From: Ignavibacteria bacterium
GTDB lineage: Bacteria; Bacteroidota; Ignavibacteria; Ignavibacteriales; SURF-24
Assembly: GCA_025612375.1 (NCBI GenBank)
Contig: JAAXKN010000016.1
Span: forward strand, 1-64,000
DNA length: 64,000 nucleotides
Reading direction: 5' to 3'
Shown: positions 1 through 64,000 of the stretch, piece by piece
Numbering within the stretch: position 1 is the stretch's first letter
Layout: the number at the start of each line of letters is the position of its first letter
The notes under the pieces: generated by a model
Databases searched by the model: none
Seen by the model: the letters and a program-made list of their open reading frames with translations, nothing else
Told to the model about the DNA's origin: nothing
Position numbers and translations under genes: made by a program

Positions 1-128
1 TGCTCTTTTTTTATATCCTCTTACAACCTATTTTTAAACATAACTTCTATTCAGGTGCACGCCCTTAACACATTGAAATCCACCCCCGGAATTTTATATT
101 TATTTAATAAAAACAATTGCGGGGTTTG

Positions 129-2132
129 ATGCATCCGGTTATATTATTCGATCTGCCTGTTAAAAATCCGGTTTTAATTTTTGTTATTATCCTTCTTACA
201 ATCCTTATTGTTCCTCTCGTCTCAAAACGCCTGGGAATTCCGGGAATTGTGGGAATGATAGTTTCGGGCGTTGTGCTGGGACCCAAAGGCGTGGGACTCC
301 TGGGGCGCGATGCTAGCATTGAACTCTTCAGCACGGTGGGACTCCTTTACATCATGTTTATCGCGGGGCTTGAAATAGATATGGAGGAATTCCGCAAAAG
401 CCGCAACAGAAGCGTAATCTATGGAGTAGCGGCTTTTATTATTCCAATTTCACTTGGCTATATTGCGGCAGCCTACCTCTTAAAGCTGGATATCCTTTCC
501 TCAATACTTCTGGCTTCAATGTTTGCCTCCCATACGCTGCTTGCATACCCCACGGCAAGCAAGATGGGGCTCGCGCAGTCGAGGTCGGTTGTTGTTACTG
601 TGGGAAGCACAATTGTTACCGATATACTTGCACTTCTTACGCTTGCGGTAATAATCGGTATTAAGCAGGGGGAGATGACGGGTGCCTTCTGGATCAGGAT
701 AATTGCGGGCTTTGCCGTTTTAATACTGCTTGTTTTTCTTGCCCTTCCGCGCCTTACGGTATGGTTCTTCCGCAGCCTTGAGACAGACGGGGAGCAGCAG
801 TTCATATACGTCCTGGCTGCGCTGTTCCTTTCGGCATCACTTGCGCAGGCGGCAGGGCTTGAGCCTATAATTGGGGCATTCTTCGCTGGGCTTGCAATCA
901 ACAGCTATATCCCTTCCACATCTCCTCTTATGAACAGGATTGTGTTTGTGGGCAATTCCATCTTTATCCCGTTTTTTCTTATTTCTGTGGGAATGCTGGT
1001 TGACGTAAGAAGCCTTTACAGCAGCACCGGGACGTGGATTGTTGCAATACTTATGACCGTTATGTCTCTTTCATCAAAATTTATTGCGGCATTGATAATT
1101 CAGAATGTATATAAGTATACTTCTCTGGAAAGAAACGTTATGTTCGGGCTCTCCAGCGCGCAGGCGGCCGCAACACTGGCAATTGTGCTTATAGCACTCA
1201 GGGCCGGGATGTTTAATAACGACATACTCAACGGCACAATTTTTATGATACTTGTTACAAGCCTTACGAGCTCTTTTGTTGTTGAAAAGGAAGGCTGCCG
1301 CCTGGCCGTAGAGCAGGAGAAGGAGCCCTTGAGTCCCGGAGAAATTACAGAAAAGATACTAATCCCGATCTCCCGTGATGAGACAATTGAGCCTCTGGTG
1401 GATTTTGCCGCAATGATACAGGATCCTGCCTCCGACGAGCCTCTGACGGCCTTGAAAGTAGCAGAAGACTCGCGCGAGGCATCGGATGAAATTATGAGGA
1501 ACAGGAAGGTGCTGGACCGTGCTATCCATCACGCCTCGGCTTCCGAAAAGGCTCTGCGCGTTATATCAAGAATCGATTCATCCATTGCAAACGGCATTAT
1601 GAGGGCCGTAAGGGAGCTTCTGATTACAGACGTGGTGCTCGACTGGCGTGGAGAGTTCCGTTCGCGCAACCGTATATTCGGCAACATACTTGACCAGCTT
1701 TTGAGGGATTCCGGTACGGAGTTTTATGTATGCCGGATGGTTAACCCTGTAAATACAATAAATAAAATAACCGTTGTCATGCCTGAGCGTGCGGAGTATG
1801 AAAAGGGGTTCTTAAAGTGGCTCTTGAAGATCAGGATGCTTGCAAAGCAGACCGGGGCAACACTTTCCTTTTACGGGAATAACCACGGATTAAGTGTAAT
1901 ACGTAAAGAGATGGAGGAAGGCAAGCCTGCCGTGGAAGCCGAATACAGCACAATTACAAAGATTGCCTCGCTTAACTGGAATAACGGTCTGACGCAGGAC
2001 GACCTGTTTGTGCTGGTTAGTGCCAGGCCGAGGAGCATCTCGTGGAACAGGAGTCTGGACCGTTTCCCCCGCCGTTTTGTAAAGGAATTCCCGGATGTAA
2101 ATTTTGTGGCGCTCTATCCGGAGCAATATTAG
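129..2132 (+). CDS. CPA2-family cation:proton antiporter with C-terminal cytoplasmic domain
   Basis: Predicted inner-membrane Na+(K+)/H+ exchanger of the CPA2 (KefB/NapA-like) family. About the first 400 residues are a run of hydrophobic helices with typical CPA2 patches (LGIPGIVGMIVSGVVLGP near the N-terminus, GLLYIMFIAGLEID, and GAFFAGLAIN further on). The helix that usually carries the ion-binding acidic residues reads TDILALLTLA, with one Asp rather than the Asp-Asp of electrogenic members, which fits an electroneutral type. The last 250 or so residues are soluble and begin KILIPISRDETIEPLVDFA, resembling a UspA-like regulatory domain. I chose ATG 129; an in-frame TTG at 117 has no better ribosome site. 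The 3' end converges on the decarboxylase remnant with a 16-base gap. Transported ion unknown. Confidence 0.85.
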   Translation: MHPVILFDLPVKNPVLIFVIILLTILIVPLVSKRLGIPGIVGMIVSGVVLGPKGVGLLGRDASIELFSTVGLLYIMFIAGLEIDMEEFRKSRNRSVIYGVAAFIIPISLGYIAAAYLLKLDILSSILLASMFASHTLLAYPTASKMGLAQSRSVVVTVGSTIVTDILALLTLAVIIGIKQGEMTGAFWIRIIAGFAVLILLVFLALPRLTVWFFRSLETDGEQQFIYVLAALFLSASLAQAAGLEPIIGAFFAGLAINSYIPSTSPLMNRIVFVGNSIFIPFFLISVGMLVDVRSLYSSTGTWIVAILMTVMSLSSKFIAALIIQNVYKYTSLERNVMFGLSSAQAAATLAIVLIALRAGMFNNDILNGTIFMILVTSLTSSFVVEKEGCRLAVEQEKEPLSPGEITEKILIPISRDETIEPLVDFAAMIQDPASDEPLTALKVAEDSREASDEIMRNRKVLDRAIHHASASEKALRVISRIDSSIANGIMRAVRELLITDVVLDWRGEFRSRNRIFGNILDQLLRDSGTEFYVCRMVNPVNTINKITVVMPERAEYEKGFLKWLLKIRMLAKQTGATLSFYGNNHGLSVIRKEMEEGKPAVEAEYSTITKIASLNWNNGLTQDDLFVLVSARPRSISWNRSLDRFPRRFVKEFPDVNFVALYPEQY

Positions 2133-2148
2133 CTATAGAAAGATTTGA

Positions 2149-2812
2149 TTATGAGCCCGATATTAAACGGATCTTTTCTTTTATAATCTCCAGCATCTCG
2201 TCAATTGTATCAAGATGGGTTCTGAAGGACAGAACTGCAAGCCTCAATGTGAATTTCCCATCCAGCATTGTTGAAGAAAGGAATAGTCTTTCATCGTGCT
2301 GGATTTCATGCACGAGGCGGCGGTTAAATTCATTGGCGTCGCCTTTTTCCGGAATGTAGCGGAACGTATCAACTGAAAGCTGCGGGTAGGGCCCTCTTGC
2401 CATGCCTTTGATCTCTGCAAGCTTTTCATGGAAATACCTTGCAAGAAGTTTCAATTCCATTTAATGCTTTTTTGCCCGACTGGCAGAGGTTAAAGAATCC
2501 GCCGTAAGCCGCGTCTATGCTGTCTCCGGGAATGTAGCCCAAATGGCCGCGGGAAGCGGGATTAAGGCCCGGAGTATCCACATTCGTTTTCAGGATGTCA
2601 AGAACCTTGCTGAAATCGAGCGGAGCGTCCTGAATCGGAAAGTCATATATCCCTTCGCCTTTACCCGCGTTAAAATTATAGGCGGGCAGGCTGTAGACGT
2701 TTTTCAGGAACTCTTCGGAATAATCCGTTACTTTTTTAAGCAGTTTTTCGCGCTCCTCAAAGCCTGGTTCCAGGCGCAGTGCGGATTCTTCGAGCCTTTT
2801 AATCTCTTCCAT
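2149..2812 (-). pseudogene. Remnant of a PLP-dependent (group II) amino acid decarboxylase
   Basis: The N-terminal piece (2812 down to about 2450) has the family hallmark NPASRGHLGYIPG. The C-terminal piece (2460 to 2149) matches the family end (LLARYFHEKLAEI, then a HEIQHDERLFLSS stretch). Between them roughly 250 codons of a normal protein of about 470 residues are missing, including the PLP-binding His-Lys and the catalytic core. The two pieces are also in different frames: the upstream frame runs to a TGA past 2430, while the downstream frame is preceded by TAA just before ATG 2460. No enzyme activity is plausible. The start lies 5 bases after the rubrerythrin stop, so the two were probably co-transcribed. 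An assembly error is the main alternative explanation. Confidence 0.8.
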
Positions 2813-2817
2813 TATAA

Positions 2818-3315
2818 TTAAAGCTTTACGTACTTATCGCCCTTGGCGCCGCAGATGGGGCAGTTTTCGGGCATCTGGCCGATTTCAATGTGTCCGCATA
2901 CGGGGCAGAGGTAAATCGGGCAGTCATCCAGGTCCTTGCCTAAAATAGCGCAGTCGAGTGCCATCTTATATAATTCGGCATGGACCTCTTCAGCCTTCAG
3001 TGCGTAGTTGAACATGCGTTTTGCCTTGTGTCCTTCCTTCTCGGCTTCTTCAGCCATGGGGGGATACATGACGGTATATTCATAAGTTTCGCCTGAAATT
3101 GCGGCTTTCAGGTTTTCAACCGTGGAGCCTACGCCGTCCATTGAGCGTAAATGTCCTTCGGCGTGGATTTTTTCTGCTTCGGCTGCTGTTCTGAAAAGGC
3201 GGGCTATGTTAGGAAGGCCGTCTTTTTCTGCTTTTTTTGCAAATGCCATATACTTCTGGTAAGCCTGGCTTTCGCCAGAAAAGGCTTCTTTCAGGTTTTC
3301 TTGTGTTTTTGACAT
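2818..3315 (-). CDS. Rubrerythrin
   Basis: Non-haem di-iron peroxidase that reduces hydrogen peroxide in the cytoplasm of anaerobes and microaerophiles. The 165 residues comprise an N-terminal ferritin-like four-helix domain with the expected Glu/His ligands (ESQAYQKY near residue 15, EAEKIHAEGH near 50, KAEEVHAELY near 110). The C-terminal rubredoxin domain has two knuckles, CPVCG and CPICG. Length and order are those of classical rubrerythrin. It is the first gene of a short minus-strand unit whose second gene is the broken decarboxylase. It suggests defence against peroxide in a low-oxygen lifestyle. Confidence 0.95.
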   Translation of the reverse strand: MSKTQENLKEAFSGESQAYQKYMAFAKKAEKDGLPNIARLFRTAAEAEKIHAEGHLRSMDGVGSTVENLKAAISGETYEYTVMYPPMAEEAEKEGHKAKRMFNYALKAEEVHAELYKMALDCAILGKDLDDCPIYLCPVCGHIEIGQMPENCPICGAKGDKYVKL

Positions 3316-3551
3316 AATTTGTGACCCCTGTATAAACTGTATAAAGTGTTATTATTAACTGGTTTCCGGAAATTACGCTCCCGGAAAAATCCTATAAAAA
3401 TTCAGGTACAATGATCAAAAATTATTTGTTGAGATGCAATATTAATCGCGCCTGAAAGATGGAAGAAAAGCCGTTTGTGTAAAAATTGTGGTGTGTCTGG
3501 AAATATGCTTCTGTTTAATATTGAGTCTGGTCCGTGCGTATCTTTAACTGC

Positions 3552-3577
3552 GGCGCCAGGAATCATTGTCTGGCGCC
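3552..3577. repeat. GGCGCCAGGAA palindrome, copy 1
   Basis: GGCGCCAG and CTGGCGCC halves enclose a 10-base loop. A near-identical palindrome lies at 40917. This copy sits 20 bases beyond the stop of the DUF2807 gene, so its hairpin could end that transcript, although no T-run follows. The rest of 3316-3596 shows no convincing gene; a 61-codon frame at 3402-3587 has no start signal or recognisable protein. Confidence 0.6.
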
Positions 3578-3596
3578 ATCCGTGCAATAAATAATG

Positions 3597-4298
3597 TTAT
3601 TCTCCTTTTGAAACCGAGGCGCCGCCGCTGAGGTCGGTTGTACCCATGGTGGCGTTGCCGTAGTAAACTACTCTTGATCCGCCGCTCTGGTCCGCGTTAA
3701 GCCTTCCGTTCATATTAACTTCGGCTTCGCTTCCGCCCGAGAGTTCGGTGTTCACATTATTAACCTTAAAATCTTTCAGCTTGAATGAGCTTCCGCCGGA
3801 GCCGTCAACTTTCAGGTTATTGCCGTTTCCCTGAAGGCTTATCCAGCTTCCGCCTGAAAGTTCGAACGATGCATTAGCGCATTTAAGAGTCCCTTTCAGC
3901 TTTGCGCCTCCTGAGAGTTCGCCTTCAAAATTGTCCGAGGGATTACTCATTGTAATTATCCCCTTTGAGCCTCCGCTCAAGCTGATTCCGGTGAGTTTAG
4001 GCATTGTAATGGTAATTGTAATATCGTCCTGCCTGTGATTAAACCAGCCTTTCATTGTAAAGCTTAGTGTGCCGCCGTGTTTTTCAACTTTCAGGTGTTC
4101 AAAATCCCTTTTGCCGGCTTTTACTTCAATTGAATAACTATTGGCCTGAGTAATCTGAACGTGCATGCCGTAGCCGGCTTCAACCGTGTTAAAATCCTTA
4201 TAGTCAAATTTTCTTGTCTCCTGTGCTGAGGCAAAGCTGAAAGCCAGGAACAGGACAGGTAAAGAAAGATAAAGGATTTTTACGAAATTCCTTCTCAT
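3597..4298 (-). CDS. Secreted DUF2807 (GIN-domain) beta-helix protein
   Basis: Predicted exported protein of 233 residues with a clear signal peptide (about residues 1-25, ending FASAQ). The mature part belongs to the DUF2807 'auto-transporter adhesin head GIN' family common in Bacteroidota: a right-handed beta-helix with a regular LSGGS/GSGGSS/QSGGS turn about every 20 residues (ISLSGGSKG, GELSGGAKL, FELSGGSWI, VDGSGGSSF, TELSGGSEA, ADQSGGSRV, TDLSGGASV). Such proteins are thought to sit in the periplasm or on the outer membrane; no function is established. It stands alone, with divergent intergenic DNA upstream. Confidence 0.85.
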   Translation of the reverse strand: MRRNFVKILYLSLPVLFLAFSFASAQETRKFDYKDFNTVEAGYGMHVQITQANSYSIEVKAGKRDFEHLKVEKHGGTLSFTMKGWFNHRQDDITITITMPKLTGISLSGGSKGIITMSNPSDNFEGELSGGAKLKGTLKCANASFELSGGSWISLQGNGNNLKVDGSGGSSFKLKDFKVNNVNTELSGGSEAEVNMNGRLNADQSGGSRVVYYGNATMGTTDLSGGASVSKGE

Positions 4299-4381
4299 TT
4301 TTCGCTCCCGAATTTATTTGTACTGTTATTTAGACTGATAAGCCCTGGAAAAGGTTGCACGAGGGGGAAACAAATTAAATG

Positions 4382-4536
4382 TGATTATTGAATAGCCACG
4401 GCCTTCAGGCCGTGGGATAGCGACAAAAAAATATGGGCTTTAGCCCCAGATTTTTTCCGGATGGTCGGGGGCTAAAGCCCAAATATTTTCGAATTATTAA
4501 ACCACGGCCTAAAAGGCCGTGGCTATTCAATAATCA
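4382..4536. repeat. 155-bp palindromic element with 23-bp terminal inverted repeats
   Basis: The ends form a perfect 23-bp inverted repeat (4382-4404 and 4514-4536) containing TTGAATAGCCACGG. Inside are a second hairpin at the left end (CCACGGCCTTCAGGCCGTGG), an inverted pair built on GGGCTTTAGCCCC / GGGGCTAAAGCCC, and a mirror hairpin at the right end. There is no coding capacity. Related ends occur at 20638 and more weakly at 6796 and 40391. The structure fits a small non-autonomous mobile element or REP-type cluster. It fills most of the 365-base gap between the DUF2807 gene and yhbY. Confidence 0.8.
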
Positions 4537-4663
4537 TAAAAACATTTCCTCAGCGCGGGCGAATATCCATTAATGTTTCAGAGATTATCGTTATCTTTAG
4601 ATGTTGTATTTTAACAACGTTAATTAAGAAATTATATAGGAATTTTACATGGTGAGAATATAG

Positions 4664-4963
4664 ATGGACAGCCTTAACTCAAAACAACGTGCGTTTCTTC
4701 GCTCAGAGGCACATCACCTTAAACCGGTGGTCAATATTGGAAAAGAAGGTGTAACCCAAAGTGCCAGGCAGGCTGTTTTAGATGCGTTTAATACAAGAGA
4801 ACTCCTTAAAGTAAAAGTGCTGGAATATGCTCCTTTATCAGCCAAGGAAGCCGGCAGTGAAGTTGCCGGTTTAATTGAAGGTGCTGAACTCGTACAGGTG
4901 ATCGGAAGGAATTTTGTACTCTACCGTCCCTTCCCCGAAAATCCCAAAATCGTTCTGCCTTAA
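4664..4963 (+). CDS. yhbY: YhbY-family (CRM domain) RNA-binding protein
   Basis: A 99-residue single CRM (CRS1-YhbY) domain, the normal length. The opening LNSKQRAFLRSEAHHLKPVVNIGKEGVT is the family signature, and the GxxG-type loop lies at VNIGKEGVT. YhbY associates with pre-50S ribosomal particles. Start ATG 4664 follows a weak ribosome site. A near-consensus Bacteroidota -7 element (TATCTTTA at 4592) lies 65 bases upstream, without a clear -33 partner. The dipeptidase gene follows after 63 bases on the same strand. Confidence 0.9.
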   Translation: MDSLNSKQRAFLRSEAHHLKPVVNIGKEGVTQSARQAVLDAFNTRELLKVKVLEYAPLSAKEAGSEVAGLIEGAELVQVIGRNFVLYRPFPENPKIVLP

Positions 4964-5026
4964 TTCATTCTGAAACAGGCGGATGCTCCAAAAATTACAG
5001 CGGCTTTTTAACAACATATATAAAAA

Positions 5027-6283
5027 ATGAAAATTAATTTGAAACTGGGCATGGCAGTTTCATGCCTTTTTATTGCAGGATGCAGCAGCGTGAAGAATGT
5101 AACTTCAAAAGATGCAGCCGCTCTTAAACTGGAAGCCGACGAGCTGCATAAGACTATTATTTCAATTGATACGCATACGGATGCGCCGCTTAACCTCATG
5201 GATAAGGGTTTTGATATCGGCAGGCGCCACAATGCAATGGAGGACCACTCTAAAATTGACTTCCCCAGGATGAAGGAAGGGGGGCTTGATGCCGTCTTCT
5301 TCGGAGCCTTTGTTGCGCAGGGACCCAGGACTCCCGGGGGAAATGAAAAGGCTAAAGAGAGGGCGTTAAAAATAATTGATACTGTTCACGCAGTGCTTGA
5401 ACGCAATAAGGACATGGCCTCGTTTGCCGTTAATTCAACTGACGCCGCAAGGATCAAAAGTGAAGGCAGGCTTGCAGTTTACCTTGGTGTTGAAAACGGT
5501 TACACGATAGGGCAGGACCTTTGGATGATAAAAAAATATTACGACCTGGGTGTAAGGTATATAACGCTCTGCCACACAAAAAATAACGACCTGTGCGATT
5601 CTTCAACAGACCCCGATACTGTAAAATATGACGGCTTAAGCGAGCTCGGCAAAAAAGCAGTAGCAGAGATGAACAGGCTGGGGATGATGATAGACGTCTC
5701 TCATATATCCGACAAGGCTTTCTACGATGTCTTAAAATATTCCAAAACTCCTGTAATTGCATCCCACTCATCGGCGCGTGCCTTATGTGACAGTCCGCGC
5801 GACATGGATGACGACATGCTAAAGGCGCTTGCAAAGAACGGGGGAGTTGTACAGATCTGCATTTTAAGCGATTACCTAAAGACAGACCCTAGGAATAAAA
5901 CGCGTGATTCCGTATTATCAGCCTTCCGCCAGAGATATGCCGGCTACGATGCTATGAGTGAGGAAGAAAGAGCTAAAGTGAGGAGTGAAAGGGCCGAGCT
6001 GGATAAAAAATATCCAAAGATACTGGCTACAGTGTCAGACGCGGTTGACCATATAGATCACATTGTTAAGGTCTGCGGAATTGACTTTGTGGGTATTGGA
6101 ACCGATTTTGACGGCGGCGGCGAGCTTGAGGACTGTTACGACGTCAGTCAGATGAAAAATATTACAGTTGAGCTTTTAAGAAGGGGATATTCGCACGAAG
6201 ATATAGGGAAGATCTGGGGAGGCAATTTCTTCAGGGTATTCAGAAGTGTGGAGCAGTATGCCTCGCAGTTTGGCAAAAAATAA
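5027..6283 (+). CDS. Membrane dipeptidase (peptidase family M19), lipoprotein
   Basis: Zinc-dependent dipeptidase of the renal dipeptidase family, 418 residues. A short signal peptide ends in a lipobox (LFIAGCSS), so it should be lipid-anchored. Metal and active-site signatures are in order: DTHTD near residue 46, the bridging Glu in YLGVENGYT near 150, the two His in DVSHISD and ASHSSARAL around 225-245, and the Asp in GIGTDFDGGG near 360. All catalytic residues appear intact. Substrates are probably dipeptides or D-amino-acid dipeptides from food or peptidoglycan. A shared terminator separates it from the convergent RRM gene. Confidence 0.92.
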   Translation: MKINLKLGMAVSCLFIAGCSSVKNVTSKDAAALKLEADELHKTIISIDTHTDAPLNLMDKGFDIGRRHNAMEDHSKIDFPRMKEGGLDAVFFGAFVAQGPRTPGGNEKAKERALKIIDTVHAVLERNKDMASFAVNSTDAARIKSEGRLAVYLGVENGYTIGQDLWMIKKYYDLGVRYITLCHTKNNDLCDSSTDPDTVKYDGLSELGKKAVAEMNRLGMMIDVSHISDKAFYDVLKYSKTPVIASHSSARALCDSPRDMDDDMLKALAKNGGVVQICILSDYLKTDPRNKTRDSVLSAFRQRYAGYDAMSEEERAKVRSERAELDKKYPKILATVSDAVDHIDHIVKVCGIDFVGIGTDFDGGGELEDCYDVSQMKNITVELLRRGYSHEDIGKIWGGNFFRVFRSVEQYASQFGKK

Positions 6284-6300
6284 ATAAGCTTTAAAAGAAA

Positions 6301-6329
6301 AAAAGCGCCTCATTTCAGGGCGCTTTTTC
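6301..6329. terminator. Bidirectional rho-independent terminator
   Basis: AAAAGCGCC and GGGCGCTTTTT arms with an 8-base loop. It sits between two convergent genes (dipeptidase and RRM protein), and A/T runs on both sides suit termination in either direction. Confidence 0.85.
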
Positions 6330-6351
6330 TTAACCGACATAAAATATCTGG

Positions 6352-6603
6352 TTAGCTGCGGGGTTTTGCTTCGTTTACAACGATTGTTCTTCCCTTAAGC
6401 TCTGAGTTGTTCAAAGCGTTGATAGCAGAAGTTGCTTCAGAAGAATCTTCCATTTCCACGAAACCGAATCCTCTCGATCTCCCGGTAGCGCGGTCCATTA
6501 TAACTTTTGCAGAAAGAACCTTTCCGTAACCCTGAAATGTTTCTTCTAATTGCTGGTCGTTAACTGACCACGGTAATGAACCTACAAATAATTTAGTACT
6601 CAC
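6352..6603 (-). CDS. RRM-type RNA-binding protein
   Basis: Single RNA recognition motif of 83 residues, the size seen in small RNA-binding proteins of Cyanobacteria and Bacteroidota. RNP-2 is KLFVGSLPW (residues 4-12) and RNP-1 is RGFGFVEM (44-51), with the aromatic residues for RNA stacking present (F6, F46, F48). It probably binds single-stranded RNA in the cytoplasm as a chaperone or cold/stress-related factor; the target is unknown. It is monocistronic and faces the dipeptidase gene across a shared terminator. Confidence 0.93.
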   Translation of the reverse strand: MSTKLFVGSLPWSVNDQQLEETFQGYGKVLSAKVIMDRATGRSRGFGFVEMEDSSEATSAINALNNSELKGRTIVVNEAKPRS

Positions 6604-6795
6604 AATAGAACCTTAAAAATAAAACATATAATACCCCGGACTATTTCCGGACGTACAAATATCATAATAAAATTATTTAAATCCTACAACTATTTTATGG
6701 AATTATTTGCCCCTTTTTAAAAAAAAATGCATTTTTTTTCTGTTTCATGGTAAAAAAACGGGTTTGGGAGGGGGTGTCTTCATATTTTCCACATA

Positions 6796-6941
6796 AATAG
6801 CCATGAATTTCATGCCGTGGAGGAACATGTCGCCCCTCCCGGGCTCTTTTGTGTGGGGGGAATACGTTGCCCGGGGGTTCCCTCACCCCTCCGGGGTTTT
6901 GTCACCCCCGGCTACAAACAAAACACCCCTCCGGGGCTTAG
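6796..6941. repeat. Decayed palindromic-repeat cluster upstream of mfd
   Basis: The cluster begins with an AATAGCCA hairpin (6797-6820) like the one at 4391. It continues with ACATGTCG-CCCCTCCCGGGCTCT (6825-6847), a CCCCTCCGGGG hairpin near 6890, and CTACAAACAAAACA followed by CCCCTCCGGGGCTT (6912-6939). The last unit has the same head-plus-hairpin layout as the units around the transposase at 17-18 kb. With the heptamer array it fills the gap 6604-7170, which has no credible gene. Confidence 0.65.
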
Positions 6942-6991
6942 TAACTGCGTCGTTCTAAATGCTCTGCTATTACTGGCTTTCTCTTTAAACC

Positions 6992-7054
6992 TTGGACTTC
7001 GGACCTTGGACCTTGGACCCTGGACCTTGGACTTTGGACCTTGGACCTTGGAAC
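6992..7054. repeat. Tandem heptamer array (TTGGACC, nine units)
   Basis: Nine contiguous 7-bp units with consensus TTGGACC (TTGGACT, TCGGACC, TTGGACC, and so on, ending TTGGAAC). On the minus strand the unit is GGTCCAA, which fits the [C/G]GTCCRA family seen at 26903, 36261, 40293 and 46846. It lies 117 bases upstream of the mfd start. Confidence 0.9.
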
Positions 7055-7170
7055 ATGAAAGTTTGACATTGATTTTTCCCTCGATTTTAATTTATTAAAT
7101 AAAGAAGTTGGGAGGGAGCAGGTTTTATTGCTATTTTTATAAGGTCTTTTTAACATATTACCTCAAAACT

Positions 7171-10100
7171 ATGAGTTTGTCTCTAATAGAACTATTTAAC
7201 CGTTCTGAATCTATAAAACAGCTGAAAAAAGCTGCTATTGCAAGCAAACAACAGCCAGTCTATACCTCTCCGCTCTCCGGATCGGCACGCACCCTTTTCA
7301 TTAAACTTGTTGAACCGGAAACCCGGCAGATACTGCTGCTTCTGCCCGACGTGCAGACAGTTAATGAAATTAAGGTGGAACTGAATATTCTGGGCCTGGG
7401 CGATTCGCTTATAGTTATAGATGAAATCTCTTTCGAAAGCCTGCAGGAAAAGCTTACACAGGTGCAGAACCGCGGAAATTTCATACTTATTACCACATAC
7501 GATATCCTGAGGGTGAAGCTCCCGGCTAAGAACCAGTTTTCAAAAAATACCACAACTCTCCGCCCGGGAGGCGAAATAAGCTATGAGGAACTCATAGAAT
7601 ACCTTAACCTCCTTAATTATACAAAGGTTAAGTTTGTTGAAAATGCGGGCGACTATTCGGTCCGTGGCTCCATTATTGACTTCTGGTCGTACAGCGAGAG
7701 CAACCCGGCAAGGCTTGAATTTGACGGCGACTTCCTGGAGTCGATAAGACACTTCGACCCCGAAAGCCAGCGCTCGAGCGACCTTGTGGACTCGATTACG
7801 GTTGCAGGCAACCTTTCTGAAAATAATACCGGGCTTTCTTCAGATATATTCGACTTCCTTGATAACCCGCTTGTTATTGCCTCAAAGTTTGAGCTGAATA
7901 AAGTTTCCGACATGCAGGGTAAACAGACGGAAAGCGAAAAACCGGCCCGGATTGATGACGAGGAGCTCGCTAAAGAACTCCTGCTTGAGGAGAGCGGCGA
8001 GTATTCTGAAAACGCTGAGCCAAATAAAACCGGCATTACGCTTGACGCCAGCCTTACCGACGAGGACCTGTTTAAGAAAAATGCACGCTGGATAATTGAA
8101 GACCCGTTCGATGATTCGCCGGGGAAAGTACGGCTCGACCTTACTGAGGCTCCTGCCGTAAACAGCAACTTTGAGCTCCTTTATAATACGCTCAGGGACT
8201 ATTCCAGCCGCGAATATAAAATTTTTATTACTTCGGAAAATGACTTCCAGAGTAAAAGGCTGCGCGACCTTTTAAGCGATTACAAGACCGAGCTGGCAGA
8301 TCTGCTGGATACGGGAAAAATCAAAATTGAAACGCTTGCCATAAGAAGGGGCTTTATTATAAGGAACGATAAAACCCTCATTCTTACCGATTACCAGATA
8401 TTCAATAAGCCCTACAGGACAAAGATATCCTCGCGTCAGAAGGTAAAAAAGTCGCGCGCAAAGGAGTTCGCTTCAATTAAAAGGGGCGACTATGTGGTGC
8501 ACGAGACTTACGGAATTGGAAGGTACGACGGCCTTGAGGTTATAAAAATCGGCGACGTGAGCCAGGAAAGCATTAAGATACTTTATGCCGAAGGGGGCAA
8601 GGTTTACGTTAATCTTAACTATTTCCACCTCGTTAAGAAATTTTCCTCCAAAGATAACGAGGAACCCAAACTCTCATCGCTTGGAAGCGGGGAGTGGGAA
8701 AACGCCAAGAAAAAAGTTAAGAAAAGAATTAAAGAGGCTGCAAGGGAACTCATTATCCTCTATGCAAAGCGCAAGGCCTCGCGCGGCCACTCATTTAATG
8801 CCGACACCATCTGGCAGAGGGAGCTTGAAGCATCGTTCTTCTATGAGGATACGCCGGATCAGGCAAGAGTAACAGAAGAAGTTAAAGGTGATATGGAATC
8901 TGAAAGCCCGATGGACCGCCTGGTATGCGGCGACGTTGGATTCGGAAAAACTGAAATTGCCGTGCGCGCAGCGTTCAAGGCCGCAAACGACGGCAAGCAG
9001 ACCGCACTTCTTGTGCCTACAACAATCCTTGCCGAACAGCACATGAACACGTTTAAGGACAGGCTTTCGCAGTTCCCGGTTAAGGTTGAAGGCTTGTCGC
9101 GCTTCCAGACAAAACAGAAACAGAAAGAGATCCTGAAAAGTGTTGAGGAAGGTAAAGTTGACATTGTAATAGGAACGCACAGGCTTTTGTCGCAGGACGT
9201 GAAGTTCCGCGACCTGGGGCTTCTTATTATAGATGAAGAGCACCGCTTCGGCGTTATGGCAAAGGAGAAGCTGAGGAACTTCAAGCTGAACGTGGATACT
9301 CTTACGCTTACGGCAACGCCTATTCCAAGAACGCTGAACTTCTCGCTTCTTGGTGCAAGGGATTTATCCATCATTTCAACGCCGCCGCCAAACCGGCAGC
9401 CTATATACACACACGTGCAGACCTTCGACGTTATGAAGATACGCGAGTGGATATTAAACGAGCTCAAACGTAACGGGCAGGTCTATTTTGTGCACGACAG
9501 GGTGCAGTCAATTGAAAAGATAGCTGAATATATAAGAAAGTATATACCGGAAATCAGGATTGCAATTGCGCACGGGCAGATGAAGCCCGTTCAGCTTGAA
9601 AATGTTATTTATGATTTCTTAAATAAAAAGTACGACGTCCTCCTTGCTACAAAAATTATTGAGTCGGGAATAGATATTCCGAACGTTAATACAATAATTA
9701 TTAACCGTGCCGACCGCTTCGGTCTGGCTGAGCTTCACCAGTTAAGGGGAAGGGTAGGAAGAAGTGACCGGCAGGCTTACGCATACCTCCTGGTACCCTC
9801 GATGAAATCGATTAATAAAAATGCCATCAGGCGCCTTCAGGCAATTGAGGAGTTTACGGATGTTGGCGCGGGCTTCAACCTTTCCATGCGCGACCTTGAG
9901 ATCCGTGGCGCCGGCAACCTGCTTGGAACAGAGCAGACAGGATTTATTGATACGGTTGGTTTTGACATGTACGTTAAACTTCTGGACGAGGCGGTTGAAG
10001 AACTTAAGCGCCAGGAATTCCAGGAGGTGTTTAAGAACCTGCCTAAGCAGAGGATGAAGACCGATGCCACAATTGATACATATTTTGAAGTCGGGATCCC

Positions 10101-10596
10101 CAAGGCCTTTATGCCCGATCAGGCGGACCGCCTCAGCTTCTACACGGCGCTCTTTTCGATCAAGAGCCTGGAGGAGGTTGAAGAAATTAAAGAGGAGATA
10201 GAGGACCGTTTCGGCAAACTTCCGGTTCTCGTAAAAAGGCTTATTGCAATGAGCATCCTCAAGTACTACGCTTCATACGCTCTTTTTGAAAGGGTAATCA
10301 TTCAGCAGAAAAACATCATGCTTATTCTGCCTAAGGGTGAGAACGAGGATTACTACAAGACGAAGTTTACCCAGCTCATGCGTTTTATAATGGACAACTA
10401 CCAGAACGAAATAAAATTCAGCCAGCAGAAGGATAATTTAAGGCTTTTGATTCCGAACCTCTTCGAAAATCCGGAGAAAGTTTTTGAGTTCCTTATTAAT
10501 TTCTGCAGAAAGGTTGAAAAGATTGTTAATCCGTCCGAGACTTATTTCGACCGTCTGCAGCAAGGAAATGACGCGAATATTGACAAAAAAGTATAG
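7171..10596 (+). CDS. mfd: Transcription-repair coupling factor Mfd
   Basis: ATP-dependent translocase that removes RNA polymerase stalled at DNA lesions and recruits UvrA. The 1141-residue length is normal. In order: a UvrB-like N-terminal module, the RNA polymerase-interacting CarD-like domain (GDYVVHETYGIGRYDGLE, around residue 435), the RecG-like helicase with Walker A GDVGFGKTE (587-595), DEEH box at 688, TATPIPRTL and QLRGRVGRSDR, and a C-terminal UvrA-binding module. I start at ATG 7171 (MSLSLIELF) because upstream codons do not resemble the family. An acidic insert lies around residues 240-305 (many Glu/Asp/Ser). Monocistronic. Confidence 0.96.
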   Translation: MSLSLIELFNRSESIKQLKKAAIASKQQPVYTSPLSGSARTLFIKLVEPETRQILLLLPDVQTVNEIKVELNILGLGDSLIVIDEISFESLQEKLTQVQNRGNFILITTYDILRVKLPAKNQFSKNTTTLRPGGEISYEELIEYLNLLNYTKVKFVENAGDYSVRGSIIDFWSYSESNPARLEFDGDFLESIRHFDPESQRSSDLVDSITVAGNLSENNTGLSSDIFDFLDNPLVIASKFELNKVSDMQGKQTESEKPARIDDEELAKELLLEESGEYSENAEPNKTGITLDASLTDEDLFKKNARWIIEDPFDDSPGKVRLDLTEAPAVNSNFELLYNTLRDYSSREYKIFITSENDFQSKRLRDLLSDYKTELADLLDTGKIKIETLAIRRGFIIRNDKTLILTDYQIFNKPYRTKISSRQKVKKSRAKEFASIKRGDYVVHETYGIGRYDGLEVIKIGDVSQESIKILYAEGGKVYVNLNYFHLVKKFSSKDNEEPKLSSLGSGEWENAKKKVKKRIKEAARELIILYAKRKASRGHSFNADTIWQRELEASFFYEDTPDQARVTEEVKGDMESESPMDRLVCGDVGFGKTEIAVRAAFKAANDGKQTALLVPTTILAEQHMNTFKDRLSQFPVKVEGLSRFQTKQKQKEILKSVEEGKVDIVIGTHRLLSQDVKFRDLGLLIIDEEHRFGVMAKEKLRNFKLNVDTLTLTATPIPRTLNFSLLGARDLSIISTPPPNRQPIYTHVQTFDVMKIREWILNELKRNGQVYFVHDRVQSIEKIAEYIRKYIPEIRIAIAHGQMKPVQLENVIYDFLNKKYDVLLATKIIESGIDIPNVNTIIINRADRFGLAELHQLRGRVGRSDRQAYAYLLVPSMKSINKNAIRRLQAIEEFTDVGAGFNLSMRDLEIRGAGNLLGTEQTGFIDTVGFDMYVKLLDEAVEELKRQEFQEVFKNLPKQRMKTDATIDTYFEVGIPKAFMPDQADRLSFYTALFSIKSLEEVEEIKEEIEDRFGKLPVLVKRLIAMSILKYYASYALFERVIIQQKNIMLILPKGENEDYYKTKFTQLMRFIMDNYQNEIKFSQQKDNLRLLIPNLFENPEKVFEFLINFCRKVEKIVNPSETYFDRLQQGNDANIDKKV

Positions 10597-10613
10597 TTTT
10601 TTGACTTCAGCTT

Positions 10614-10642
10614 TTGCATTTCCGCGTTAAATGCCTTATAAT
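10614..10642 (+). promoter_or_regulatory. Sigma-70-like promoter for aceE
   Basis: TTGCAT and a perfect TATAAT are separated by exactly 17 bases, about 95 bases upstream of the aceE start and just after the mfd stop. Confidence 0.6.
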
Positions 10643-10652
10643 AAGGAAATAT

Positions 10653-10686
10653 CAGATAAAGAGGGCAAAACTAAATCCTTTATCTG
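10653..10686. promoter_or_regulatory. Inverted repeat in the aceE leader
   Basis: Perfect 9-bp arms CAGATAAAG and CTTTATCTG are separated by 16 bases. They begin about 10 bases after the -10 box, so they lie at or just after the predicted transcription start. This is a candidate operator or leader hairpin controlling pyruvate dehydrogenase expression. Confidence 0.45.
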
Positions 10687-10736
10687 TGTTACTAAATATA
10701 TTTCTTTACAATAACGACAAATAAGGATTATGAGTA

Positions 10737-13412
10737 ATGGACGGAAACAATACTCAGCAAAAGGATCTGGCCGCCATTGAAACCAGGGAGTGGCTGGAAT
10801 CCTTGGACTATGTATTATATCATAGCGGACCTGAGAGGGTCCAGGAACTGCTTACTGACCTGCAGTTATATGCAAGAAAACACGATGTAAAAATACCTTT
10901 TACAGCAAATACCCCTTATATAAACACAATTCCTCACGACAAGCAGCCGCCATTTCCCGGCAGCAGGGAAATTGAAAGAAGAATTAAAAGCCTTATACGC
11001 TGGAACGCAATGGCAATGGTTGTAAGGGCCAACAGGGAATCGCACGGCATAGGGGGGCACATATCAACATACGCCTCGGCTGCAACTCTTTATGAAATAG
11101 GATTCAACCACTTCTTCAAGGGTAAAGACGGCGAAACTGACGGCGATCAGGTATTCTTCCAGGGGCATGCCTCCCCCGGCTTCTACGCCAGGGCATTTCT
11201 GGAAGGAAGGATCTCGGAAGAAAAGATGAAAAATTTCAGGCGCGAAACGAGGCCCGGAGGAGGACTTTCTTCATACCCCCATCCGTGGCTCATGCCGGAC
11301 TTCTGGGAATTCCCGACCGTATCTATGGGCTTAGGTCCAATAATAGCAATCTACCAGGCAAGGTTTAACCGCTACTTAGAAGACCGCGGATTAAAGAAAA
11401 TGAACGGCACCAAGGTGTGGGCTTTCTTAGGCGACGGGGAAACAGATGAGCCTGAGACACTGGGCGCAATTTCACTTGCCGCAAGAGAGAAGCTGGATAA
11501 CCTGATTTTTGTTATCAACTGCAACCTACAGAGGCTGGATGGTCCCGTACGCGGAAACGGAAACATTGTTCAGGAGCTTGAAGCAAGCTTCAGAGGTGTG
11601 GGCTGGAACGTTATAAAAGTTATCTGGGGGGATGACTGGGATCCGTTCCTTGAAAAAGACAAGAGCGGCCTCTTAATCAAGCGCATGAATGAAATGATTG
11701 ACGGCGAAAGCCAGAAGTACTCCGTTGAAGGCGGGGACTATATAAGAGAGCATTTCTGGGGCAAGTACCCCGAACTGAAGGATATGGTTAAGAACCTTTC
11801 AGACGAACAGATTGCCAAGATGAGGCTTGGCGGGCACGATCCGGAGAAAGTCTATGCGGCTTTCAAGGCAGCAGTTGAAAATAAGGGGTGCCCCACGGTA
11901 ATTCTGGCCAGGACAATTAAGGGCTACGGTTTGGGGGAAGCGGGTGAAGGGAAAAATATCACGCACCAGCAGAAAAAATTAAACGAAGACGAGCTAAGGA
12001 TATTCCGCACGCGTTTCGGCATCCCGATCTCGGATGACCAGGTGGCTGAGGCACCTTTCTACAGGCCTCCGGATGACAGTCCCGAAATGAAATACATACA
12101 GGAAAGGCGCAAGGAATTGGGAGGCTACCTTCCCAAAAGAGTCGTAAGGGCAAAACCGCTTAAGACTCCTCCTGAAGAACTGTTTGAGGAGTTCTATGCA
12201 GGTACAGAGGGGCGTGAGGCCTCAACTACAATGGTGTTTGTAAGAATACTTTCAAAGCTACTTAAGGACAAGGATCTTGGAAAGCTTATCGTTCCCATTG
12301 TGCCCGATGAAGCCCGTACGTTCGGTATGGAGGCACTCTTCCGTCAGATAGGCATTTACTCGCACGCGGGGCAGAATTATGAGCCGGTTGACAAGGCAAG
12401 CCTCCTTTATTATAAGGAAGCTGTAGACGGGCAGATCCTTGAGGAAGGAATTACTGAGGCGGGCTCTATGGCATCGTTCATTACAGCCGCAACTGCCTAC
12501 GCCACGCACGGAATTAATATGATTCCGTTCTTTGTCTACTATTCAATGTTCGGCTTCCAGAGGGTCGGCGACCTGACATGGGCTGCAGGGGACATAAGGG
12601 CAAAGGGCTTTATGATAGGCGGAACGGCAGGGCGCACAACGCTTGCAGGCGAAGGCCTGCAGCACCAGGACGGCAACAGCCAGCTGCTTTCATATACTAT
12701 TCCTAACTGCATGGCTTACGATCCCGCCTTTGCATATGAGATTGCAGTCATCATACGCGACGGAATGAGAAGGATGTATGAGGAAAACGAAAGCATCTAT
12801 TATTATATCACGGTAATGAATGAAAACTACGCACAGCCTCCGATGCCCGAAGGCGTTAAGGAAGGGATCCTGAAGGGGATGTACCGCTTCAAGGCTTCAG
12901 ACAAGAAGGATAAAAAAGCAAGGGCCCACCTCTTCGGAAGCGGCGCTATTATGAACGAGGTCTTAAAGGCACGCGAAATCCTGGAGGACAAGTACAACGT
13001 GGCTGCCGATGCATGGAGCGTTACAAGCTATAAGCTTCTGCACATCGATGCCATGGATGCAGCAAGGTGGAACATGCTGCACCCGGATCAGCCGAAGAAG
13101 GTGCCGTATGTTACAGAACAGCTTCAGAACGAAGACGGCGTTTTTGTGGCGGCTTCAGATTACGTGCAGATGCTGGCAGATTCAATTTCAAAGTATCTGC
13201 CAAGGCCTATGAATACACTCGGCACATACGGATTCGGAAGAAGCGAGGACAGGGAAGGCTTAAGGAACTTCTTTGAGGTGGATGCAAGATACATTGTAGT
13301 TGCAACACTCATGGCCCTGGCTAACGAGAAGAAGATAAAACCGGGCGTGGTTACAAAAGCAATTAAGGATATGGGTATTAATCCCGATAAAAAGAATCCT
13401 TTGCACCAATAA
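10737..13412 (+). CDS. aceE: Pyruvate dehydrogenase E1 component (homodimeric)
   Basis: Thiamine-diphosphate-dependent E1 that decarboxylates pyruvate and acetylates the lipoyl groups of AceF. The 891-residue single chain is the homodimeric E. coli-type E1, not the alpha/beta type. The ThDP/Mg motif begins GDGETDEPE at residue 232 and continues to NLQRLDGPVRGN. Conserved stretches SHGIGGHISTYAS, GLEHQD-like GLQHQDGNSQ and a C-terminal GFGRSEDRE are present. It heads the aceE-aceF-lpd series; aceF follows after 95 bases. A sigma-70-like promoter and an inverted repeat precede it. Confidence 0.97.
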   Translation: MDGNNTQQKDLAAIETREWLESLDYVLYHSGPERVQELLTDLQLYARKHDVKIPFTANTPYINTIPHDKQPPFPGSREIERRIKSLIRWNAMAMVVRANRESHGIGGHISTYASAATLYEIGFNHFFKGKDGETDGDQVFFQGHASPGFYARAFLEGRISEEKMKNFRRETRPGGGLSSYPHPWLMPDFWEFPTVSMGLGPIIAIYQARFNRYLEDRGLKKMNGTKVWAFLGDGETDEPETLGAISLAAREKLDNLIFVINCNLQRLDGPVRGNGNIVQELEASFRGVGWNVIKVIWGDDWDPFLEKDKSGLLIKRMNEMIDGESQKYSVEGGDYIREHFWGKYPELKDMVKNLSDEQIAKMRLGGHDPEKVYAAFKAAVENKGCPTVILARTIKGYGLGEAGEGKNITHQQKKLNEDELRIFRTRFGIPISDDQVAEAPFYRPPDDSPEMKYIQERRKELGGYLPKRVVRAKPLKTPPEELFEEFYAGTEGREASTTMVFVRILSKLLKDKDLGKLIVPIVPDEARTFGMEALFRQIGIYSHAGQNYEPVDKASLLYYKEAVDGQILEEGITEAGSMASFITAATAYATHGINMIPFFVYYSMFGFQRVGDLTWAAGDIRAKGFMIGGTAGRTTLAGEGLQHQDGNSQLLSYTIPNCMAYDPAFAYEIAVIIRDGMRRMYEENESIYYYITVMNENYAQPPMPEGVKEGILKGMYRFKASDKKDKKARAHLFGSGAIMNEVLKAREILEDKYNVAADAWSVTSYKLLHIDAMDAARWNMLHPDQPKKVPYVTEQLQNEDGVFVAASDYVQMLADSISKYLPRPMNTLGTYGFGRSEDREGLRNFFEVDARYIVVATLMALANEKKIKPGVVTKAIKDMGINPDKKNPLHQ

Positions 13413-13440
13413 AAAAAACTGAACGTTCAAATTCTAAAAA

Positions 13441-13463
13441 TGGGGCGGCACAGGCCTGCCCCA
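13441..13463 (+). other. Imperfect hairpin between aceE and aceF
   Basis: TGGGGC and GCCCCA arms enclose an 11-base G/C-rich interior. No T-run follows, so it is more likely an mRNA processing or stability element than a terminator. Confidence 0.35.
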
Positions 13464-13507
13464 ATATAAACTCTAAATATTGAAGAAAAAAACTAACGGA
13501 TTTAAAA

Positions 13508-15304
13508 ATGGCAAAAGAATTTGTACTTCCTGAATTGGGGGAAAATATAGCCTCTGCAGACGTTCTGCAGGTGCTAATTAAGGCCGGGGATCATGTAAAG
13601 GCAGATCAGACCGTGCTTGAGATAGAGACAGACAAAGCCACAATTGAAGTGCCTTCAACAATAAGCGGCGTGGTTAAAGAAGTAAATGTAAAATCAGGAG
13701 ATAAGGCGAAAGTAGGACAGGTAATTTTTACAGTTGAAGAAGAAGGCGGGGCAGCTGAAACAAAGCCCGTTCCAAAGGAAGAAAAGAAAGAAGAGCCCAA
13801 GGCTCAGCCGGCATCCCAGGCTGAAAAGAGGCAGGAGCCGAAGAAAGAGGAAGTAAAGGCCCAGGCTACGGTCGAACCTGAAGTTGAAGAAAAAGGGGGG
13901 AAAGCGGAGTTCAAGCTTCCTGAACTTGGTGAAAACATTACGTCTGCAGACGTGCTGCAGGTTAAGGTCGCCCCGGGCGACGCAGTAAAGAAAGACCAGG
14001 TGATACTTGAAATTGAGACCGACAAAGCTACAATTGAAGTCCCTTCGGATATTGAAGGCGTGGTAGATGAAGTCTTTGTAAAGGCTGGGCAGAAGGCCAG
14101 CGTGGGGCAGGTGGTGTTTACTGTAAAGACAGCCGGGGCTCCTGGCGGGCAGGCTGAAAAGAGGCAGGAGCAGCAGATTGAAATGAACAGGAAGGTGGAG
14201 GAATCTGAAAAAGGGGGAGCGCGTATTGCACCTGAACAGGTAACCCCGACGCCTTCACTGAAGGAAGAGCCTTCAAAGAAGACTGAAGAGAAGCCGGAAG
14301 AAAAGACTGTAAGCACTGTCATAGCCGGGCAGCCTCCAAGAAAAACTTACCTGATGGAAGACCGGCCTCCAATTGATCCGAGCAAGATAGCCCCTGCTGC
14401 CCCCACGGTCAGGCGCTTTGCGCGAGAGATCGGAGTTAATATAAACGAGGTCCACGGTACAGGCCCCGGAGGGCGCATATCAATAAATGACGTTAAAGCC
14501 CATGCGCGTGAGACCGCAGGGAAAGAGCAGAGAGCAGAAGCTCCAAGGGGAGGCGCAATAGCGGGCATAGCTATGGAGCCGCTTCCGGACTTCAGCAAAT
14601 GGGGCAAGGTTGAAAAGCAGGAGATGACTAATATACGCCGCAAGACAGCCGAGCACCTGAGCTATGCATGGGCTACAGTGCCTCACGTTACACAGTTCGA
14701 CAAGGCCGACATTACAGAGCTCGAGCGTTTAAGGAAAATGTACGGATCCCACGCTGAAAAGCAGGGCGGAAAGCTTACCGTAACGGCAATACTGCTTAAG
14801 GTTGTTGCCGCCGCCTTAAAGGCGTTCCCGCAGTTTAATTCAAGCGTTGACATGGCAAACAGCGCGGTTATATATAAGAAGTATTACCACATTGGTGTTG
14901 CCGTGGATACAGACCGCGGGCTTCTCGTTCCTGTGATAAGGGACGTGGATAAAAAGAACATTGTGCAGCTTGCCGTTGAGCTGAACCAGATGGCAGAAAA
15001 GGCCCGGAACAGGAAGCTTTCGCTTGAGGATATGCAGGGCGGGTGCTTTACCATAACGAACCTGGGGGGAATAGGGGGAACATATTTTTCGCCTATTGTA
15101 AATGCGCCTGAAGTTGCAATCTTAGGAGTTTCCAGAGGTGCCTTTGAACAGGTATATAAGGATGGGAAGTTCGAGCCCAGAATGATGCTGCCTTTATCAT
15201 TGTCCTACGACCACAGGATAATTGACGGTGCCGACGGAGCACGTTTCTTAAGGTGGGTTGTTGGCGCAATCGAGCAGCCATTCCTCATGGCGCTTGAAGG
15301 ATAA
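13508..15304 (+). CDS. aceF: Dihydrolipoamide acetyltransferase, E2 of pyruvate dehydrogenase
   Basis: Core of the pyruvate dehydrogenase complex: carries acetyl groups on lipoyl-lysine and transfers them to CoA. The 598 residues comprise two lipoyl domains with lysines K43 and K173 in identical EIETDKATIEVPS contexts, each followed by a Lys/Glu/Pro-rich flexible linker. A peripheral subunit-binding domain follows around residues 297-333 (PTVRRFAREIGVNINEVHGTG), then the catalytic domain with active-site His569 in SYDHRIIDG. Two lipoyl domains is between the one and three seen elsewhere. It follows aceE and ends in a clear hairpin. Confidence 0.96.
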   Translation: MAKEFVLPELGENIASADVLQVLIKAGDHVKADQTVLEIETDKATIEVPSTISGVVKEVNVKSGDKAKVGQVIFTVEEEGGAAETKPVPKEEKKEEPKAQPASQAEKRQEPKKEEVKAQATVEPEVEEKGGKAEFKLPELGENITSADVLQVKVAPGDAVKKDQVILEIETDKATIEVPSDIEGVVDEVFVKAGQKASVGQVVFTVKTAGAPGGQAEKRQEQQIEMNRKVEESEKGGARIAPEQVTPTPSLKEEPSKKTEEKPEEKTVSTVIAGQPPRKTYLMEDRPPIDPSKIAPAAPTVRRFAREIGVNINEVHGTGPGGRISINDVKAHARETAGKEQRAEAPRGGAIAGIAMEPLPDFSKWGKVEKQEMTNIRRKTAEHLSYAWATVPHVTQFDKADITELERLRKMYGSHAEKQGGKLTVTAILLKVVAAALKAFPQFNSSVDMANSAVIYKKYYHIGVAVDTDRGLLVPVIRDVDKKNIVQLAVELNQMAEKARNRKLSLEDMQGGCFTITNLGGIGGTYFSPIVNAPEVAILGVSRGAFEQVYKDGKFEPRMMLPLSLSYDHRIIDGADGARFLRWVVGAIEQPFLMALEG

Positions 15305-15316
15305 GAGAAAAATAAT

Positions 15317-15338
15317 ATGTGCCCCGGTTGGGGCACAT
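15317..15338 (+). terminator. Terminator after aceF
   Basis: ATGTGCCCC and GGGGCACAT arms with a GGTT loop, 13 bases after the aceF stop, followed by a T-rich stretch. It should separate aceEF from lpd transcription. Confidence 0.75.
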
Positions 15339-15370
15339 TTGTATATTTAATTGTGAGATTTAAAATGTTT

Positions 15371-15563
15371 GTACCGCGTTTAGCGGTTCCATATTTGTAG
15401 CCCAGGGTTCGCAGAACCCTGGGAAAGAAAATCATCCCACATTTCCAAACCACGTAGTGGTTTTATATCTGTTACAAGCACGTAAAAAATATAGAACCGC
15501 TGAACGCGGTTCGATATTGTTTTTGACCTGTTTTCTACAAATATACAACCACTAGCGTGGTTC
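15371..15563. repeat. Cluster of hairpins with a CTACAAATAT head between aceF and lpd
   Basis: Five small palindromes: ACCGCGTTTAGCGGT (about 15373), CCCAGGGTTC/GAACCCTGGG (15401-15423), AACCACGTAGTGGTT (15448-15462), GAACCGCTGAACGCGGTTC (15494-15512) and AACCACTAGCGTGGTT (15547-15562). CTACAAATAT precedes the last one on the plus strand (15535), and its complement (ATATTTGTAG, 15391-15400) links the first two. This is the same head as at 17-18 kb with a different hairpin body. It occupies most of a 404-base gap; I see no gene here. Confidence 0.75.
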
Positions 15564-15708
15564 TGAAGAAATGCTATTTAGATATACCCCATTTGGGAGC
15601 ATCTCATAAATAGCCGAAATAAAAAATATTTTTTGCACTTAGAAATTTATGTTATAAATTTAACGTGAAAATTCATTAAAGTTTTAATTTTATTGGAGTT
15701 TAATTAGT

Positions 15709-17124
15709 ATGGCAAATAAGACCCAGCTTGCAGTCCTTGGCGCCGGTCCGGGCGGCTATGCCGCGGCATTTCTGGCTGCCGACCTTGGTATGCAGGTTAC
15801 ACTGATCGATATGGAGAAAAATCCGGGCGGAGTATGCCTCTACCGCGGGTGCATTCCTTCAAAAGCGCTTCTGCACGTTTCAAAGCTGATCAATGAAACA
15901 AAACATTCCGCCAACTGGGGAATTGAATACGATAGTCCCAGGATAAATCTGGATAAATTAAGAAGCTGGAAGGAAAGTGTTGTTGGAAAACTTACAGGAG
16001 GCTTGGGTGTTTTATCCAAACAGAGGAAAGTAAATTATGTGCAGGGAAGGGCAACAATACTGAACCCTACCACGCTTGAAATAGAAAAGATGGAAGGTGG
16101 AAAAGAGGAGCTGACATTTGAAAAGCTGATCATCTGCACGGGATCGCGCCCGGCGCAGATACCTTCCTTAATGCTGGACTCACCGCGGGTAATTGATTCC
16201 TCGGGAGCTCTGGCGCTTCAGGACATCCCGAAAAATATGCTTGTTGTGGGCGGGGGCTACATTGGGCTTGAGCTTGGTTCAGTCTATGCTTCACTCGGCA
16301 CCGAGGTTTCCGTTGTTGAAATGACGCCGGGACTATTGCCCGGGGCCGACCGCGACATGGTTAACATACTTGCCCGTTCGCTTCAGCCGGTTATGAAATC
16401 GATCATGCTGAGCACAAAAGTAGTGAAGATGGAAGACGTGGGAAACGGCGTTAAGGTTACATTTGAAGGCGAAAGCGTACAGGAAAAAGAGCAGGTATTT
16501 GAAAAAGTGCTAGTTTCAATAGGGCGTACGCCGAACACAAAGGGCTTCGGGCTTGAAAATACAAAAGTTGAAGTTGAAAAGGGATTCATAAAAGTAAATT
16601 CGCAGATGCAGACGGCAGAGCCCACAATTTATGCAATTGGTGACGTTGTAGGTAACCCGATGCTGGCTCATAAGGCTTCGCACGAGGGCAGAGTTGCGGT
16701 TGAAGTAATTGCAGGTCACAACGTGGAATTCCACCCGGCTGCAATTCCGGCGGTAATATTTACAGATCCCGAGGTCGCATGGTGCGGCCTGACAGAGACA
16801 GAGGCAAAGGAGAAGGGAATAGAGGTAAAAGTTGCGCGTTTCCCGTGGGCTGCCTCAGGGCGTGCTGTAACGCTGGACAGGAATGACGGGCAGACAAAGC
16901 TCCTCATAGATCCAAAGACAGAAAGGGTTTTAGGAGTTGCAATTGTTGGTCCCGGGGCAGGAGAAATGATAGCCGAAGGCGTCTTAGCCATTGAGATGGC
17001 GGCATTAGCAAGAGACGTAGCCTTAAGCATACATCCGCATCCGACATTATCCGAGACCGTAATGGAATCCGCCGAAGTCTTCTTCGGCACCAGCACCCAC
17101 CTTTACAGGCCTAAAAGAGGCTAA
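15709..17124 (+). CDS. lpdA: Dihydrolipoyl dehydrogenase (E3)
   Basis: FAD- and NAD-dependent flavoprotein that reoxidises the dihydrolipoyl groups of E2. The 471 residues are family length. An N-terminal FAD-binding [10 protein letters not shown] (11-20) is followed by the redox disulfide C43/C48 in [14 protein letters not shown]. The NAD-binding [10 protein letters not shown] lies near 180, AIGDV near 305, and the catalytic His-Glu region [10 protein letters not shown] near the C-terminus. It lies 404 bases after aceF, behind a terminator and a repeat cluster, so it probably has its own promoter. Confidence 0.97.
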
Positions 17125-17136
17125 ATTGTTTTCCCA

Positions 17137-17164
17137 AGGTGCCATGACTTCCCTCATGGCACCT
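17137..17164 (+). terminator. Stem-loop after lpd
   Basis: Perfect 11-bp arms AGGTGCCATGA and TCATGGCACCT with a 6-base loop, 13 bases after the lpd stop. The following tract is AT-rich but lacks a long T-run. Confidence 0.6.
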
Positions 17165-17226
17165 ATTAATCACACCCTCATCCCAAATTTAATGTAAAAT
17201 TAAACCGTCATAATCACCCGCTCAGA

Positions 17227-17414
17227 AGAGCCTCGGAGAGGTCAGCCGCAGCTGATCTGTAGCAGGAAGCACCACCCTGTTCCCAGAGCCTCGGAGAGGC
17301 GACTTGTCTGTAGCAAAACGACATTCCAAAATAATTCAGAGCTTCGGAGAAGCGACTTGTCTGTAGCAGAGGGAGCCCACCACCACACTCCAGAGCTCCG
17401 GAGGAGCGACTTGT
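17227..17414 (-). repeat. Left REP-like array (four units)
   Basis: Units at 17227-17264, 17285-17315, 17338-17368 and 17392-17414. On the minus strand the full unit reads CTACAGACAAGTCG, then a hairpin such as CCTCTCCGAGG, then CTCT. Unit 1 is a longer form carrying an extra TCAGC-type palindrome between head and hairpin. The fourth unit lacks the CTAC head. Hairpin stems vary in a compensatory way (CCTCTCCGAGG, CTTCTCCGAAG, CTCCTCCGGAG). Confidence 0.8.
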
Positions 17415-17420
17415 AAAAAC

Positions 17421-17903
17421 TCATCCCAAATCTTTTTTCTCCTGCTCCATTATCCAATCAAATACTTCCTTGTTTCCCATTTCAACTGCAAAATCCTTCA
17501 GTATCTTCATGTACTCCTCTCTGAATGACTTATGCCTGTGGTGTTCCTCCTGGTTCTGAATATAGCTTATTACCTGGCTAATCTGGCTCCTGGAATATGA
17601 GAAGACTCCATATCCCTGCTGCCATGAAAAACCACTCAGCCAATTCTTCTTCTTTATGAACTCAGTTGAGTATGCCTTAACTTCCCTTACCATATCTGAA
17701 ACCGAGGATCCAGGGACGTAGGAGATGAACAGGTGCACATGATCCGGCATGGCTTTTATGGCCAGAGTCTTGCAGTTATGGCTTTTTACAATTCCTGTCA
17801 TGTATTTTTGAAGCTCTTCGGAAAAAGAGGGCCTGATCAGGTGATCTCTGTGCCTGACAGCAAATACAATGTGAAGGTATACCTGGCTGAATGTGTCTGC
17901 CAT
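17421..17903 (-). CDS. Y1 (HUH) transposase, IS200/REP-associated type
   Basis: A 160-residue single-strand DNA transposase of the TnpA/RAYT superfamily. The HUH metal site is HVH in MPDHVHLFISYVPG, and the nucleophile is the Tyr in ISYIQNQEEHH near residue 115. The opening FSQVYLHIVFAVRHR is typical. I chose ATG 17903 because GAGGAA lies 7 bases upstream; the frame is open to 17987 but the extra residues are unlike the family. It lies on the minus strand between two inverted REP-like arrays and has no accessory TnpB gene. It probably nicks and moves the flanking palindromes. Confidence 0.9.
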   Translation of the reverse strand: MADTFSQVYLHIVFAVRHRDHLIRPSFSEELQKYMTGIVKSHNCKTLAIKAMPDHVHLFISYVPGSSVSDMVREVKAYSTEFIKKKNWLSGFSWQQGYGVFSYSRSQISQVISYIQNQEEHHRHKSFREEYMKILKDFAVEMGNKEVFDWIMEQEKKDLG

Positions 17904-17992
17904 AATGATATTCCTCATGGGGATGTTTTGATGTATATAGGTGAAGGTAAAGGAAGTTGCGGTTTCATGGAGTGAATTATAGCACAAAATCC

Positions 17993-18253
17993 CTACAAGT
18001 CGCTCCTCCGGAGCTCTGGGGAGGGTTGGTGGGACCTCTTTTTCTACAGATCAGCCGCGGCTGACCTCTCCGAGGCTCTTTTGGGGTGATCGATTCCATT
18101 TTCTGCTACATACAAGTCGCCTCTCCGAGGCTCTAAATATTTTTTTGTCGCATTATTTTCTACATACAAGTCGTCCCTCCGGGACTCTGAAAACTGGTGA
18201 GGGGGCCTTTCTTTTGCTACAAATCAGCCGCGGCTGACCTCTTCCGAGGCTCT
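17993..18253 (+). repeat. Right REP-like array (five units)
   Basis: Units at 17993-18017, 18044-18079, 18106-18134, 18160-18188 and 18217-18253. Two forms alternate: a short form (CTACATACAAGTCG, hairpin, CTCT) and a long form (CTACARATCAGCC, GCGGCTGA, then CCTCTCCGAGG-like hairpin). Orientation is opposite to the left array. With the tail to 18486 this fills a 583-base stretch without any other gene. Confidence 0.8.
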
Positions 18254-18404
18254 ATAGATGGGGGATTTATTTCTAATATATTATGAGCTTCTTAGGTTTT
18301 TTTTGAATGTTGAACCTGCTATGGCGGTAAGCTTTTTATTGAACCAATATTCACGACTTTCATTAATTCCGGGAAGGATATTTATTATTTCATAATAATT
18401 TTCT

Positions 18405-18412
18405 TATCTTTG
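18405..18412 (+). promoter_or_regulatory. Possible Bacteroidota-type -7 element for the carboxyltransferase
   Basis: TATCTTTG matches the TAnnTTTG -7 box of the Bacteroidota primary sigma factor, 75 bases before the gene. I see no good TTTG box at -33, so this is tentative. Confidence 0.3.
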
Positions 18413-18486
18413 TAGTTGGTTTTTTGCGGACAGTAGTGTCGCAATTCTTAATATGAAGGAATTTCTCATCTTTAAAGGAAAATATA

Positions 18487-20031
18487 GTGTCATTAAAAAG
18501 TAAGTTAATTGAACTCTTTAGCAAAAAAGAAAAAATTAGTACCGGCGGTGGTGAAAAAGCCATTCAGAAACAGGTGGCTATGGGGAAACTGCCCGCCCGC
18601 GAAAGACTGAAGGTTCTTCTGGATCCTAACAGCTTCCATGAAACCGACCTCTTCGTCCAGCATAACTGCGAAGATTTTGATATGGATAAGAAACAGCTTC
18701 CGGCTGACGGCGTTATTACAGGTATAGGCTCAATCCATAACCGCCCTGTAAGCGTCTTTGCACAGGATTTTACTGTCGCCGGAGGTTCGCTTGGCCTTAT
18801 GCATGCAAGAAAGATTACAAAGGTAATGGACCACGCGGTTAGAATGGGAATCCCTCTTATCGGTATCAACGATTCAGGCGGCGCACGTATACAGGAAGGC
18901 GTTAATTCTCTTGCAGGATATGGGGAAATATTCTACAGAAATACACTGGCTTCCGGTATCGTACCTCAGATCTCTGTTATTTTGGGCCCTTGCGCCGGCG
19001 GCGCGGTTTATTCACCGGCACTTACTGACTTTGTTTTTGTAGTGGATAAGATTTCCAAAATGTTTATTACCGGTCCTGAAGTAATCAAGACCGTGCTTGG
19101 TGAAGAGATCTCAATGGAAGATTTGGGCGGCGCACGCGTGCAGACTGAAATTACGGGTAACGCGCATTTCTACGCTGAAAGCGAAATGGAATGCTTCGAG
19201 CAGATTAAGCGCCTTATGTCATTTATTCCATGGAGCAACAGGGAAAAGGCTCCTGCAATTACACCAAGGCTGCCAAAATCGCAGTTCGACGTTGAAAGAA
19301 TTATTCCTGCCGAAGCTACAAAGCCTTACGACATCCGCGACGTCATTAAATCTATCTGTGATGACTCCGACTTCTTTGAAATTCAGGAAAAGTGGGCGGC
19401 AAACATTGTAATAGGATTTGCAAGGCTTAACGGTGAAACTGTTGGTATTGTGGGCAACCAGCCTTTAGTGCTCGCAGGCGTTCTGGATGTTGATTCATCG
19501 GACAAGGCTGCACGTTTTATCCGCTACTGCGATGCTTTCAATATTCCTCTTGTTACACTTGTTGACCTTCCGGGTTATCTGCCTGGAGTTGACCAGGAGC
19601 ACGCAGGCGTTATCCGCCACGGTGCAAAGATACTTTATGCATACAGCGAAGCTTCTGTTCCAAAGCTGACTGTTATACTCCGCAAGGCGTATGGCGGCGG
19701 TTACATTGCAATGTGCTCACGCCACCTGGGTGCTGATTTTGTTTTCGCATGGCCTACTGCAGAAATCGCGGTTATGGGTCCCGAAGGCGCAGCCAACATT
19801 ATATTCAGGGGTGAAATTGCCGCTGCAAAAGATCCTGACACAGTAAGAAAGCAGAAGGTTCAGGAGTATACAGAAAAGTTCGCCAATCCTTATGTAGCTG
19901 CATCAAACGGGCATGTTGATTCAGTAATTAATCCTTATGAAACCAGGGATGCGCTGATTTATGCGCTAAAGGCTTCAGCTAATAAAGAAGAAACAAGACC
20001 TAACAAAAAACACGGGATACCTCCATTTTAA
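18487..20031 (+). CDS. Acyl-CoA carboxylase carboxyltransferase subunit (propionyl/methylmalonyl-CoA type)
   Basis: Carboxyltransferase of the biotin-dependent PccB/MmdA family, 514 residues. It moves CO2 between carboxybiotin and an acyl-CoA, probably propionyl-CoA/methylmalonyl-CoA. Signatures include GGARIQEGVNSLAGYGEIF and GPCAGGAVYSPALTDF (oxyanion hole) in the N-domain, and LVDLPGYLPGVDQEHAGVIRHGAK and KAYGGGYIAM in the C-domain. Start is GTG 18487 after AAAGGA. The biotin carrier gene begins 2 bases after the stop, so the two are coupled. No biotin carboxylase or sodium-pump subunit is in the window, so carboxylase versus decarboxylase cannot be decided. Confidence 0.92.
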   Translation: MSLKSKLIELFSKKEKISTGGGEKAIQKQVAMGKLPARERLKVLLDPNSFHETDLFVQHNCEDFDMDKKQLPADGVITGIGSIHNRPVSVFAQDFTVAGGSLGLMHARKITKVMDHAVRMGIPLIGINDSGGARIQEGVNSLAGYGEIFYRNTLASGIVPQISVILGPCAGGAVYSPALTDFVFVVDKISKMFITGPEVIKTVLGEEISMEDLGGARVQTEITGNAHFYAESEMECFEQIKRLMSFIPWSNREKAPAITPRLPKSQFDVERIIPAEATKPYDIRDVIKSICDDSDFFEIQEKWAANIVIGFARLNGETVGIVGNQPLVLAGVLDVDSSDKAARFIRYCDAFNIPLVTLVDLPGYLPGVDQEHAGVIRHGAKILYAYSEASVPKLTVILRKAYGGGYIAMCSRHLGADFVFAWPTAEIAVMGPEGAANIIFRGEIAAAKDPDTVRKQKVQEYTEKFANPYVAASNGHVDSVINPYETRDALIYALKASANKEETRPNKKHGIPPF

Positions 20032-20032
20032 T

Positions 20033-20353
20033 ATGAGCGACAATAATAAAGACCTGCAGAAAATAGTAGTGGATGATACGGTTTATCTGACGAAGCTGAC
20101 ACCAAAGTTTGCAGTCAGAAAAGCTTTTGCACCTAAAGATCCTAAAAAAATATGCGCCGTAATTCCCGGGGTCATCCTGGATGTTACAGTTAACAAAGGG
20201 CAGCATGTAAAGCGCGATCAGAGCATGCTTGTTTTGGAAGCTATGAAGATGAGAAATTCCATCAAGGCACCTTTTGACGGGATTATTAAATCTATTCAAA
20301 TCTCCAAAGGCGAGCGTGTAGCAAAAGGGGAGCTCCTGATAGAGTTCGAATAG
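20033..20353 (+). CDS. Biotin carboxyl carrier protein
   Basis: A 106-residue biotinyl-domain protein. The biotin-accepting lysine is in LEAMKMRN near residue 70, with the usual hairpin partner lower down (KGERVAKGELLIEFE). About 40 non-conserved N-terminal residues precede the domain, shorter than AccB. It follows the carboxyltransferase with a one-base gap, so it should serve that enzyme as carrier subunit. Confidence 0.92.
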   Translation: MSDNNKDLQKIVVDDTVYLTKLTPKFAVRKAFAPKDPKKICAVIPGVILDVTVNKGQHVKRDQSMLVLEAMKMRNSIKAPFDGIIKSIQISKGERVAKGELLIEFE

Positions 20354-20368
20354 TATCATTTAAAATAA

Positions 20369-20437
20369 ATAGCGGGGATAATGCCGAGCTTTAAGCGGAG
20401 TGCAGACTTTTTTTTCCACAGACATTATCCCCGCTAT
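20369..20437. repeat. 15-bp perfect inverted repeat with 39-base interior
   Basis: Arms ATAGCGGGGATAATG (20369-20383) and CATTATCCCCGCTAT (20423-20437) enclose 39 bases holding a T8 run. It lies 15 bases after the biotin carrier stop. It could be a large terminator-like hairpin or a small mobile palindrome. The rest of 20354-20780 contains the AATAGCCAC element and the gltA terminator, and no gene. Confidence 0.65.
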
Positions 20438-20637
20438 CACGATCAATTATATAAGGAATGATTATTTTTTTATCCTTTTTTCCTTTGCTGCATGCCGCTT
20501 AATCTTTATAATCTTCAGACAATTACCCTCAAAATTAAATTCCGGTAAGACAGCAGAGTCTCTCATCGTGATATATTAAATTATAGATTCCTGTGCTCAC
20601 AATGTCAACACACTTCATTGGTACCGGAATATTTTTT

Positions 20638-20698
20638 AATGAATAGCCACGGGTTGTTTGATTCATTAGCCCACGGCCTGAAGTCCGTGGCTATTCAT
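20638..20698. repeat. Short AATAGCCACGG palindromic element
   Basis: ATGAATAGCCACGG at the left and CCGTGGCTATTCAT at the right form 14-bp ends around a CCACGGCCTGAAGTCCGTGG hairpin. The ends match those of the larger element at 4382-4536. Confidence 0.75.
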
Positions 20699-20731
20699 GG
20701 GGCACAATTGGGCTACAGATGATTTAAAAAT

Positions 20732-20761
20732 AAAAAGCCCGGAATATTGGTCCCGGGCTTT
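20732..20761. terminator. Terminator of gltA
   Basis: AAAGCCCGG and CCGGGCTTT arms around a 10-base interior, with A/T runs outside both arms. It lies 20 bases past the citrate synthase stop on the minus strand. Confidence 0.85.
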
Positions 20762-20780
20762 CTGATAATAATTAAATAAT

Positions 20781-22067
20781 TTATTTTGCTTCTACGGTTT
20801 TGCGTTGATCGATCGGGAGGTATTCGCGCTTGGTGCAGCCGGTGTAGATCTGGCGCGGACGGTAAATCCTCACTGAAGGATCTTCCCTCATTTCCTTCCA
20901 CTGGGCTATCCAGCCCGGAAGCCTTCCGAGAGCAAACATTACTGTAAACATGTCCGTCGGAATTCCCATTGCACGGTAAATGATGCCGCTGTAGAAATCC
21001 ACGTTCGGATAGAGTTTGCGCTCAACAAAGTAGCTGTCTTCCAAAGCAACCCTTTCAAGGTTCATTGCAATATCCAGCAGCGGGTCTTTTACGCCCAGCT
21101 TGTTTAATACCTTTTCGGCTGCTTCTTTCAAGATCTTTGCCCTGGGGTCAAAATTCTTATAGACTCTGTGTCCAAAGCCCATGAGCTTGAATCCTGAATT
21201 CTTATCCTTTGCCATGGCAACAAATTTCTTATAGTCGCCCCCTTCATTCTGTATTTTATGCAGCATTTCAATTACGTGCTGGTTTGCCCCGCCGTGCAGC
21301 TTGCCCCATAGTGCGCAGATGCCCGAGGCAATGGTTGCAAACATGTTGGCTTCGCTGCTGCCTACCATTCTGACTGTCGAGGTGCTGCAGTTCTGCTCGT
21401 GGTCCGCGTGCAGAATTAAAAGCAGGTCCAGTGCATCTGCCACTTCCTGGTGCACTTCATAATCCTCCGCGGGAACGGCAAACATCATGTGTAAAAGATC
21501 CGCGGCAAAGCTCAAATCGTTGCGCGGATAGATGTAAGGCTGTCCGATCGATTTTTTGTATGAGAAAGCCGCAATTGTCTTCAGTTTTGCAAGAAGGCGG
21601 ATTATGTTTCTGTAGCGTTCTTCCGGGGTATCGGGATAATAAGCCGATAAGGAAACAACCATCGAGCAAAGTACACCCATAGGATGCGCCGTGGGAGGAT
21701 AGCCTTCGTAGAATTTCTTCATATCCTCGCGCAGCAGGCTGTGGTGTGTAAGGTCATAATTAAACTTGTCAAGCTCTTCTTTTGTTGGCAGGTGGCCGAA
21801 AATCAGGAGATATGAGACCTCAAGGAAATTGCTCTTTGCCGCCAGATCCTCAATCGGGTAGCCGCGGTACTGCAGAATTCCCTTCTCACCGTCTATAAAA
21901 GTAATTGAACTTTCACAGGAACCCGTGTTGCCATAACCAGAATCCAGCGTAATTGCACCGGTTTTAGACCTTAAAGCCGCAATGTCAATTCCAACTTCAC
22001 CCTCTGTTCCTACTGTGACAGGGAGCTGATACTCCTTTCCGTTCAGAACTAATGTCGCATTATCCAT
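20781..22067 (-). CDS. gltA: Citrate synthase
   Basis: Condenses acetyl-CoA with oxaloacetate, the entry step of the TCA cycle. The 428-residue length and the extended N-terminal beta domain (LVLNGKEYQLPVTVGTEGE) match the hexameric, NADH-sensitive gamma-proteobacterial-like type. Catalytic residues are visible: His in KLHGGANQ, His in GFGHRVYKN and Asp in NVDFYSGIIYRAMG. AGAGGGA lies 6 bases before the ATG. A good sigma-70-like promoter lies upstream and a terminator follows, so it is transcribed alone. Confidence 0.97.
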   Translation of the reverse strand: MDNATLVLNGKEYQLPVTVGTEGEVGIDIAALRSKTGAITLDSGYGNTGSCESSITFIDGEKGILQYRGYPIEDLAAKSNFLEVSYLLIFGHLPTKEELDKFNYDLTHHSLLREDMKKFYEGYPPTAHPMGVLCSMVVSLSAYYPDTPEERYRNIIRLLAKLKTIAAFSYKKSIGQPYIYPRNDLSFAADLLHMMFAVPAEDYEVHQEVADALDLLLILHADHEQNCSTSTVRMVGSSEANMFATIASGICALWGKLHGGANQHVIEMLHKIQNEGGDYKKFVAMAKDKNSGFKLMGFGHRVYKNFDPRAKILKEAAEKVLNKLGVKDPLLDIAMNLERVALEDSYFVERKLYPNVDFYSGIIYRAMGIPTDMFTVMFALGRLPGWIAQWKEMREDPSVRIYRPRQIYTGCTKREYLPIDQRKTVEAK

Positions 22068-22147
22068 TTTTTCCCTCTGAAATGTTAATGATTTATTTTA
22101 TATGAACAGGATACTACGTCTTATATGAAGAGCTTGTAACTGTACAA

Positions 22148-22176
22148 ATATTACTGGAAATTTTGCGAAATGTCAA
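22148..22176 (-). promoter_or_regulatory. Sigma-70-like promoter of gltA
   Basis: On the minus strand a perfect TTGACA and TAATAT are spaced by 17 bases, about 80 bases before the start codon. Nothing else is evident in 22068-22345, which also carries the divergent start region of the MFS gene. Confidence 0.6.
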
Positions 22177-22345
22177 TATTAAAGAATGGCTATTTATTGG
22201 CACATGTAAACAAACCATTTAAAAATGGACGGGATATCCTTCAAAAGTGCTGTTTTCATAAGGAAAGACTATTTAAGAAAAAATTCTTAGTTTTACGTGA
22301 TAAATCTGACGGAATCCGACACAAAAGATAAATAGTCCACTTTAT

Positions 22346-23485
22346 ATGAAAAACCCTCTTCTTATAGCCATTTTCGGGATTGCAGTAGCCGGAATTACAT
22401 TCGGACTGGTATCTCCTGTAACTGTAATACTCCTGGAGACAAATCATACGCCAAGCTGGGTTACGGGACTTGTAACAACAATGCTTTACATAAGCATAGT
22501 ACTGTTTTCAAGCCTTACGGGAAAGCTTATAGAAAAGTACAATATAAAGAAGGTACTTTCCTGGGGGCTCCTGATAGTTTCTGTATGTTCAATAGGGCTC
22601 ATTTTCTGGCGGAATTACTACATTCTTTTTCCCGCAAGGTTTCTTCAGGGGATAGGTGTTACATTCATCTTTGTTGCCACCGAAGTGCTCATAAATACAA
22701 CAAGCGACGAGACAAACCGCGGGAAAAACATCGGGCTTTATGTAATGTTCCTTTCCATTGGAATTGCCGTAGGCACGATGCTTATCTGGACGGTCAGGAT
22801 CTATGAGTGGCTTCCTTTTGTAATAGGCGCACTGACGATATTGTTTGTCTATATTTTTGAATGGTTCCTTCTTGTGGAATTAAAGCCGGTTGAGGAACTG
22901 GAGAAAAAGGAGGCAAACTTCCCCTTTAAGATGATGCCCGTTGTTGCCCTGTTTTCCTCAGCCGTTTACGGGATCTTTGAGTCGTCCATTACCATTGTAA
23001 TCCCATTATTCGGGCTAAGGAGCCGCTTTTCGGAAGAAGAGGTATCTCTTTTCCTGGGGGCTTACGTCATTGGGGGTATAATTCTTCTATACCTGATCGG
23101 GCGCGCTTCGGACAGGATATCCAAGTTCAAGCTTCTTCTTATAGTCTCAGGGGTCTTAAGCATTTTATTCCTTCTTCCGGGATTTTTTCCCGACAGGGTG
23201 CTCCTGACGGTAATATTTTTCATAATCGGGGGATTTGTGCCGGCATTTTACACCGTGGGCTTAACCTACACGGTTGAACGGGTGGATAAAGCTTACGTTG
23301 CGCAGGCAAACGGGCACTTTGCCATGTCGTATGGGATCGGGACGCTCGCAGGTCCCGTTGCGGGCTCCATGCTTGTGGAATTTAACCGCCAGTACGCATT
23401 CTGGATCGCCTCGGCTATTCTGTGCCTTTCATTCCTGGTTTATTTTTCCTTCTTCTACGGCAGGAAAAACAGGCTCAGGCCGTGA
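22346..23485 (+). CDS. MFS transporter
   Basis: Major facilitator superfamily carrier of 379 residues with about 12 predicted hydrophobic helices. The A-like loop (SLTGKLIEKYNIKKVLSWG) lies between helices 2 and 3, RFLQGIGVTF in helix 4, and its repeat (GRASDRISKFKLLLIVSG) follows helix 8. It resembles the small MFS drug/metabolite group; the substrate cannot be told. The next gene, a sensor kinase, begins 36 bases downstream, so they may be co-transcribed. Confidence 0.88.
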   Translation: MKNPLLIAIFGIAVAGITFGLVSPVTVILLETNHTPSWVTGLVTTMLYISIVLFSSLTGKLIEKYNIKKVLSWGLLIVSVCSIGLIFWRNYYILFPARFLQGIGVTFIFVATEVLINTTSDETNRGKNIGLYVMFLSIGIAVGTMLIWTVRIYEWLPFVIGALTILFVYIFEWFLLVELKPVEELEKKEANFPFKMMPVVALFSSAVYGIFESSITIVIPLFGLRSRFSEEEVSLFLGAYVIGGIILLYLIGRASDRISKFKLLLIVSGVLSILFLLPGFFPDRVLLTVIFFIIGGFVPAFYTVGLTYTVERVDKAYVAQANGHFAMSYGIGTLAGPVAGSMLVEFNRQYAFWIASAILCLSFLVYFSFFYGRKNRLRP

Positions 23486-23520
23486 AGAGATAAAATAAAT
23501 GGCCAGTTTTCTTTACGGCA

Positions 23521-25503
23521 TTGAATTTCTGGAAAAAACGCGATATTTTCAGAAGAACTTTTCCAATTTTAATGCAGACAAAGATATCAAATATTATCCA
23601 GCTCATTGCAAATGTGAGCGGCAGCAGAGTTGCTTATCTGCTTGAAGGCAGCGGGGCCGTGCCGCGCATTGCGGCATTTGCAGGAGCGGGTACGGAAAGC
23701 CTTTTTAGTGAGCTTAACCAGGAGATCATCCGTTCTGCGGAAGGTGAGCTTGAAAATGCCATCTCGTGGGATTCTTTTAAGGAAGTCTCCGGCCGGACCG
23801 GCATCAGGTCTTTGTATGTAAAAAAGCTGGAAAGGAACGGGGAGAACAGGGAAGCATTCTTTCTTGTGCTCATGTCGGACAAAAGCAGGTATTTTAATTC
23901 TTCCAGGCTCAGCAATATAGGGCTGCTGGAGGATTTTCTTAATGAGTATTTTGAAGTAGCAGGCCTTAAAAGCATTGAGCAGTCGCTGGTTGGCGCGGCA
24001 GGAAATATAGATGCAATAATTTATTCCACGGATGTAAAAGGGGAGAAGTACCTTTTTATTACAGATGCCGTTGAGAAAATATTGGGCTACCAGCCGCGGG
24101 AGCTAATGGATAATCCGGGTAAATTCCTGAGGCAAATTGATCCCAGGTACTTTGCAAAATACAGGGAATTTGTCAGGCTTCTGCGCCAGGGTTCGGGTGC
24201 TATGGTGGAGTACCAGGTAAAAGATATCCGGGGGAATACGCATTTCCTGAGGAATTCAGGTTTCCCGGTGGTAAAAGACCACGAGATCATAAGGATTGAC
24301 GGCGTTGTAAGCGACGTTACAAGGGAAAAGGAAACACAGCTAAGGCTGGAGAAGTCGGAAGAACGCTTCCGCCTGCTGATTGAAACGGCAAATGACCTCA
24401 TTTTTAATCTCGACAGCTCTGGATACTTCCTCATGGTAAATAACTACGGGGCACTTGCCTTAGGCTACAAGCCCGAAGAGATGTCAGGCTGCCACTTCCT
24501 GGAGTTTATAAGCGACGAGCACAAGGCTGAAATAGCCATTGCATTCCAGCAGATACTGAAGTCCGATAAGGTGGTATCCTTCGATGCCGCGTTCATTGAC
24601 AAGTTCGGCAAGGAGATCTTCTTTGAAGTCCAGTGCCGCCCTACGCAGAATAATGGCGAGATTACGGGCATGCTAGGCATCGGGCGCGACATAACGCAGC
24701 GCCGGAAGGACGAGGAAAAGCTGAGGGAGCTGAATTCAAGATTTATTGAGGCCAACAGGCTCATTTCAATTGAACGCGACCGCGCAAAACAGCAGGTATC
24801 GGTTCTTGAGGAGTTGAACAAGCTAAAAAGCGATTTCATTTCAAACATCTCGCATGAGCTCAGGACCCCATTAGCCTCCGTAGTGGGATTTTCGGAGACA
24901 ATAACCTCCGACCCCAACATGCCGCGGGAGATGATAATGGAATTCAGCAATATAATCTTAAGCGAGGGCAAGCGCCTGGCAAAGCTAATTAACGACGTAC
25001 TGGACTTTGCCAAAATGGAAGCCGGGAAGCTGGACATATTTAAGACCGAATTTGACATAGTGGAAGTCCTTCAGGCAATTATGGCTTCCGTGCGCGAAGA
25101 AGTCCGGCAGAAAGGAATCAGCCTAAACTTTGAAATTCCCGAGCACCCGGTGCTTATTACGGCCGACAAAGAGAGGATCATGCAGGTCATTCAGCACCTG
25201 GCGAGCAACGCTATAAAGTTTACGGGTAAAGACGGGCGCATTACGCTTATTGCCCAGGACTTTATGAAGGAATTTGAAATTATTGTCAGCGATACAGGAA
25301 TCGGCATTCCCTCAAGGGACTTGCCAAACATATTCCAGAAATTCTACAAGGCGGCCCGTGCAGGCAGCACGCAGATACCGGGTTCCGGAATAGGGCTTGG
25401 GCTCGTCAAGCAGATAATTGATATGCACAAAGGACTCATTTCCGTCCAGAGTGAAGTAAATAAAGGCACTACATTTATCATAAAACTACCAAAGAGTAAT
25501 TAA
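23521..25503 (+). CDS. PAS-domain sensor histidine kinase
   Basis: Soluble 660-residue sensor kinase. A GAF-like N-terminal region (about 18-150) is followed by two PAS domains (around 160-275 and 285-400), a short coiled coil, a HisKA domain with phospho-acceptor H445 in SNISHELRTPLA, and a HATPase with DTGIGIP and GSGIGLGLV boxes. No membrane segment is evident, so it should sense a cytoplasmic signal. The assigned start is a TTG without a clear ribosome site; ATG 23572 is an alternative. It lies 12 bases before a sigma-54-dependent regulator, its likely partner. Confidence 0.9.
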   Translation: MNFWKKRDIFRRTFPILMQTKISNIIQLIANVSGSRVAYLLEGSGAVPRIAAFAGAGTESLFSELNQEIIRSAEGELENAISWDSFKEVSGRTGIRSLYVKKLERNGENREAFFLVLMSDKSRYFNSSRLSNIGLLEDFLNEYFEVAGLKSIEQSLVGAAGNIDAIIYSTDVKGEKYLFITDAVEKILGYQPRELMDNPGKFLRQIDPRYFAKYREFVRLLRQGSGAMVEYQVKDIRGNTHFLRNSGFPVVKDHEIIRIDGVVSDVTREKETQLRLEKSEERFRLLIETANDLIFNLDSSGYFLMVNNYGALALGYKPEEMSGCHFLEFISDEHKAEIAIAFQQILKSDKVVSFDAAFIDKFGKEIFFEVQCRPTQNNGEITGMLGIGRDITQRRKDEEKLRELNSRFIEANRLISIERDRAKQQVSVLEELNKLKSDFISNISHELRTPLASVVGFSETITSDPNMPREMIMEFSNIILSEGKRLAKLINDVLDFAKMEAGKLDIFKTEFDIVEVLQAIMASVREEVRQKGISLNFEIPEHPVLITADKERIMQVIQHLASNAIKFTGKDGRITLIAQDFMKEFEIIVSDTGIGIPSRDLPNIFQKFYKAARAGSTQIPGSGIGLGLVKQIIDMHKGLISVQSEVNKGTTFIIKLPKSN

Positions 25504-25514
25504 CCGAGGAAAAA

Positions 25515-26900
25515 TTGGAAAAGCTGGTATTTATTGTTGACGATGAAAAGGCAATCTCAAAGCTCCTGACATACTGGGTAAAAGACAAATGGAAGTACAA
25601 GACTGAAGTCTTTGATAACGGCCAGGATATGCTCAAAAGGCTCTCTGCGGTAAGTCCCGACCTCATTTTACTTGATATTATGCTTCCTGATATTGACGGC
25701 ATTGAGATCTTAAAAAGGGTAAAGCAGTTAAATGAAAGTCTGCCTGTTATAATGCTTTCGGCTCAGGGGAGCATTGAGGTTGCAGTGGAGGCTTTGCGCC
25801 TGGGGGCGTTCGACTACTTCCCGAAGCCTATTGACACACAGCGCCTGGAACCCGCAATTAAAAATGCCATCAGGAGCTACGACCTTCAGCGCGAGCTCAC
25901 GATTCTGAAGGAAGACGTTAAAAAGCAGTTCAGTTTTGACAACATTATTTCGTCCGACGCAAAGATGCAGGACGTCTTCAGGATGGTCTCCAAAGTGCTG
26001 GATAACGACATCACAGTCCTAATTCACGGCGAAAGCGGCACGGGAAAAGAGCTTATTGCAAGGGCAATTCATTATAACGGAATAAGAAAAGACAAGCCTT
26101 TTGTGGTGGTTAACTGCGCCTCAATTCCAAGGGAGCTGCTGGAAAGCGAACTTTTCGGGCACGAAAAGGGCTCTTTTACGGGCGCCTACCAGAGGAAGAT
26201 AGGAAAGTTTGAAATGGCCAGCGAGGGCACCATATTCCTGGATGAGATCGGCGAAATGCAGATGTCGCTGCAGGCCAAGATACTAAGGGTCATACAGCAG
26301 AAGGAGCTTGAAAGGGTGGGGGGCACCGAGGTAATTAAGACGGACGTCAGGATCATCTCGGCTACAAACGTGGACCTGAAGTCCGCGGTTGAAAAAAGGG
26401 AGTTCCGTGAGGACCTGTTCTACAGGCTTAATTCCTTCCCGATTGTAATTCCGCCTTTAAGGGAAAGAAAAAGCGACATAATTACGCTTGTGGATTATTT
26501 TATTAAGAAATTCAACGACAAGCTCGGGCGCCAGAGTAAGGGCTTTACGAAGAGGGCGCTTAAGCTTCTTTACGATTACGACTGGCCCGGGAATGTGCGC
26601 GAGCTGGAAAATACAATGGAAAGGTGCATTATTATCTCTGAAACCGATACGATGGATATTAGTGACCTGCCGCCAAACATCAGGGCTTCGGAAAGTAACA
26701 CTGCTCTTGCGTTATCGGGTCCCATTTTCTCGGACGACCAGATAATTCCTTTTGACAAACTGAAGGAAGAGGCCATAAGGCACGCGCTTAAGGTTACAAA
26801 CGGCAATATAGTTGAAGTAGCCAGGAAGCTGGAGATCGGCCGCGCCACGGTGTACAGGTTTATGGAAAAGTATAATATTTCTTATGAGGAGCAGGAGTAG
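25515..26900 (+). CDS. Sigma-54-dependent NtrC-family response regulator
   Basis: Transcription activator of 461 residues: receiver domain with phospho-accepting Asp in LILLDIMLPD (about residue 55), AAA+ ATPase with Walker A GESGTGKE (172-179), a sigma-54-contacting loop GSFTGA (219-224, usual form GAFTGA) and Walker B FLDEIGEM, then a C-terminal Fis-type helix-turn-helix (NIVEVARKLEIGRATVYRFM). Start is TTG 25515, preceded by GAGGA at good spacing. It follows the PAS kinase directly and should activate RpoN promoters on its signal; targets are not visible. Confidence 0.94.
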   Translation: MEKLVFIVDDEKAISKLLTYWVKDKWKYKTEVFDNGQDMLKRLSAVSPDLILLDIMLPDIDGIEILKRVKQLNESLPVIMLSAQGSIEVAVEALRLGAFDYFPKPIDTQRLEPAIKNAIRSYDLQRELTILKEDVKKQFSFDNIISSDAKMQDVFRMVSKVLDNDITVLIHGESGTGKELIARAIHYNGIRKDKPFVVVNCASIPRELLESELFGHEKGSFTGAYQRKIGKFEMASEGTIFLDEIGEMQMSLQAKILRVIQQKELERVGGTEVIKTDVRIISATNVDLKSAVEKREFREDLFYRLNSFPIVIPPLRERKSDIITLVDYFIKKFNDKLGRQSKGFTKRALKLLYDYDWPGNVRELENTMERCIIISETDTMDISDLPPNIRASESNTALALSGPIFSDDQIIPFDKLKEEAIRHALKVTNGNIVEVARKLEIGRATVYRFMEKYNISYEEQE

Positions 26901-26902
26901 TA

Positions 26903-26972
26903 GGTCCGACGTCCGACGTCCAACGTCCAACGTCCGACGGTAAGAAATTATTGGGCGTCCGACGTTCGACGG
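26903..26972. repeat. Two heptamer modules with a CGGTAAGAAATT tail
   Basis: Module 1 has five units (GGTCCGA, CGTCCGA, two of CGTCCAA, CGTCCGA), then CGGTAAGAAATT. Module 2 has CGTCCGA and CGTTCGA, then the same tail (to 26981). It begins 2 bases after the stop of the sigma-54 regulator. Confidence 0.85.
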
Positions 26973-26983
26973 TAAGAAATTGC

Positions 26984-27007
26984 AAGGGCGGCCTGCGGCC
27001 GCCCTTT
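26984..27007. terminator. Bidirectional terminator
   Basis: AAGGGCGGCC and GGCCGCCCTT form a perfect 10-bp stem with a TGC loop, between the convergent sigma-54 regulator and DUF4922 genes. Confidence 0.7.
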
Positions 27008-27013
27008 AGTATA

Positions 27014-28027
27014 TCAGGAATAGATTTGGGCTAGTTTGCCTGAAATGTATTCAAATGTTTCATCTGACAGTGTTACCTGACGGAATATATCCACAATATT
27101 TTCTCTTGTGATCTTTTTGAAATCCTTTTCAAGCGGAGTTATAAGCACTCCTCCCATATCCACTGAAGCCGGGCTTAAGAGTATGTTGTCATCGCCTTCC
27201 ATGAAGAAGTAGCTCGGACGGTGCTTAGCCCTTGGGAATACCATAACGTGCCACTTGCCATTATCATAGAAAGAAAGAATATTCATCATCGGCTCTTCGG
27301 CGCCGTTGTTGGAGACTTCCTTGAAAATGCCATAAAAATGGTTGAAACCCTCTGTGAGGGCCTCTGGGTTCGAGGATTCAAAAGAAAGAAATTTGCCGGG
27401 GTAACGGTCAACTGCATAAACCTGTAAGTCATTGCAGTCAACTATCTTACGGCCCAGGTTCTCCTTAATTTCAGTGTACTCGCTGTCGATAGGCATGAAG
27501 GCCTTGTCGCCAGCCTGGAAGTGAAGGTGGTCCGGTGCCGAGGCTCCGCACTTGGGACCGTTATAGAAAACGGTATAGTAACGGCTCAGATCCTTCGTGA
27601 AACTGAGGAGTTCCGGGAATGAGCTTTTAATTTCCTGGGGCACGTGGCTTGTCCTTGGAAGTGTAAAATGCTCATTGAAGATCGGGAACGGGTTGCAGAG
27701 TACAATGTAGTCTTCTTTATAAAGTATCCCTTTCTGTGCCTCCGGGAGGTTATCCGGGCAAAGGAAGCATTTTCTTTCCTTGATTGATTTTTCATCCACT
27801 TTAGCTGCGGATGAAGTGATTCTTCCCGGGTTGAACTGGACCTTTATTTTGAAATGATCGAACTCGAATGTTTTGACTTCAACGTTATTAAGGCTGTTGT
27901 AGCCTTTACTTAACAGTTCCCAGCTTTCTTTCTGCTGGGCAAGCAAAGCTTTCGCTTTGCCTGCCAGGTCATCTGATGAAATATATGGTTCTAATTCGGA
28001 ATCTTTAATTACAGTCGTGTCTCTCAT
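27014..28027 (-). CDS. DUF4922 protein, GalT/HIT-like nucleotide-handling enzyme
   Basis: A 337-residue protein of the DUF4922 family, well known in Bacteroides. The body resembles the HIT/GalT superfamily: a metal-type CFLCPDNLP motif near residue 95, [13 protein letters not shown], then [17 protein letters not shown] near 180, where HLHFQ corresponds to the active-site HxHxQ of galactose-1-phosphate uridylyltransferase and GDP-galactose phosphorylase. A nucleotidyl transfer or phosphorylase reaction on a sugar nucleotide is therefore plausible but unproven. Its start overlaps the end of the glycosyltransferase gene by 4 bases, so the pair is translationally coupled. Confidence 0.82.
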
Positions 28028-29484
28028 AGCGAATTTTTTCTCTGACGTGCTAAAAGTTCAATAGTTCTTACTCTGTCTTTATAAACGTTATAGGTGTTAG
28101 CCTTGTTTATATCCAGAGCAGCATCAGAGTTGCCTTCCCAGCGGCGGCAGAGGTAAATCGGTTCATAGATCCTGCCGATCTGGTATTCCCTTGAAATTGC
28201 AAGTCCCAGTGCATAATCTTCGCCGTAGCTGACGTTAGGAACCTTAATTTCCCTTAAAAGCGGGGTATAGAAGGCTCTTGGAGCACCGAGGCCGTTAATT
28301 CTGAGGGCGTTATTGCGTCCGTTTTCAGGAGTCCATTCCTTATGATCGATGATTCCAGGAGGAATTTCTTCGAGCTTAAAGTTGGTCATCTGGTAGCTGC
28401 CTATAACCATGGCGCATTTTTCTTCTCTGAACTTATCGACAACTTTCTGTACGGTTGTTTCATCCTTATACATATCGTCGCTGTCGAGCTGGATTGCGAA
28501 GCGGCCGCATTTCTCGTGGTGTACGCCCATATTCCAGCATCCGCCGATACCGAGGTCCTCTCTGTCAGGAATGACGTGAATAAGCCTGCTGTCCCTGGCG
28601 GCAGCTTCCTTTAATACTTCAGTTGTGCCGTCGTTTGAATGGTTATCGATTACGATCAGGTTGAATGGGAAGTCAGCTTTCTGTTTAAGGACAGACTCAA
28701 CAGCCTCTCCGATTGTCTTAGCCCTGTTTTTAACCGGGATAATAACCGAGGCTTCAAACTCAAAATTGCCGGCAGTAAGGTCGATCTGCTTAAATTCCGG
28801 TTTCAGGTAAGCCTTAACTTTCTTAAGGTGGTCTGTAGCTGCAATTTCCATTTCGATCTGTACGCTGCGGTTTCTGGGGTTTACATAATCGAACTGTTTT
28901 TCACCGGTCTTGCGGACGTCGGTTTCAATTGTTGCATAAAGGAATTCAGGTACGCGGACAATTGAATTTTTCTGAGAAATTTTCAGTCTCAGGTCGTAGA
29001 TGCCTGCGTATAAAAATTTAGTTTTTTTGAATGCCTGTTTGAGGGCGGCAGTGTTGAAGAAATACACATACCCAAAGTTAAAATCGTCCCTGATGCTTCC
29101 GACCTGGTAATCTATAACCGGATGAGCGGTTCTCGATCCTTCCTTAACTTCGTAGTAATCTGAATAAACCAGTCCTGCACCTGTATCCTCAGCCACGTGG
29201 AGGAATCTTTCAATTCCGAAATGGCCGAATTCGATCAGGTTATCCTGTGTAATAAACAGGGTATAGTCTGCACTTGACTTCTCTTTGAGCTGTGAAACAG
29301 TTTCACTGCTGAAAAGAGATTCAACCTTAAGTTTTTCGCATCCCTCTATGTTCTCCTCGACGTCGGAGGTTACGATTAAATAGCACTTATCCACCAGTCC
29401 CGAATTATAAAGCTCGCCGACGGTCTTCCTGGTAAAATCATTACCGCTATAGGGGATGAAGGCTGTGATTTTCCTTTCCATCAA
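28024..29484 (-). CDS. Family 2 glycosyltransferase with two GT-A-like halves
   Basis: A 486-residue glycosyltransferase. The C-terminal half (from about residue 245) is a canonical GT2 domain: [36 protein letters not shown], and the DxD metal motif QLDSDDMY. The N-terminal half ([12 protein letters not shown], then [11 protein letters not shown]) looks like a second, degenerate GT-A fold without a DxD site. No membrane helices. It is the first gene of a coupled pair with the DUF4922 protein, so product and partner may act on the same sugar nucleotide. Acceptor unknown. Confidence 0.85.
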
Positions 29485-29677
29485 TTCTCCGTTAATAAAA
29501 TGATATTTGCTGCCGGATAATTTAAGGAAAATTAATCAAAGATACATTACTCTTGTTTCGTCAAAATGAAGCACATATATATAGATATGTATTTTGATGA
29601 AGGAATCCGGGGGGACCGGGCGGGGGCGTCAAAGGTGCCTAATTATATAATATGAAAAATAAATCCTAAAAGATGTA

Positions 29678-29796
29678 CAAAAAAAATTAAAAAATTTTCC
29701 AAAACCCAGGAAATTCGAATAAGTTCACGAAAAAGGTCGAACATTCCGGAAACGCTCCACCTGCCTCTCACATATACTAAAAGATTGTAAGACGGA
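29678..29796 (+). promoter_or_regulatory. A-tract plus CCGGAAACGCTC upstream region of the RlpA-like gene
   Basis: An A/T-rich block (CAAAAAAAATTAAAAAA, then TTTTCC), CCGGAAACGCTC at 29746, CATATACTAAAAG and AAATACC at 29790 occur in the same order upstream of the FG-GAP gene at 53107. The gap 29485-29855 has no credible gene. Confidence 0.35.
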
Positions 29797-29855
29797 TGCA
29801 AATACCGTTTATTTATAGTAGATGATATTTTAATCACTAGAGATGAGAGGTACAT

Positions 29856-30362
29856 TTGACATCGATATCTAAAGCATTAGTATTGTTGGTCATGTTACTG
29901 TTGGTCGGATTTACCATAATTCATAAGGAGCTCGGGGATAACAAAACCGGTCAGAGTGCTGGAATAAAAGAATTAAGTAACAATACGCAAACTCAAACAG
30001 CAGTAAAGCAAGAGAGTTCTTTTATTCAGTTCTTGGACAAAGGAAGAATGACCGCCTCATGGTATGGACCAAAGTTTCATGGCAAACTGACAGCCAATGG
30101 TGAAATATATAACCAGATGGCTTTTACCGCCGCCCATAAATCTTTTAAGTTCGGGACGCTCTTAAAACTTACAAACCCCAAAAACAGCAAGTCGGTTATT
30201 GTAAGGATTAACGACAGGGGCCCTTACATTGGCGGCAGACAACTCGACCTTTCCAAAGGTGCTGCACTGGCCCTGGGTATTATAAGGCCCGGAGTCTTAA
30301 AGCTTAAGGTTGAGGAAATAGCATTAGCCGACGAAAATAAACCTCTGCTGGCTTTGAACTAA
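29856..30362 (+). CDS. RlpA-like septal ring lytic transglycosylase family protein
   Basis: A 168-residue exported protein with an N-terminal hydrophobic anchor or signal (about 8-24) and a double-psi beta-barrel domain (about 63-150). The DPBB signatures ASWYGPKFHGKLTANGE, FGTLLKLTNPKN and VRINDRGPYIGGRQLDLSKGAA are all present, including the Asp of the active cleft. RlpA proteins cut or bind peptidoglycan strands lacking stem peptides. There is no SPOR domain, so this is the short form. Start is TTG 29856, supported by GAGAGG 5 bases upstream. Confidence 0.88.
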   Translation: MTSISKALVLLVMLLLVGFTIIHKELGDNKTGQSAGIKELSNNTQTQTAVKQESSFIQFLDKGRMTASWYGPKFHGKLTANGEIYNQMAFTAAHKSFKFGTLLKLTNPKNSKSVIVRINDRGPYIGGRQLDLSKGAALALGIIRPGVLKLKVEEIALADENKPLLALN

Positions 30363-30379
30363 AAACTTGAACAAAAAAG

Positions 30380-30406
30380 AAAACCTGCCCGACAAGGCAG
30401 GTTTTT
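30380..30406. terminator. Bidirectional terminator
   Basis: AAAACCTGCC and GGCAGGTTTTT arms with a 5-base loop, between the convergent RlpA-like and DUF6263-like genes. Confidence 0.85.
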
Positions 30407-30425
30407 CACTTTTAAAGAGGCCTTA

Positions 30426-31265
30426 CTACTCAACCAATTGCGTTGAAGTCTTCATCGACTGTGAGACCGGCATAATCATATTCTGCTGACCAGTGACAGC
30501 CATGGTCATATCGTTATCCATATTTACTTCGTTTTTAACTGCCATTCCCATTTTAGGATCGAAGTAGAAGGTGCCCGAGATTTTCCCCGTGCCTTCAATA
30601 ACCAGGTCCATGCCGCCCATCTTAGCCTGGCCGTTATTTTTTACGTCGCCCGTATAGTTTATCTTCAGGCAGTTATGCCCCTGAACCTTTTCCTTACCCG
30701 CGATAGTATAGGTAGAGTTAATTGTGTTCATTATTTTTCCGGAACCCATCATATCCATAGTATCAGTTGTTGTAGCTGACCATGGAACGCCTGCCTTAAT
30801 CTCTCCATCCGGAAGCTTTGCAAGGCGGAGAAGGTTGCTCTGTGTAAGTCCCTGAAGGTTTACCATATTGAAGGAATCGATAGCCGTTGTATTTTCAACC
30901 GTTCCATCCTGGAGCATGGTTATGCGGATTCTTTTGCCGGCAAAGGGAGCCAGGGACATGGTGGTATCTTTCATGGGATTTGTCGTGGAAATTTTCCCCG
31001 AGTCGAGCGAGGTAATAAGTTCGGCTTTACTGCCCTTAACATCATCTACAACTACTCTTACGCTGAAATCACCGTTAAGCGTCATTTTCATTTCGGTGCC
31101 CATGACTTCCTGAGTGATGTTTCCTCCCATGGTATTCATAAAATGATAAGTTTTTCCCTTCTGGAAGCTGTATTTGAGTTTATAGCTTTCCTGGGCATTG
31201 AGGCTGCCCGCAAGAAGGGAAAGAGAAAAAATTGTTAAAAGAATAAAAGGCAAAGCCCTTTTCAT
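30426..31265 (-). CDS. Secreted DUF6263-like protein
   Basis: A 279-residue exported protein with a signal peptide ending SLNAQ (residue 25). The rest is beta-rich, opening YKLKYSFQKGKTYHF, and contains many Thr/Met stretches (MGTEMKMTLNGDFSV and similar). This pattern matches DUF6263-type proteins of Bacteroidota, whose function is unknown; a periplasmic or surface location is expected. It follows the M28 peptidase gene after 12 bases on the same strand, so the two form an operon. Confidence 0.75.
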   Translation of the reverse strand: MKRALPFILLTIFSLSLLAGSLNAQESYKLKYSFQKGKTYHFMNTMGGNITQEVMGTEMKMTLNGDFSVRVVVDDVKGSKAELITSLDSGKISTTNPMKDTTMSLAPFAGKRIRITMLQDGTVENTTAIDSFNMVNLQGLTQSNLLRLAKLPDGEIKAGVPWSATTTDTMDMMGSGKIMNTINSTYTIAGKEKVQGHNCLKINYTGDVKNNGQAKMGGMDLVIEGTGKISGTFYFDPKMGMAVKNEVNMDNDMTMAVTGQQNMIMPVSQSMKTSTQLVE

Positions 31266-31277
31266 GCTGTCTCCTGT

Positions 31278-32852
31278 TTATTTATTAGAAATTGGTTGAT
31301 AAAAAGTTCTGTTATAGCTGCTGTCCTCAGAAATCCGGAGGGCAGTAAGGAAAACAAGTTTTGCAACCCTGGCAGCTTTATCCATATTAATTGTAGAGGT
31401 TTCATCGCTGAAGTGATGGTAGTCTTCGGTCTCCCCGGTATTATAGAATATTGAAGGCACACCCTTACCGATAAAGGAGGCCTGGTCGCTGGCGTCCAGG
31501 AATTTCTCCAGGCTGTAGCCGAGCTTAAAGCCAACCTTAACATTTTCTTCTTTATTTAAACGGCTTAGTTCCGGGCAGACAGAAGAGCCAATAATAAAGA
31601 GGGAATCGGGGTTATTGCGTCCGATCATATCCATATTCAGCATTGCGACTGTTTTTTCGAGAGGGAAGAGTGGGCTTTCGGTATAGGCCTTTGAGCCCAG
31701 GAGTCCCAGTTCCTCGCCGGCAAAAGTAATAAAAAGGATGCTTCTTTTAGGCCGTGGGTTCATTGCCGAGAAAGCGCGGGCCAAAGCCATAACGCCGCTG
31801 GTTCCGGAGGCGTTGTCGTCGGCGCCGTTATAGATATAATCTTCTCCCTCTTTGTGCTCTTTCTGGTACCCGACGTGGTCGTAATGGGCTCCTACAATTA
31901 CGAGCTCATTTTTTAATGCGGGGTCGGAACCTTCCAGAAATCCCACGACGTTGTTTGCCGGGGTTTCCATCACGTCGGTGCTGGTTTTAAGGAGGACCGA
32001 GGCACCTTCAATTTCAAAGGATTTGGGTGTAAGCTTTGCGTCAATTCCCTTCTGCAGGTCCTTAAGACTTTCGACGGATCCGAAGAGTTCATTTATTACT
32101 TCTTTGCCGGCCTGGACGACCGGGACCTTATCTTTCTCCTCGCTTAAGAGAGTAATTGGTAGAGCGTCTTTGGGTATAAAGGCCGAAAGAGCGGGCCATG
32201 GGAATCCCCTTGGTGAAAGAAGCATATGGTTCAAAGGATCGTTTACAAGAATTACTCCCGTGGCGCCGTGTTTAATGGCGTTATTAACTTTTGTACTTCC
32301 CAGGGAGTAGGTTATGGCCGGTTTGGAAGAAAAGGCTGAAGCCGTATCGTTTTCACCCGGGGCATGGCGCAGGAGAATGACGATCTTTCCATTTACGTCT
32401 ATATCCTTATAGTCGTCGTATTTCAGTTCAGGCGCCGTAATGCCGTATCCGGCAAAAACTATGGAAGAAGTAACTTCCTTATTGCCTGTCATTTCGAAAG
32501 GAGTAAATTCTGTTTTAAGGCTGAAGGAGTGTTCCTTGCCGTCTTTTTTAATGACGAGGCGGTTATCCTTACCCAGGTCGACTTTCCCCAGGTGCACCGT
32601 CTGGAAGTAGCTTCCGTTTACGGGTTTAAGTCCCAGGCTCTCGAACTCTTCGGCAATATAGTGTGCCGCATTGTCGAGTTCCTGGCTCGGGGTTTTCCGT
32701 CCTTTCATCTCGTCAGAAGCGAGGAAGGAAATGTGTTTATTCATAATGTCAGGAGTAATCAGGTTAATTGAGTCGCTGGCTGAAGTGCCGGATGAGCTGC
32801 ATCCGGAAAATAGCAGCGGAAGGAAAAGCAAAAAGGAAAGTTTCTTCATCAT
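31278..32852 (-). CDS. M28-family zinc aminopeptidase with PA domain, lipoprotein
   Basis: A 524-residue extracytoplasmic peptidase. The signal peptide ends in a lipobox (PLLFSGCSS). A protease-associated insert lies around residues 145-270, followed by the M28 catalytic domain with a complete co-catalytic dizinc site: His in GAHYDHVG, Asp in GADDNASGTSG, Glu-Glu in FAGEELGLLGS, Asp in NMDMIGRN and the last His in DYHHFSD. It should cleave N-terminal residues from peptides at the cell surface. It heads a two-gene unit with the DUF6263-like gene. Confidence 0.92.
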   Translation of the reverse strand: MMKKLSFLLFLPLLFSGCSSSGTSASDSINLITPDIMNKHISFLASDEMKGRKTPSQELDNAAHYIAEEFESLGLKPVNGSYFQTVHLGKVDLGKDNRLVIKKDGKEHSFSLKTEFTPFEMTGNKEVTSSIVFAGYGITAPELKYDDYKDIDVNGKIVILLRHAPGENDTASAFSSKPAITYSLGSTKVNNAIKHGATGVILVNDPLNHMLLSPRGFPWPALSAFIPKDALPITLLSEEKDKVPVVQAGKEVINELFGSVESLKDLQKGIDAKLTPKSFEIEGASVLLKTSTDVMETPANNVVGFLEGSDPALKNELVIVGAHYDHVGYQKEHKEGEDYIYNGADDNASGTSGVMALARAFSAMNPRPKRSILFITFAGEELGLLGSKAYTESPLFPLEKTVAMLNMDMIGRNNPDSLFIIGSSVCPELSRLNKEENVKVGFKLGYSLEKFLDASDQASFIGKGVPSIFYNTGETEDYHHFSDETSTINMDKAARVAKLVFLTALRISEDSSYNRTFYQPISNK

Positions 32853-32951
32853 CTGCCCCGGTGATTCTTAAGTAAATTTTGAACTAAAACATAGTCAGAA
32901 TTTACTATAAAAGCCACACGGGGCGGATAAAATTCCACGCGCCTGTGCGCC

Positions 32952-34169
32952 TCAGTCGTAGCGCAGGGCGTCAATAATAACAAGTCCCGATGCCTTGCGT
33001 GCCGGATAGAATCCGAAGAAGATGCCTACCATGCCGGCAAAGCCGAAGGACATGAGTACGGTAAAAGGCGATATAACGGTAGTCCACCCGCTGAAGAAGC
33101 TTACGATCTGAGTTGCAATAAAGCCGAAGAGGACGCCGAGGATTCCGCCTGAAAGGCTAAGGACCACGGCTTCAAAAAGGAACTGTGTAAGTATATCGCT
33201 TCCTTTGGCTCCGATGGCGCGTCTTATGCCGATCTCGCGGGTTCTTTCTGTAACTGAAACGAGCATAATATTCATAATGCCGATTCCGCCTACGATCATT
33301 GAAACGCTGGCAATTGAGGCAAGGAGGATTGTAAGGACTCTTGTTGTCTCCTGTGCCGTACTGGCGATATCGGTCTGGTTGCGCACGGTAAAGTCGTCAT
33401 CTTCTCCCGGCTGAATTTTGTGCGCTTCCCTAAGGACGGTAGTAATTTCCTGTTGTGCCTCATCCATAGCATCAGGTGAGAGGGCACTGCAGAGGATCTG
33501 CTGTATATTCTTAAACCCGCTAAGGCGGTTCTGCACAGTTGTGTACGGGGCGAGTATGATGTCATCCTGGTCCTGCCCCATGGCATTCTGCCCCTTGGCG
33601 GCCATAACGCCGATGATCTTAAAAGGGACCTCGCGGACTCTGATCTCCTGGCCGACCGGGTCCTGGTCGGGGAATAGGTTCTGTGCAACTGTCTGACCGA
33701 TGACGGCGACCTTGGCGTTTGTTCTGACGTCGTTAATTGTAAAGAAGTCGCCGGAGGAGAGTGACCACTGCCTGATCTCGGGATAGTCGGCAGACACGCC
33801 CATTGTAGAGGTATTCCAGTTCCCGATGCCTCCAATTACCTGTCCCGGAGCCCTGATGATCGGTGAGACTCCGGCAAGGAGGGTGGTATTGGCTTTAAGC
33901 TTATCGACGTCATCAAGCGTAAGGCGGGTATTGGAACCTCCGCCCATGCTTACGCCTCCAGTACGGATGGAACCGGGGAAGACTATAATAAGGTTAGTGC
34001 CCAGGCCCGCGATCTGGCTTTCGACTCTTGCCTGTGCGCCCTGGCCGATTGCGACCATTACGATAACGGCTGCAACGCCTATAATAATGCCCAGGATTGT
34101 TAAGAGGCTGCGCATCTTATTCTTTAATATCGAGCCTACGGCGACCTGAATAAAATCACTCCATTTCAT
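32952..34169 (-). CDS. MacB-like ABC transporter permease (no ATPase domain)
   Basis: A 405-residue FtsX/MacB-type permease. One N-terminal helix (RSLLTILGIIIGVAAVIVMVAIG, about 20-45) is followed by a periplasmic MacB_PCD domain (about 45-245), then three C-terminal helices with the FtsX signature (TREIGIRRAIGA). The ATP-binding domain fused in classical MacB is absent. The adaptor gene ends 2 bases upstream, forming a coupled pair. An ATPase is required, but none lies next to it, so it must be supplied from elsewhere. Confidence 0.9.
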   Translation of the reverse strand: MKWSDFIQVAVGSILKNKMRSLLTILGIIIGVAAVIVMVAIGQGAQARVESQIAGLGTNLIIVFPGSIRTGGVSMGGGSNTRLTLDDVDKLKANTTLLAGVSPIIRAPGQVIGGIGNWNTSTMGVSADYPEIRQWSLSSGDFFTINDVRTNAKVAVIGQTVAQNLFPDQDPVGQEIRVREVPFKIIGVMAAKGQNAMGQDQDDIILAPYTTVQNRLSGFKNIQQILCSALSPDAMDEAQQEITTVLREAHKIQPGEDDDFTVRNQTDIASTAQETTRVLTILLASIASVSMIVGGIGIMNIMLVSVTERTREIGIRRAIGAKGSDILTQFLFEAVVLSLSGGILGVLFGFIATQIVSFFSGWTTVISPFTVLMSFGFAGMVGIFFGFYPARKASGLVIIDALRYD

Positions 34170-34171
34170 TT

Positions 34172-35500
34172 TTAGAATCCTCCTCTTCTTCCGCCGCCCA
34201 TAGATCTGTTCTGCTGGAACGGGCTGCCCTGAGGTGTCTGGCTACTTGCCGAAGCTGAGGAGACGATTCCGGAGATTACGTCCATTCCGTCATAGATCTT
34301 ATCCGACTTAACTTCCGTGAACTGGCCGTCGGTAAGTCCGGTACGGACCCTCACTGCAGCGAGCTTACCCTGGGCGTCTACGTACCAGAGCATTGCGCCA
34401 TTATGTCTTTGTCCATTCTGCCCCTGCGGCATTTGTCCATTTCCGTACTGGGAACCGTTCTGTGCTGTGCTGTTCTGTCCGGCATAGTTTCCGCCATTAT
34501 TGCCTGTGCGGCTTAAAGAGTCGTTCCTGCCGTTCTGATTGTAGGATGATCTGATCTGGGCGATCATTTCAGCTGTCGGCCTCAGGCGGAGAGCCGCGTT
34601 AGGTACCTTAAGGACGTCATCGGCATGGGCGATCTGGAAGTTAATTGTAGCCGTCATGCCGGGCATTAAGTAGCCCTCGTCGTTATTAACGTTAATGACC
34701 ACGGAATAATTAACGACGTTCTGAATAGTTGTAGGCTGGAGTCTTATCTGCTGGACCAGGCCTTCAAAGGTTTTATCGGGGTAGGCCTGGACGGTAAATG
34801 TCACATTCTGTCCATCCTTGATCTGACCTATATCGCTTTCGTCCACGTTAGCTATGATCTGCATACGTGAGAGGTCGTTAGCAATAAGGAAGAGTGTAGG
34901 GGCCTGCAGGCTTGCGGCCACGGTCTGTCCCACGTCCACATTCCTTGCTATTACGGTCCCGCTGATGGGAGCGGTAATTTTAGCGTATTTCAGGTTAATT
35001 TTCGCCCTGTCGAGGCTGGCCTGAGCCGATTTAACCGAGGCCCGGGCAACGGCGTAATTATACTGTGCCGTTTCAAGGTCCGTCTGTGCGGCCAGGTTTT
35101 TCTCTACCATTACTTTAACGCGGTCGAGGTCCTTCTGCGCCTGATTAAACTGGGCCTGAGACTTATCGAGGCTGCTCTGAGCGTCGCGGACAGAAGCCGA
35201 AAGGAAGGTGGTATCAATCAGTGCTATCAGGTCGCCTTTTTTGACCTTATGGTTAAAGTCGGTGAAAATCTTGGAAATTGTGCCTGAAACCTGGCTTCCC
35301 ACCTGGACTGTTACGACCGGGTTAAGCACTCCCGTACTTGAGACCAGCTCTTCGATGCTTCCTTTCTGGACTTTAACGAATCTGTAGGTGTCCTTATCGT
35401 TTTTACCGGAAGCAAAGAGATAGTAGGAAACCGCGGCAATTATGAGGAGTGAAACCGCTGAAATTACGATTATCTTACGTGATACTTTGTTCTTTTCCAT
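34172..35500 (-). CDS. MacA-like periplasmic adaptor subunit
   Basis: Membrane fusion protein of 442 residues: N-terminal anchor (about 9-30), lipoyl/barrel-sandwich halves (VQVGSQVSGTISKI near 65 and ITAPISGTVIARNVDVGQ near 170), a helical hairpin between them, and a beta-barrel beyond. A low-complexity Asn/Gln/Gly-rich insert lies at roughly 315-365, and the C-terminus is Gln/Gly/Arg-rich (MGGGRRGGF); both are unusual for MacA. It should link the permease to an outer-membrane channel for export of a peptide, lipid or drug. Confidence 0.9.
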   Translation of the reverse strand: MEKNKVSRKIIVISAVSLLIIAAVSYYLFASGKNDKDTYRFVKVQKGSIEELVSSTGVLNPVVTVQVGSQVSGTISKIFTDFNHKVKKGDLIALIDTTFLSASVRDAQSSLDKSQAQFNQAQKDLDRVKVMVEKNLAAQTDLETAQYNYAVARASVKSAQASLDRAKINLKYAKITAPISGTVIARNVDVGQTVAASLQAPTLFLIANDLSRMQIIANVDESDIGQIKDGQNVTFTVQAYPDKTFEGLVQQIRLQPTTIQNVVNYSVVINVNNDEGYLMPGMTATINFQIAHADDVLKVPNAALRLRPTAEMIAQIRSSYNQNGRNDSLSRTGNNGGNYAGQNSTAQNGSQYGNGQMPQGQNGQRHNGAMLWYVDAQGKLAAVRVRTGLTDGQFTEVKSDKIYDGMDVISGIVSSASASSQTPQGSPFQQNRSMGGGRRGGF

Positions 35501-35703
35501 ACTCTTTTCTCATTCATCTTAAACTTACTTCATCTTTCATCTAATCTGTATATTAGACAAAGTATGGAGCTAAAGAGTTTAATTAAAGCCATTTATGCCT
35601 GAGCGGGTATTAAAAGCGGTATTAACCTTTGACTTTTCGGAAGTTTCGCCTTATGTTTTACGGAAAAAATCGGGCAAATTTTCAAAAAATGGAAGCATAG
35701 AAT

Positions 35704-36255
35704 ATGAAACTGAATCTCGGCTGCGGAAGGGACTTAAAAGAGGGATACATAAATCTGGACATAGTGGATTACGGGGGCAATATGATCCACGACATAAATA
35801 CGTTTCCGTATCCTTTTGAGGATAATACATTTGATGAGATATTTGCCTCGCATGTACTGGAGCATCTGGACAGTTTTCACAAGACGGTAACAGAGCTTTA
35901 CAGGATAGCAAAGCCGAACGCGACGATAATTGTTTACGCGCCATTTTTCCTGAACACGAAGTATTTTGGGGAGCCGGATCACAAGATTCCGTTTTCCATC
36001 AGGACGTTTGACAATTACGAGTTCATAGGTAACCGTAAGCTGAAGTTTTATGAGAAGTGGAAGCTGACGCACCGTACGAATTACGAAGGCAAGGCGCAGT
36101 TTGAGATAATAGAGAAGAGGTTTATAACCTCGCATTTTGCCCCCTTAAAGTGGATGGATCCGATATTGAATATAGAGCCCGTGATGTACGAAAGATTTTT
36201 CGCGGGGATCTTCTCGCCGGAGGAAGTATATTTCAGACTTAGGGTGGTGAAGTAA
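35704..36255 (+). CDS. SAM-dependent methyltransferase (class I)
   Basis: A 183-residue protein. The start MKLNLGCGRDLKEGYINLDI is the SAM-binding motif I of Methyltransf_11-type enzymes; motif II/III follow (FPFEDNTFDEIFASHVLEHL-like region near 40-60). Such short proteins often act on sugars or lipids in envelope gene sets. The substrate is unknown. It stands alone, divergent from the MacA-like gene across 203 bases. Confidence 0.85.
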   Translation: MKLNLGCGRDLKEGYINLDIVDYGGNMIHDINTFPYPFEDNTFDEIFASHVLEHLDSFHKTVTELYRIAKPNATIIVYAPFFLNTKYFGEPDHKIPFSIRTFDNYEFIGNRKLKFYEKWKLTHRTNYEGKAQFEIIEKRFITSHFAPLKWMDPILNIEPVMYERFFAGIFSPEEVYFRLRVVK

Positions 36256-36260
36256 TAAAA

Positions 36261-36281
36261 GGTCCGACGTCCGACGTCCGA
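36261..36281. repeat. Heptamer array (three units) with CGGTAAG tail
   Basis: GGTCCGA and two CGTCCGA units, then CGGTAAG (36282-36288). It begins 5 bases after the methyltransferase stop, as the 26903 copy does after its gene. Confidence 0.85.
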
Positions 36282-36344
36282 CGGTAAGGCAACGGCAGCA
36301 GGATTGGTTTCTTTCTCGCCTGGACTCTGAAGAGGGATTGGTAT

Positions 36345-36383
36345 AAAAAAGGCAGAGGTTCCGGAGTAAGAACCTCTGCCTTT
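36345..36383. terminator. Strong bidirectional terminator
   Basis: AAAGGCAGAGGTTC and GAACCTCTGCCTTT form a perfect 14-bp stem with an 8-base loop between the convergent methyltransferase and T9SS-cargo genes. Confidence 0.9.
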
Positions 36384-36406
36384 GAACTGACCTTCCAGGT
36401 GACTAA

Positions 36407-39400
36407 TTATTTCAGAAGCATCATCTTACGCACTGAGGTGTATTCGCCGGCTCTTAAACTGTAAATGTATATTCCGCTCGGAAGGTCTTTTGCATTGAAC
36501 TGAACCTGGTATCTTCCTTCTTCTTTGTACCCGTCAACTAATGCTGAAATTTCTTTTCCTAACACGTCGTAAACTTTGAGCGTTACCTTTGATGCCTTCG
36601 GCACTTCATAGTTTATTACTGTGGAAGGATTAAAGGGATTAGGATAATTCTGTGATAATGAATATTCTTTTACTTGTATTGCGCCTGAGTAATTTACGTT
36701 CATTGATGTCACTGACTCAGTTAATACTGCCTCTTTACCCGTTGAACGGTCGGCAATAAAATATTCCGCACCAATGTTTTCATCTGAAATTATTCTTAAC
36801 TGTACAAGCCTGTTTCCTATTCCTTCTGCGTTTACATTGTATTGCGATTCTTTCATGCTGAAAAGGTTTTCTTTCATGAGCTTCGCATCAAAATATTTTC
36901 CAATTACATTGCCTGATGCATCATCAACCATTTCAACTTTGAAGGATGCATAGTTTCCGTCTTTCAAAACTTTTACTGCTGCAATGGAATCCTTAAGCCC
37001 GCAGCGGACTGTAAATGAAAGACCGGAGTTATCACTGAGCATGAAAGGCTCTGTCTCAAGATATTTTGTAAATGCTGAATTAATTTTTTTATTTCCTACT
37101 TCATTAAAATGAATATTCATTCCGCCCGAGTGAATGTTTGCAAGCGTGAGATAGAACTGGGCATTATCTTTTACTAGTCCTACTGTTCTGCCGGACAATG
37201 GTTCAGACGTTTTATTTGCTGCGGGTGTGCCGATTGCTTCCGACTGCATGAAGGGGAATGGAGCACTCAGATTTTCTGAATGCAATGCTGTTACAAACAT
37301 CTCATTGCTCATGCCGCCGTTATTGATCTGAATATTGCGCCCGTCGGTGCCTGTTATGGATTTAAGTCCTATTGAGGTGCTGCTGTTTGTGCAGACGGCT
37401 TCATAACGGCTTCCATTCGGTTCGCTCCATCCTACTATATAAGTATCGCTTCCCATGCTTATCTGCGGTGAATATACCTGTCCGGCATATTTGTTAAAGT
37501 ACTGCATATACCACGGATTGTCGGGATTGGCAAGTACAACATAATACTCGCCCCAATCGGAACCAATTTCATTATATCCTTTCCACGCCATTCTTGCGCC
37601 TCCGCCGGAGACGGATATAATGGAAGGGCTTACGTTGGTGTTGAAGTTTGCATAGATGGAAAGGAAGAAGGGAAGCGCATTTTCATCAAGGAGTCCCATA
37701 TCGTTAAACTGCATCTTCATGTAATATATCATTGCATAAGGCATTTCGCCCTGCTGCCATGCCAGGTTGAAAATGTTCTGTGAGGCTGCATCCTTTGCAG
37801 ATGAAACTGCAGCGTTTACGGCAGTGCTGTCTGTGCCCGGAATAATTCCGCCTGTGCCCCATGAGATCCCGGCGCTGCTTATCTGTCCATATTTATATGT
37901 GAGGCATCCGCCGGTTCCTTTTGTCTCCCAGAGCAGGACAGCTTTCCCTGCATATCCCCATGAAACAAGAGGTGACGCATCAGTGTCATATGATCCTTCT
38001 ATAGGTATTATGCTTTGAGCCTGCGCGGTATATTCGCCTGAAAGGTTTGAGAATACCCGGAGCTTTATATCAGACGTTCCTGAAGTATTCATGCTCTGCC
38101 ATGCAATTACAACATTGTTTTCAAAGTAATCGATGGAGGGAAGTTTTGACGGGCCTTCATCAAGAGGCTTTCCGTCATTCATAAGAATCCAGCTCTGTCC
38201 TTTATCCTTGCTTACTTCGTACCATACTTTTCCCATGCTTGAATACACGAGGTGCAGGCAGCCATCAGGAGTCATAATGAATTTTCTCTGTCCGTTACCT
38301 GTAAAGGCATTGGGGTCGTCTGAGAGGTGTGTGCCTTTAAGGAGCGCGTTTGCTTTGGAGTTGGAGCTTGTAAACGTAAGGGGAGTTTCAGCTGAAAATT
38401 GATTTCCGAAAGTTACATCGTTACCGTTCCATTTCTGGAAATAGAATTTATGAAGCTTCCCGTCGCTCTTAAGCATAATATCCTGGGCTTCAGGAGCTTT
38501 TACTGAATAATAGATGGAAGATGAAGGAGTCAGGTTTAAGAATACTCCCTTATGCAGGTCGCCGTTATTAGGAAAAGTAAATGAAGGCATAAAAGGAGAA
38601 GTCTTGTATTTCACCGGTGCATTCATTCCCTGGTTTCTCAGTTCACCGGCAAAGGATGAATCCCTGTAGTCCATAAGCCAGGGATCCTTGAAGCCTATTT
38701 GTCCTTCTGCGGCCTCAGTTCCTTCCAGGCTGTTTTTAACAGTAACTCCTTCGTACACAGGTTCAAACTGTGAAGTAAGGGATTTACCCGTGGAGTTATC
38801 TACATTTATTATCTGCTGAATATCCATTACTGAGGTGCCTGTCCAGTGGTGGAATTTCTGGTTATTATAAACTTCCTTATCGCTCCTTAAAACGACAGAC
38901 GAGCCCTTCTTAAAGCTGAGTGCCGCGGGGAGGTTATTTTTCATGACGAAAGAGCTGCCGTCCCACGTCCCTATGCTGCCGACTGAAGAGCTGTCGGAAA
39001 GCCTCTGGTCGACGTTTACAGAAATATTAAGTGAGCGGTTGATAAGAGAATTTCTGGGACCCGCCAGAACAGTTCTCATGAGTGCAATCTGTTCTTTTGT
39101 AAATGAGTTTGTATTCTGGTCGAGGTTGCTGTTCATATAGTTTGCCGAAGGCTTCATGTCCGGTGTTTTTGTCTGTGCGTCTTTAAGTCCCAGCCAGTGC
39201 CCCGTCTGATGAGTAGCGGTTCTGGCCCTGTCTACTCCGGGGTATTTTTTAGAGCCTGCGCTGCCGAAGGCCTTATAGTCGATTACGACGCCGTCGGACG
39301 TTTTTTCATAAAGTTCACTCTGTGTACTGCCGGAGTAGAAAGGAAGCTGAGCGTAGCCGTAAGTTACACCCATATTATACATCAGGTCGCACACCCATAT

Positions 39401-39925
39401 ATTAAGATAGAGTCCCGTATCCCATGCGTCGATTCCGCCCATGGAGGAATACTTTACGGCGGTCATATCCTTCCCGCCCTTAACCTGCCAGTAGAATGCG
39501 CCGTGGCTTGTGGCGGTTCTGGTGATGCCCAGTGCGGGATTGCCTGAAGGATCTGTATCGGCAAGATAGAATTCTATCATTGCATCAGTGCCGCCGGGGC
39601 TTCTTCTGAAATTTTCATTCAGTATTCTGATCTGCGACTGGATATCCTGGTCGCTGATATTTTCATCAGGCACTGCCGGGTTATACACGATGTGTACGAC
39701 GACGGGAATTCTGATAAGGCTGGTCTGGCCTGAGTTGATTTGATTTAAGGCTTCGGGCATCTTTTCCTGTACGTAATTGTCCAGGTTATTTATGCCGGAT
39801 GCCAGCAGCGGATTTTGTGTGGTAAGCTCCTGAAGATTCAGCGCGGTAAGGCATTTTTCCTGTGCCCTGAGGCTGATCTGAAGTGCTATGAGACTCAGAA
39901 TGAGAATTGTAGTTTTTAGCTTCAT
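36407..39925 (-). CDS. Secreted M43-like (pappalysin) protein with degenerate active site and T9SS sorting domain
   Basis: A 1172-residue secreted protein. Signal peptide (1-22), an M43-type metalloprotease domain around 85-290, a long beta-rich middle with sialidase/BNR-like strands, and a C-terminal type A sorting domain (SQNYPNPFNPSTVINYEVP, ending SVRKMMLLK) that should direct it through T9SS to the surface. The zinc motif is altered: residues 239-249 read HQTGHWLGLKD instead of HExGHxxGLxH, so the catalytic Glu is Gln240 and the third ligand is Asp249. It is probably inactive as a protease. I start at ATG 39925, which has AGGGGAT upstream and opens the signal peptide. Confidence 0.88.
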   Translation of the reverse strand: MKLKTTILILSLIALQISLRAQEKCLTALNLQELTTQNPLLASGINNLDNYVQEKMPEALNQINSGQTSLIRIPVVVHIVYNPAVPDENISDQDIQSQIRILNENFRRSPGGTDAMIEFYLADTDPSGNPALGITRTATSHGAFYWQVKGGKDMTAVKYSSMGGIDAWDTGLYLNIWVCDLMYNMGVTYGYAQLPFYSGSTQSELYEKTSDGVVIDYKAFGSAGSKKYPGVDRARTATHQTGHWLGLKDAQTKTPDMKPSANYMNSNLDQNTNSFTKEQIALMRTVLAGPRNSLINRSLNISVNVDQRLSDSSSVGSIGTWDGSSFVMKNNLPAALSFKKGSSVVLRSDKEVYNNQKFHHWTGTSVMDIQQIINVDNSTGKSLTSQFEPVYEGVTVKNSLEGTEAAEGQIGFKDPWLMDYRDSSFAGELRNQGMNAPVKYKTSPFMPSFTFPNNGDLHKGVFLNLTPSSSIYYSVKAPEAQDIMLKSDGKLHKFYFQKWNGNDVTFGNQFSAETPLTFTSSNSKANALLKGTHLSDDPNAFTGNGQRKFIMTPDGCLHLVYSSMGKVWYEVSKDKGQSWILMNDGKPLDEGPSKLPSIDYFENNVVIAWQSMNTSGTSDIKLRVFSNLSGEYTAQAQSIIPIEGSYDTDASPLVSWGYAGKAVLLWETKGTGGCLTYKYGQISSAGISWGTGGIIPGTDSTAVNAAVSSAKDAASQNIFNLAWQQGEMPYAMIYYMKMQFNDMGLLDENALPFFLSIYANFNTNVSPSIISVSGGGARMAWKGYNEIGSDWGEYYVVLANPDNPWYMQYFNKYAGQVYSPQISMGSDTYIVGWSEPNGSRYEAVCTNSSTSIGLKSITGTDGRNIQINNGGMSNEMFVTALHSENLSAPFPFMQSEAIGTPAANKTSEPLSGRTVGLVKDNAQFYLTLANIHSGGMNIHFNEVGNKKINSAFTKYLETEPFMLSDNSGLSFTVRCGLKDSIAAVKVLKDGNYASFKVEMVDDASGNVIGKYFDAKLMKENLFSMKESQYNVNAEGIGNRLVQLRIISDENIGAEYFIADRSTGKEAVLTESVTSMNVNYSGAIQVKEYSLSQNYPNPFNPSTVINYEVPKASKVTLKVYDVLGKEISALVDGYKEEGRYQVQFNAKDLPSGIYIYSLRAGEYTSVRKMMLLK

Positions 39926-39968
39926 AGAACTATCCCCTTTTGTTGCGGATTTTATTATTTTAGGCCAA

Positions 39969-40060
39969 GCAAACAAAAAGGCGTACTTCACCCTTTGTGG
40001 TGAAAGTTGACCCCGCCTTGGTGTTTGCGCTTAAGCTGTCCGGATGGTTCCAGCATCCGG
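39969..40060 (-). promoter_or_regulatory. Highly structured leader upstream of the M43-like gene
   Basis: On the minus strand a CCGGATG/CATCCGG hairpin (40040-40060) is followed by a nested stem: GCAAACA/TGTTTGC outside, AAGGCG/CGCCTT in the middle and TTTCACC/GGTGAAG inside (39969-40028). The middle stem is followed by TTTTTGTTTG, as in an intrinsic terminator. It lies 44-135 bases before the start codon, so it could be an attenuator or riboswitch. Confidence 0.45.
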
Positions 40061-40127
40061 GCGGCATTGTTTTATTTAGTTAAAATTTATCTGTAATATT
40101 TCCTGGTTATTGGTTCCTCTTTGGGCT

Positions 40128-40147
40128 ACATGTAACATGTACATGTA
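40128..40147. repeat. Three head-to-tail ACATGTA units
   Basis: ACATGTA repeats at 40128, 40135 and 40141 (the last shares one base). Each core ACATGT is palindromic, so this could be a regulatory protein site for the M43-like gene. Confidence 0.35.
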
Positions 40148-40196
40148 AAATTTACCTGTAAAAGTGATTGCCTCTTCAAAAGAAATCGAATAAAAG

Positions 40197-40225
40197 CGCG
40201 GAAACAGGGTTATTCCGCGGTTTTT
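40197..40225. terminator. Terminator-like hairpin
   Basis: CGCGGAA and TTCCGCG arms around a 9-base interior, followed by GTTTTT on the plus strand and by CTTTTATT on the minus strand. It may end the DUF423 transcript coming from 40492. Confidence 0.5.
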
Positions 40226-40292
40226 CCAACTTCCTGCATCAACAAATCCCATTTAACATTAATATGATTCAAATTTTAAGCCACGGGAGGAA

Positions 40293-40378
40293 GGTCCGAC
40301 GGGGAGGAAGGTCCGACGTCCAACGTCCGACGTCCGACGGGAGGGAAGGTCCGACGTCCAACGTCCGACGTCCGACGG
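40293..40378. repeat. Heptamer arrays (three blocks)
   Basis: Blocks at 40293-40299 (one unit), 40310-40337 (four) and 40348-40375 (four), each ending CGGG. Units are GGTCCGA, CGTCCAA and CGTCCGA, separated by a GGGAGGAA-like spacer, so the whole block looks duplicated. Confidence 0.85.
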
Positions 40379-40390
40379 GAGGAAGGGGAA

Positions 40391-40486
40391 TGAATTGCCG
40401 CGAGCTTTTAGCTCGTGGATTGCGGAATCCCCTCTCCCCGTTTGGGCTTTAGCCCCGGATTTTCACAGGAGGATTGTGGCTATTTT
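40391..40486. repeat. Palindromic element related to the 4382 element
   Basis: A GCCGCGAGCTTTTAGCTCGTGG hairpin, spread over 40397-40418, is followed by GGGCTTTAGCCCCGGATTTT (also seen at 4435 as GGGCTTTAGCCCCAGATTTT) and an end TTGTGGCTATT. No coding capacity. Together with the heptamers it fills 39926-40491. Confidence 0.6.
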
Positions 40487-40491
40487 TAGGA

Positions 40492-40848
40492 TTATTTTTT
40501 TATTCCGTAGTATGCGATAAGGGACCAGCCTGTGAGGAAGCTTACGCCGCCAAAGGGGGTGATGAAGGCCAGGAATTTTATGCCTGTTACGGCATAGGCG
40601 TAAAGGGAGAATGAAAAAAGTATTATTCCTGCAAGGATGAAGGCTGCGGCTTTGTTTAATTTTTCATTGTTGTAGAATCCTATTGAAAGCAGCACCGCGC
40701 TATGGATGAGGTGGTATAAAACGCCCGTTTTGTACGTTTCAATATCCTGCGGCCCCAGGTAATTTCTGAGCCCGTGAGCGCCGAAGGCTCCAAGCGCCAC
40801 GCCGAGAAAACCCATTATAGCGGCAATAAATATCCATTTATTTTTCAT
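40492..40848 (-). CDS. DUF423 membrane protein (YgdD-like)
   Basis: A 118-residue small membrane protein with four hydrophobic helices and the DUF423 opening FLGVALGAFGAHGLRNYL, then TGVLYHLIHS. Family members are widespread and of unknown function. I chose ATG 40848 (MKNKWIF) as it gives the family start; in-frame ATGs at 40863 and 40875 are possible. Monocistronic. Confidence 0.88.
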   Translation of the reverse strand: MKNKWIFIAAIMGFLGVALGAFGAHGLRNYLGPQDIETYKTGVLYHLIHSAVLLSIGFYNNEKLNKAAAFILAGIILFSFSLYAYAVTGIKFLAFITPFGGVSFLTGWSLIAYYGIKK

Positions 40849-40916
40849 TGTGTTTAATCCCATGTTGAAGAACAATTTAGAAAATAATAATGCAATTGTA
40901 AATAGATCAGCGGAGC

Positions 40917-40956
40917 GGCGCCAGGAAATGGTTCCTGGCGCCCAGTTCCTGGCGCC
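40917..40956. repeat. GGCGCCAGGAA palindrome, copy 2
   Basis: GGCGCCAGGAA and TTCCTGGCGCC arms with a 4-base loop (40917-40942), followed by a further half unit CAGTTCCTGGCGCC. Same sequence family as 3552-3577. It lies in the divergent gap between DUF423 and the ethylene-receptor-like kinase. Confidence 0.65.
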
Positions 40957-41067
40957 GAGTGCCTGAAAAATACATGGCTCCCGGAGGCGGGGCGTCCCTC
41001 ATTTTAACCTTGAACGGTCTAAAGGCCCGGATTTAAATTGAATATAACAGGTTAAGAAAGACGATCT

Positions 41068-42891
41068 ATGTTTAGGTATATACGTATATTTTTAATGCGT
41101 TATGAAACCGGCCTTTTGGCTGCGTCACTGGCCCTCATATATTTCTGGCCGCAGCTCGTGAAGAACCTCTTCAGCGCGGATTATATGCCGCACGGAAACT
41201 GCTACTTCTGGACGCCGGATCTGGTGTGGCTTCATGCTTCTTCAGATTCTTTAATTGGGCTTTCCTACTGGGCAATTACTATTACTCTGGGGGCGCTAAT
41301 ATATAAGACGAGAAAAGATATCCCATTCGCCAAAATGTTTATTGCATTTGGAATCTTTATCATTACCTGCGGTACAACGCACCTGATGGATGTTGTAACT
41401 CTCTGGGATGCTTACTACTGGCTTTCGGGCGGAATTAAGCTTGTTACCGCCGTAGCTTCAGTTGCAACTGCCGTGGCTCTGCCGCCTATTGTGCCGCGCA
41501 TTATTACTATTATTCAGGATGCAAAGCTTTCTGAGGAAAGAAGGGTAATGCTTCAGAATACAAACGATGACCTGGAGGCTGAGATCCGGGAAAGAAACAA
41601 GGCGCAGGAGGAGGTTACGCGCCTTAATGCAAATCTTGAAAAAAGAGTCCTGCAGAGGACCGCGCAGCTTGAGGAGGCAAACAGGAAGCTGAGGGCCGAA
41701 GTAGCGCAGAGAAAGAAAGCAGAGGAGGAAAAGGAGAGGCTCCTGGAATCTGAACGCAGGCGTGCTGCCGAGCTAAGCGCTATATTTGAAAGCCTTCCGG
41801 ACGCCGTATTTGTGGGAGATGAAACGGGTCTTACAAAAGCTAACTCTGTAGCCTATGAGCTCCTTGGAATCAGCAGCCTTGATGAACTAAATAAAGATCC
41901 GAACTTTTATGATAAGATCAGGGCCAGCTATGCCGATACGGGCGAGAAAGTAAATCCGCTGAATATGCCATTTGCCCTGGCGCTTAACGGGCAGACTGCC
42001 GCTTCGGAAATAAACCTTGTGAACCTTAAAACAGGAAAAGAACTTGTTATAAGGACAGCCGCGGCACCTATAAGAATGGATGATACTGTAATAGGGGGAG
42101 TGGTGGTGAATACCGATATAACTGAAAAGAAGAGGACGGAACTTGAAATCCGGGAGTTAAATGAAACCCTGGAGCAGAGGGTACTTGAACGCACGCATCA
42201 GCTTTATGAAATGAATAAGGAGCTGGAAGCTTTCAGCTATTCGGTGTCGCACGACTTAAAAGCCCCCTTAAGAGGGATCGACGGCTTCAGCCTCTCGCTT
42301 CTGGAAGACTACTCCGCCAGGCTGGATGAGCAGGGGAAGAACTATCTTCAGAGGATACGCAATGCAAGCCAGCGCATGGGTATTTTAATAGATGACATGC
42401 TCAACCTGTCGCGTCTTTCGAGGGCTGAAATGAAAATTACGGAAGTGGATATTTCTTCCATTTCACATGAAATTGCAGAGGAGTTTCAGAGGAATGAGCC
42501 CGGGCGCCAGGTTAATTTTATTATTCAACCCGGCCTGAAGGCAAAAGCCGATGAAAACCTTATCAGGATAATGCTGCAGAATCTCATTGGGAACGCCTGG
42601 AAGTTTACAGCAAAGCATGAAAATGCAGAAATTGAAGTTGGCCAAACGGTAATTGACGGAAGGCCTCAGTTCTTTATACGCGATAACGGTGCGGGTTTTA
42701 ATGAGCAATTTAAAGACCGGATGTTCATGCCCTTCCAGCGCCTGCATACGCCGAAAGAATTTGAAGGCACGGGTATAGGCCTTGCGATAGTTCAGAGGAT
42801 CATACACCGGCACGGCGGAAGCATAAAAGCCGAGGGGAAAGTGGGTGAAGGGGCAGTTTTCTATTTTTATCTGCAGCAGCCGGAATCTTAA
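41068..42891 (+). CDS. Sensor histidine kinase with ethylene-receptor-like membrane domain
   Basis: A 607-residue membrane kinase. After one extra helix (15-33) comes a three-helix domain (about 55-150) matching plant ETR1 and cyanobacterial ethylene receptors. D60, Y67 and I70 occupy the positions of ETR1 D25, Y32 and I35, and C101/H105 (IITCGTTHLMD) the copper ligands C65/H69. ETR1 P36 is T71 here. A coiled coil (about 155-230), one PAS domain (about 230-355), a phytochrome-type HisKA with H395 (YSVSHDLKAPLRG) and a HATPase with GTGIGLAIV follow. It leads a three-gene signalling unit. Ethylene binding is inferred; another copper-dependent ligand is possible. Confidence 0.88.
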   Translation: MFRYIRIFLMRYETGLLAASLALIYFWPQLVKNLFSADYMPHGNCYFWTPDLVWLHASSDSLIGLSYWAITITLGALIYKTRKDIPFAKMFIAFGIFIITCGTTHLMDVVTLWDAYYWLSGGIKLVTAVASVATAVALPPIVPRIITIIQDAKLSEERRVMLQNTNDDLEAEIRERNKAQEEVTRLNANLEKRVLQRTAQLEEANRKLRAEVAQRKKAEEEKERLLESERRRAAELSAIFESLPDAVFVGDETGLTKANSVAYELLGISSLDELNKDPNFYDKIRASYADTGEKVNPLNMPFALALNGQTAASEINLVNLKTGKELVIRTAAAPIRMDDTVIGGVVVNTDITEKKRTELEIRELNETLEQRVLERTHQLYEMNKELEAFSYSVSHDLKAPLRGIDGFSLSLLEDYSARLDEQGKNYLQRIRNASQRMGILIDDMLNLSRLSRAEMKITEVDISSISHEIAEEFQRNEPGRQVNFIIQPGLKAKADENLIRIMLQNLIGNAWKFTAKHENAEIEVGQTVIDGRPQFFIRDNGAGFNEQFKDRMFMPFQRLHTPKEFEGTGIGLAIVQRIIHRHGGSIKAEGKVGEGAVFYFYLQQPES

Positions 42892-42976
42892 GAAATAAAT
42901 GCAACGTCCAATTTTTTCTCCTGAAATTTAATGTTTAAACACATACATTATTAAAAATATCAGCGGCTAAAAGAAA

Positions 42977-43426
42977 TTGGAAAACAAGATCATACTGCTT
43001 GTGGAAGATAATCAGGATGACGAGGAGCTGACACTCCTTGCTCTGAAAAAAAATAACATTAATAATGAGGTTGTTGTCGCCCGTAACGGTTTTGAAGCTC
43101 TCGATTATCTTTTCGCAAGAGGAGAGTATTCAGGAAGGGACAATAAGAGGATGCCTGCAGTAATACTCCTGGACCTGAATCTGCCCGGATTGAACGGCCT
43201 TGAAGTACTAAGGCAGCTTAGAGGGAACCCGGAGACAAAGCTCCTTCCCGTTGTAGTGCTGACGACGTCAAACGACAGGAACGATATAATGAGCAGCTAC
43301 AGCCTGGGCATAAACAGCTATGTAATTAAACCGGTTGATTTTAATGAGTTTGTACAGCTTATAAGCTGTCTGGGGCCTTACTGGCTGATAATAAATGAAC
43401 TGCCTTATGGCACAGGAGGGAATTAG
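42977..43426 (+). CDS. Single-domain response regulator (Rcp1-like)
   Basis: A 149-residue receiver with no output domain: acidic pocket EDNQDD (10-15), phospho-accepting D66 in ILLDLNLPG, switch Thr in VLTTSND and Lys in VIKPVDF. The Rcp1 type pairs with phytochrome-like kinases, which fits the HisKA type of its neighbours. Start is TTG 42977. It lies 85 bases after the ethylene-receptor-like kinase and 1 base before the next gene. Confidence 0.9.
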   Translation: MENKIILLVEDNQDDEELTLLALKKNNINNEVVVARNGFEALDYLFARGEYSGRDNKRMPAVILLDLNLPGLNGLEVLRQLRGNPETKLLPVVVLTTSNDRNDIMSSYSLGINSYVIKPVDFNEFVQLISCLGPYWLIINELPYGTGGN

Positions 43427-43427
43427 T

Positions 43428-44924
43428 TTGGAGAGCCAGATCCGCATTCTGCTTATTGAAGACAATGAGGATGATGCAGAGCTTCTGAAATTAAAGCTGA
43501 AGAAAAGCGGCTTGAATGTATACAGTGAAACTGTAATGGATGGAGACGCAATGACGGCAGCCCTGGACAGGCAGTCCTGGGATGCCATAATTTCGGATTT
43601 CCAGCTTCCGGCATTTAACGCCCTTGCCGCGCTTGAGATTGTGAAGAAAAGAAATCTCGATATTCCCTTTATAATTGTTTCCGGCACAATAGGCGAGGAG
43701 ACTGCCGTCAAAGCGATGAAGGCCGGGGCTCATGATTATGTGATGAAAGGAAACCTTACCAGGCTTGTTCCCGCACTCGACAGGGAGATCCGTGAATCCG
43801 AAATAAGGCGCAGGCGCCGGGAATCTGAAACAATGCTTCACCAGCAGGAGGTGCTCCTTAGAAGCGTTGTGGATATTATTCCAGTGGGACTGGGGCTTAT
43901 AGATAAAGAAGGCGAAATTATACTTTCAAACCAGGCATTCAAGAAGATCTGGGGCAATATTAAAAGGATGGATTCCACCGAGCTGGCTTCTTTCAAGGGG
44001 TGGTGGACAGACTCAGGAGAGGAAATTAAGCCCGGAGAATGGATGATACTTAAGGCATTGAAAGACGGCGAGGTGATAATGGATAAGGTTATTGACATCA
44101 TCTCATCAGACGGGACGCGCAGGACTATTATGAATTCCGCGATACCGATTTTTAATGACTACAAAACCGTTGAAAGCGTAATACTTGTAAACCAGGACAT
44201 TACAAAGCTGATGCAGGATGAGGAGAAGCTGAGAAAGACGCTTACTGAGCTGGAGCGTTCAAACCGTGAGCTTGAGCAGTATGCCTACGTTGCCTCGCAC
44301 GACCTTCAGGAGCCTTTAAGAATGGTTGCAAGCTTTACGCAGCTGTTATCAAAAAAATATCACGATAAGCTGGATCAGACTGCCGACGAGTACATAAACT
44401 TTGCAGTTGAAGGCGCTAAAAGAATGCAGAGTATTATACGCGACCTGCTTGAGTTTTCGCGCACTTCGAGTGACAGTAACCTTGAAGCTGTAAACTGTAA
44501 TACCGCGCTCGATAAGGCCCTAAAGGGTCTTGAGCCTGAAATAAATGAAAGCTGCGCTTTTATAAGGCGTGAAAACCTGCCGGTAATTCAGGCAAAGACA
44601 GGTCAGATAGTGCAGCTTTTTGAGAACCTCATTTCAAACGCAATAAAATTCAGAGGTGATAAGGCTCCTGAAATCCACATAGGCTGCAGCCCCGGGCAGA
44701 CCGAGTGGCGCTTTATGGTTAAAGATAACGGCATTGGAATAGACCCGCAGTTCAGCCAGAGGATCTTCAGCATATTTCAGCGCCTGCACGACAGGAGTGA
44801 ATATCCGGGAACGGGAATAGGGCTTGCGCTGTGCAAGAAAATTGTGGAAAACTTCGGGGGCCGGATCTGGGTGGAGTCTGAGCCCGGAGAGGGTTCGACC
44901 TTCTATTTTACAATTCCAAAGTAA
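43428..44924 (+). CDS. Receiver-PAS-histidine kinase
   Basis: A 498-residue soluble kinase with an N-terminal receiver (D57 in IISDFQLP, pocket EDNEDD), a PAS domain (about 145-265), a phytochrome-type HisKA with H291 (YVASHDLQEPLRM) and a HATPase (DNGIGID, GTGIGLALC). Having the receiver first suggests that its kinase is controlled by phosphorylation from another kinase. I start at TTG 43428, with a perfect AGGAGG 8 bases upstream inside the preceding gene; the ATG at 43395 lacks this. It closes the three-gene signalling unit. Confidence 0.9.
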   Translation: MESQIRILLIEDNEDDAELLKLKLKKSGLNVYSETVMDGDAMTAALDRQSWDAIISDFQLPAFNALAALEIVKKRNLDIPFIIVSGTIGEETAVKAMKAGAHDYVMKGNLTRLVPALDREIRESEIRRRRRESETMLHQQEVLLRSVVDIIPVGLGLIDKEGEIILSNQAFKKIWGNIKRMDSTELASFKGWWTDSGEEIKPGEWMILKALKDGEVIMDKVIDIISSDGTRRTIMNSAIPIFNDYKTVESVILVNQDITKLMQDEEKLRKTLTELERSNRELEQYAYVASHDLQEPLRMVASFTQLLSKKYHDKLDQTADEYINFAVEGAKRMQSIIRDLLEFSRTSSDSNLEAVNCNTALDKALKGLEPEINESCAFIRRENLPVIQAKTGQIVQLFENLISNAIKFRGDKAPEIHIGCSPGQTEWRFMVKDNGIGIDPQFSQRIFSIFQRLHDRSEYPGTGIGLALCKKIVENFGGRIWVESEPGEGSTFYFTIPK

Positions 44925-44926
44925 TC

Positions 44927-45694
44927 TTATTTATCCAGCCACTCACGGAATGCCGAAGCCCTTTCGCGGCTTACAACTATTTCCTCATCAGTTTTCTGCA
45001 GGAGCCTGAGCTTAAGTTTTCCACCGAAGGCCGGGGCCGCGCTTTCAATTGTATCTATATGCACGATAAATTTTCTGTTGGCGCGGAAGAAGTGCTGAGG
45101 ATCCAGGAGCTCTTCAAGTTCGTCCAGCGAGTGATCCGTAAGATGTCTTTTACCGTTGCGTCCTACGAGGTAAGTGATTTTATTTTCAACATAAAAATAT
45201 GCTATTTCGCCGGCCGGTATGACCAGCATGCTTGTGCCTGACTTTATAAGAAACCTCGACTTATACACAGGGCGCGCCGGGGTAATGGATCTTAAGAGCT
45301 CCGCAATTTCATTGGCCCTGTACTGGACGGAATAAACGTTTCTTATCTTCCTGTATTTATCGATTCCTGCGGCAAGGCTTTCAGTGTCTATAGGCTTTAA
45401 GAGGTAATCTATGCTGTTAACCTTAAATGCCTGAATTGCATATTCATCGTAGGCGGTAGTGAAAATAACGGGGCTGTCGACACTCACACTGTTAAATATT
45501 TCGAAGCTGAGTCCGTCTGAAAGCTGAATGTCCATAAATATTAAATCGGGCGCAGGATTATTCTTAAGCCACTTAACCGAAGCCTCCACGCTTTCCAGGC
45601 CGCCTTCAATTTCAGCCGTGGGTTCCAGCTCTGAAAGCAGTTTCTTAAGTCTTCTTGAAGCGGGAGCCTCATCTTCAATAATTAGTATTTTCAT
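44927..45694 (-). CDS. LytTR-family response regulator
   Basis: A 255-residue regulator with a receiver (D55 in LIFMDIQLSDG) and a C-terminal LytTR DNA-binding domain (SRFLIKSGTSMLVIPAGEIAYFY near 145, HFFRANRKFIVHI near 205). LytTR proteins bind direct repeats in promoters. The gene overlaps the end of the LytS-type kinase gene by 20 bases, so the pair is coupled. It converges on the receiver-PAS-kinase with 2 bases between stops. Confidence 0.93.
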   Translation of the reverse strand: MKILIIEDEAPASRRLKKLLSELEPTAEIEGGLESVEASVKWLKNNPAPDLIFMDIQLSDGLSFEIFNSVSVDSPVIFTTAYDEYAIQAFKVNSIDYLLKPIDTESLAAGIDKYRKIRNVYSVQYRANEIAELLRSITPARPVYKSRFLIKSGTSMLVIPAGEIAYFYVENKITYLVGRNGKRHLTDHSLDELEELLDPQHFFRANRKFIVHIDTIESAAPAFGGKLKLRLLQKTDEEIVVSRERASAFREWLDK

Positions 45695-46826
45695 GAGCGG
45701 GCTTCTCTTTGATTAAAGGGATTTTAACTGTAAAATGAGAATCATCATTAAGAATTTCTATATTCTTTTTTACAAGAAGGTCGTATCTCTGCTGAATATT
45801 CACGAGTCCTATTCCGGTGGAAGTGCCGGAATTTTTTTTCTTCTGCAGATTGTTACTTACAACAAGCATATTATTATCGTCGACGCAGATATGTATTTCA
45901 AGAGGTTTTTCAGAAGAAATAATATTATGCTTTATTGCATTTTCAACCAGCATCTGAAGTGTTAAAGGCGCAATATAGTACCTGGTAAAATTTGCCGGGA
46001 CTTTAAGTTCTACGGTAAGGTTTTCGCCAAAGCGGACGCTTTGAAGAAAAAGAAAAGCTTTTATGAAATTTAATTCTTCTTCAAGCTCAATGAGCTCCTT
46101 GTCCTTATTCTGCAGGACGTAGCGGTAGACGCTTGCAATTCTCTGCACAAACTCCTCTGCCAGTTTCTGATCCTCTGAGATAAGCGTTGCAAGAGTATTC
46201 AGGCTGTTAAAGAGGAAATGGGGATTGACCTGGTTTTTAAGGGCGTCGAACTGCGACTGCAGGTTCTGGCGTTTGAGCTCCTCGGATTCGAATCGCGATT
46301 TTTCCCACTGGCGGAAAAAGTGTGAGCCTATATAAATAGCGTCGATTAAAAGAAAAATAATTACGCCGATGAGCATCGTGAGCCTGATAAATGGCATTGC
46401 TTTCTGGAGCGGGTAATCCATTATTTTAGTATAAAGAAGGATGGCTCCCAGAATGACAAAAACAGTATAAACTGTATTAAAGAGTATCTGGTAGAGAAGT
46501 CTTTTCCTGGGCTGAGTGTACCAGTCGTAGTGTTTTCCAATTCTGTCGTTGATCTTAAGGTTGCCTTCCCATACGAGAATGGAAATTGCAACGGCAACAA
46601 TTAAATCGCCAAGCACATGGGGCCAGAAGGAGAAGGATTCCCCGGTAGGGATGGGGGTTGAAACAAGGATTATAAGGTAAACAAACACTCCGATTACAGG
46701 CATCCCGATGAAGCGGAAGCTCCTGTCGAAAACGTAGGATTTGTTTTCCCTTATATAATTCCTGTAGCTTTTAAGCATATTAATATCGTTCCGGGTATCA
46801 GCCCGGGAATTCCTCTGATTTTCCAT
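45675..46826 (-). CDS. LytS-type (His_kinase family) sensor kinase
   Basis: A 383-residue membrane kinase. Four hydrophobic helices (about 38-57, 68-85, 107-128, 143-165) and a short coiled coil lead to the His_kinase domain with H203 in NQVNPHFLFNSLNTL, then a HATPase ending in the short SGTSTGIGLVNI form. It lacks a recognisable ligand domain, so the signal may be sensed in the membrane. It is coupled to the LytTR gene, its partner. Confidence 0.92.
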   Translation of the reverse strand: MENQRNSRADTRNDINMLKSYRNYIRENKSYVFDRSFRFIGMPVIGVFVYLIILVSTPIPTGESFSFWPHVLGDLIVAVAISILVWEGNLKINDRIGKHYDWYTQPRKRLLYQILFNTVYTVFVILGAILLYTKIMDYPLQKAMPFIRLTMLIGVIIFLLIDAIYIGSHFFRQWEKSRFESEELKRQNLQSQFDALKNQVNPHFLFNSLNTLATLISEDQKLAEEFVQRIASVYRYVLQNKDKELIELEEELNFIKAFLFLQSVRFGENLTVELKVPANFTRYYIAPLTLQMLVENAIKHNIISSEKPLEIHICVDDNNMLVVSNNLQKKKNSGTSTGIGLVNIQQRYDLLVKKNIEILNDDSHFTVKIPLIKEKPAHENTNY

Positions 46827-46845
46827 TTCAAATTAACACTTTTTT

Positions 46846-46873
46846 AGTTCAAGGTTCAAGGTTCGAGGTCCAA
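46846..46873. repeat. Degenerate heptamer array (four units)
   Basis: AGTTCAA, GGTTCAA, GGTTCGA and GGTCCAA in tandem, in the 74-base gap between the kinase start and the RND gene end. Confidence 0.65.
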
Positions 46874-46900
46874 GGGCAGAGACCCGAGGACCTGCACTCA

Positions 46901-49900
46901 TTATCTTCCGGCGCGACCGAGGGATTTTTCGAGTTCGGCTCCGGCTACCAGGTAATCGTAAACGGCCTGGAGGTAATTTGTTTTTGCCTGTGTTAAGGCA
47001 AGCTCGGCGTCAAAAAGCTCCGTCTGGCGGCTTACACCTTTAAGCCAGCGGCTTCTTGTTAACTCATAGCTCCTTTCGGCCGACTTTACCGTCTGTGTCT
47101 GCGCTTCTATTCTTTTATGCGCTTCTTCGACGCTTGAAGTGTTGACCTTGACATCCGTTACAATTAAATCTTTCAGGTTGTCAAACTGTGTCTCAAGCTT
47201 TTTCTTTTCAATTCTTGCCTGCTCAATTTTGGCCTCAGTCTTAAAGCCTGAAAAAATTGGAATTGAGAGATTAAGCCCGATTACTGCGCTTGCGGGCCAG
47301 CGCTGGTTGAATTTATAGTTGTCTGCCTGGAGCACTGCCTGAAGCTGTCCGAATGCGGCAAGTGTAGGCATGTGCCCTGCAATTTCCGCATTAATTAGTT
47401 CATCATTGGCCTTAATCTGAAGGTCCAGAAGGCTGAGTTCAGGACGCTTATTCAAGGCTTCTTCTGTGGACGCTCCGGAAAAGTCGTACTGCCTTAACAG
47501 CTCCCCGGCAGTAAGTGAATCCAAAGGTTCAACTGTTTCGCCCGCAGACAATCCCAGGAGGTTGCCGAGATAAGATTTTGCAATTGAGATACCGTTTTCA
47601 GTCTTTATCAGCATAGGCTTCAGGTTTTCAACCGCAACAAAAGCCCTTAATGTATCGAGCTCGCCTGCAAGTCCCTGCTGGTATAAGAGTTTAACATCCT
47701 TAAGTGCCTGCCTGCCTCTTTTAATGCTCTGCTCAAGCAGGTTAAACTGTTCCTTTACTATAAGAATATTATAGTATGCCTTCTTAACCTCTGTAATTGT
47801 TAAGGCGCGGGTGTTTGTTATGTTTTCAGAGCTGATCTCATCGATAATTCTGGCGGCCCTGATGCCGGCATAAATTGCTCCCTGGTAAAGCGGCCATTCG
47901 GCGCTTATTGTGCCCGAGAAATTATTCTTAAGGCCTATTTCCATCGGCTGGCTGGGGCCCATGGTGAGCCCCACCTGTGGGTCGAATGAAAAGCTCGGCA
48001 TATAGAAAACAGGAAGCTGAAGGTTCCTTGTGTACTGGCCCGATCCTGTAATAGTGGGCATTGCATTTCCGTATGCTTCCTTTACCCTCTGCTCGTTTTT
48101 CTCTTTGTCGTAATAGGCAACCTTAAGGTCCCTGTTCTGTTCAAGCGCAATTGCAACGGCATCCTTAAGAGAAAGCCTTCTTACACTCTGAGCGTAAGAA
48201 GAGGAAGAAAGTGCTATTAGTATTAAGACAAAAATACTGAAGCCTTTCAGCATTTTTCTGAAGCTGAAATTTTCGGGCTCTTCTTCTTCCACGGGCTGGG
48301 AGTATTTTTCTTCGGGAGTTTTTTCTTCCTTTTGTCCTTTTTCCTTAAACCTCTGGATAAAGTTCATAACCTTCGTCTTAAGGTTTTCAACCTTAATATA
48401 AATTACAGGAACAAGTATAAGCGTTAAGAGGAGTGAACTGATAAGGCCTCCGATAAGAGCCGTGGCAAGGCCCGATTTCAGTTCGGAACTTGCACCCATG
48501 GAGATTGCAATAGGAAGCATACCGAAGACCATAGAAAATGTAGTCATTAAAATAGGCCTTAGTCTTGTCTGTCCCGCATCAATAAGTGCATCGCGCATGG
48601 GCATGCCTTCGGCGCGCATCTGGTTCGTACGGTCAACGAGCAGAATGGCGTTCTTGCCCACGAGTCCCACGAGCATGATAATGCCGAGTATGGAGAATAT
48701 GTTGAGTGATTTTATAAACAGTCCCATTGCCAGGAGCGCTCCAACTATTGCCACAGGAATAGAGAAAAGGACAATGAAGGGGTAGACAAAAGAGTTATAG
48801 AGCGCCACCATGATGAGGTAAACAAAAAGGATTCCCACCATGAGGGCAATGAAGAGGCTTCCGAAGGACTCTTCCTGCATCTGCACGTCGCCTTCAAAAG
48901 TAACTTCTATATTAGATGGGATCTTCAGCTTTGCGAGTTCCTTTTTAATATCCTCAGCTATGTCTCCGCTCGGGCGGCCTACAGCCTGCGATAAAAGTGA
49001 GATTGCGGCGGTCCTGTTTTTTCTTGAAAGCTGTGTGGGGCCGATAGTCTGATAAATATTAGCAAACTGTGAGAGCTCGATTTTTTCGCCGCGGGTGTTC
49101 ATAAAAGTTATCTTTCCGAGGTCGGAAGTATTGTTGCGGTCGAACTGATCGAAAACGATTCTTATATCGTATTCATCGTTGCCCTGGCGGTATTTAGATT
49201 CGTCATCGCCCGTAAAGGCAACCCTGAGTGTGGCTGCAACCTGGTCTAATCCGATGCCGAGTGCGGCCATTTTCTCGCGGTTGATTTCAACACGGGTTTC
49301 AGGTTTTCCCTCGCCGCTGCTGATGCGGACGTCTGCCGTGCCGGGGATTTTCCGGACGGCCTCTTTGAGCATTTTGCCCACGTTTTCAACCTCGTTAAAA
49401 TCGGGGCCGCTTATAAGCAGGGCAATGGGGGCCATATCGGAGCTGCCGAACATGCCTATTGGGCTGACCCTCGGTTTAACGCTCGGTATCTGCAGGAGCT
49501 TTTCCTTTATTTCGCGGCTTACCTGTATATCGCTTTTTGTCCTCTGGGTCTTTGGAACAAGCGACACGTTAAGTTCTGCCACGCTGTTTGAAGTATATCC
49601 TATAAAGCCTTCTGACGAGGCACCCGCGTTTGCAAATACTTTACTAACCTCGGGCATCTTTGAGATCATCCTTTCGGCCTGAAGAGTGATCTGATTGGTT
49701 TCTTCAAGGTTTATTCTTTCCGGGAGTTCCATAATAACTGAGAGCTCGCCGCGGTCGGACGGCGGCATGAACTCCGAGCCGATGAATCCGGCAGGAACAA
49801 GTGCAATAGAGAATACGAGGAGGAAGCCTGCAAGGGCAATAACCTTCCAGCTGTTCTTCAATCCGAGTTTCAAGGCCTGGGTATATTTTTCAGTAAGCTT

Positions 49901-51439
49901 ATCAAAAGCTTTTTCAACCCACATGCCGAAGCGTCCCATTGCGGTATCTTTTGTAAGACGCTGCAGCCGGGTAAAGCGGGAGGCAAGCATAGGAGTAATA
50001 GTAAAGGAAACAAAAAGGCTTAAGAGTGTGGATACGACCACAACAAGTGCAAACTGCCGCACAATGTCGCCAATGAGTCCCTGAATAAGTGCAAGGGGAA
50101 GGAACACCACAACGTCCACAAGCGTAATTGAGAGGGCGGCAAAACCTATTTCATTTCTTCCTTCGAGTGCTGCCTGGCGCTGCGGTTTCCCGAGCTCCAT
50201 ATGGCGGTAGATATTTTCAAGTACCACAATTGAGTCATCAACGAGTATGCCGATTACGAGTGAAAGCGCCAGGAGCGTCATAAGGTTAAGGGAGAAACCG
50301 AAGGCGTACATTCCTATAAAAGTAGAAACAAGTGACGCCGGTATGGCAACCATTACGATAAGGGAGTTCCTGAGGTTGTGGAGGAATATAAGCATTACAA
50401 TTGCCACAAGCACAACGGCAATCATAAGGTCCTTATTTACGGCGTGTGCCGCTTCGAGAGTAAAGCCAGAAAGGTCCTGCGCCACGTCGAACTTCAGTTT
50501 CATGCCAGCGTTTGCGGCTTCAATTTTTTTAAGCTCCTGATTAACAAGGCGGCTTACTTCAACTGCATTGGCGTCGGTCTGTTTCTGCACCAGCACGCCA
50601 AGGGCGCTTTTGCCATTGAGCCTGGCGTAGCTCTCGGCTTCTTTTGTACCGTCTTCGACCTCGGCCACGTCCTGAAGCTTTATGTTACCTCCGGCCTCAG
50701 AGCGGCTGACAATAAGGTTTTTAAGTTCTTCAAGAGAGGAGAATTTGCCTGATACCCTTACGATGTACTGCCCGTCGGCATCCTTGATCTTACCTACAGG
50801 GAAATCCATATTAGAGCTTTTTATTGCCTGAAGGATCTGCAGGACGGGTATGTTGTATGAGTTCAGCTTTTCGAGGTCGAGGTTTACTCTGATTTCTCTT
50901 TCCTCGCCCCCGGCAAAAGTTACCTGTCCCACTCCTGCGAGTTTGGATATCTGGGGTTTAACCTTGTCCTTCATGAACTGGTAGAATTCATTCGGTTCCA
51001 TATCAGCCGTAACGCCCATTCTTAGTATCGGGAGCTCTGTAAGTGAGAACTTCGAGACTACAGGGGTTTTAGCGCTGTAGGGCAGCTGGTTAACAATTTC
51101 GCCGACCTTACGCTGCACGTTCTGCAGGGCGATGTTGACGTCTGCCGACTGGGTGAATTCAATAAATACGAAAGACACGCCCTCAAAAGAGCTGCTTTGA
51201 ATGGTTTTAATTTTATCCACGCTTGAAACCGCGTCTTCCACGACTTTAGTAATTGAAGTTTCAACTTCATTCGGGGAGCCTCCGGGATACGTAGTCATTA
51301 CGGTAACATAGGGAGGAGTAACGTCGGGGATCAGCTCGTAGCGGAGCTGATTGTAGCTGAAATAACCCAGTACAGCCAGCACAGTAAAAATTACTATTAC
51401 AAGCGGAGGTCTTTTTATAGATAATTCTGTAATCGTCAT
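46901..51439 (-). CDS. RND efflux pump fused to a TolC-like outer-membrane factor
   Basis: A single 1512-residue frame. Residues 1 to about 1040 are a complete HAE/AcrB-type RND permease: N-terminal IKRPPLVIVIFTVLAVLG, the proton-relay helix 4 (MTLLALSLVIGILVDDSIVVLEN) and a second helix block (GLVGKNAILLVDRTNQMR). After a Lys/Glu linker comes a signal-like helix (GFSIFVLILIALSSSSYAQ, about 1062-1080), then a full TolC-type domain with two OEP repeats (about 1085-1512). The frame is continuous with no stop. The adaptor gene lies 53 bases upstream, so an entire tripartite pump is encoded by two genes. Confidence 0.92.
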   Translation of the reverse strand: MTITELSIKRPPLVIVIFTVLAVLGYFSYNQLRYELIPDVTPPYVTVMTTYPGGSPNEVETSITKVVEDAVSSVDKIKTIQSSSFEGVSFVFIEFTQSADVNIALQNVQRKVGEIVNQLPYSAKTPVVSKFSLTELPILRMGVTADMEPNEFYQFMKDKVKPQISKLAGVGQVTFAGGEEREIRVNLDLEKLNSYNIPVLQILQAIKSSNMDFPVGKIKDADGQYIVRVSGKFSSLEELKNLIVSRSEAGGNIKLQDVAEVEDGTKEAESYARLNGKSALGVLVQKQTDANAVEVSRLVNQELKKIEAANAGMKLKFDVAQDLSGFTLEAAHAVNKDLMIAVVLVAIVMLIFLHNLRNSLIVMVAIPASLVSTFIGMYAFGFSLNLMTLLALSLVIGILVDDSIVVLENIYRHMELGKPQRQAALEGRNEIGFAALSITLVDVVVFLPLALIQGLIGDIVRQFALVVVVSTLLSLFVSFTITPMLASRFTRLQRLTKDTAMGRFGMWVEKAFDKLTEKYTQALKLGLKNSWKVIALAGFLLVFSIALVPAGFIGSEFMPPSDRGELSVIMELPERINLEETNQITLQAERMISKMPEVSKVFANAGASSEGFIGYTSNSVAELNVSLVPKTQRTKSDIQVSREIKEKLLQIPSVKPRVSPIGMFGSSDMAPIALLISGPDFNEVENVGKMLKEAVRKIPGTADVRISSGEGKPETRVEINREKMAALGIGLDQVAATLRVAFTGDDESKYRQGNDEYDIRIVFDQFDRNNTSDLGKITFMNTRGEKIELSQFANIYQTIGPTQLSRKNRTAAISLLSQAVGRPSGDIAEDIKKELAKLKIPSNIEVTFEGDVQMQEESFGSLFIALMVGILFVYLIMVALYNSFVYPFIVLFSIPVAIVGALLAMGLFIKSLNIFSILGIIMLVGLVGKNAILLVDRTNQMRAEGMPMRDALIDAGQTRLRPILMTTFSMVFGMLPIAISMGASSELKSGLATALIGGLISSLLLTLILVPVIYIKVENLKTKVMNFIQRFKEKGQKEEKTPEEKYSQPVEEEEPENFSFRKMLKGFSIFVLILIALSSSSYAQSVRRLSLKDAVAIALEQNRDLKVAYYDKEKNEQRVKEAYGNAMPTITGSGQYTRNLQLPVFYMPSFSFDPQVGLTMGPSQPMEIGLKNNFSGTISAEWPLYQGAIYAGIRAARIIDEISSENITNTRALTITEVKKAYYNILIVKEQFNLLEQSIKRGRQALKDVKLLYQQGLAGELDTLRAFVAVENLKPMLIKTENGISIAKSYLGNLLGLSAGETVEPLDSLTAGELLRQYDFSGASTEEALNKRPELSLLDLQIKANDELINAEIAGHMPTLAAFGQLQAVLQADNYKFNQRWPASAVIGLNLSIPIFSGFKTEAKIEQARIEKKKLETQFDNLKDLIVTDVKVNTSSVEEAHKRIEAQTQTVKSAERSYELTRSRWLKGVSRQTELFDAELALTQAKTNYLQAVYDYLVAGAELEKSLGRAGR

Positions 51440-51492
51440 TTTATAGTTCCTTATCTTAGTATGCTTAGAGGCATATGCCTAAAGCCGGCTGA

Positions 51493-52554
51493 TTAATTTA
51501 TAGTTACCCGGGCGTTATCGCTCAGGTTATTCTGCCCGCTTACGACGACATTTTCGCCATGCCTGAGTCCGCCAAGGACCTCGACTCTTCTGTTAGTTTC
51601 TTTGCCTGCAATAATATCCCTCAGTCTTGCCACGCCGTTTTCGACGACAAAAATTTTAGGATTCTTTATGCTGGTTACGATAGCGCCTCTTTGAATTGTA
51701 AGAGACTGTCTGTTTGTAATGCTTGTAAATCGGACCTGCGCGAACATACCCGCCTTGAGGGGAGTTCGTGAGTTATTAGGAAGAACGATTTCAACCGGAT
51801 AGGTATGCGCGTTATCGGATTTGGAGCTGATAGTTTCAATTTTCCCCTTTAATTCCGTGCCCGGGTAAACGTCGGTAGTAAGGATGGCTGTCTCTCCGGT
51901 CTTAAGCCTGAAGACGTCGCGTTCAGGCACGTTAACCCTGACTTTGAGTTTTGATATATCTATAATATTGGCAACCGGTGTGCCGGGGCCGACCATGGTG
52001 CCGGGGTTGATGAATTTATCTGCAATGATGCCGGAGATAGGAGCCTTGATTTTTGTGTCGTTAAGCGTCCTTTGGGCAGCAATAAACTGTGCCTCGGCGG
52101 CAGAGGCTGCGAGGCGGGCGTTTTCAAGGTCGGAATCCGATATGTTTTTTTCCTTAAAGAGAGCTTCCATTCTCTGGAGGTCCTTTTTAGCCTTTTCGAA
52201 GTTGACCTTAGCTGTCGTATAGGCGGCTTTTTTAAGTTCATCATCGACCTGAGCCAGGGGGGTCCCTTCGCGCACGTAGTCGTCCGTCTTAAAGAAGACC
52301 TTTAATGTTCTTCCCTGGGTTTCGGAGACGACCATTACGTCGTTATTTGACTGAATGGTGCCGATAATTGAGAGCTCGTCGGAAACAGTTTCTTCCTGAG
52401 CGGGTTCGACGGACACGGTAATTTTATCGGTGGTTACAGATTTTTCCACCTGTGATTCTCTTGAAGCCTTATTCATGAAGAGTATAGCGATAATAACTGC
52501 AACGATAGCTGTCAGGCTTAAGGTTACTTTCATCTTTTTCATATAGCGCCCCAT
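51493..52554 (-). CDS. RND periplasmic adaptor (membrane fusion protein)
   Basis: A 353-residue adaptor: N-terminal membrane helix (about 10-27), barrel-sandwich halves (VVSETQGRTLKVFFKTDDYVREG near 75, IKAPISGIIADKFINPG near 150), a helical hairpin between them, and beta-barrel/MP domains. It belongs upstream of the RND-TolC fusion in the same operon. ATGs at codons 1, 5 and 8 are all possible; codon 5 (MKKMKVTLSL) gives the tightest signal anchor. Confidence 0.92.
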   Translation of the reverse strand: MGRYMKKMKVTLSLTAIVAVIIAILFMNKASRESQVEKSVTTDKITVSVEPAQEETVSDELSIIGTIQSNNDVMVVSETQGRTLKVFFKTDDYVREGTPLAQVDDELKKAAYTTAKVNFEKAKKDLQRMEALFKEKNISDSDLENARLAASAAEAQFIAAQRTLNDTKIKAPISGIIADKFINPGTMVGPGTPVANIIDISKLKVRVNVPERDVFRLKTGETAILTTDVYPGTELKGKIETISSKSDNAHTYPVEIVLPNNSRTPLKAGMFAQVRFTSITNRQSLTIQRGAIVTSIKNPKIFVVENGVARLRDIIAGKETNRRVEVLGGLRHGENVVVSGQNNLSDNARVTIN

Positions 52555-53106
52555 AATTTAATGTGCAGGAATAAAGTGACAGGTAAAATTTAAGATTTGC
52601 TGAAAGACAGAAAAAGAGCAATTGGACCGAGGCGCCGTATAAGCGGACTGAAGCGCAGATTTAGGGGGATGAAATGAAGTAAAGGCGGAGGTGTTTTAGG
52701 AGATGAGTATGGAAGTGGGAAAAGTTATTGAAGTTAGATGATAGAGATTTGTCAGGGCCGCAGGCAATCTCATTCAGTTGTCAGGCATTTCAGTCTTATA
52801 AGGCTACGATAGAATATCTGGTGAGTTAATTCGGACAAAAGTGCTCATTTCAGGCGTATTTAAGGTTTTTATTGAACATTCCATCTTGTCAAAGATCCTT
52901 TTGGTAAAATGATATGCCAACCAAAGCAAAAAAAATGAAAAATTTTCAAAAAAATTTCCGAAAACGCTCTTTGTCACCATATATAATATATAAGAAAAAA
53001 GTTAATAGGACCATAAATACCATAGAGGCATGGGCCTTATATATGCCGGTGTATTTAATTAATTTTTTCTAGTTTAAGACTAAAATATTTCTTAGTTGAG
53101 CATCTT
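52555..53106. other. 552-base intergenic region, no gene seen
   Basis: It carries the upstream region of two divergent genes. At 52927-53021 an A/T block (CAAAAAAAATGAAAAATTTTC), CCGAAAACGCTC (52958), CATATATAATATATAAG and AAATACC repeat the order seen before the RlpA-like gene. TATAAT within that stretch may be the promoter of the FG-GAP gene. Nothing recognisable lies in 52600-52900. Confidence 0.5.
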
Positions 53107-54672
53107 ATGAAAAAATCTACCGTTTTATTCTTCGCTATTCTTTTTCAGTTAATTGCTTCAGATGTCTTCCCTCAGGACAGTCTTTATTATGTCACATCAT
53201 TCCACGGCTCTTCATTTGCAGATGCATTAGCCAGGACTTCAGGTCTTGGAGACATAAATGGAGATAGTCTGGATGATTTTATTGTTACTTACCGCAGTCA
53301 TACTGAACTCTATTATGGATCTGAAAATCTGAAGGAATTAAAGCCTGCACATATTTTCAAATGCTGGAGCAGTATGAATGTTGGAGATGTAAATGGTGAC
53401 GGATATGCTGACCTGATGACAGCTGAGCATGATACTGCAGATCCTAATTATCCATATACATCAGACATTTTTAGGATCTATTTCGGAGGTAAAGATCTTG
53501 ATACAGTCCCAAAATTTTTCTTCAAGTTTCCTTATTACTTTAATATGCTCTTCACCTTGGGTGAGAACATAGGGGATATAAATGGCGACGGTTATGGAGA
53601 CTTTATGATCGCATCCCCTTACAACTGGAATAATGGTGAAGGATTCATATATGCCTTTTCAGGAGGCAGAACCTTATCAAGTACTCCTATTCTTAAGTTT
53701 GCGTGCCCAGAGGATTCATTAGCCCCTCATTCATTTGGGAGACAGATGACCGGTATTGGGGATTATAATAATGATGGATTCGATGACTTTCTTGTAAGTA
53801 TGCCGGATAACGAAAGAGAAAGAGTGTATCTTTATTATGGCGGAAATCCGTTAAATGATAAACCAGCCCAAATACTCACTGACCCTATTTATAAGACTGG
53901 TTCGTACTTCGGAATGGACATTAGAAATGCGGGTGATCTGAATAAAGACGGTCAGAATGAATTTATTATTGTTGGCGGTCCAAATGTATATATATATCTT
54001 GCGAAAGACAGCATTGTGACTATAGATGGTAGTAATTTCCACTCTTTAGGTTTGGGTACAGGAGGTGATATTAATGGTGATGGGTATGATGACTTCTTAA
54101 TAGGAGACGCAAATTACCTAAATAACCAAGAAGTAATGGTCGGGAAGATTCATGGTTACTTTGGCAGCAGTACAATTGATACTACAGATGATTTCGGAAT
54201 GATTGGAAACGATAAATGGTTCCGCTACTCTGAATACAGTTCAATTATTGGAGATATAAACGGAGACGGATATGACGAAGTATTTGTTCATGAGCCTAAT
54301 TGGCCTGACTATAATGATCGTAATTCGAAGGGGAAAGCAACTTTGTATTCCTATAAGAAGCTCACAGACGCAGTAGAAGAAAAAAATGTAAGTCCTGAGG
54401 ATTTCAACCTCCTTCAGAACTATCCCAATCCTTTCAACCCTTCTACTGCAATTAGCTATAATATGCCTTATTCCGGCCATGTGGAGCTTAAAGTCTACGA
54501 TATGCTGGGAAAAGAGGTAATGCATGTTTTCAGCGGTGAAAAGCCTGCGGGAATTCATAAAACAAATATCAATGCCGCCAGTCTTCCAAGCGGAATATAC
54601 GTCTGCAGAATTCACGTCATTTCAGAAAACAATTCCTTTGAGAAATCAATCAAAATGACCCTCCTTAAATGA
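53107..54672 (+). CDS. FG-GAP repeat surface protein with T9SS sorting domain
   Basis: A 521-residue secreted protein. Signal peptide (about 1-22), then an integrin-alpha-like beta-propeller with at least six FG-GAP units, each with a DxNxDGxxD calcium loop (GDINGDSLDDF, GDVNGDGYADL, GDINGDGYGDF, GDYNNDGFDDF, GDINGDGYDDF, GDINGDGYDEV). The C-terminal type A sorting domain (LLQNYPNPFNPSTAISY, ending KSIKMTLLK) predicts T9SS export and surface anchoring. A role in adhesion or surface binding is likely; the ligand is unknown. Loop spacing suggests calcium-dependent folding. Monocistronic, with a strong terminator. Confidence 0.92.
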   Translation: MKKSTVLFFAILFQLIASDVFPQDSLYYVTSFHGSSFADALARTSGLGDINGDSLDDFIVTYRSHTELYYGSENLKELKPAHIFKCWSSMNVGDVNGDGYADLMTAEHDTADPNYPYTSDIFRIYFGGKDLDTVPKFFFKFPYYFNMLFTLGENIGDINGDGYGDFMIASPYNWNNGEGFIYAFSGGRTLSSTPILKFACPEDSLAPHSFGRQMTGIGDYNNDGFDDFLVSMPDNERERVYLYYGGNPLNDKPAQILTDPIYKTGSYFGMDIRNAGDLNKDGQNEFIIVGGPNVYIYLAKDSIVTIDGSNFHSLGLGTGGDINGDGYDDFLIGDANYLNNQEVMVGKIHGYFGSSTIDTTDDFGMIGNDKWFRYSEYSSIIGDINGDGYDEVFVHEPNWPDYNDRNSKGKATLYSYKKLTDAVEEKNVSPEDFNLLQNYPNPFNPSTAISYNMPYSGHVELKVYDMLGKEVMHVFSGEKPAGIHKTNINAASLPSGIYVCRIHVISENNSFEKSIKMTLLK

Positions 54673-54694
54673 GAATACATGTAATTGATTTTCT

Positions 54695-54730
54695 AAAGAA
54701 CCGGGTATTACCAATTATCCCGGTTCTTTT
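54695..54730 (+). terminator. Terminator of the FG-GAP gene
   Basis: AAAGAACCGGG and CCCGGTTCTTT arms with a 13-base interior, followed by a T-run, 23 bases after the stop. Confidence 0.85.
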
Positions 54731-54995
54731 ACTTTTAAGCAGTCTGCTGCACTCCGAGGATGGCAGCGTCACACTCAGAAACCAAACCGGAACCCAAAGC
54801 CAAACTACTTTGGAAGTAAGACTAAGGAAGCTTTGAGAAATTGGCAATAGAGAACAAAACTATTCTGTACTAAGCGGGTTGGCCATGTTACTTAAAGCAA
54901 TTCATGGGCTCCCGATGTATTGGGAATATCTTCCTTCTATATGCCAGTCAGGAAATGGGGCTCCGGTCTCACTGGAAAAATTGTAAAAGTTTTCT
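54731..54995. other. Gene-free gap before the LuxR regulator
   Basis: I see no convincing gene. Short frames on both strands (for example 54665-54847 minus) have no start signal and no recognised domain. Confidence 0.4.
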
Positions 54996-55634
54996 CTATA
55001 TTAATCCTTTTCTTAATGCTTTGGCTACGGCTTCGGACTGGGAGTGCACGTGAAGCTTTCTGTATATGTTCCTTATGTGATGACGCACTGTATCAAGGCT
55101 GATAAAAAGCGACTGCGCTATGTCCAGATAGCTGCTCCCTTCGGCTAGTCCCGTTAAAACCTCTTTTTCCCTTTGCGTCAGGTCGAACTGGGAGTCGGGG
55201 AAAAGGGGATTGGTGTGCTGCTGGAACACCGTTACAACTTTTCTCGCAATGTGCGAGCTCATGGGAGATCCCCCTTCGTACGCATCTTTTATAGCCTCGA
55301 GAAGCCTTAATGGAGGCGTCCTTTTGACCAGATATCCGCAGGCGCCCGCGCAGAGGGCTTCAAATATCACCTGGCTTTCTTCGTAAACCGTTAAAATGAG
55401 GATATTCAGGTCGGGGCATATCTTTTTTGCCTTTATGACGCCTTCAATTCCAGACATGCCCGGAAGCCCGATATCCATGAGTACCACGTCGACGCTTGAG
55501 CATTCGAGGTTGTTCAGGAAATTTTCGCAGTCGCCGTAGCTGGCGATGCATGAGAAACCTTCGGTACCGTTAATGAGAGCCGAGAGTCCTTCGCGTATCG
55601 TTTTGTTGTCTTCAACTATAATTACTGATATCAT
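54996..55634 (-). CDS. NarL/LuxR-family response regulator
   Basis: A 212-residue regulator with an N-terminal receiver (D54 in VVLMDIGLPGMSG, pocket VEDN) and a C-terminal LuxR-type helix-turn-helix (LTQREKEVLTGLAEGSSYLDIAQSLFISLDTVRHHIRNIYRKL). It lies 83 bases downstream of the propeller kinase on the same strand and is its likely partner. Confidence 0.94.
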   Translation of the reverse strand: MISVIIVEDNKTIREGLSALINGTEGFSCIASYGDCENFLNNLECSSVDVVLMDIGLPGMSGIEGVIKAKKICPDLNILILTVYEESQVIFEALCAGACGYLVKRTPPLRLLEAIKDAYEGGSPMSSHIARKVVTVFQQHTNPLFPDSQFDLTQREKEVLTGLAEGSSYLDIAQSLFISLDTVRHHIRNIYRKLHVHSQSEAVAKALRKGLI

Positions 55635-55717
55635 AAAATTACCCGTATCGGTTAAATTGTTAAATTCCTTTCATGGCCCGGTTAAAATTGTAAAGGATCT
55701 TTAAGTATTAAGACGCT

Positions 55718-58700
55718 TTACTGTTCTTTATGTTTCAAAAATATTGTTTTGGAACGTGGAATTTTACCGGAAAACTTAATCCTCGTCCCCTCATCCGGGG
55801 CAGATTTTACAACAAGGCTGCCGCCGATGGTTTTTGCCCTGCGGCGTATGTTGTTAAGTCCGTTACCCGGAGTACTTTGTTTTATGTTGAAACCTTTTCC
55901 GTCATCAACTAACTCCATTTCAAGCCTCCGGCCCTCAATGGAAGTGTTTAATTCAATTTTTCGGCAGCAGCTGTGTTTAAGGCTGTTATTAATTGCTTCT
56001 TTAAAGATAAGGAATAAGTTCTGCCTGTACTCCATAGGAAGTTTTACATTGCTGAGTGCCTCAAGGTTATGTATCTTAAAGGAAACTCCAAGCGAGGAAA
56101 ATATTTCCGAATATGAATCCTTGAGCCTCAGTATCAGGTCGTAGAGCGTATCGCGTTTCGGGTTTACCACCCATACTATATCGCTCATGTTGTCTATGAG
56201 CTGGCCTGAAGTCTCACTTATATTAAGAAGTTTCTGTTTTAATTCATCGCTGTTATTTTTATTAAGCTGGGCAGCGAGGACCTGGCTTTGGATTGAAATT
56301 TCCGTAAGACCCGAGCCTATGTTGTCGTGCAGGTCGGCTGCAAGTTTTGTTTTAAGTCTTTCTATGGCCAGCAGGTTGCTGATTCTGTTTGCGATAAAGT
56401 ATGTAAGTGTGCCGCCGATGAGCACCACGGCAAGGAAAATGAACCACCAGGTGCGGTAGAAAGGGGGCAGGATGGTAATTTTTACTTCAGCGCCTTTTTC
56501 ATTCCACACACCGTCGTTATTAGAACCTCTCACGCGGAAGACATAGTCGCCGGGATCGAGGTTCGTGTAGTTTGCCAGTCTTCTTGAAGCGTCAACGTAA
56601 TGCCAGTCGTCGTCGAAGCCCTCGAGCTTATATGCGTAGCGGTTCTGCTCGGGGTTAGTATAATCGAGCGCGGCAAATTCAAAGGAGAAGAAGTTTTCCT
56701 TATTTGTCAGGATGATCTCGTCGGTTTCGCCGTCGACCACCTTATTGAAAATTCTGAAAGCGCTTATTACAACCGGGGGGACGTGTGTATTAACCTTAAT
56801 GCTGTCGGGGTAGAACAAATTAAAACCGTTTATGCCGCCGAAGAACATTTCGCCCGAGCTAGATTTATAGTAAGCCCCGCCGCTGAACTCCATGCTCTGG
56901 AGCCCGTCGTGGAGGTCGTAATTTATGAAAGCCGAAGCTGAAGGAGTAAACCTTAAAAGCCCGTTATCGGAGCTGATCCAGAGGTTGTGGTCGTTATCCT
57001 CGAGGATTCCGTAGACCACGCCGCTTAAGGATCCGTCCTGCATATATTTATAGAACTTGCCCGTATGGGGGTCGAAGCGGTTGAGGCCTCCGCCGTAAGT
57101 GCCGAGCCAGAGGGTGCCCTGGTAATCCTCATAGATAGAAATGACCCTGTTATCGCTGAGGCTGTTGGGGTTATTCCCGTCGTGCTTATAATTTATAAAG
57201 GTTCCCGTTGCGGGGTCGAATTTACTTAAGCCTCCGCCGAAGGTGCCGATCCAGAGTGTGCCGTCTCTATCTTCGAGGATTTTATATACCCTGTTGTCTG
57301 CCAGGCTCTTCGGGTCGGCGGGGTTATTTTTGTAATGTACAAAAGAAAGCTGCCCTTTATTTCTTATAATCCTGTCCAGTCCGCCGCCGAATGTGCCGGC
57401 CCACAGGCTGCCAGAGCGGTCTTCCAGGATAGATATGACCTGGTTTTCACTAAGACTTGCAGAATCGTTGGGGTTATGCTTATAGACAGTAAACTTTCCT
57501 GTTTTACGGTTGAAAAAGTTAAGTCCAGCGTTATAAGTCCCGATCCAGAGGTTGTCATTTTTATCGGTATAGACTGCTCTGACGTGATTGCTGCTTATGG
57601 AATTCGGGTTGGAAGGGTTATTTTTGAAGCTTTTGAATTTATGTGTCTTGCGGTCGAATTCATTAAGTCCGCCCCTGTAGGTTCCGATCCAGATTTTTCC
57701 TTCCCTGTCTTCGGAGAATGCCCATATGACGTTATCGCTTAAGCTTGTGGGGTCGCCGGGAATGTTTTTGTAGTGTGTGAATTTATTCCTGCTGCGGTCG
57801 TACCTGTTAATTCCTTTTCCCAGGTGAGTTCCGATCCATATAATACCCGACTGGTCCTCGCAGAGTGAAATGACGTCATTATCTGAGAGGCTGCCGGGGT
57901 TCAGCGGGTCGTTTTTGAATACGGAAAATCTGTCCGTTTCGGGGTTGAGCCTGTTGAGTCCACCGCCGAAAGTAGCAATCCATAAAGATCCCCGGCGGTC
58001 CTGTATAACCTTCATGATCCAGTTACTGCTGAGGGAGGATTTATTGCCGGGGTTATTTTTATAAACAAAGAATTTTACTTTGGAGGGGGCATCTGTTTTA
58101 AGGAGGTTAAAAGGCATTTTGCAGAGTCCGCCTCCGAAGGTTCCGATCCAAAGGCTTCCGTCGCGGTCCTGGAAGAGGGAAGTCACGCGGTTATCGCCCA
58201 GGCTGCCCGGGAGCATGGGGATATTCTGGAAGCGGGTGACAGAAAGTTTAATTTCAGAGGAGCGGCCGTTTACAGTTCTTTCTATTCTGTCAAGTCCGCC
58301 GCCGAAGGTTCCGGCCCAGAGTGTGCCCGATTTATCCTCGATCAGGGTGACAATCCTGTTGCTGCTGATGGAGTTATAGTTCTTTGGGTCATGCGTAAAA
58401 TGCGTTATTTTCCCGGTCTGGGGGTCAAAGCTGAAGAGTCCCTGGCCCCAAGTTCCGATCCAGAGTCTTCCCTTCTTATCGCCCGAGATTGAAGTGATAG
58501 TTCTGTCGTTAAATCTGGAGAAAGTAAGGGGGTATTCAGGGATGGCGGTAATTACGGGGCTTGTGTAGCCGGAGTCACTTCCGAACTGGTATTTGGTAAA
58601 GCGCTCTTTTTTCCTGTCGTATTTATTCAGGTTTCCGAGTAGTGTGCCGGCCCAGAGGTTGCCGGAATTATCCTCATAGACCGCAAAGACGCTGTTATCT

Positions 58701-58984
58701 GAAAGGGAGCCTGTCTGCTGGGGAATATTCCTGAATATCTTAAAGGAATAGCCGTCGTAGCGGTCGAGTCCGTCGGCCGTAGCGATCCACATAAAGCCCT
58801 TATAGTCCTGAATAATTGAATTAATGGAGCTTTGGGAGAGTCCCTGTTCAATTGAAATATGTTCAAAAGAGGGGATATTATTCTGGGCATAGAGCAGCCG
58901 GCTGCCAAAGGACAGCAGCAAAAGAAAAAGGCAAACAGCTTGTGAAAAGAGGATTTTTTTAACGTTTTGGATTTCCGGGCGCAT
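55718..58984 (-). CDS. Two-component propeller histidine kinase (Reg_prop/Y_Y_Y, HisKA_3)
   Basis: A 1088-residue membrane sensor. Signal peptide or anchor at the N-terminus, then about 12 Reg_prop blades (SLWIGTFGGGL, LWAGTFGGGLDR and similar, each with a DRxGxLWIGT turn) forming two propellers, a Y_Y_Y immunoglobulin-like domain (about 730-820), one membrane helix (about 830-850), and a HisKA_3 domain with H886 in AADLHDNIGSGLTEI, ending in a HATPase. It resembles the sensor half of Bacteroides HTCS proteins but uses a separate LuxR regulator instead of a fused one. The ligand is probably a polysaccharide fragment or other extracytoplasmic molecule. Confidence 0.93.
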   Translation of the reverse strand: MRPEIQNVKKILFSQAVCLFLLLLSFGSRLLYAQNNIPSFEHISIEQGLSQSSINSIIQDYKGFMWIATADGLDRYDGYSFKIFRNIPQQTGSLSDNSVFAVYEDNSGNLWAGTLLGNLNKYDRKKERFTKYQFGSDSGYTSPVITAIPEYPLTFSRFNDRTITSISGDKKGRLWIGTWGQGLFSFDPQTGKITHFTHDPKNYNSISSNRIVTLIEDKSGTLWAGTFGGGLDRIERTVNGRSSEIKLSVTRFQNIPMLPGSLGDNRVTSLFQDRDGSLWIGTFGGGLCKMPFNLLKTDAPSKVKFFVYKNNPGNKSSLSSNWIMKVIQDRRGSLWIATFGGGLNRLNPETDRFSVFKNDPLNPGSLSDNDVISLCEDQSGIIWIGTHLGKGINRYDRSRNKFTHYKNIPGDPTSLSDNVIWAFSEDREGKIWIGTYRGGLNEFDRKTHKFKSFKNNPSNPNSISSNHVRAVYTDKNDNLWIGTYNAGLNFFNRKTGKFTVYKHNPNDSASLSENQVISILEDRSGSLWAGTFGGGLDRIIRNKGQLSFVHYKNNPADPKSLADNRVYKILEDRDGTLWIGTFGGGLSKFDPATGTFINYKHDGNNPNSLSDNRVISIYEDYQGTLWLGTYGGGLNRFDPHTGKFYKYMQDGSLSGVVYGILEDNDHNLWISSDNGLLRFTPSASAFINYDLHDGLQSMEFSGGAYYKSSSGEMFFGGINGFNLFYPDSIKVNTHVPPVVISAFRIFNKVVDGETDEIILTNKENFFSFEFAALDYTNPEQNRYAYKLEGFDDDWHYVDASRRLANYTNLDPGDYVFRVRGSNNDGVWNEKGAEVKITILPPFYRTWWFIFLAVVLIGGTLTYFIANRISNLLAIERLKTKLAADLHDNIGSGLTEISIQSQVLAAQLNKNNSDELKQKLLNISETSGQLIDNMSDIVWVVNPKRDTLYDLILRLKDSYSEIFSSLGVSFKIHNLEALSNVKLPMEYRQNLFLIFKEAINNSLKHSCCRKIELNTSIEGRRLEMELVDDGKGFNIKQSTPGNGLNNIRRRAKTIGGSLVVKSAPDEGTRIKFSGKIPRSKTIFLKHKEQ

Positions 58985-59210
58985 ATAACTCTTGCCAAAA
59001 ATTAAGAATATATTAACTGCAATATGAATTTAATTATAGAAAAATAAAAGAAACATATTTGCCAAAAAAGACTGCCGCGCCATAAAGGAGAAGATTTTCC
59101 AAAACTGTTATTTGCTTTTTACTTTTATCTGCCGTCCTTATTGTGAAGGTATACATTACGGGATTTATGTCCATAGTTTCCACAGGGTTTCAATAGCTTT
59201 TCCGGTTTAA

Positions 59211-59477
59211 TTAAAAAAGCGGTTTTCTGTTTCTCTGCGGATGATAAATGATCTTCTTAATAGTATCAAACTGCAGGTGCGGGAATTCGTCCATCAGGCT
59301 TTCGACGGCGTCGTTAGTCCTGATGTTGTTTTCCTTCATCTGTCTGAATTTTTTTCTGATCAGGTAATCCCTCACCGACACCTCATCGATCAGGTAATGG
59401 CTGCTTAGGAGCGAGTAAACCTCGTCGCTGATAAGGTCAGCCAAAGGGTTGGTCAACTTCTGATTTGCTGCATCCAT
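59211..59477 (-). CDS. Small uncharacterised protein (88 residues)
   Basis: Not recognised. A soluble, mostly alpha-helical and basic protein (MDAANQKLTNPLADLISDEVYSLLSSHY, split over the first 28 residues), with a Lys/Arg-rich middle (IRKKFRQMKENNI) and a basic tail. ATG 59477 is supported by AGGAGA 7 bases upstream; the frame is open to 59531 but with no start signal. It lies alone between the propeller kinase and the DUF5777 gene, with no conserved context. Composition could fit a nucleic-acid-binding or partner-binding protein, but this is a guess. Confidence 0.65.
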   Translation of the reverse strand: MDAANQKLTNPLADLISDEVYSLLSSHYLIDEVSVRDYLIRKKFRQMKENNIRTNDAVESLMDEFPHLQFDTIKKIIYHPQRNRKPLF

Positions 59478-59686
59478 GATAGTTCTCCTGTTGTAAAGTA
59501 TTCTAAAGTTAAAGGTCCTGTTCCTTCGCAAATTTTCAGCCGGCTCGTTATAAGGGAAAGCTAAAATAACCGGATGCCTCTGATGAATTGCTGCCAGAGT
59601 ATTTTCTAAATACTAAATAGCATTAAAAGAAAAGATTAACAATCACATGTTAATGCAGTTTTTGTGCGTTTTGGGGCAAAAAATGG

Positions 59687-59716
59687 CAAATGCCTGCATG
59701 ATTATGCGGGCATTTG
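59687..59716 (-). terminator. Terminator of the DUF5777 gene
   Basis: CAAATGCCYGCAT and ATGCGGGCATTTG arms form a 13-bp stem (one wobble pair) with a 4-base loop, followed by a T-run on the minus strand, 31 bases past the gene stop. Confidence 0.75.
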
Positions 59717-59747
59717 TCAATTTTCACGAAGAAAATGGGCTGAATCA

Positions 59748-60599
59748 TCAGAATCCGAACAGGCGTGTGATATTAAAGCCGAGCCTCCAGTTTTTCCCCT
59801 TAACCGGGTCTTCCGCCCCGGCAAGGTACTGCGAGGGGTTTAAGTAAGTGCTGTTTGTAAGGAGTATCTTAAAGAAGTGTCCTCCCGTATTAATTTCAAA
59901 GCCGAAGGCCATCGGGTTGGCATTGAGCCTGTAGCCCGAAATGACCGGGTTCCATTCGAAAATAAGTCCGAACCGGTGTGTAAGGTATCCTTCAATGTAA
60001 GTTCCGATTGTAACCGTGTGCTCTATATCCCTGGTAAATATATTACTATTATATAGATAGGAGGGTACAATCCCTAGTCCCAGCACATTTTGGTAGAGGG
60101 CATTAACGATGAGCTGGCCGTAGTACTGGTAGTTCCTGCTGTCGGTTGAGTTTCTGCCCGTCTCGGTATTCCATGCCGCTCCGAGCCTTAGGGCTGCAAC
60201 CACGGGCAGGAAACTGTTTGGCACCTGGAGGAGCCTGTATTTCAGCCTGAGGTCCACATTTCCGTTGAGGTTGCTTCTGCCCAGAGTAAATGACAGGTTA
60301 TCAGTCAGTGCGTAGCCCAGTGCAAGGCGCATAAAGACAGGTCCATCCAGTCCGAAAAAGTTTTTGATTCCTGTATTTACGGTTGGGAAGAAGCGGTGAG
60401 ATATTTCGAACTGCAGGTTACCCTTCTGCAGCATTTCAGCAGTAGGGAGGCTGAATGCCTGAGTGGAATGGAAAAGGTGAAGTTCCGTTGGTGCGGCCGT
60501 CTGGGATCTTTTCCACTCAACTTTTTCCTCCTGGGCACAAACAGCAACGGGAAGCAAAGCCAGGAGAAAGAAAACAAAAGTAAGATTTCTTTTTATCAT
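59748..60599 (-). CDS. DUF5777-type outer-membrane beta-barrel protein
   Basis: A 283-residue protein with a signal peptide ending AVCAQ (residue 23) and alternating-hydrophobicity strands typical of a barrel, ending in Phe (TRLFGF). The pattern FEISHRFFPTVNTG, FGLDGPVFMRLALGYALTDNLSFTLGRS, and DLRLKYRLLQ matches DUF5777 proteins, found in Bacteroidota. Function unknown; an outer-membrane location is likely. AGGAG lies 6 bases before the ATG. It is divergent from the TonB-dependent receptor gene across 337 bases, which hold no gene. Confidence 0.82.
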   Translation of the reverse strand: MIKRNLTFVFFLLALLPVAVCAQEEKVEWKRSQTAAPTELHLFHSTQAFSLPTAEMLQKGNLQFEISHRFFPTVNTGIKNFFGLDGPVFMRLALGYALTDNLSFTLGRSNLNGNVDLRLKYRLLQVPNSFLPVVAALRLGAAWNTETGRNSTDSRNYQYYGQLIVNALYQNVLGLGIVPSYLYNSNIFTRDIEHTVTIGTYIEGYLTHRFGLIFEWNPVISGYRLNANPMAFGFEINTGGHFFKILLTNSTYLNPSQYLAGAEDPVKGKNWRLGFNITRLFGF

Positions 60600-60807
60600 T
60601 AAAACTCCTTGATTTCGTCAGTGCAAAAATATTTCCCCATTTAAAACAGGCAAAAAAGCGGATATAAAAGATAATACTCAGTCCGGGAGTAAAAATCAAA
60701 GAAAAATGGGGTAAATAGAAGGATATATTGGGCCGCTAAAAAAGACGTGGCATCCGGATAACATTCCCGCTGCACAAAAAAAATCAGACTTTGCGCACTC
60801 TTTTCAT

Positions 60808-60844
60808 AATTTCATTTGACAAATGAAATTATTTTTGATAGCTT
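60808..60844 (+). promoter_or_regulatory. Promoter with overlapping palindromic operator for the TonB receptor
   Basis: Half-sites AATTTCATTTG (60808-60818) and CAAATGAAATT (60820-60830) form a perfect 11-bp inverted repeat around one A. A perfect TTGACA -35 box (60816-60821) lies inside it; 17 bases on is TAGCTT (60839-60844), a poor -10. A repressor bound here would block the promoter. The site does not look like a standard Fur box. Confidence 0.55.
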
Positions 60845-60936
60845 TTCAAGCAATCTTAAAAATGTTGTCCGACTTATTAATTCAAAATATCTATTTTTTC
60901 CGGCCCTTCTCACCTTGCCGGAAAGGAGAAAGTAAA

Positions 60937-63900
60937 ATGAGATTAGTGTTACCAATAATTCTGCTTTTTTTACTTCTAACAGACATTCCATTATTTGCAC
61001 AGACAGGAGGAAAAATTGCCGGTGTGGTTAAAGATTCCAGAACTGGCGAACTTCTTATAGGTGCAAACGTAGTCTTGGAAGGAACAAAAATGGGAGCCGC
61101 ATCTAATGCAGAGGGCTACTATGTAATATTAAACGTTCCGCCAGGAAAGTATAATCTTAAGGCCAGCCTTATAGGTTATAACAGTACTACTGTCAAAGAA
61201 GTTAGAGTAAACATCGATCAAACAACTGATGCAGACATTTCACTGGTTGAAACGTCATTGCAGACAGCTGAAGTTGTAGTAGTTGCACAGACCCCGGTTG
61301 TGCAGAAAGACGTTGCCGCCAGCAGGCTCAACCTGAGCGGCAAAGAGATGGAAAACCTTCCAGTAGCCCAGGTATCAAATATGATCGGGCTGCAGGCAGG
61401 TGTTCAGGGAACCAGTTTCCGCGGCGGTTCAGCCGACCAGACGACCTGGCTCTTAAACGGCATCAGCCTGCGTGATGAACGTTCAAACCAGCCTTATACA
61501 GGCTTAAGCACCACCGCTATTGAAGAAGTTCAGGTTCAGACAGGCGGTTTCAGTGCTGAATACGGAAACATTCGTTCAGGTCTTGTTAACATTGTAACAA
61601 AAGAAGGTAAAACCGACCGTTTCAGCGTTTCCTTCTACGGCCGTTACAGGCCCACAGGCGCAAAGCACTTTGGAAATTCACCCCAGGACGCAAATGCATT
61701 TTGGATCAGACCTTTTGTTGATAATGCAGTTGCATGGACCGGTACAAACAGCGGTGCATGGGATGAATACACACAGGCACAGTATCCTGAATTCTCAGGA
61801 TGGAATGCTTTATCAGAACAGATGTTCAGGGATAATCCTGCAACAGCCCTCACTCCGCAGGAACTGCAGAAATTATACCTCTTCCAGCACAGAAGAAATA
61901 CTGATATCACCAAGCCTGACTATGATGCAGATCTTTCCGTTACGGGTTACATCCCGGGTGTCAGCCAGTATTTAGGCAACCTGAGATTTCTGGCTGCATA
62001 CAGAGGAACACGTGAAATGTACGTAGTGCCCCTTTCACGCGATGCTTATACTGATAATAACTTCCAGTTAAAACTGACCGCCGATCTGGCGCAGGGAATG
62101 AAACTTAACCTTGAAGGACTCGTTGGCCAGCAGCAGGGAACTTCAACCAGCGGTACAGGCGATGTTGGAATGTTCCGTTCAGCTGCAAGCATTGCTTCGC
62201 AGTTAAGCTTTTTCTCAAATGCAAAGACAATTGAGAACAGAATTTTTACAAACGATTATTTTACACCATCAACTGTTAACGTAAATAACATTGGTGCAAA
62301 ACTGACTCACGTTCTGAATCCGAATACATTTTACGAAGTTACCGTAAGCCGCTTCCAGTCAAGATATGACACAAGCCCGGGAAGATACAGAGATACGAGC
62401 AGGGTATACAAGTTCGGAAACGTATACTACGATGAAGCTCCCTTCGGTTTCTGGGAATCACCAAGCACAGGTGTTGAAGACTTCAGAATGAGCGTTGGTT
62501 TCAGTAACTCGAGAGATACCAGCAAGGTTACGGCATACAGCCTGAAATTTGACCTTACTTCACAGCTGAACAAATTCAACAACCTGAAGGCCGGTGTTGA
62601 ATTCGGCTACAGTGAAAACCTCGCAAATTACGGTTCTTACGACAAGTATCTGCCTTCGGGAAGGTACAGAACTACATGGAATGCTTATCCTACACGCGGT
62701 GCAGTCTATGTAAAAGACAAACTTGAATTTGAAGGTATGATAGCTGACGTTGGTTTAAGAGTAGACTACTCGGCTGCCAATTCAGACTGGTATGTAATAA
62801 ATAACCCGTATTCGGACGCATTCTCATCTGCGTTGTCAATGGGAATTGACACACTGCTTCAGAAGCAGCCGACAAAGGCTAACGTAACCGTGAGCCCGCG
62901 TGTTGCAATTGCATTCCCGTTAAGTGAAACGAGCAAGCTGTTCTTTAACTACGGACATTTCAGACAGCTGCCGACTCCGGCGAACCTCTATCTGCTCAGA
63001 AGATATTCTGATAATAATGCAGTTGTATGGGTTGCCAACCCGAACAATCCTCTGCCGAGGACAATCATGTACGAGTTGGGATATGAACAGAGTTTACTGG
63101 ATGAATATATGGTACGCCTTTCAGGCTACTATAAAGACGTATCAATGCAGCCATTGTCGGTTACATTTACCAGCCGCAGCGGTGCTGCAAACTACTCTAC
63201 TCCGGAGCCAAACTCTTATGCAGACATAAGAGGCTTTGAAGCCACGATTACAAAGAACCGCGGCAACTGGGTCCAGGGTTTTATTAACTACACTTATATG
63301 GTTTCAACGAGCGGCAGATTCGGTTTTGCAGCATACAATGAAAACGCACAGGTGCAGAGAACTTATGAAACAGAGACACTTAACAACTATAATCTCGTAA
63401 CAAAGCCGGTTCCGCAGCCTTATGCACGCGCCAATGTGGACTTCTTCACACCTATGGAATTCGGTCCTAAGTTCGGTGGAATTTATCCACTCGAAGACTG
63501 GCGTTTAAGCTTACTGGCCAGCTGGAGTTCAGGCGGTTATGACACATGGACAGGCGGCGGCTCGATACCGGGCGTACAGAACAACGTCCAGTGGAGAGAT
63601 TATTACGGCTTCGACTTAAAGCTTGCAAAGAATATGAAGTTCGGTCCGTTAAATCTTCAGCTCTTTGCAGATATCCAGAATGTGCTTAACATCAAGTACA
63701 TGGATTACTTAGGAAGCAGTGCAGGCTTTACAGATACAAAGGATTACGAAGCCTACATGAAGTCGCTGCATCTGCCGCAGAGTGTTTTCACAAACATCAG
63801 GGATAACGAAGGCAACATTAAGCCACCTTACACAAACGTTGGTGTTGCCGGCGTATATGTATATGGCGATGACAAGCCTGGCGACTACAGAACTGGTGAA

Positions 63901-64000
63901 TATCATGCATGGGATGAAAACGCATCAGATGCTCAGAAGGCTGAATGGAAGAAGAATAAATCTTATATAGATATGCCGAACCAGGATTACTTTACATTCC
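60937..64000 (+). CDS. TonB-dependent receptor (partial, runs off the window end)
   Basis: At least 1021 codons, open to the window end with no stop. Signal peptide ending LFAQ (about residue 22), then a CarboxypepD_reg domain (AGVVKDSRTGELLIGANVV, about 27-105), a plug domain (about 115-230; SFRGGSADQTTWLLNGISL, VQVQTGGFSAEYGN, SGLVNIVTKEG) and a long outer-membrane barrel. AAAGGAGAA lies 7 bases before ATG 60937. Proteins of this shape are SusC-like or ferric/vitamin receptors; the substrate is unknown, and no SusD-like gene lies upstream. A palindromic operator overlaps its promoter. Confidence 0.93.
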   Translation, partial: MRLVLPIILLFLLLTDIPLFAQTGGKIAGVVKDSRTGELLIGANVVLEGTKMGAASNAEGYYVILNVPPGKYNLKASLIGYNSTTVKEVRVNIDQTTDADISLVETSLQTAEVVVVAQTPVVQKDVAASRLNLSGKEMENLPVAQVSNMIGLQAGVQGTSFRGGSADQTTWLLNGISLRDERSNQPYTGLSTTAIEEVQVQTGGFSAEYGNIRSGLVNIVTKEGKTDRFSVSFYGRYRPTGAKHFGNSPQDANAFWIRPFVDNAVAWTGTNSGAWDEYTQAQYPEFSGWNALSEQMFRDNPATALTPQELQKLYLFQHRRNTDITKPDYDADLSVTGYIPGVSQYLGNLRFLAAYRGTREMYVVPLSRDAYTDNNFQLKLTADLAQGMKLNLEGLVGQQQGTSTSGTGDVGMFRSAASIASQLSFFSNAKTIENRIFTNDYFTPSTVNVNNIGAKLTHVLNPNTFYEVTVSRFQSRYDTSPGRYRDTSRVYKFGNVYYDEAPFGFWESPSTGVEDFRMSVGFSNSRDTSKVTAYSLKFDLTSQLNKFNNLKAGVEFGYSENLANYGSYDKYLPSGRYRTTWNAYPTRGAVYVKDKLEFEGMIADVGLRVDYSAANSDWYVINNPYSDAFSSALSMGIDTLLQKQPTKANVTVSPRVAIAFPLSETSKLFFNYGHFRQLPTPANLYLLRRYSDNNAVVWVANPNNPLPRTIMYELGYEQSLLDEYMVRLSGYYKDVSMQPLSVTFTSRSGAANYSTPEPNSYADIRGFEATITKNRGNWVQGFINYTYMVSTSGRFGFAAYNENAQVQRTYETETLNNYNLVTKPVPQPYARANVDFFTPMEFGPKFGGIYPLEDWRLSLLASWSSGGYDTWTGGGSIPGVQNNVQWRDYYGFDLKLAKNMKFGPLNLQLFADIQNVLNIKYMDYLGSSAGFTDTKDYEAYMKSLHLPQSVFTNIRDNEGNIKPPYTNVGVAGVYVYGDDKPGDYRTGEYHAWDENASDAQKAEWKKNKSYIDMPNQDYFTF

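Follow-up and report, generated by a model that had tools for sequence, protein, structure and literature searches.

What purpose would a protease domain serve in a protein built for export once the center of its catalytic motif is gone? The question is raised by one gene in the window analyzed here, a 64,000-nucleotide stretch of contig JAAXKN010000016.1 from an Ignavibacteria bacterium. The original prediction for this gene, made from the letters alone, was a T9SS cargo with an M43 fold and a broken zinc motif. We followed it up through gene integrity, homology, the state of the active site, the relatives of both halves of the protein, and the pattern of conservation across the head.

An open frame for a T9SS cargo

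The gene and all of its features given below lie on the minus strand. The open reading frame spans 36407–39991, and the ATG at 39925 is the natural start, which gives a protein of 1172 aa (36407–39925) as judged by ORF, Pfam, and codon usage. By inspection only, the N-terminus is signal peptide-like (MKLKTTILILSLIALQISLRA followed by QEKC), and the predicted Sec signal peptide occupies aa 1–21 (39863–39925) with a cleavage site (LRA/QEKC) placed by alignment to the start of promirolysin. A T9SS type A C-terminal sorting domain at aa 1094–1169 (36419–36646) scores above the cut-offs of both PF18962, Por_Secre_tail (41.9 bits against 27, E = 1.3e-10), and TIGR04183 (43.3 bits against 23, E = 2.6e-11). 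The genome also encodes the T9SS translocon SprA, the sole component of the system tested, at 809.6 bits and over its cut-off. The description as T9SS cargo is borne out by these observations. In the mechanism that we propose, Sec and T9SS would export the protein, and the sorting domain would either anchor it or release it at the surface. Codon usage matches that of the neighboring genes in the pro-segment and N-terminal half, the catalytic half, and the tail alike, and frame-shifted readings of the gene give negative codon-usage scores. This looks like a working gene rather than a decaying frame, and when the entire ORF is considered, the open frame and native codon usage rule out a decaying pseudogene.

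A pappalysin head

When the head was searched against solved structures with phmmer, it matched mirolysin (6r7u, E = 3.8e-39) and ulilysin (approximately 1e-32). An AlphaFold2 model of aa 24–325 built from 49 sequences (pLDDT 81, pTM 0.82) matches the folds of ulilysin 2j83 (E = 6e-22) and promirolysin 6r7v (TM 0.67–0.68), with pLDDT falling below 50 at model residues 229–231, which are aa 252–254 in a shortened loop discussed below. Because of these E values and fold matches, assignment of the head to the lower-pappalysin (M43) homologues is firm, the similarity is far above chance, and the M43 fold that had been proposed is upheld. Pfam PF05572 scores the domain at 13 bits, short of its cut-off of 23, presumably since the profile is centered on the motif that is lost here. 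The short pro-segment at aa 22–69 (39719–39862), delimited by phmmer alignment to 6r7u, has Cys25 aligned with mirolysin Cys23, as in a cysteine switch. In the mirolysin pro-segment, Arg21 and Cys23 are the residues that obstruct the cleft and the zinc (PMC6949598); the alignment to 6r7u places Glu23 at the position of Arg21 and Leu26 at that of Gly24. The pappalysin-fold N-terminal subdomain follows at aa 70–233 (39227–39718) and is conserved according to the alignment and column counts.

Loss of the catalytic apparatus

Metzincins are defined by the motif HExxHxxGxxH/D, in which the third zinc ligand may be His or Asp (PMC6949598). At the corresponding site, aa 239–249 (39179–39211), the protein reads HQTGHWLGLKD and lacks the catalytic Glu. 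We aligned the head by MAFFT with 48 homologues drawn from the samples of the class and phylum. Every one of the 48 has both the catalytic Glu and the third-ligand His, and this protein has Gln240 (codon CAG) and a gap in their place. The predicted replacement of the general base is thereby confirmed, with the residue numbering correct. We consider this loss the decisive change because mirolysin cannot do without its general base, as the inactive E225A variant shows (PMC6949598); the altered sequence might still permit zinc binding alone, and catalysis is very unlikely.

The third ligand is a less simple matter. The motif had been called broken partly on account of its Asp, and the His is indeed lost, but Asp itself is allowed in metzincins, and MAFFT aligns Asp249 with the conserved Asp of a D...DTP segment and leaves the third-His column deleted. 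Loss of the His as part of an in-frame deletion is the simpler reading and the one that we prefer over a His-to-Asp swap. A plain substitution giving a snapalysin-like site is disfavored by the gap that MAFFT places before Asp249, though counting without gaps does give this residue position +10 in the motif.

The damage extends past the motif. In mirolysin, the part that links the second His to the Met-turn binds the two calcium ions and contains most of the cysteines that form disulfides (PMC6949598). This part is 18 residues long here versus 45–59 in 47 homologues, and what is left is a remnant at aa 250–261 (39143–39178; located by alignment, with the segment role taken from PMC6949598). 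The calcium loop, the loop cysteines, and the Cys following the Met-turn are absent, so that neither the double calcium site nor the two disulfides expected of an active M43 enzyme are found. The Met-turn, NYMNSNLD at aa 262–269 (39119–39142; alignment and phmmer), had been described as kept. That is true of Met264 and of Asp269, the counterpart of mirolysin Asp289, which shapes the S1′ pocket, but not of the tyrosine switch, the residue two positions after the Met (Tyr286 in mirolysin; PMC6949598), which is Ser266. Taken at the level of sequence, the head should be catalytically dead in vitro.

Could some chemistry survive? His239, His243, and Asp249 could in principle form an H/H/D zinc site with altered chemistry. 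The permitted Asp ligand of metzincins (PMC6949598), the exact +10 position of Asp249, and retention of the cysteine-switch Cys25 are in keeping with such a site. Set against it are the joint disappearance of the general base Glu, the tyrosine-switch Tyr, the calcium loop, and the disulfide cysteines, and a model whose pLDDT drops below 50 at aa 252–254, and we judge residual metal binding or activity to be improbable. A sequencing or assembly artefact, or a recent single mutation of GAG to CAG, is a further explanation to weigh, given that the homologues are all intact and the two codons differ by one base. It would leave unexplained in-frame deletions of about 30 residues in total as well as the changes of Tyr to Ser, Cys to Asn, and Arg to Glu, all within an open frame of 1172 codons with native codon usage. 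Because several independent losses occur in such a frame, a single sequencing error is insufficient, and we give this explanation hardly any credence.

Relatives and origin of the gene

A sample of 164 genomes of the order yielded no orthologue, so the proposed comparison of Gln240 and Asp249 across orthologues had nothing to draw on, and the homologues in the alignment uniformly keep the intact Glu and His. Nine other genomes of the 164 have a related domain at no more than 47% identity, with the motif intact in all nine. The DNA pattern THQxGHW occurs in the class and phylum samples only in the window, apart from three chance frames. (A scan of contigs covering 80 loci used several patterns, two of which contain the intact motif; it is uninformative on the missing Glu and was not used for that.) The original prediction took relatives with a normal HExxH to indicate a local mutation or an error. 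Such relatives are what we see, but the divergence of the homologues and the deletions indicate instead that the loss of the motif is real and lineage-specific, and unique in the sample as far as the sequences tell.

A search for a second M43 in the genome also came back empty, which rules out the protein as a decoy for an active paralogue. Of the earlier suggestion of a binding or decoy pseudoprotease, the dead pappalysin-fold T9SS cargo stands, and a binding or decoy role is at most a candidate.

The protein nearest in the tree (support 87/71) is L092, from genome G468 of the same phylum: 1115 aa, with an intact M43 motif (HEVGHWLGLRH), a related tail, and a sorting domain. Because this closest row has an intact motif and the same architecture, the dead head probably arose from an active ancestor organized in the same way.

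Within the order sample, the gene is limited to one species. In a congener (G001), blastn shows a syntenic neighborhood at 77–79% identity in which the flanking genes lie 65 bp apart with nothing between them; in terms of the window, the segment missing from the congener (blastn against G001:C26) is 36252–40501, with no strand assigned. The congener site is empty, and the gene was therefore either gained here or lost there. Intergenic tandem motifs of the form GTCCGACGTCC(G/A)ACGTCCGACG at 36258–36285 and 40290–40370 flank the congener-absent gene on both sides, and a further intergenic copy lies at 26904–26960; the syntenic stretch of the congener has none, nor do seven further stretches of the same genome. 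These motifs could have participated in the insertion. Elsewhere in the window, at 46901–51439, a single ORF of 1512 aa fuses an AcrB-type RND pump to an outer membrane efflux (TolC-like) domain, and the congener has a 1518-aa ORF at the matching position.

A shared tail with many heads

Between head and sorting domain lies a tail of about 790 aa (aa ~301–1093; 36647–39025) that relatives and AlphaFold2 resolve into a beta-sandwich, a beta-propeller with an Asp-box-like repeat, and further beta-sandwiches. The model of the tail is an all-beta chain (pLDDT 86.7), and its middle part resembles sialidase, GH93, and TolB propellers in general fold only (best listed target, TM 0.53). A sequence search of the tail against solved structures gave no match. 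We claim no enzyme function for the tail, as its fold matches are generic propellers. Many genomes of the order have relatives of the tail (aa ~300–1172) at 28–41% identity, the same genome has them at six loci or more, and the tail of this protein is as divergent as those of its relatives. Their heads include a subtilase of family S8 (L094, same genome), trypsin-like S1 domains (L009, L012), and a BNR-like propeller (L005); other tail-bearing proteins have heads with no Pfam match. In the congener, L016 carries an intact-looking HECGHMIFGLPD metalloprotease head on a like tail; this head (HECGH..GLPD) resembles M6 by inspection, and Pfam gives no match. The long T9SS tail as a type (36647–39025 in the window, L004–L028, and L092–L106) occurs at several loci per genome throughout the order, and no Pfam family was found on it except the sorting domain.

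Uneven conservation and the role of the head

Near-invariant columns, defined by at least 90% identity in the homologues, number 53, with 26 before residue 234 and 27 from 234 on. The N-terminal subdomain keeps 25 of its 26 and changes one; the catalytic half keeps 16 of 27 and loses 11 (Fisher p = 0.002 for the two halves). Median distance to the homologues is ordinary for the N-terminal subdomain (z = −0.3) and extreme for the catalytic half (z = +3.9), and the ratio of the two is the highest of 49. The earlier statement that the rest of the domain was kept, as a fold without the chemistry, thus applies to the N-terminal subdomain but not to the catalytic half, with its 11 losses and its 18-residue segment. 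Two further measures soften this contrast. In a tree of the pro-segment and N-terminal subdomain, the end branch of this protein is the second longest at 1.51 (median 0.63; L092, 0.54), and relative-rate counts against L092 come to 9 to 2 for the N-terminal subdomain (p = 0.065), compared with 11 to 1 (p = 0.006) for the catalytic half. Because of the long end branch and the 9-to-2 count, the N-terminal half appears somewhat relaxed too, less than the catalytic half.

The explanation that we favor, with modest confidence, is a T9SS surface or secreted protein whose catalytically dead M43 head acts as a non-catalytic binding head. The kept N-terminal subdomain, which contributes the upper edge of the substrate cleft, and the S1′ Asp would bind, but not cleave, a protein or peptide, and the propeller and beta-sandwich part would serve as a stalk. 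The main rival is that the head is vestigial: the tail would do the work of binding or anchoring, and the protease domain would be a folded N-terminal cap tolerated by T9SS export. Relatives that carry the same tail behind many different heads, or behind no recognized enzyme, fit a vestigial head, as do the acceleration of the N-terminal subdomain and the restriction of the gene to one species in the order sample. Harder to reconcile with it are the near-complete N-terminal positions beside a catalytic half that has shed 11 of 27 positions and some 30 residues, and the retention of the pro-segment Cys, Met264, and the S1′ Asp. We regard the vestigial head as a serious contender, though the less probable of the two. 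A broader proposal, which builds on the binding head and which we put forward only as speculation, is that the common T9SS tail is a carrier with exchangeable heads in this class (S8, S1, M6-like, M43, and others), and that here a protease head has been turned into a non-catalytic ligand binder, with cleft rim and S1′ pocket retained.

Comparison with known systems

Mirolysin from Tannerella forsythia, ulilysin, and cytophagalysin, lower pappalysins of MEROPS family M43, share with this protein the pro-segment and N-terminal subdomain fold, the cysteine-switch Cys, the Met-turn Met, and the S1′ Asp. It differs from them in having lost the catalytic Glu, third His, tyrosine-switch Tyr, disulfide cysteines, and calcium loop, and in its propeller-containing tail; Ig-like domains and a C-terminal domain of T9SS-like type are present in cytophagalysin too (PMC11674741). 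L092 has the same domain order and 33% identity over aa 7–555, whereas its intact motif and complete calcium/disulfide loop lead us to predict an active enzyme. Pseudo-metallopeptidases are a known kind of protein (PMC11266112) and well described in animals; that review leaves the pappalysin family unmentioned. The literature searched contained no report of an inactive lower pappalysin, a result that argues only weakly that none exists. For peptidase family M6, inactivated T9SS metalloproteases have a curated family of their own, NCBIfam NF052323 (T9SS-dependent M6-like inactivated metalloprotease). The likeness is one of name, a T9SS-exported inactivated metalloprotease; against that model the window protein scores 27.7 bits (cut-off 600), through its sorting domain only, and it falls outside the family. 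As a single-species gene with a candidate binding head, the protein is of limited reach; a half-kept natural pappalysin would nonetheless allow substrate binding to be told apart from catalysis and reveal the use of a dead protease that bacteria secrete. A functional analogy for surface protein binding comes from 00502 and 00509 of Paraprevotella clara, non-catalytic T9SS-dependent surface proteins, of which 00502 combines a propeller with Ig-like domains and recruits trypsin (PMC9477747). These proteins differ from ours in having no pappalysin head, and by analogy the window protein may act at the cell surface much as 00502 does.
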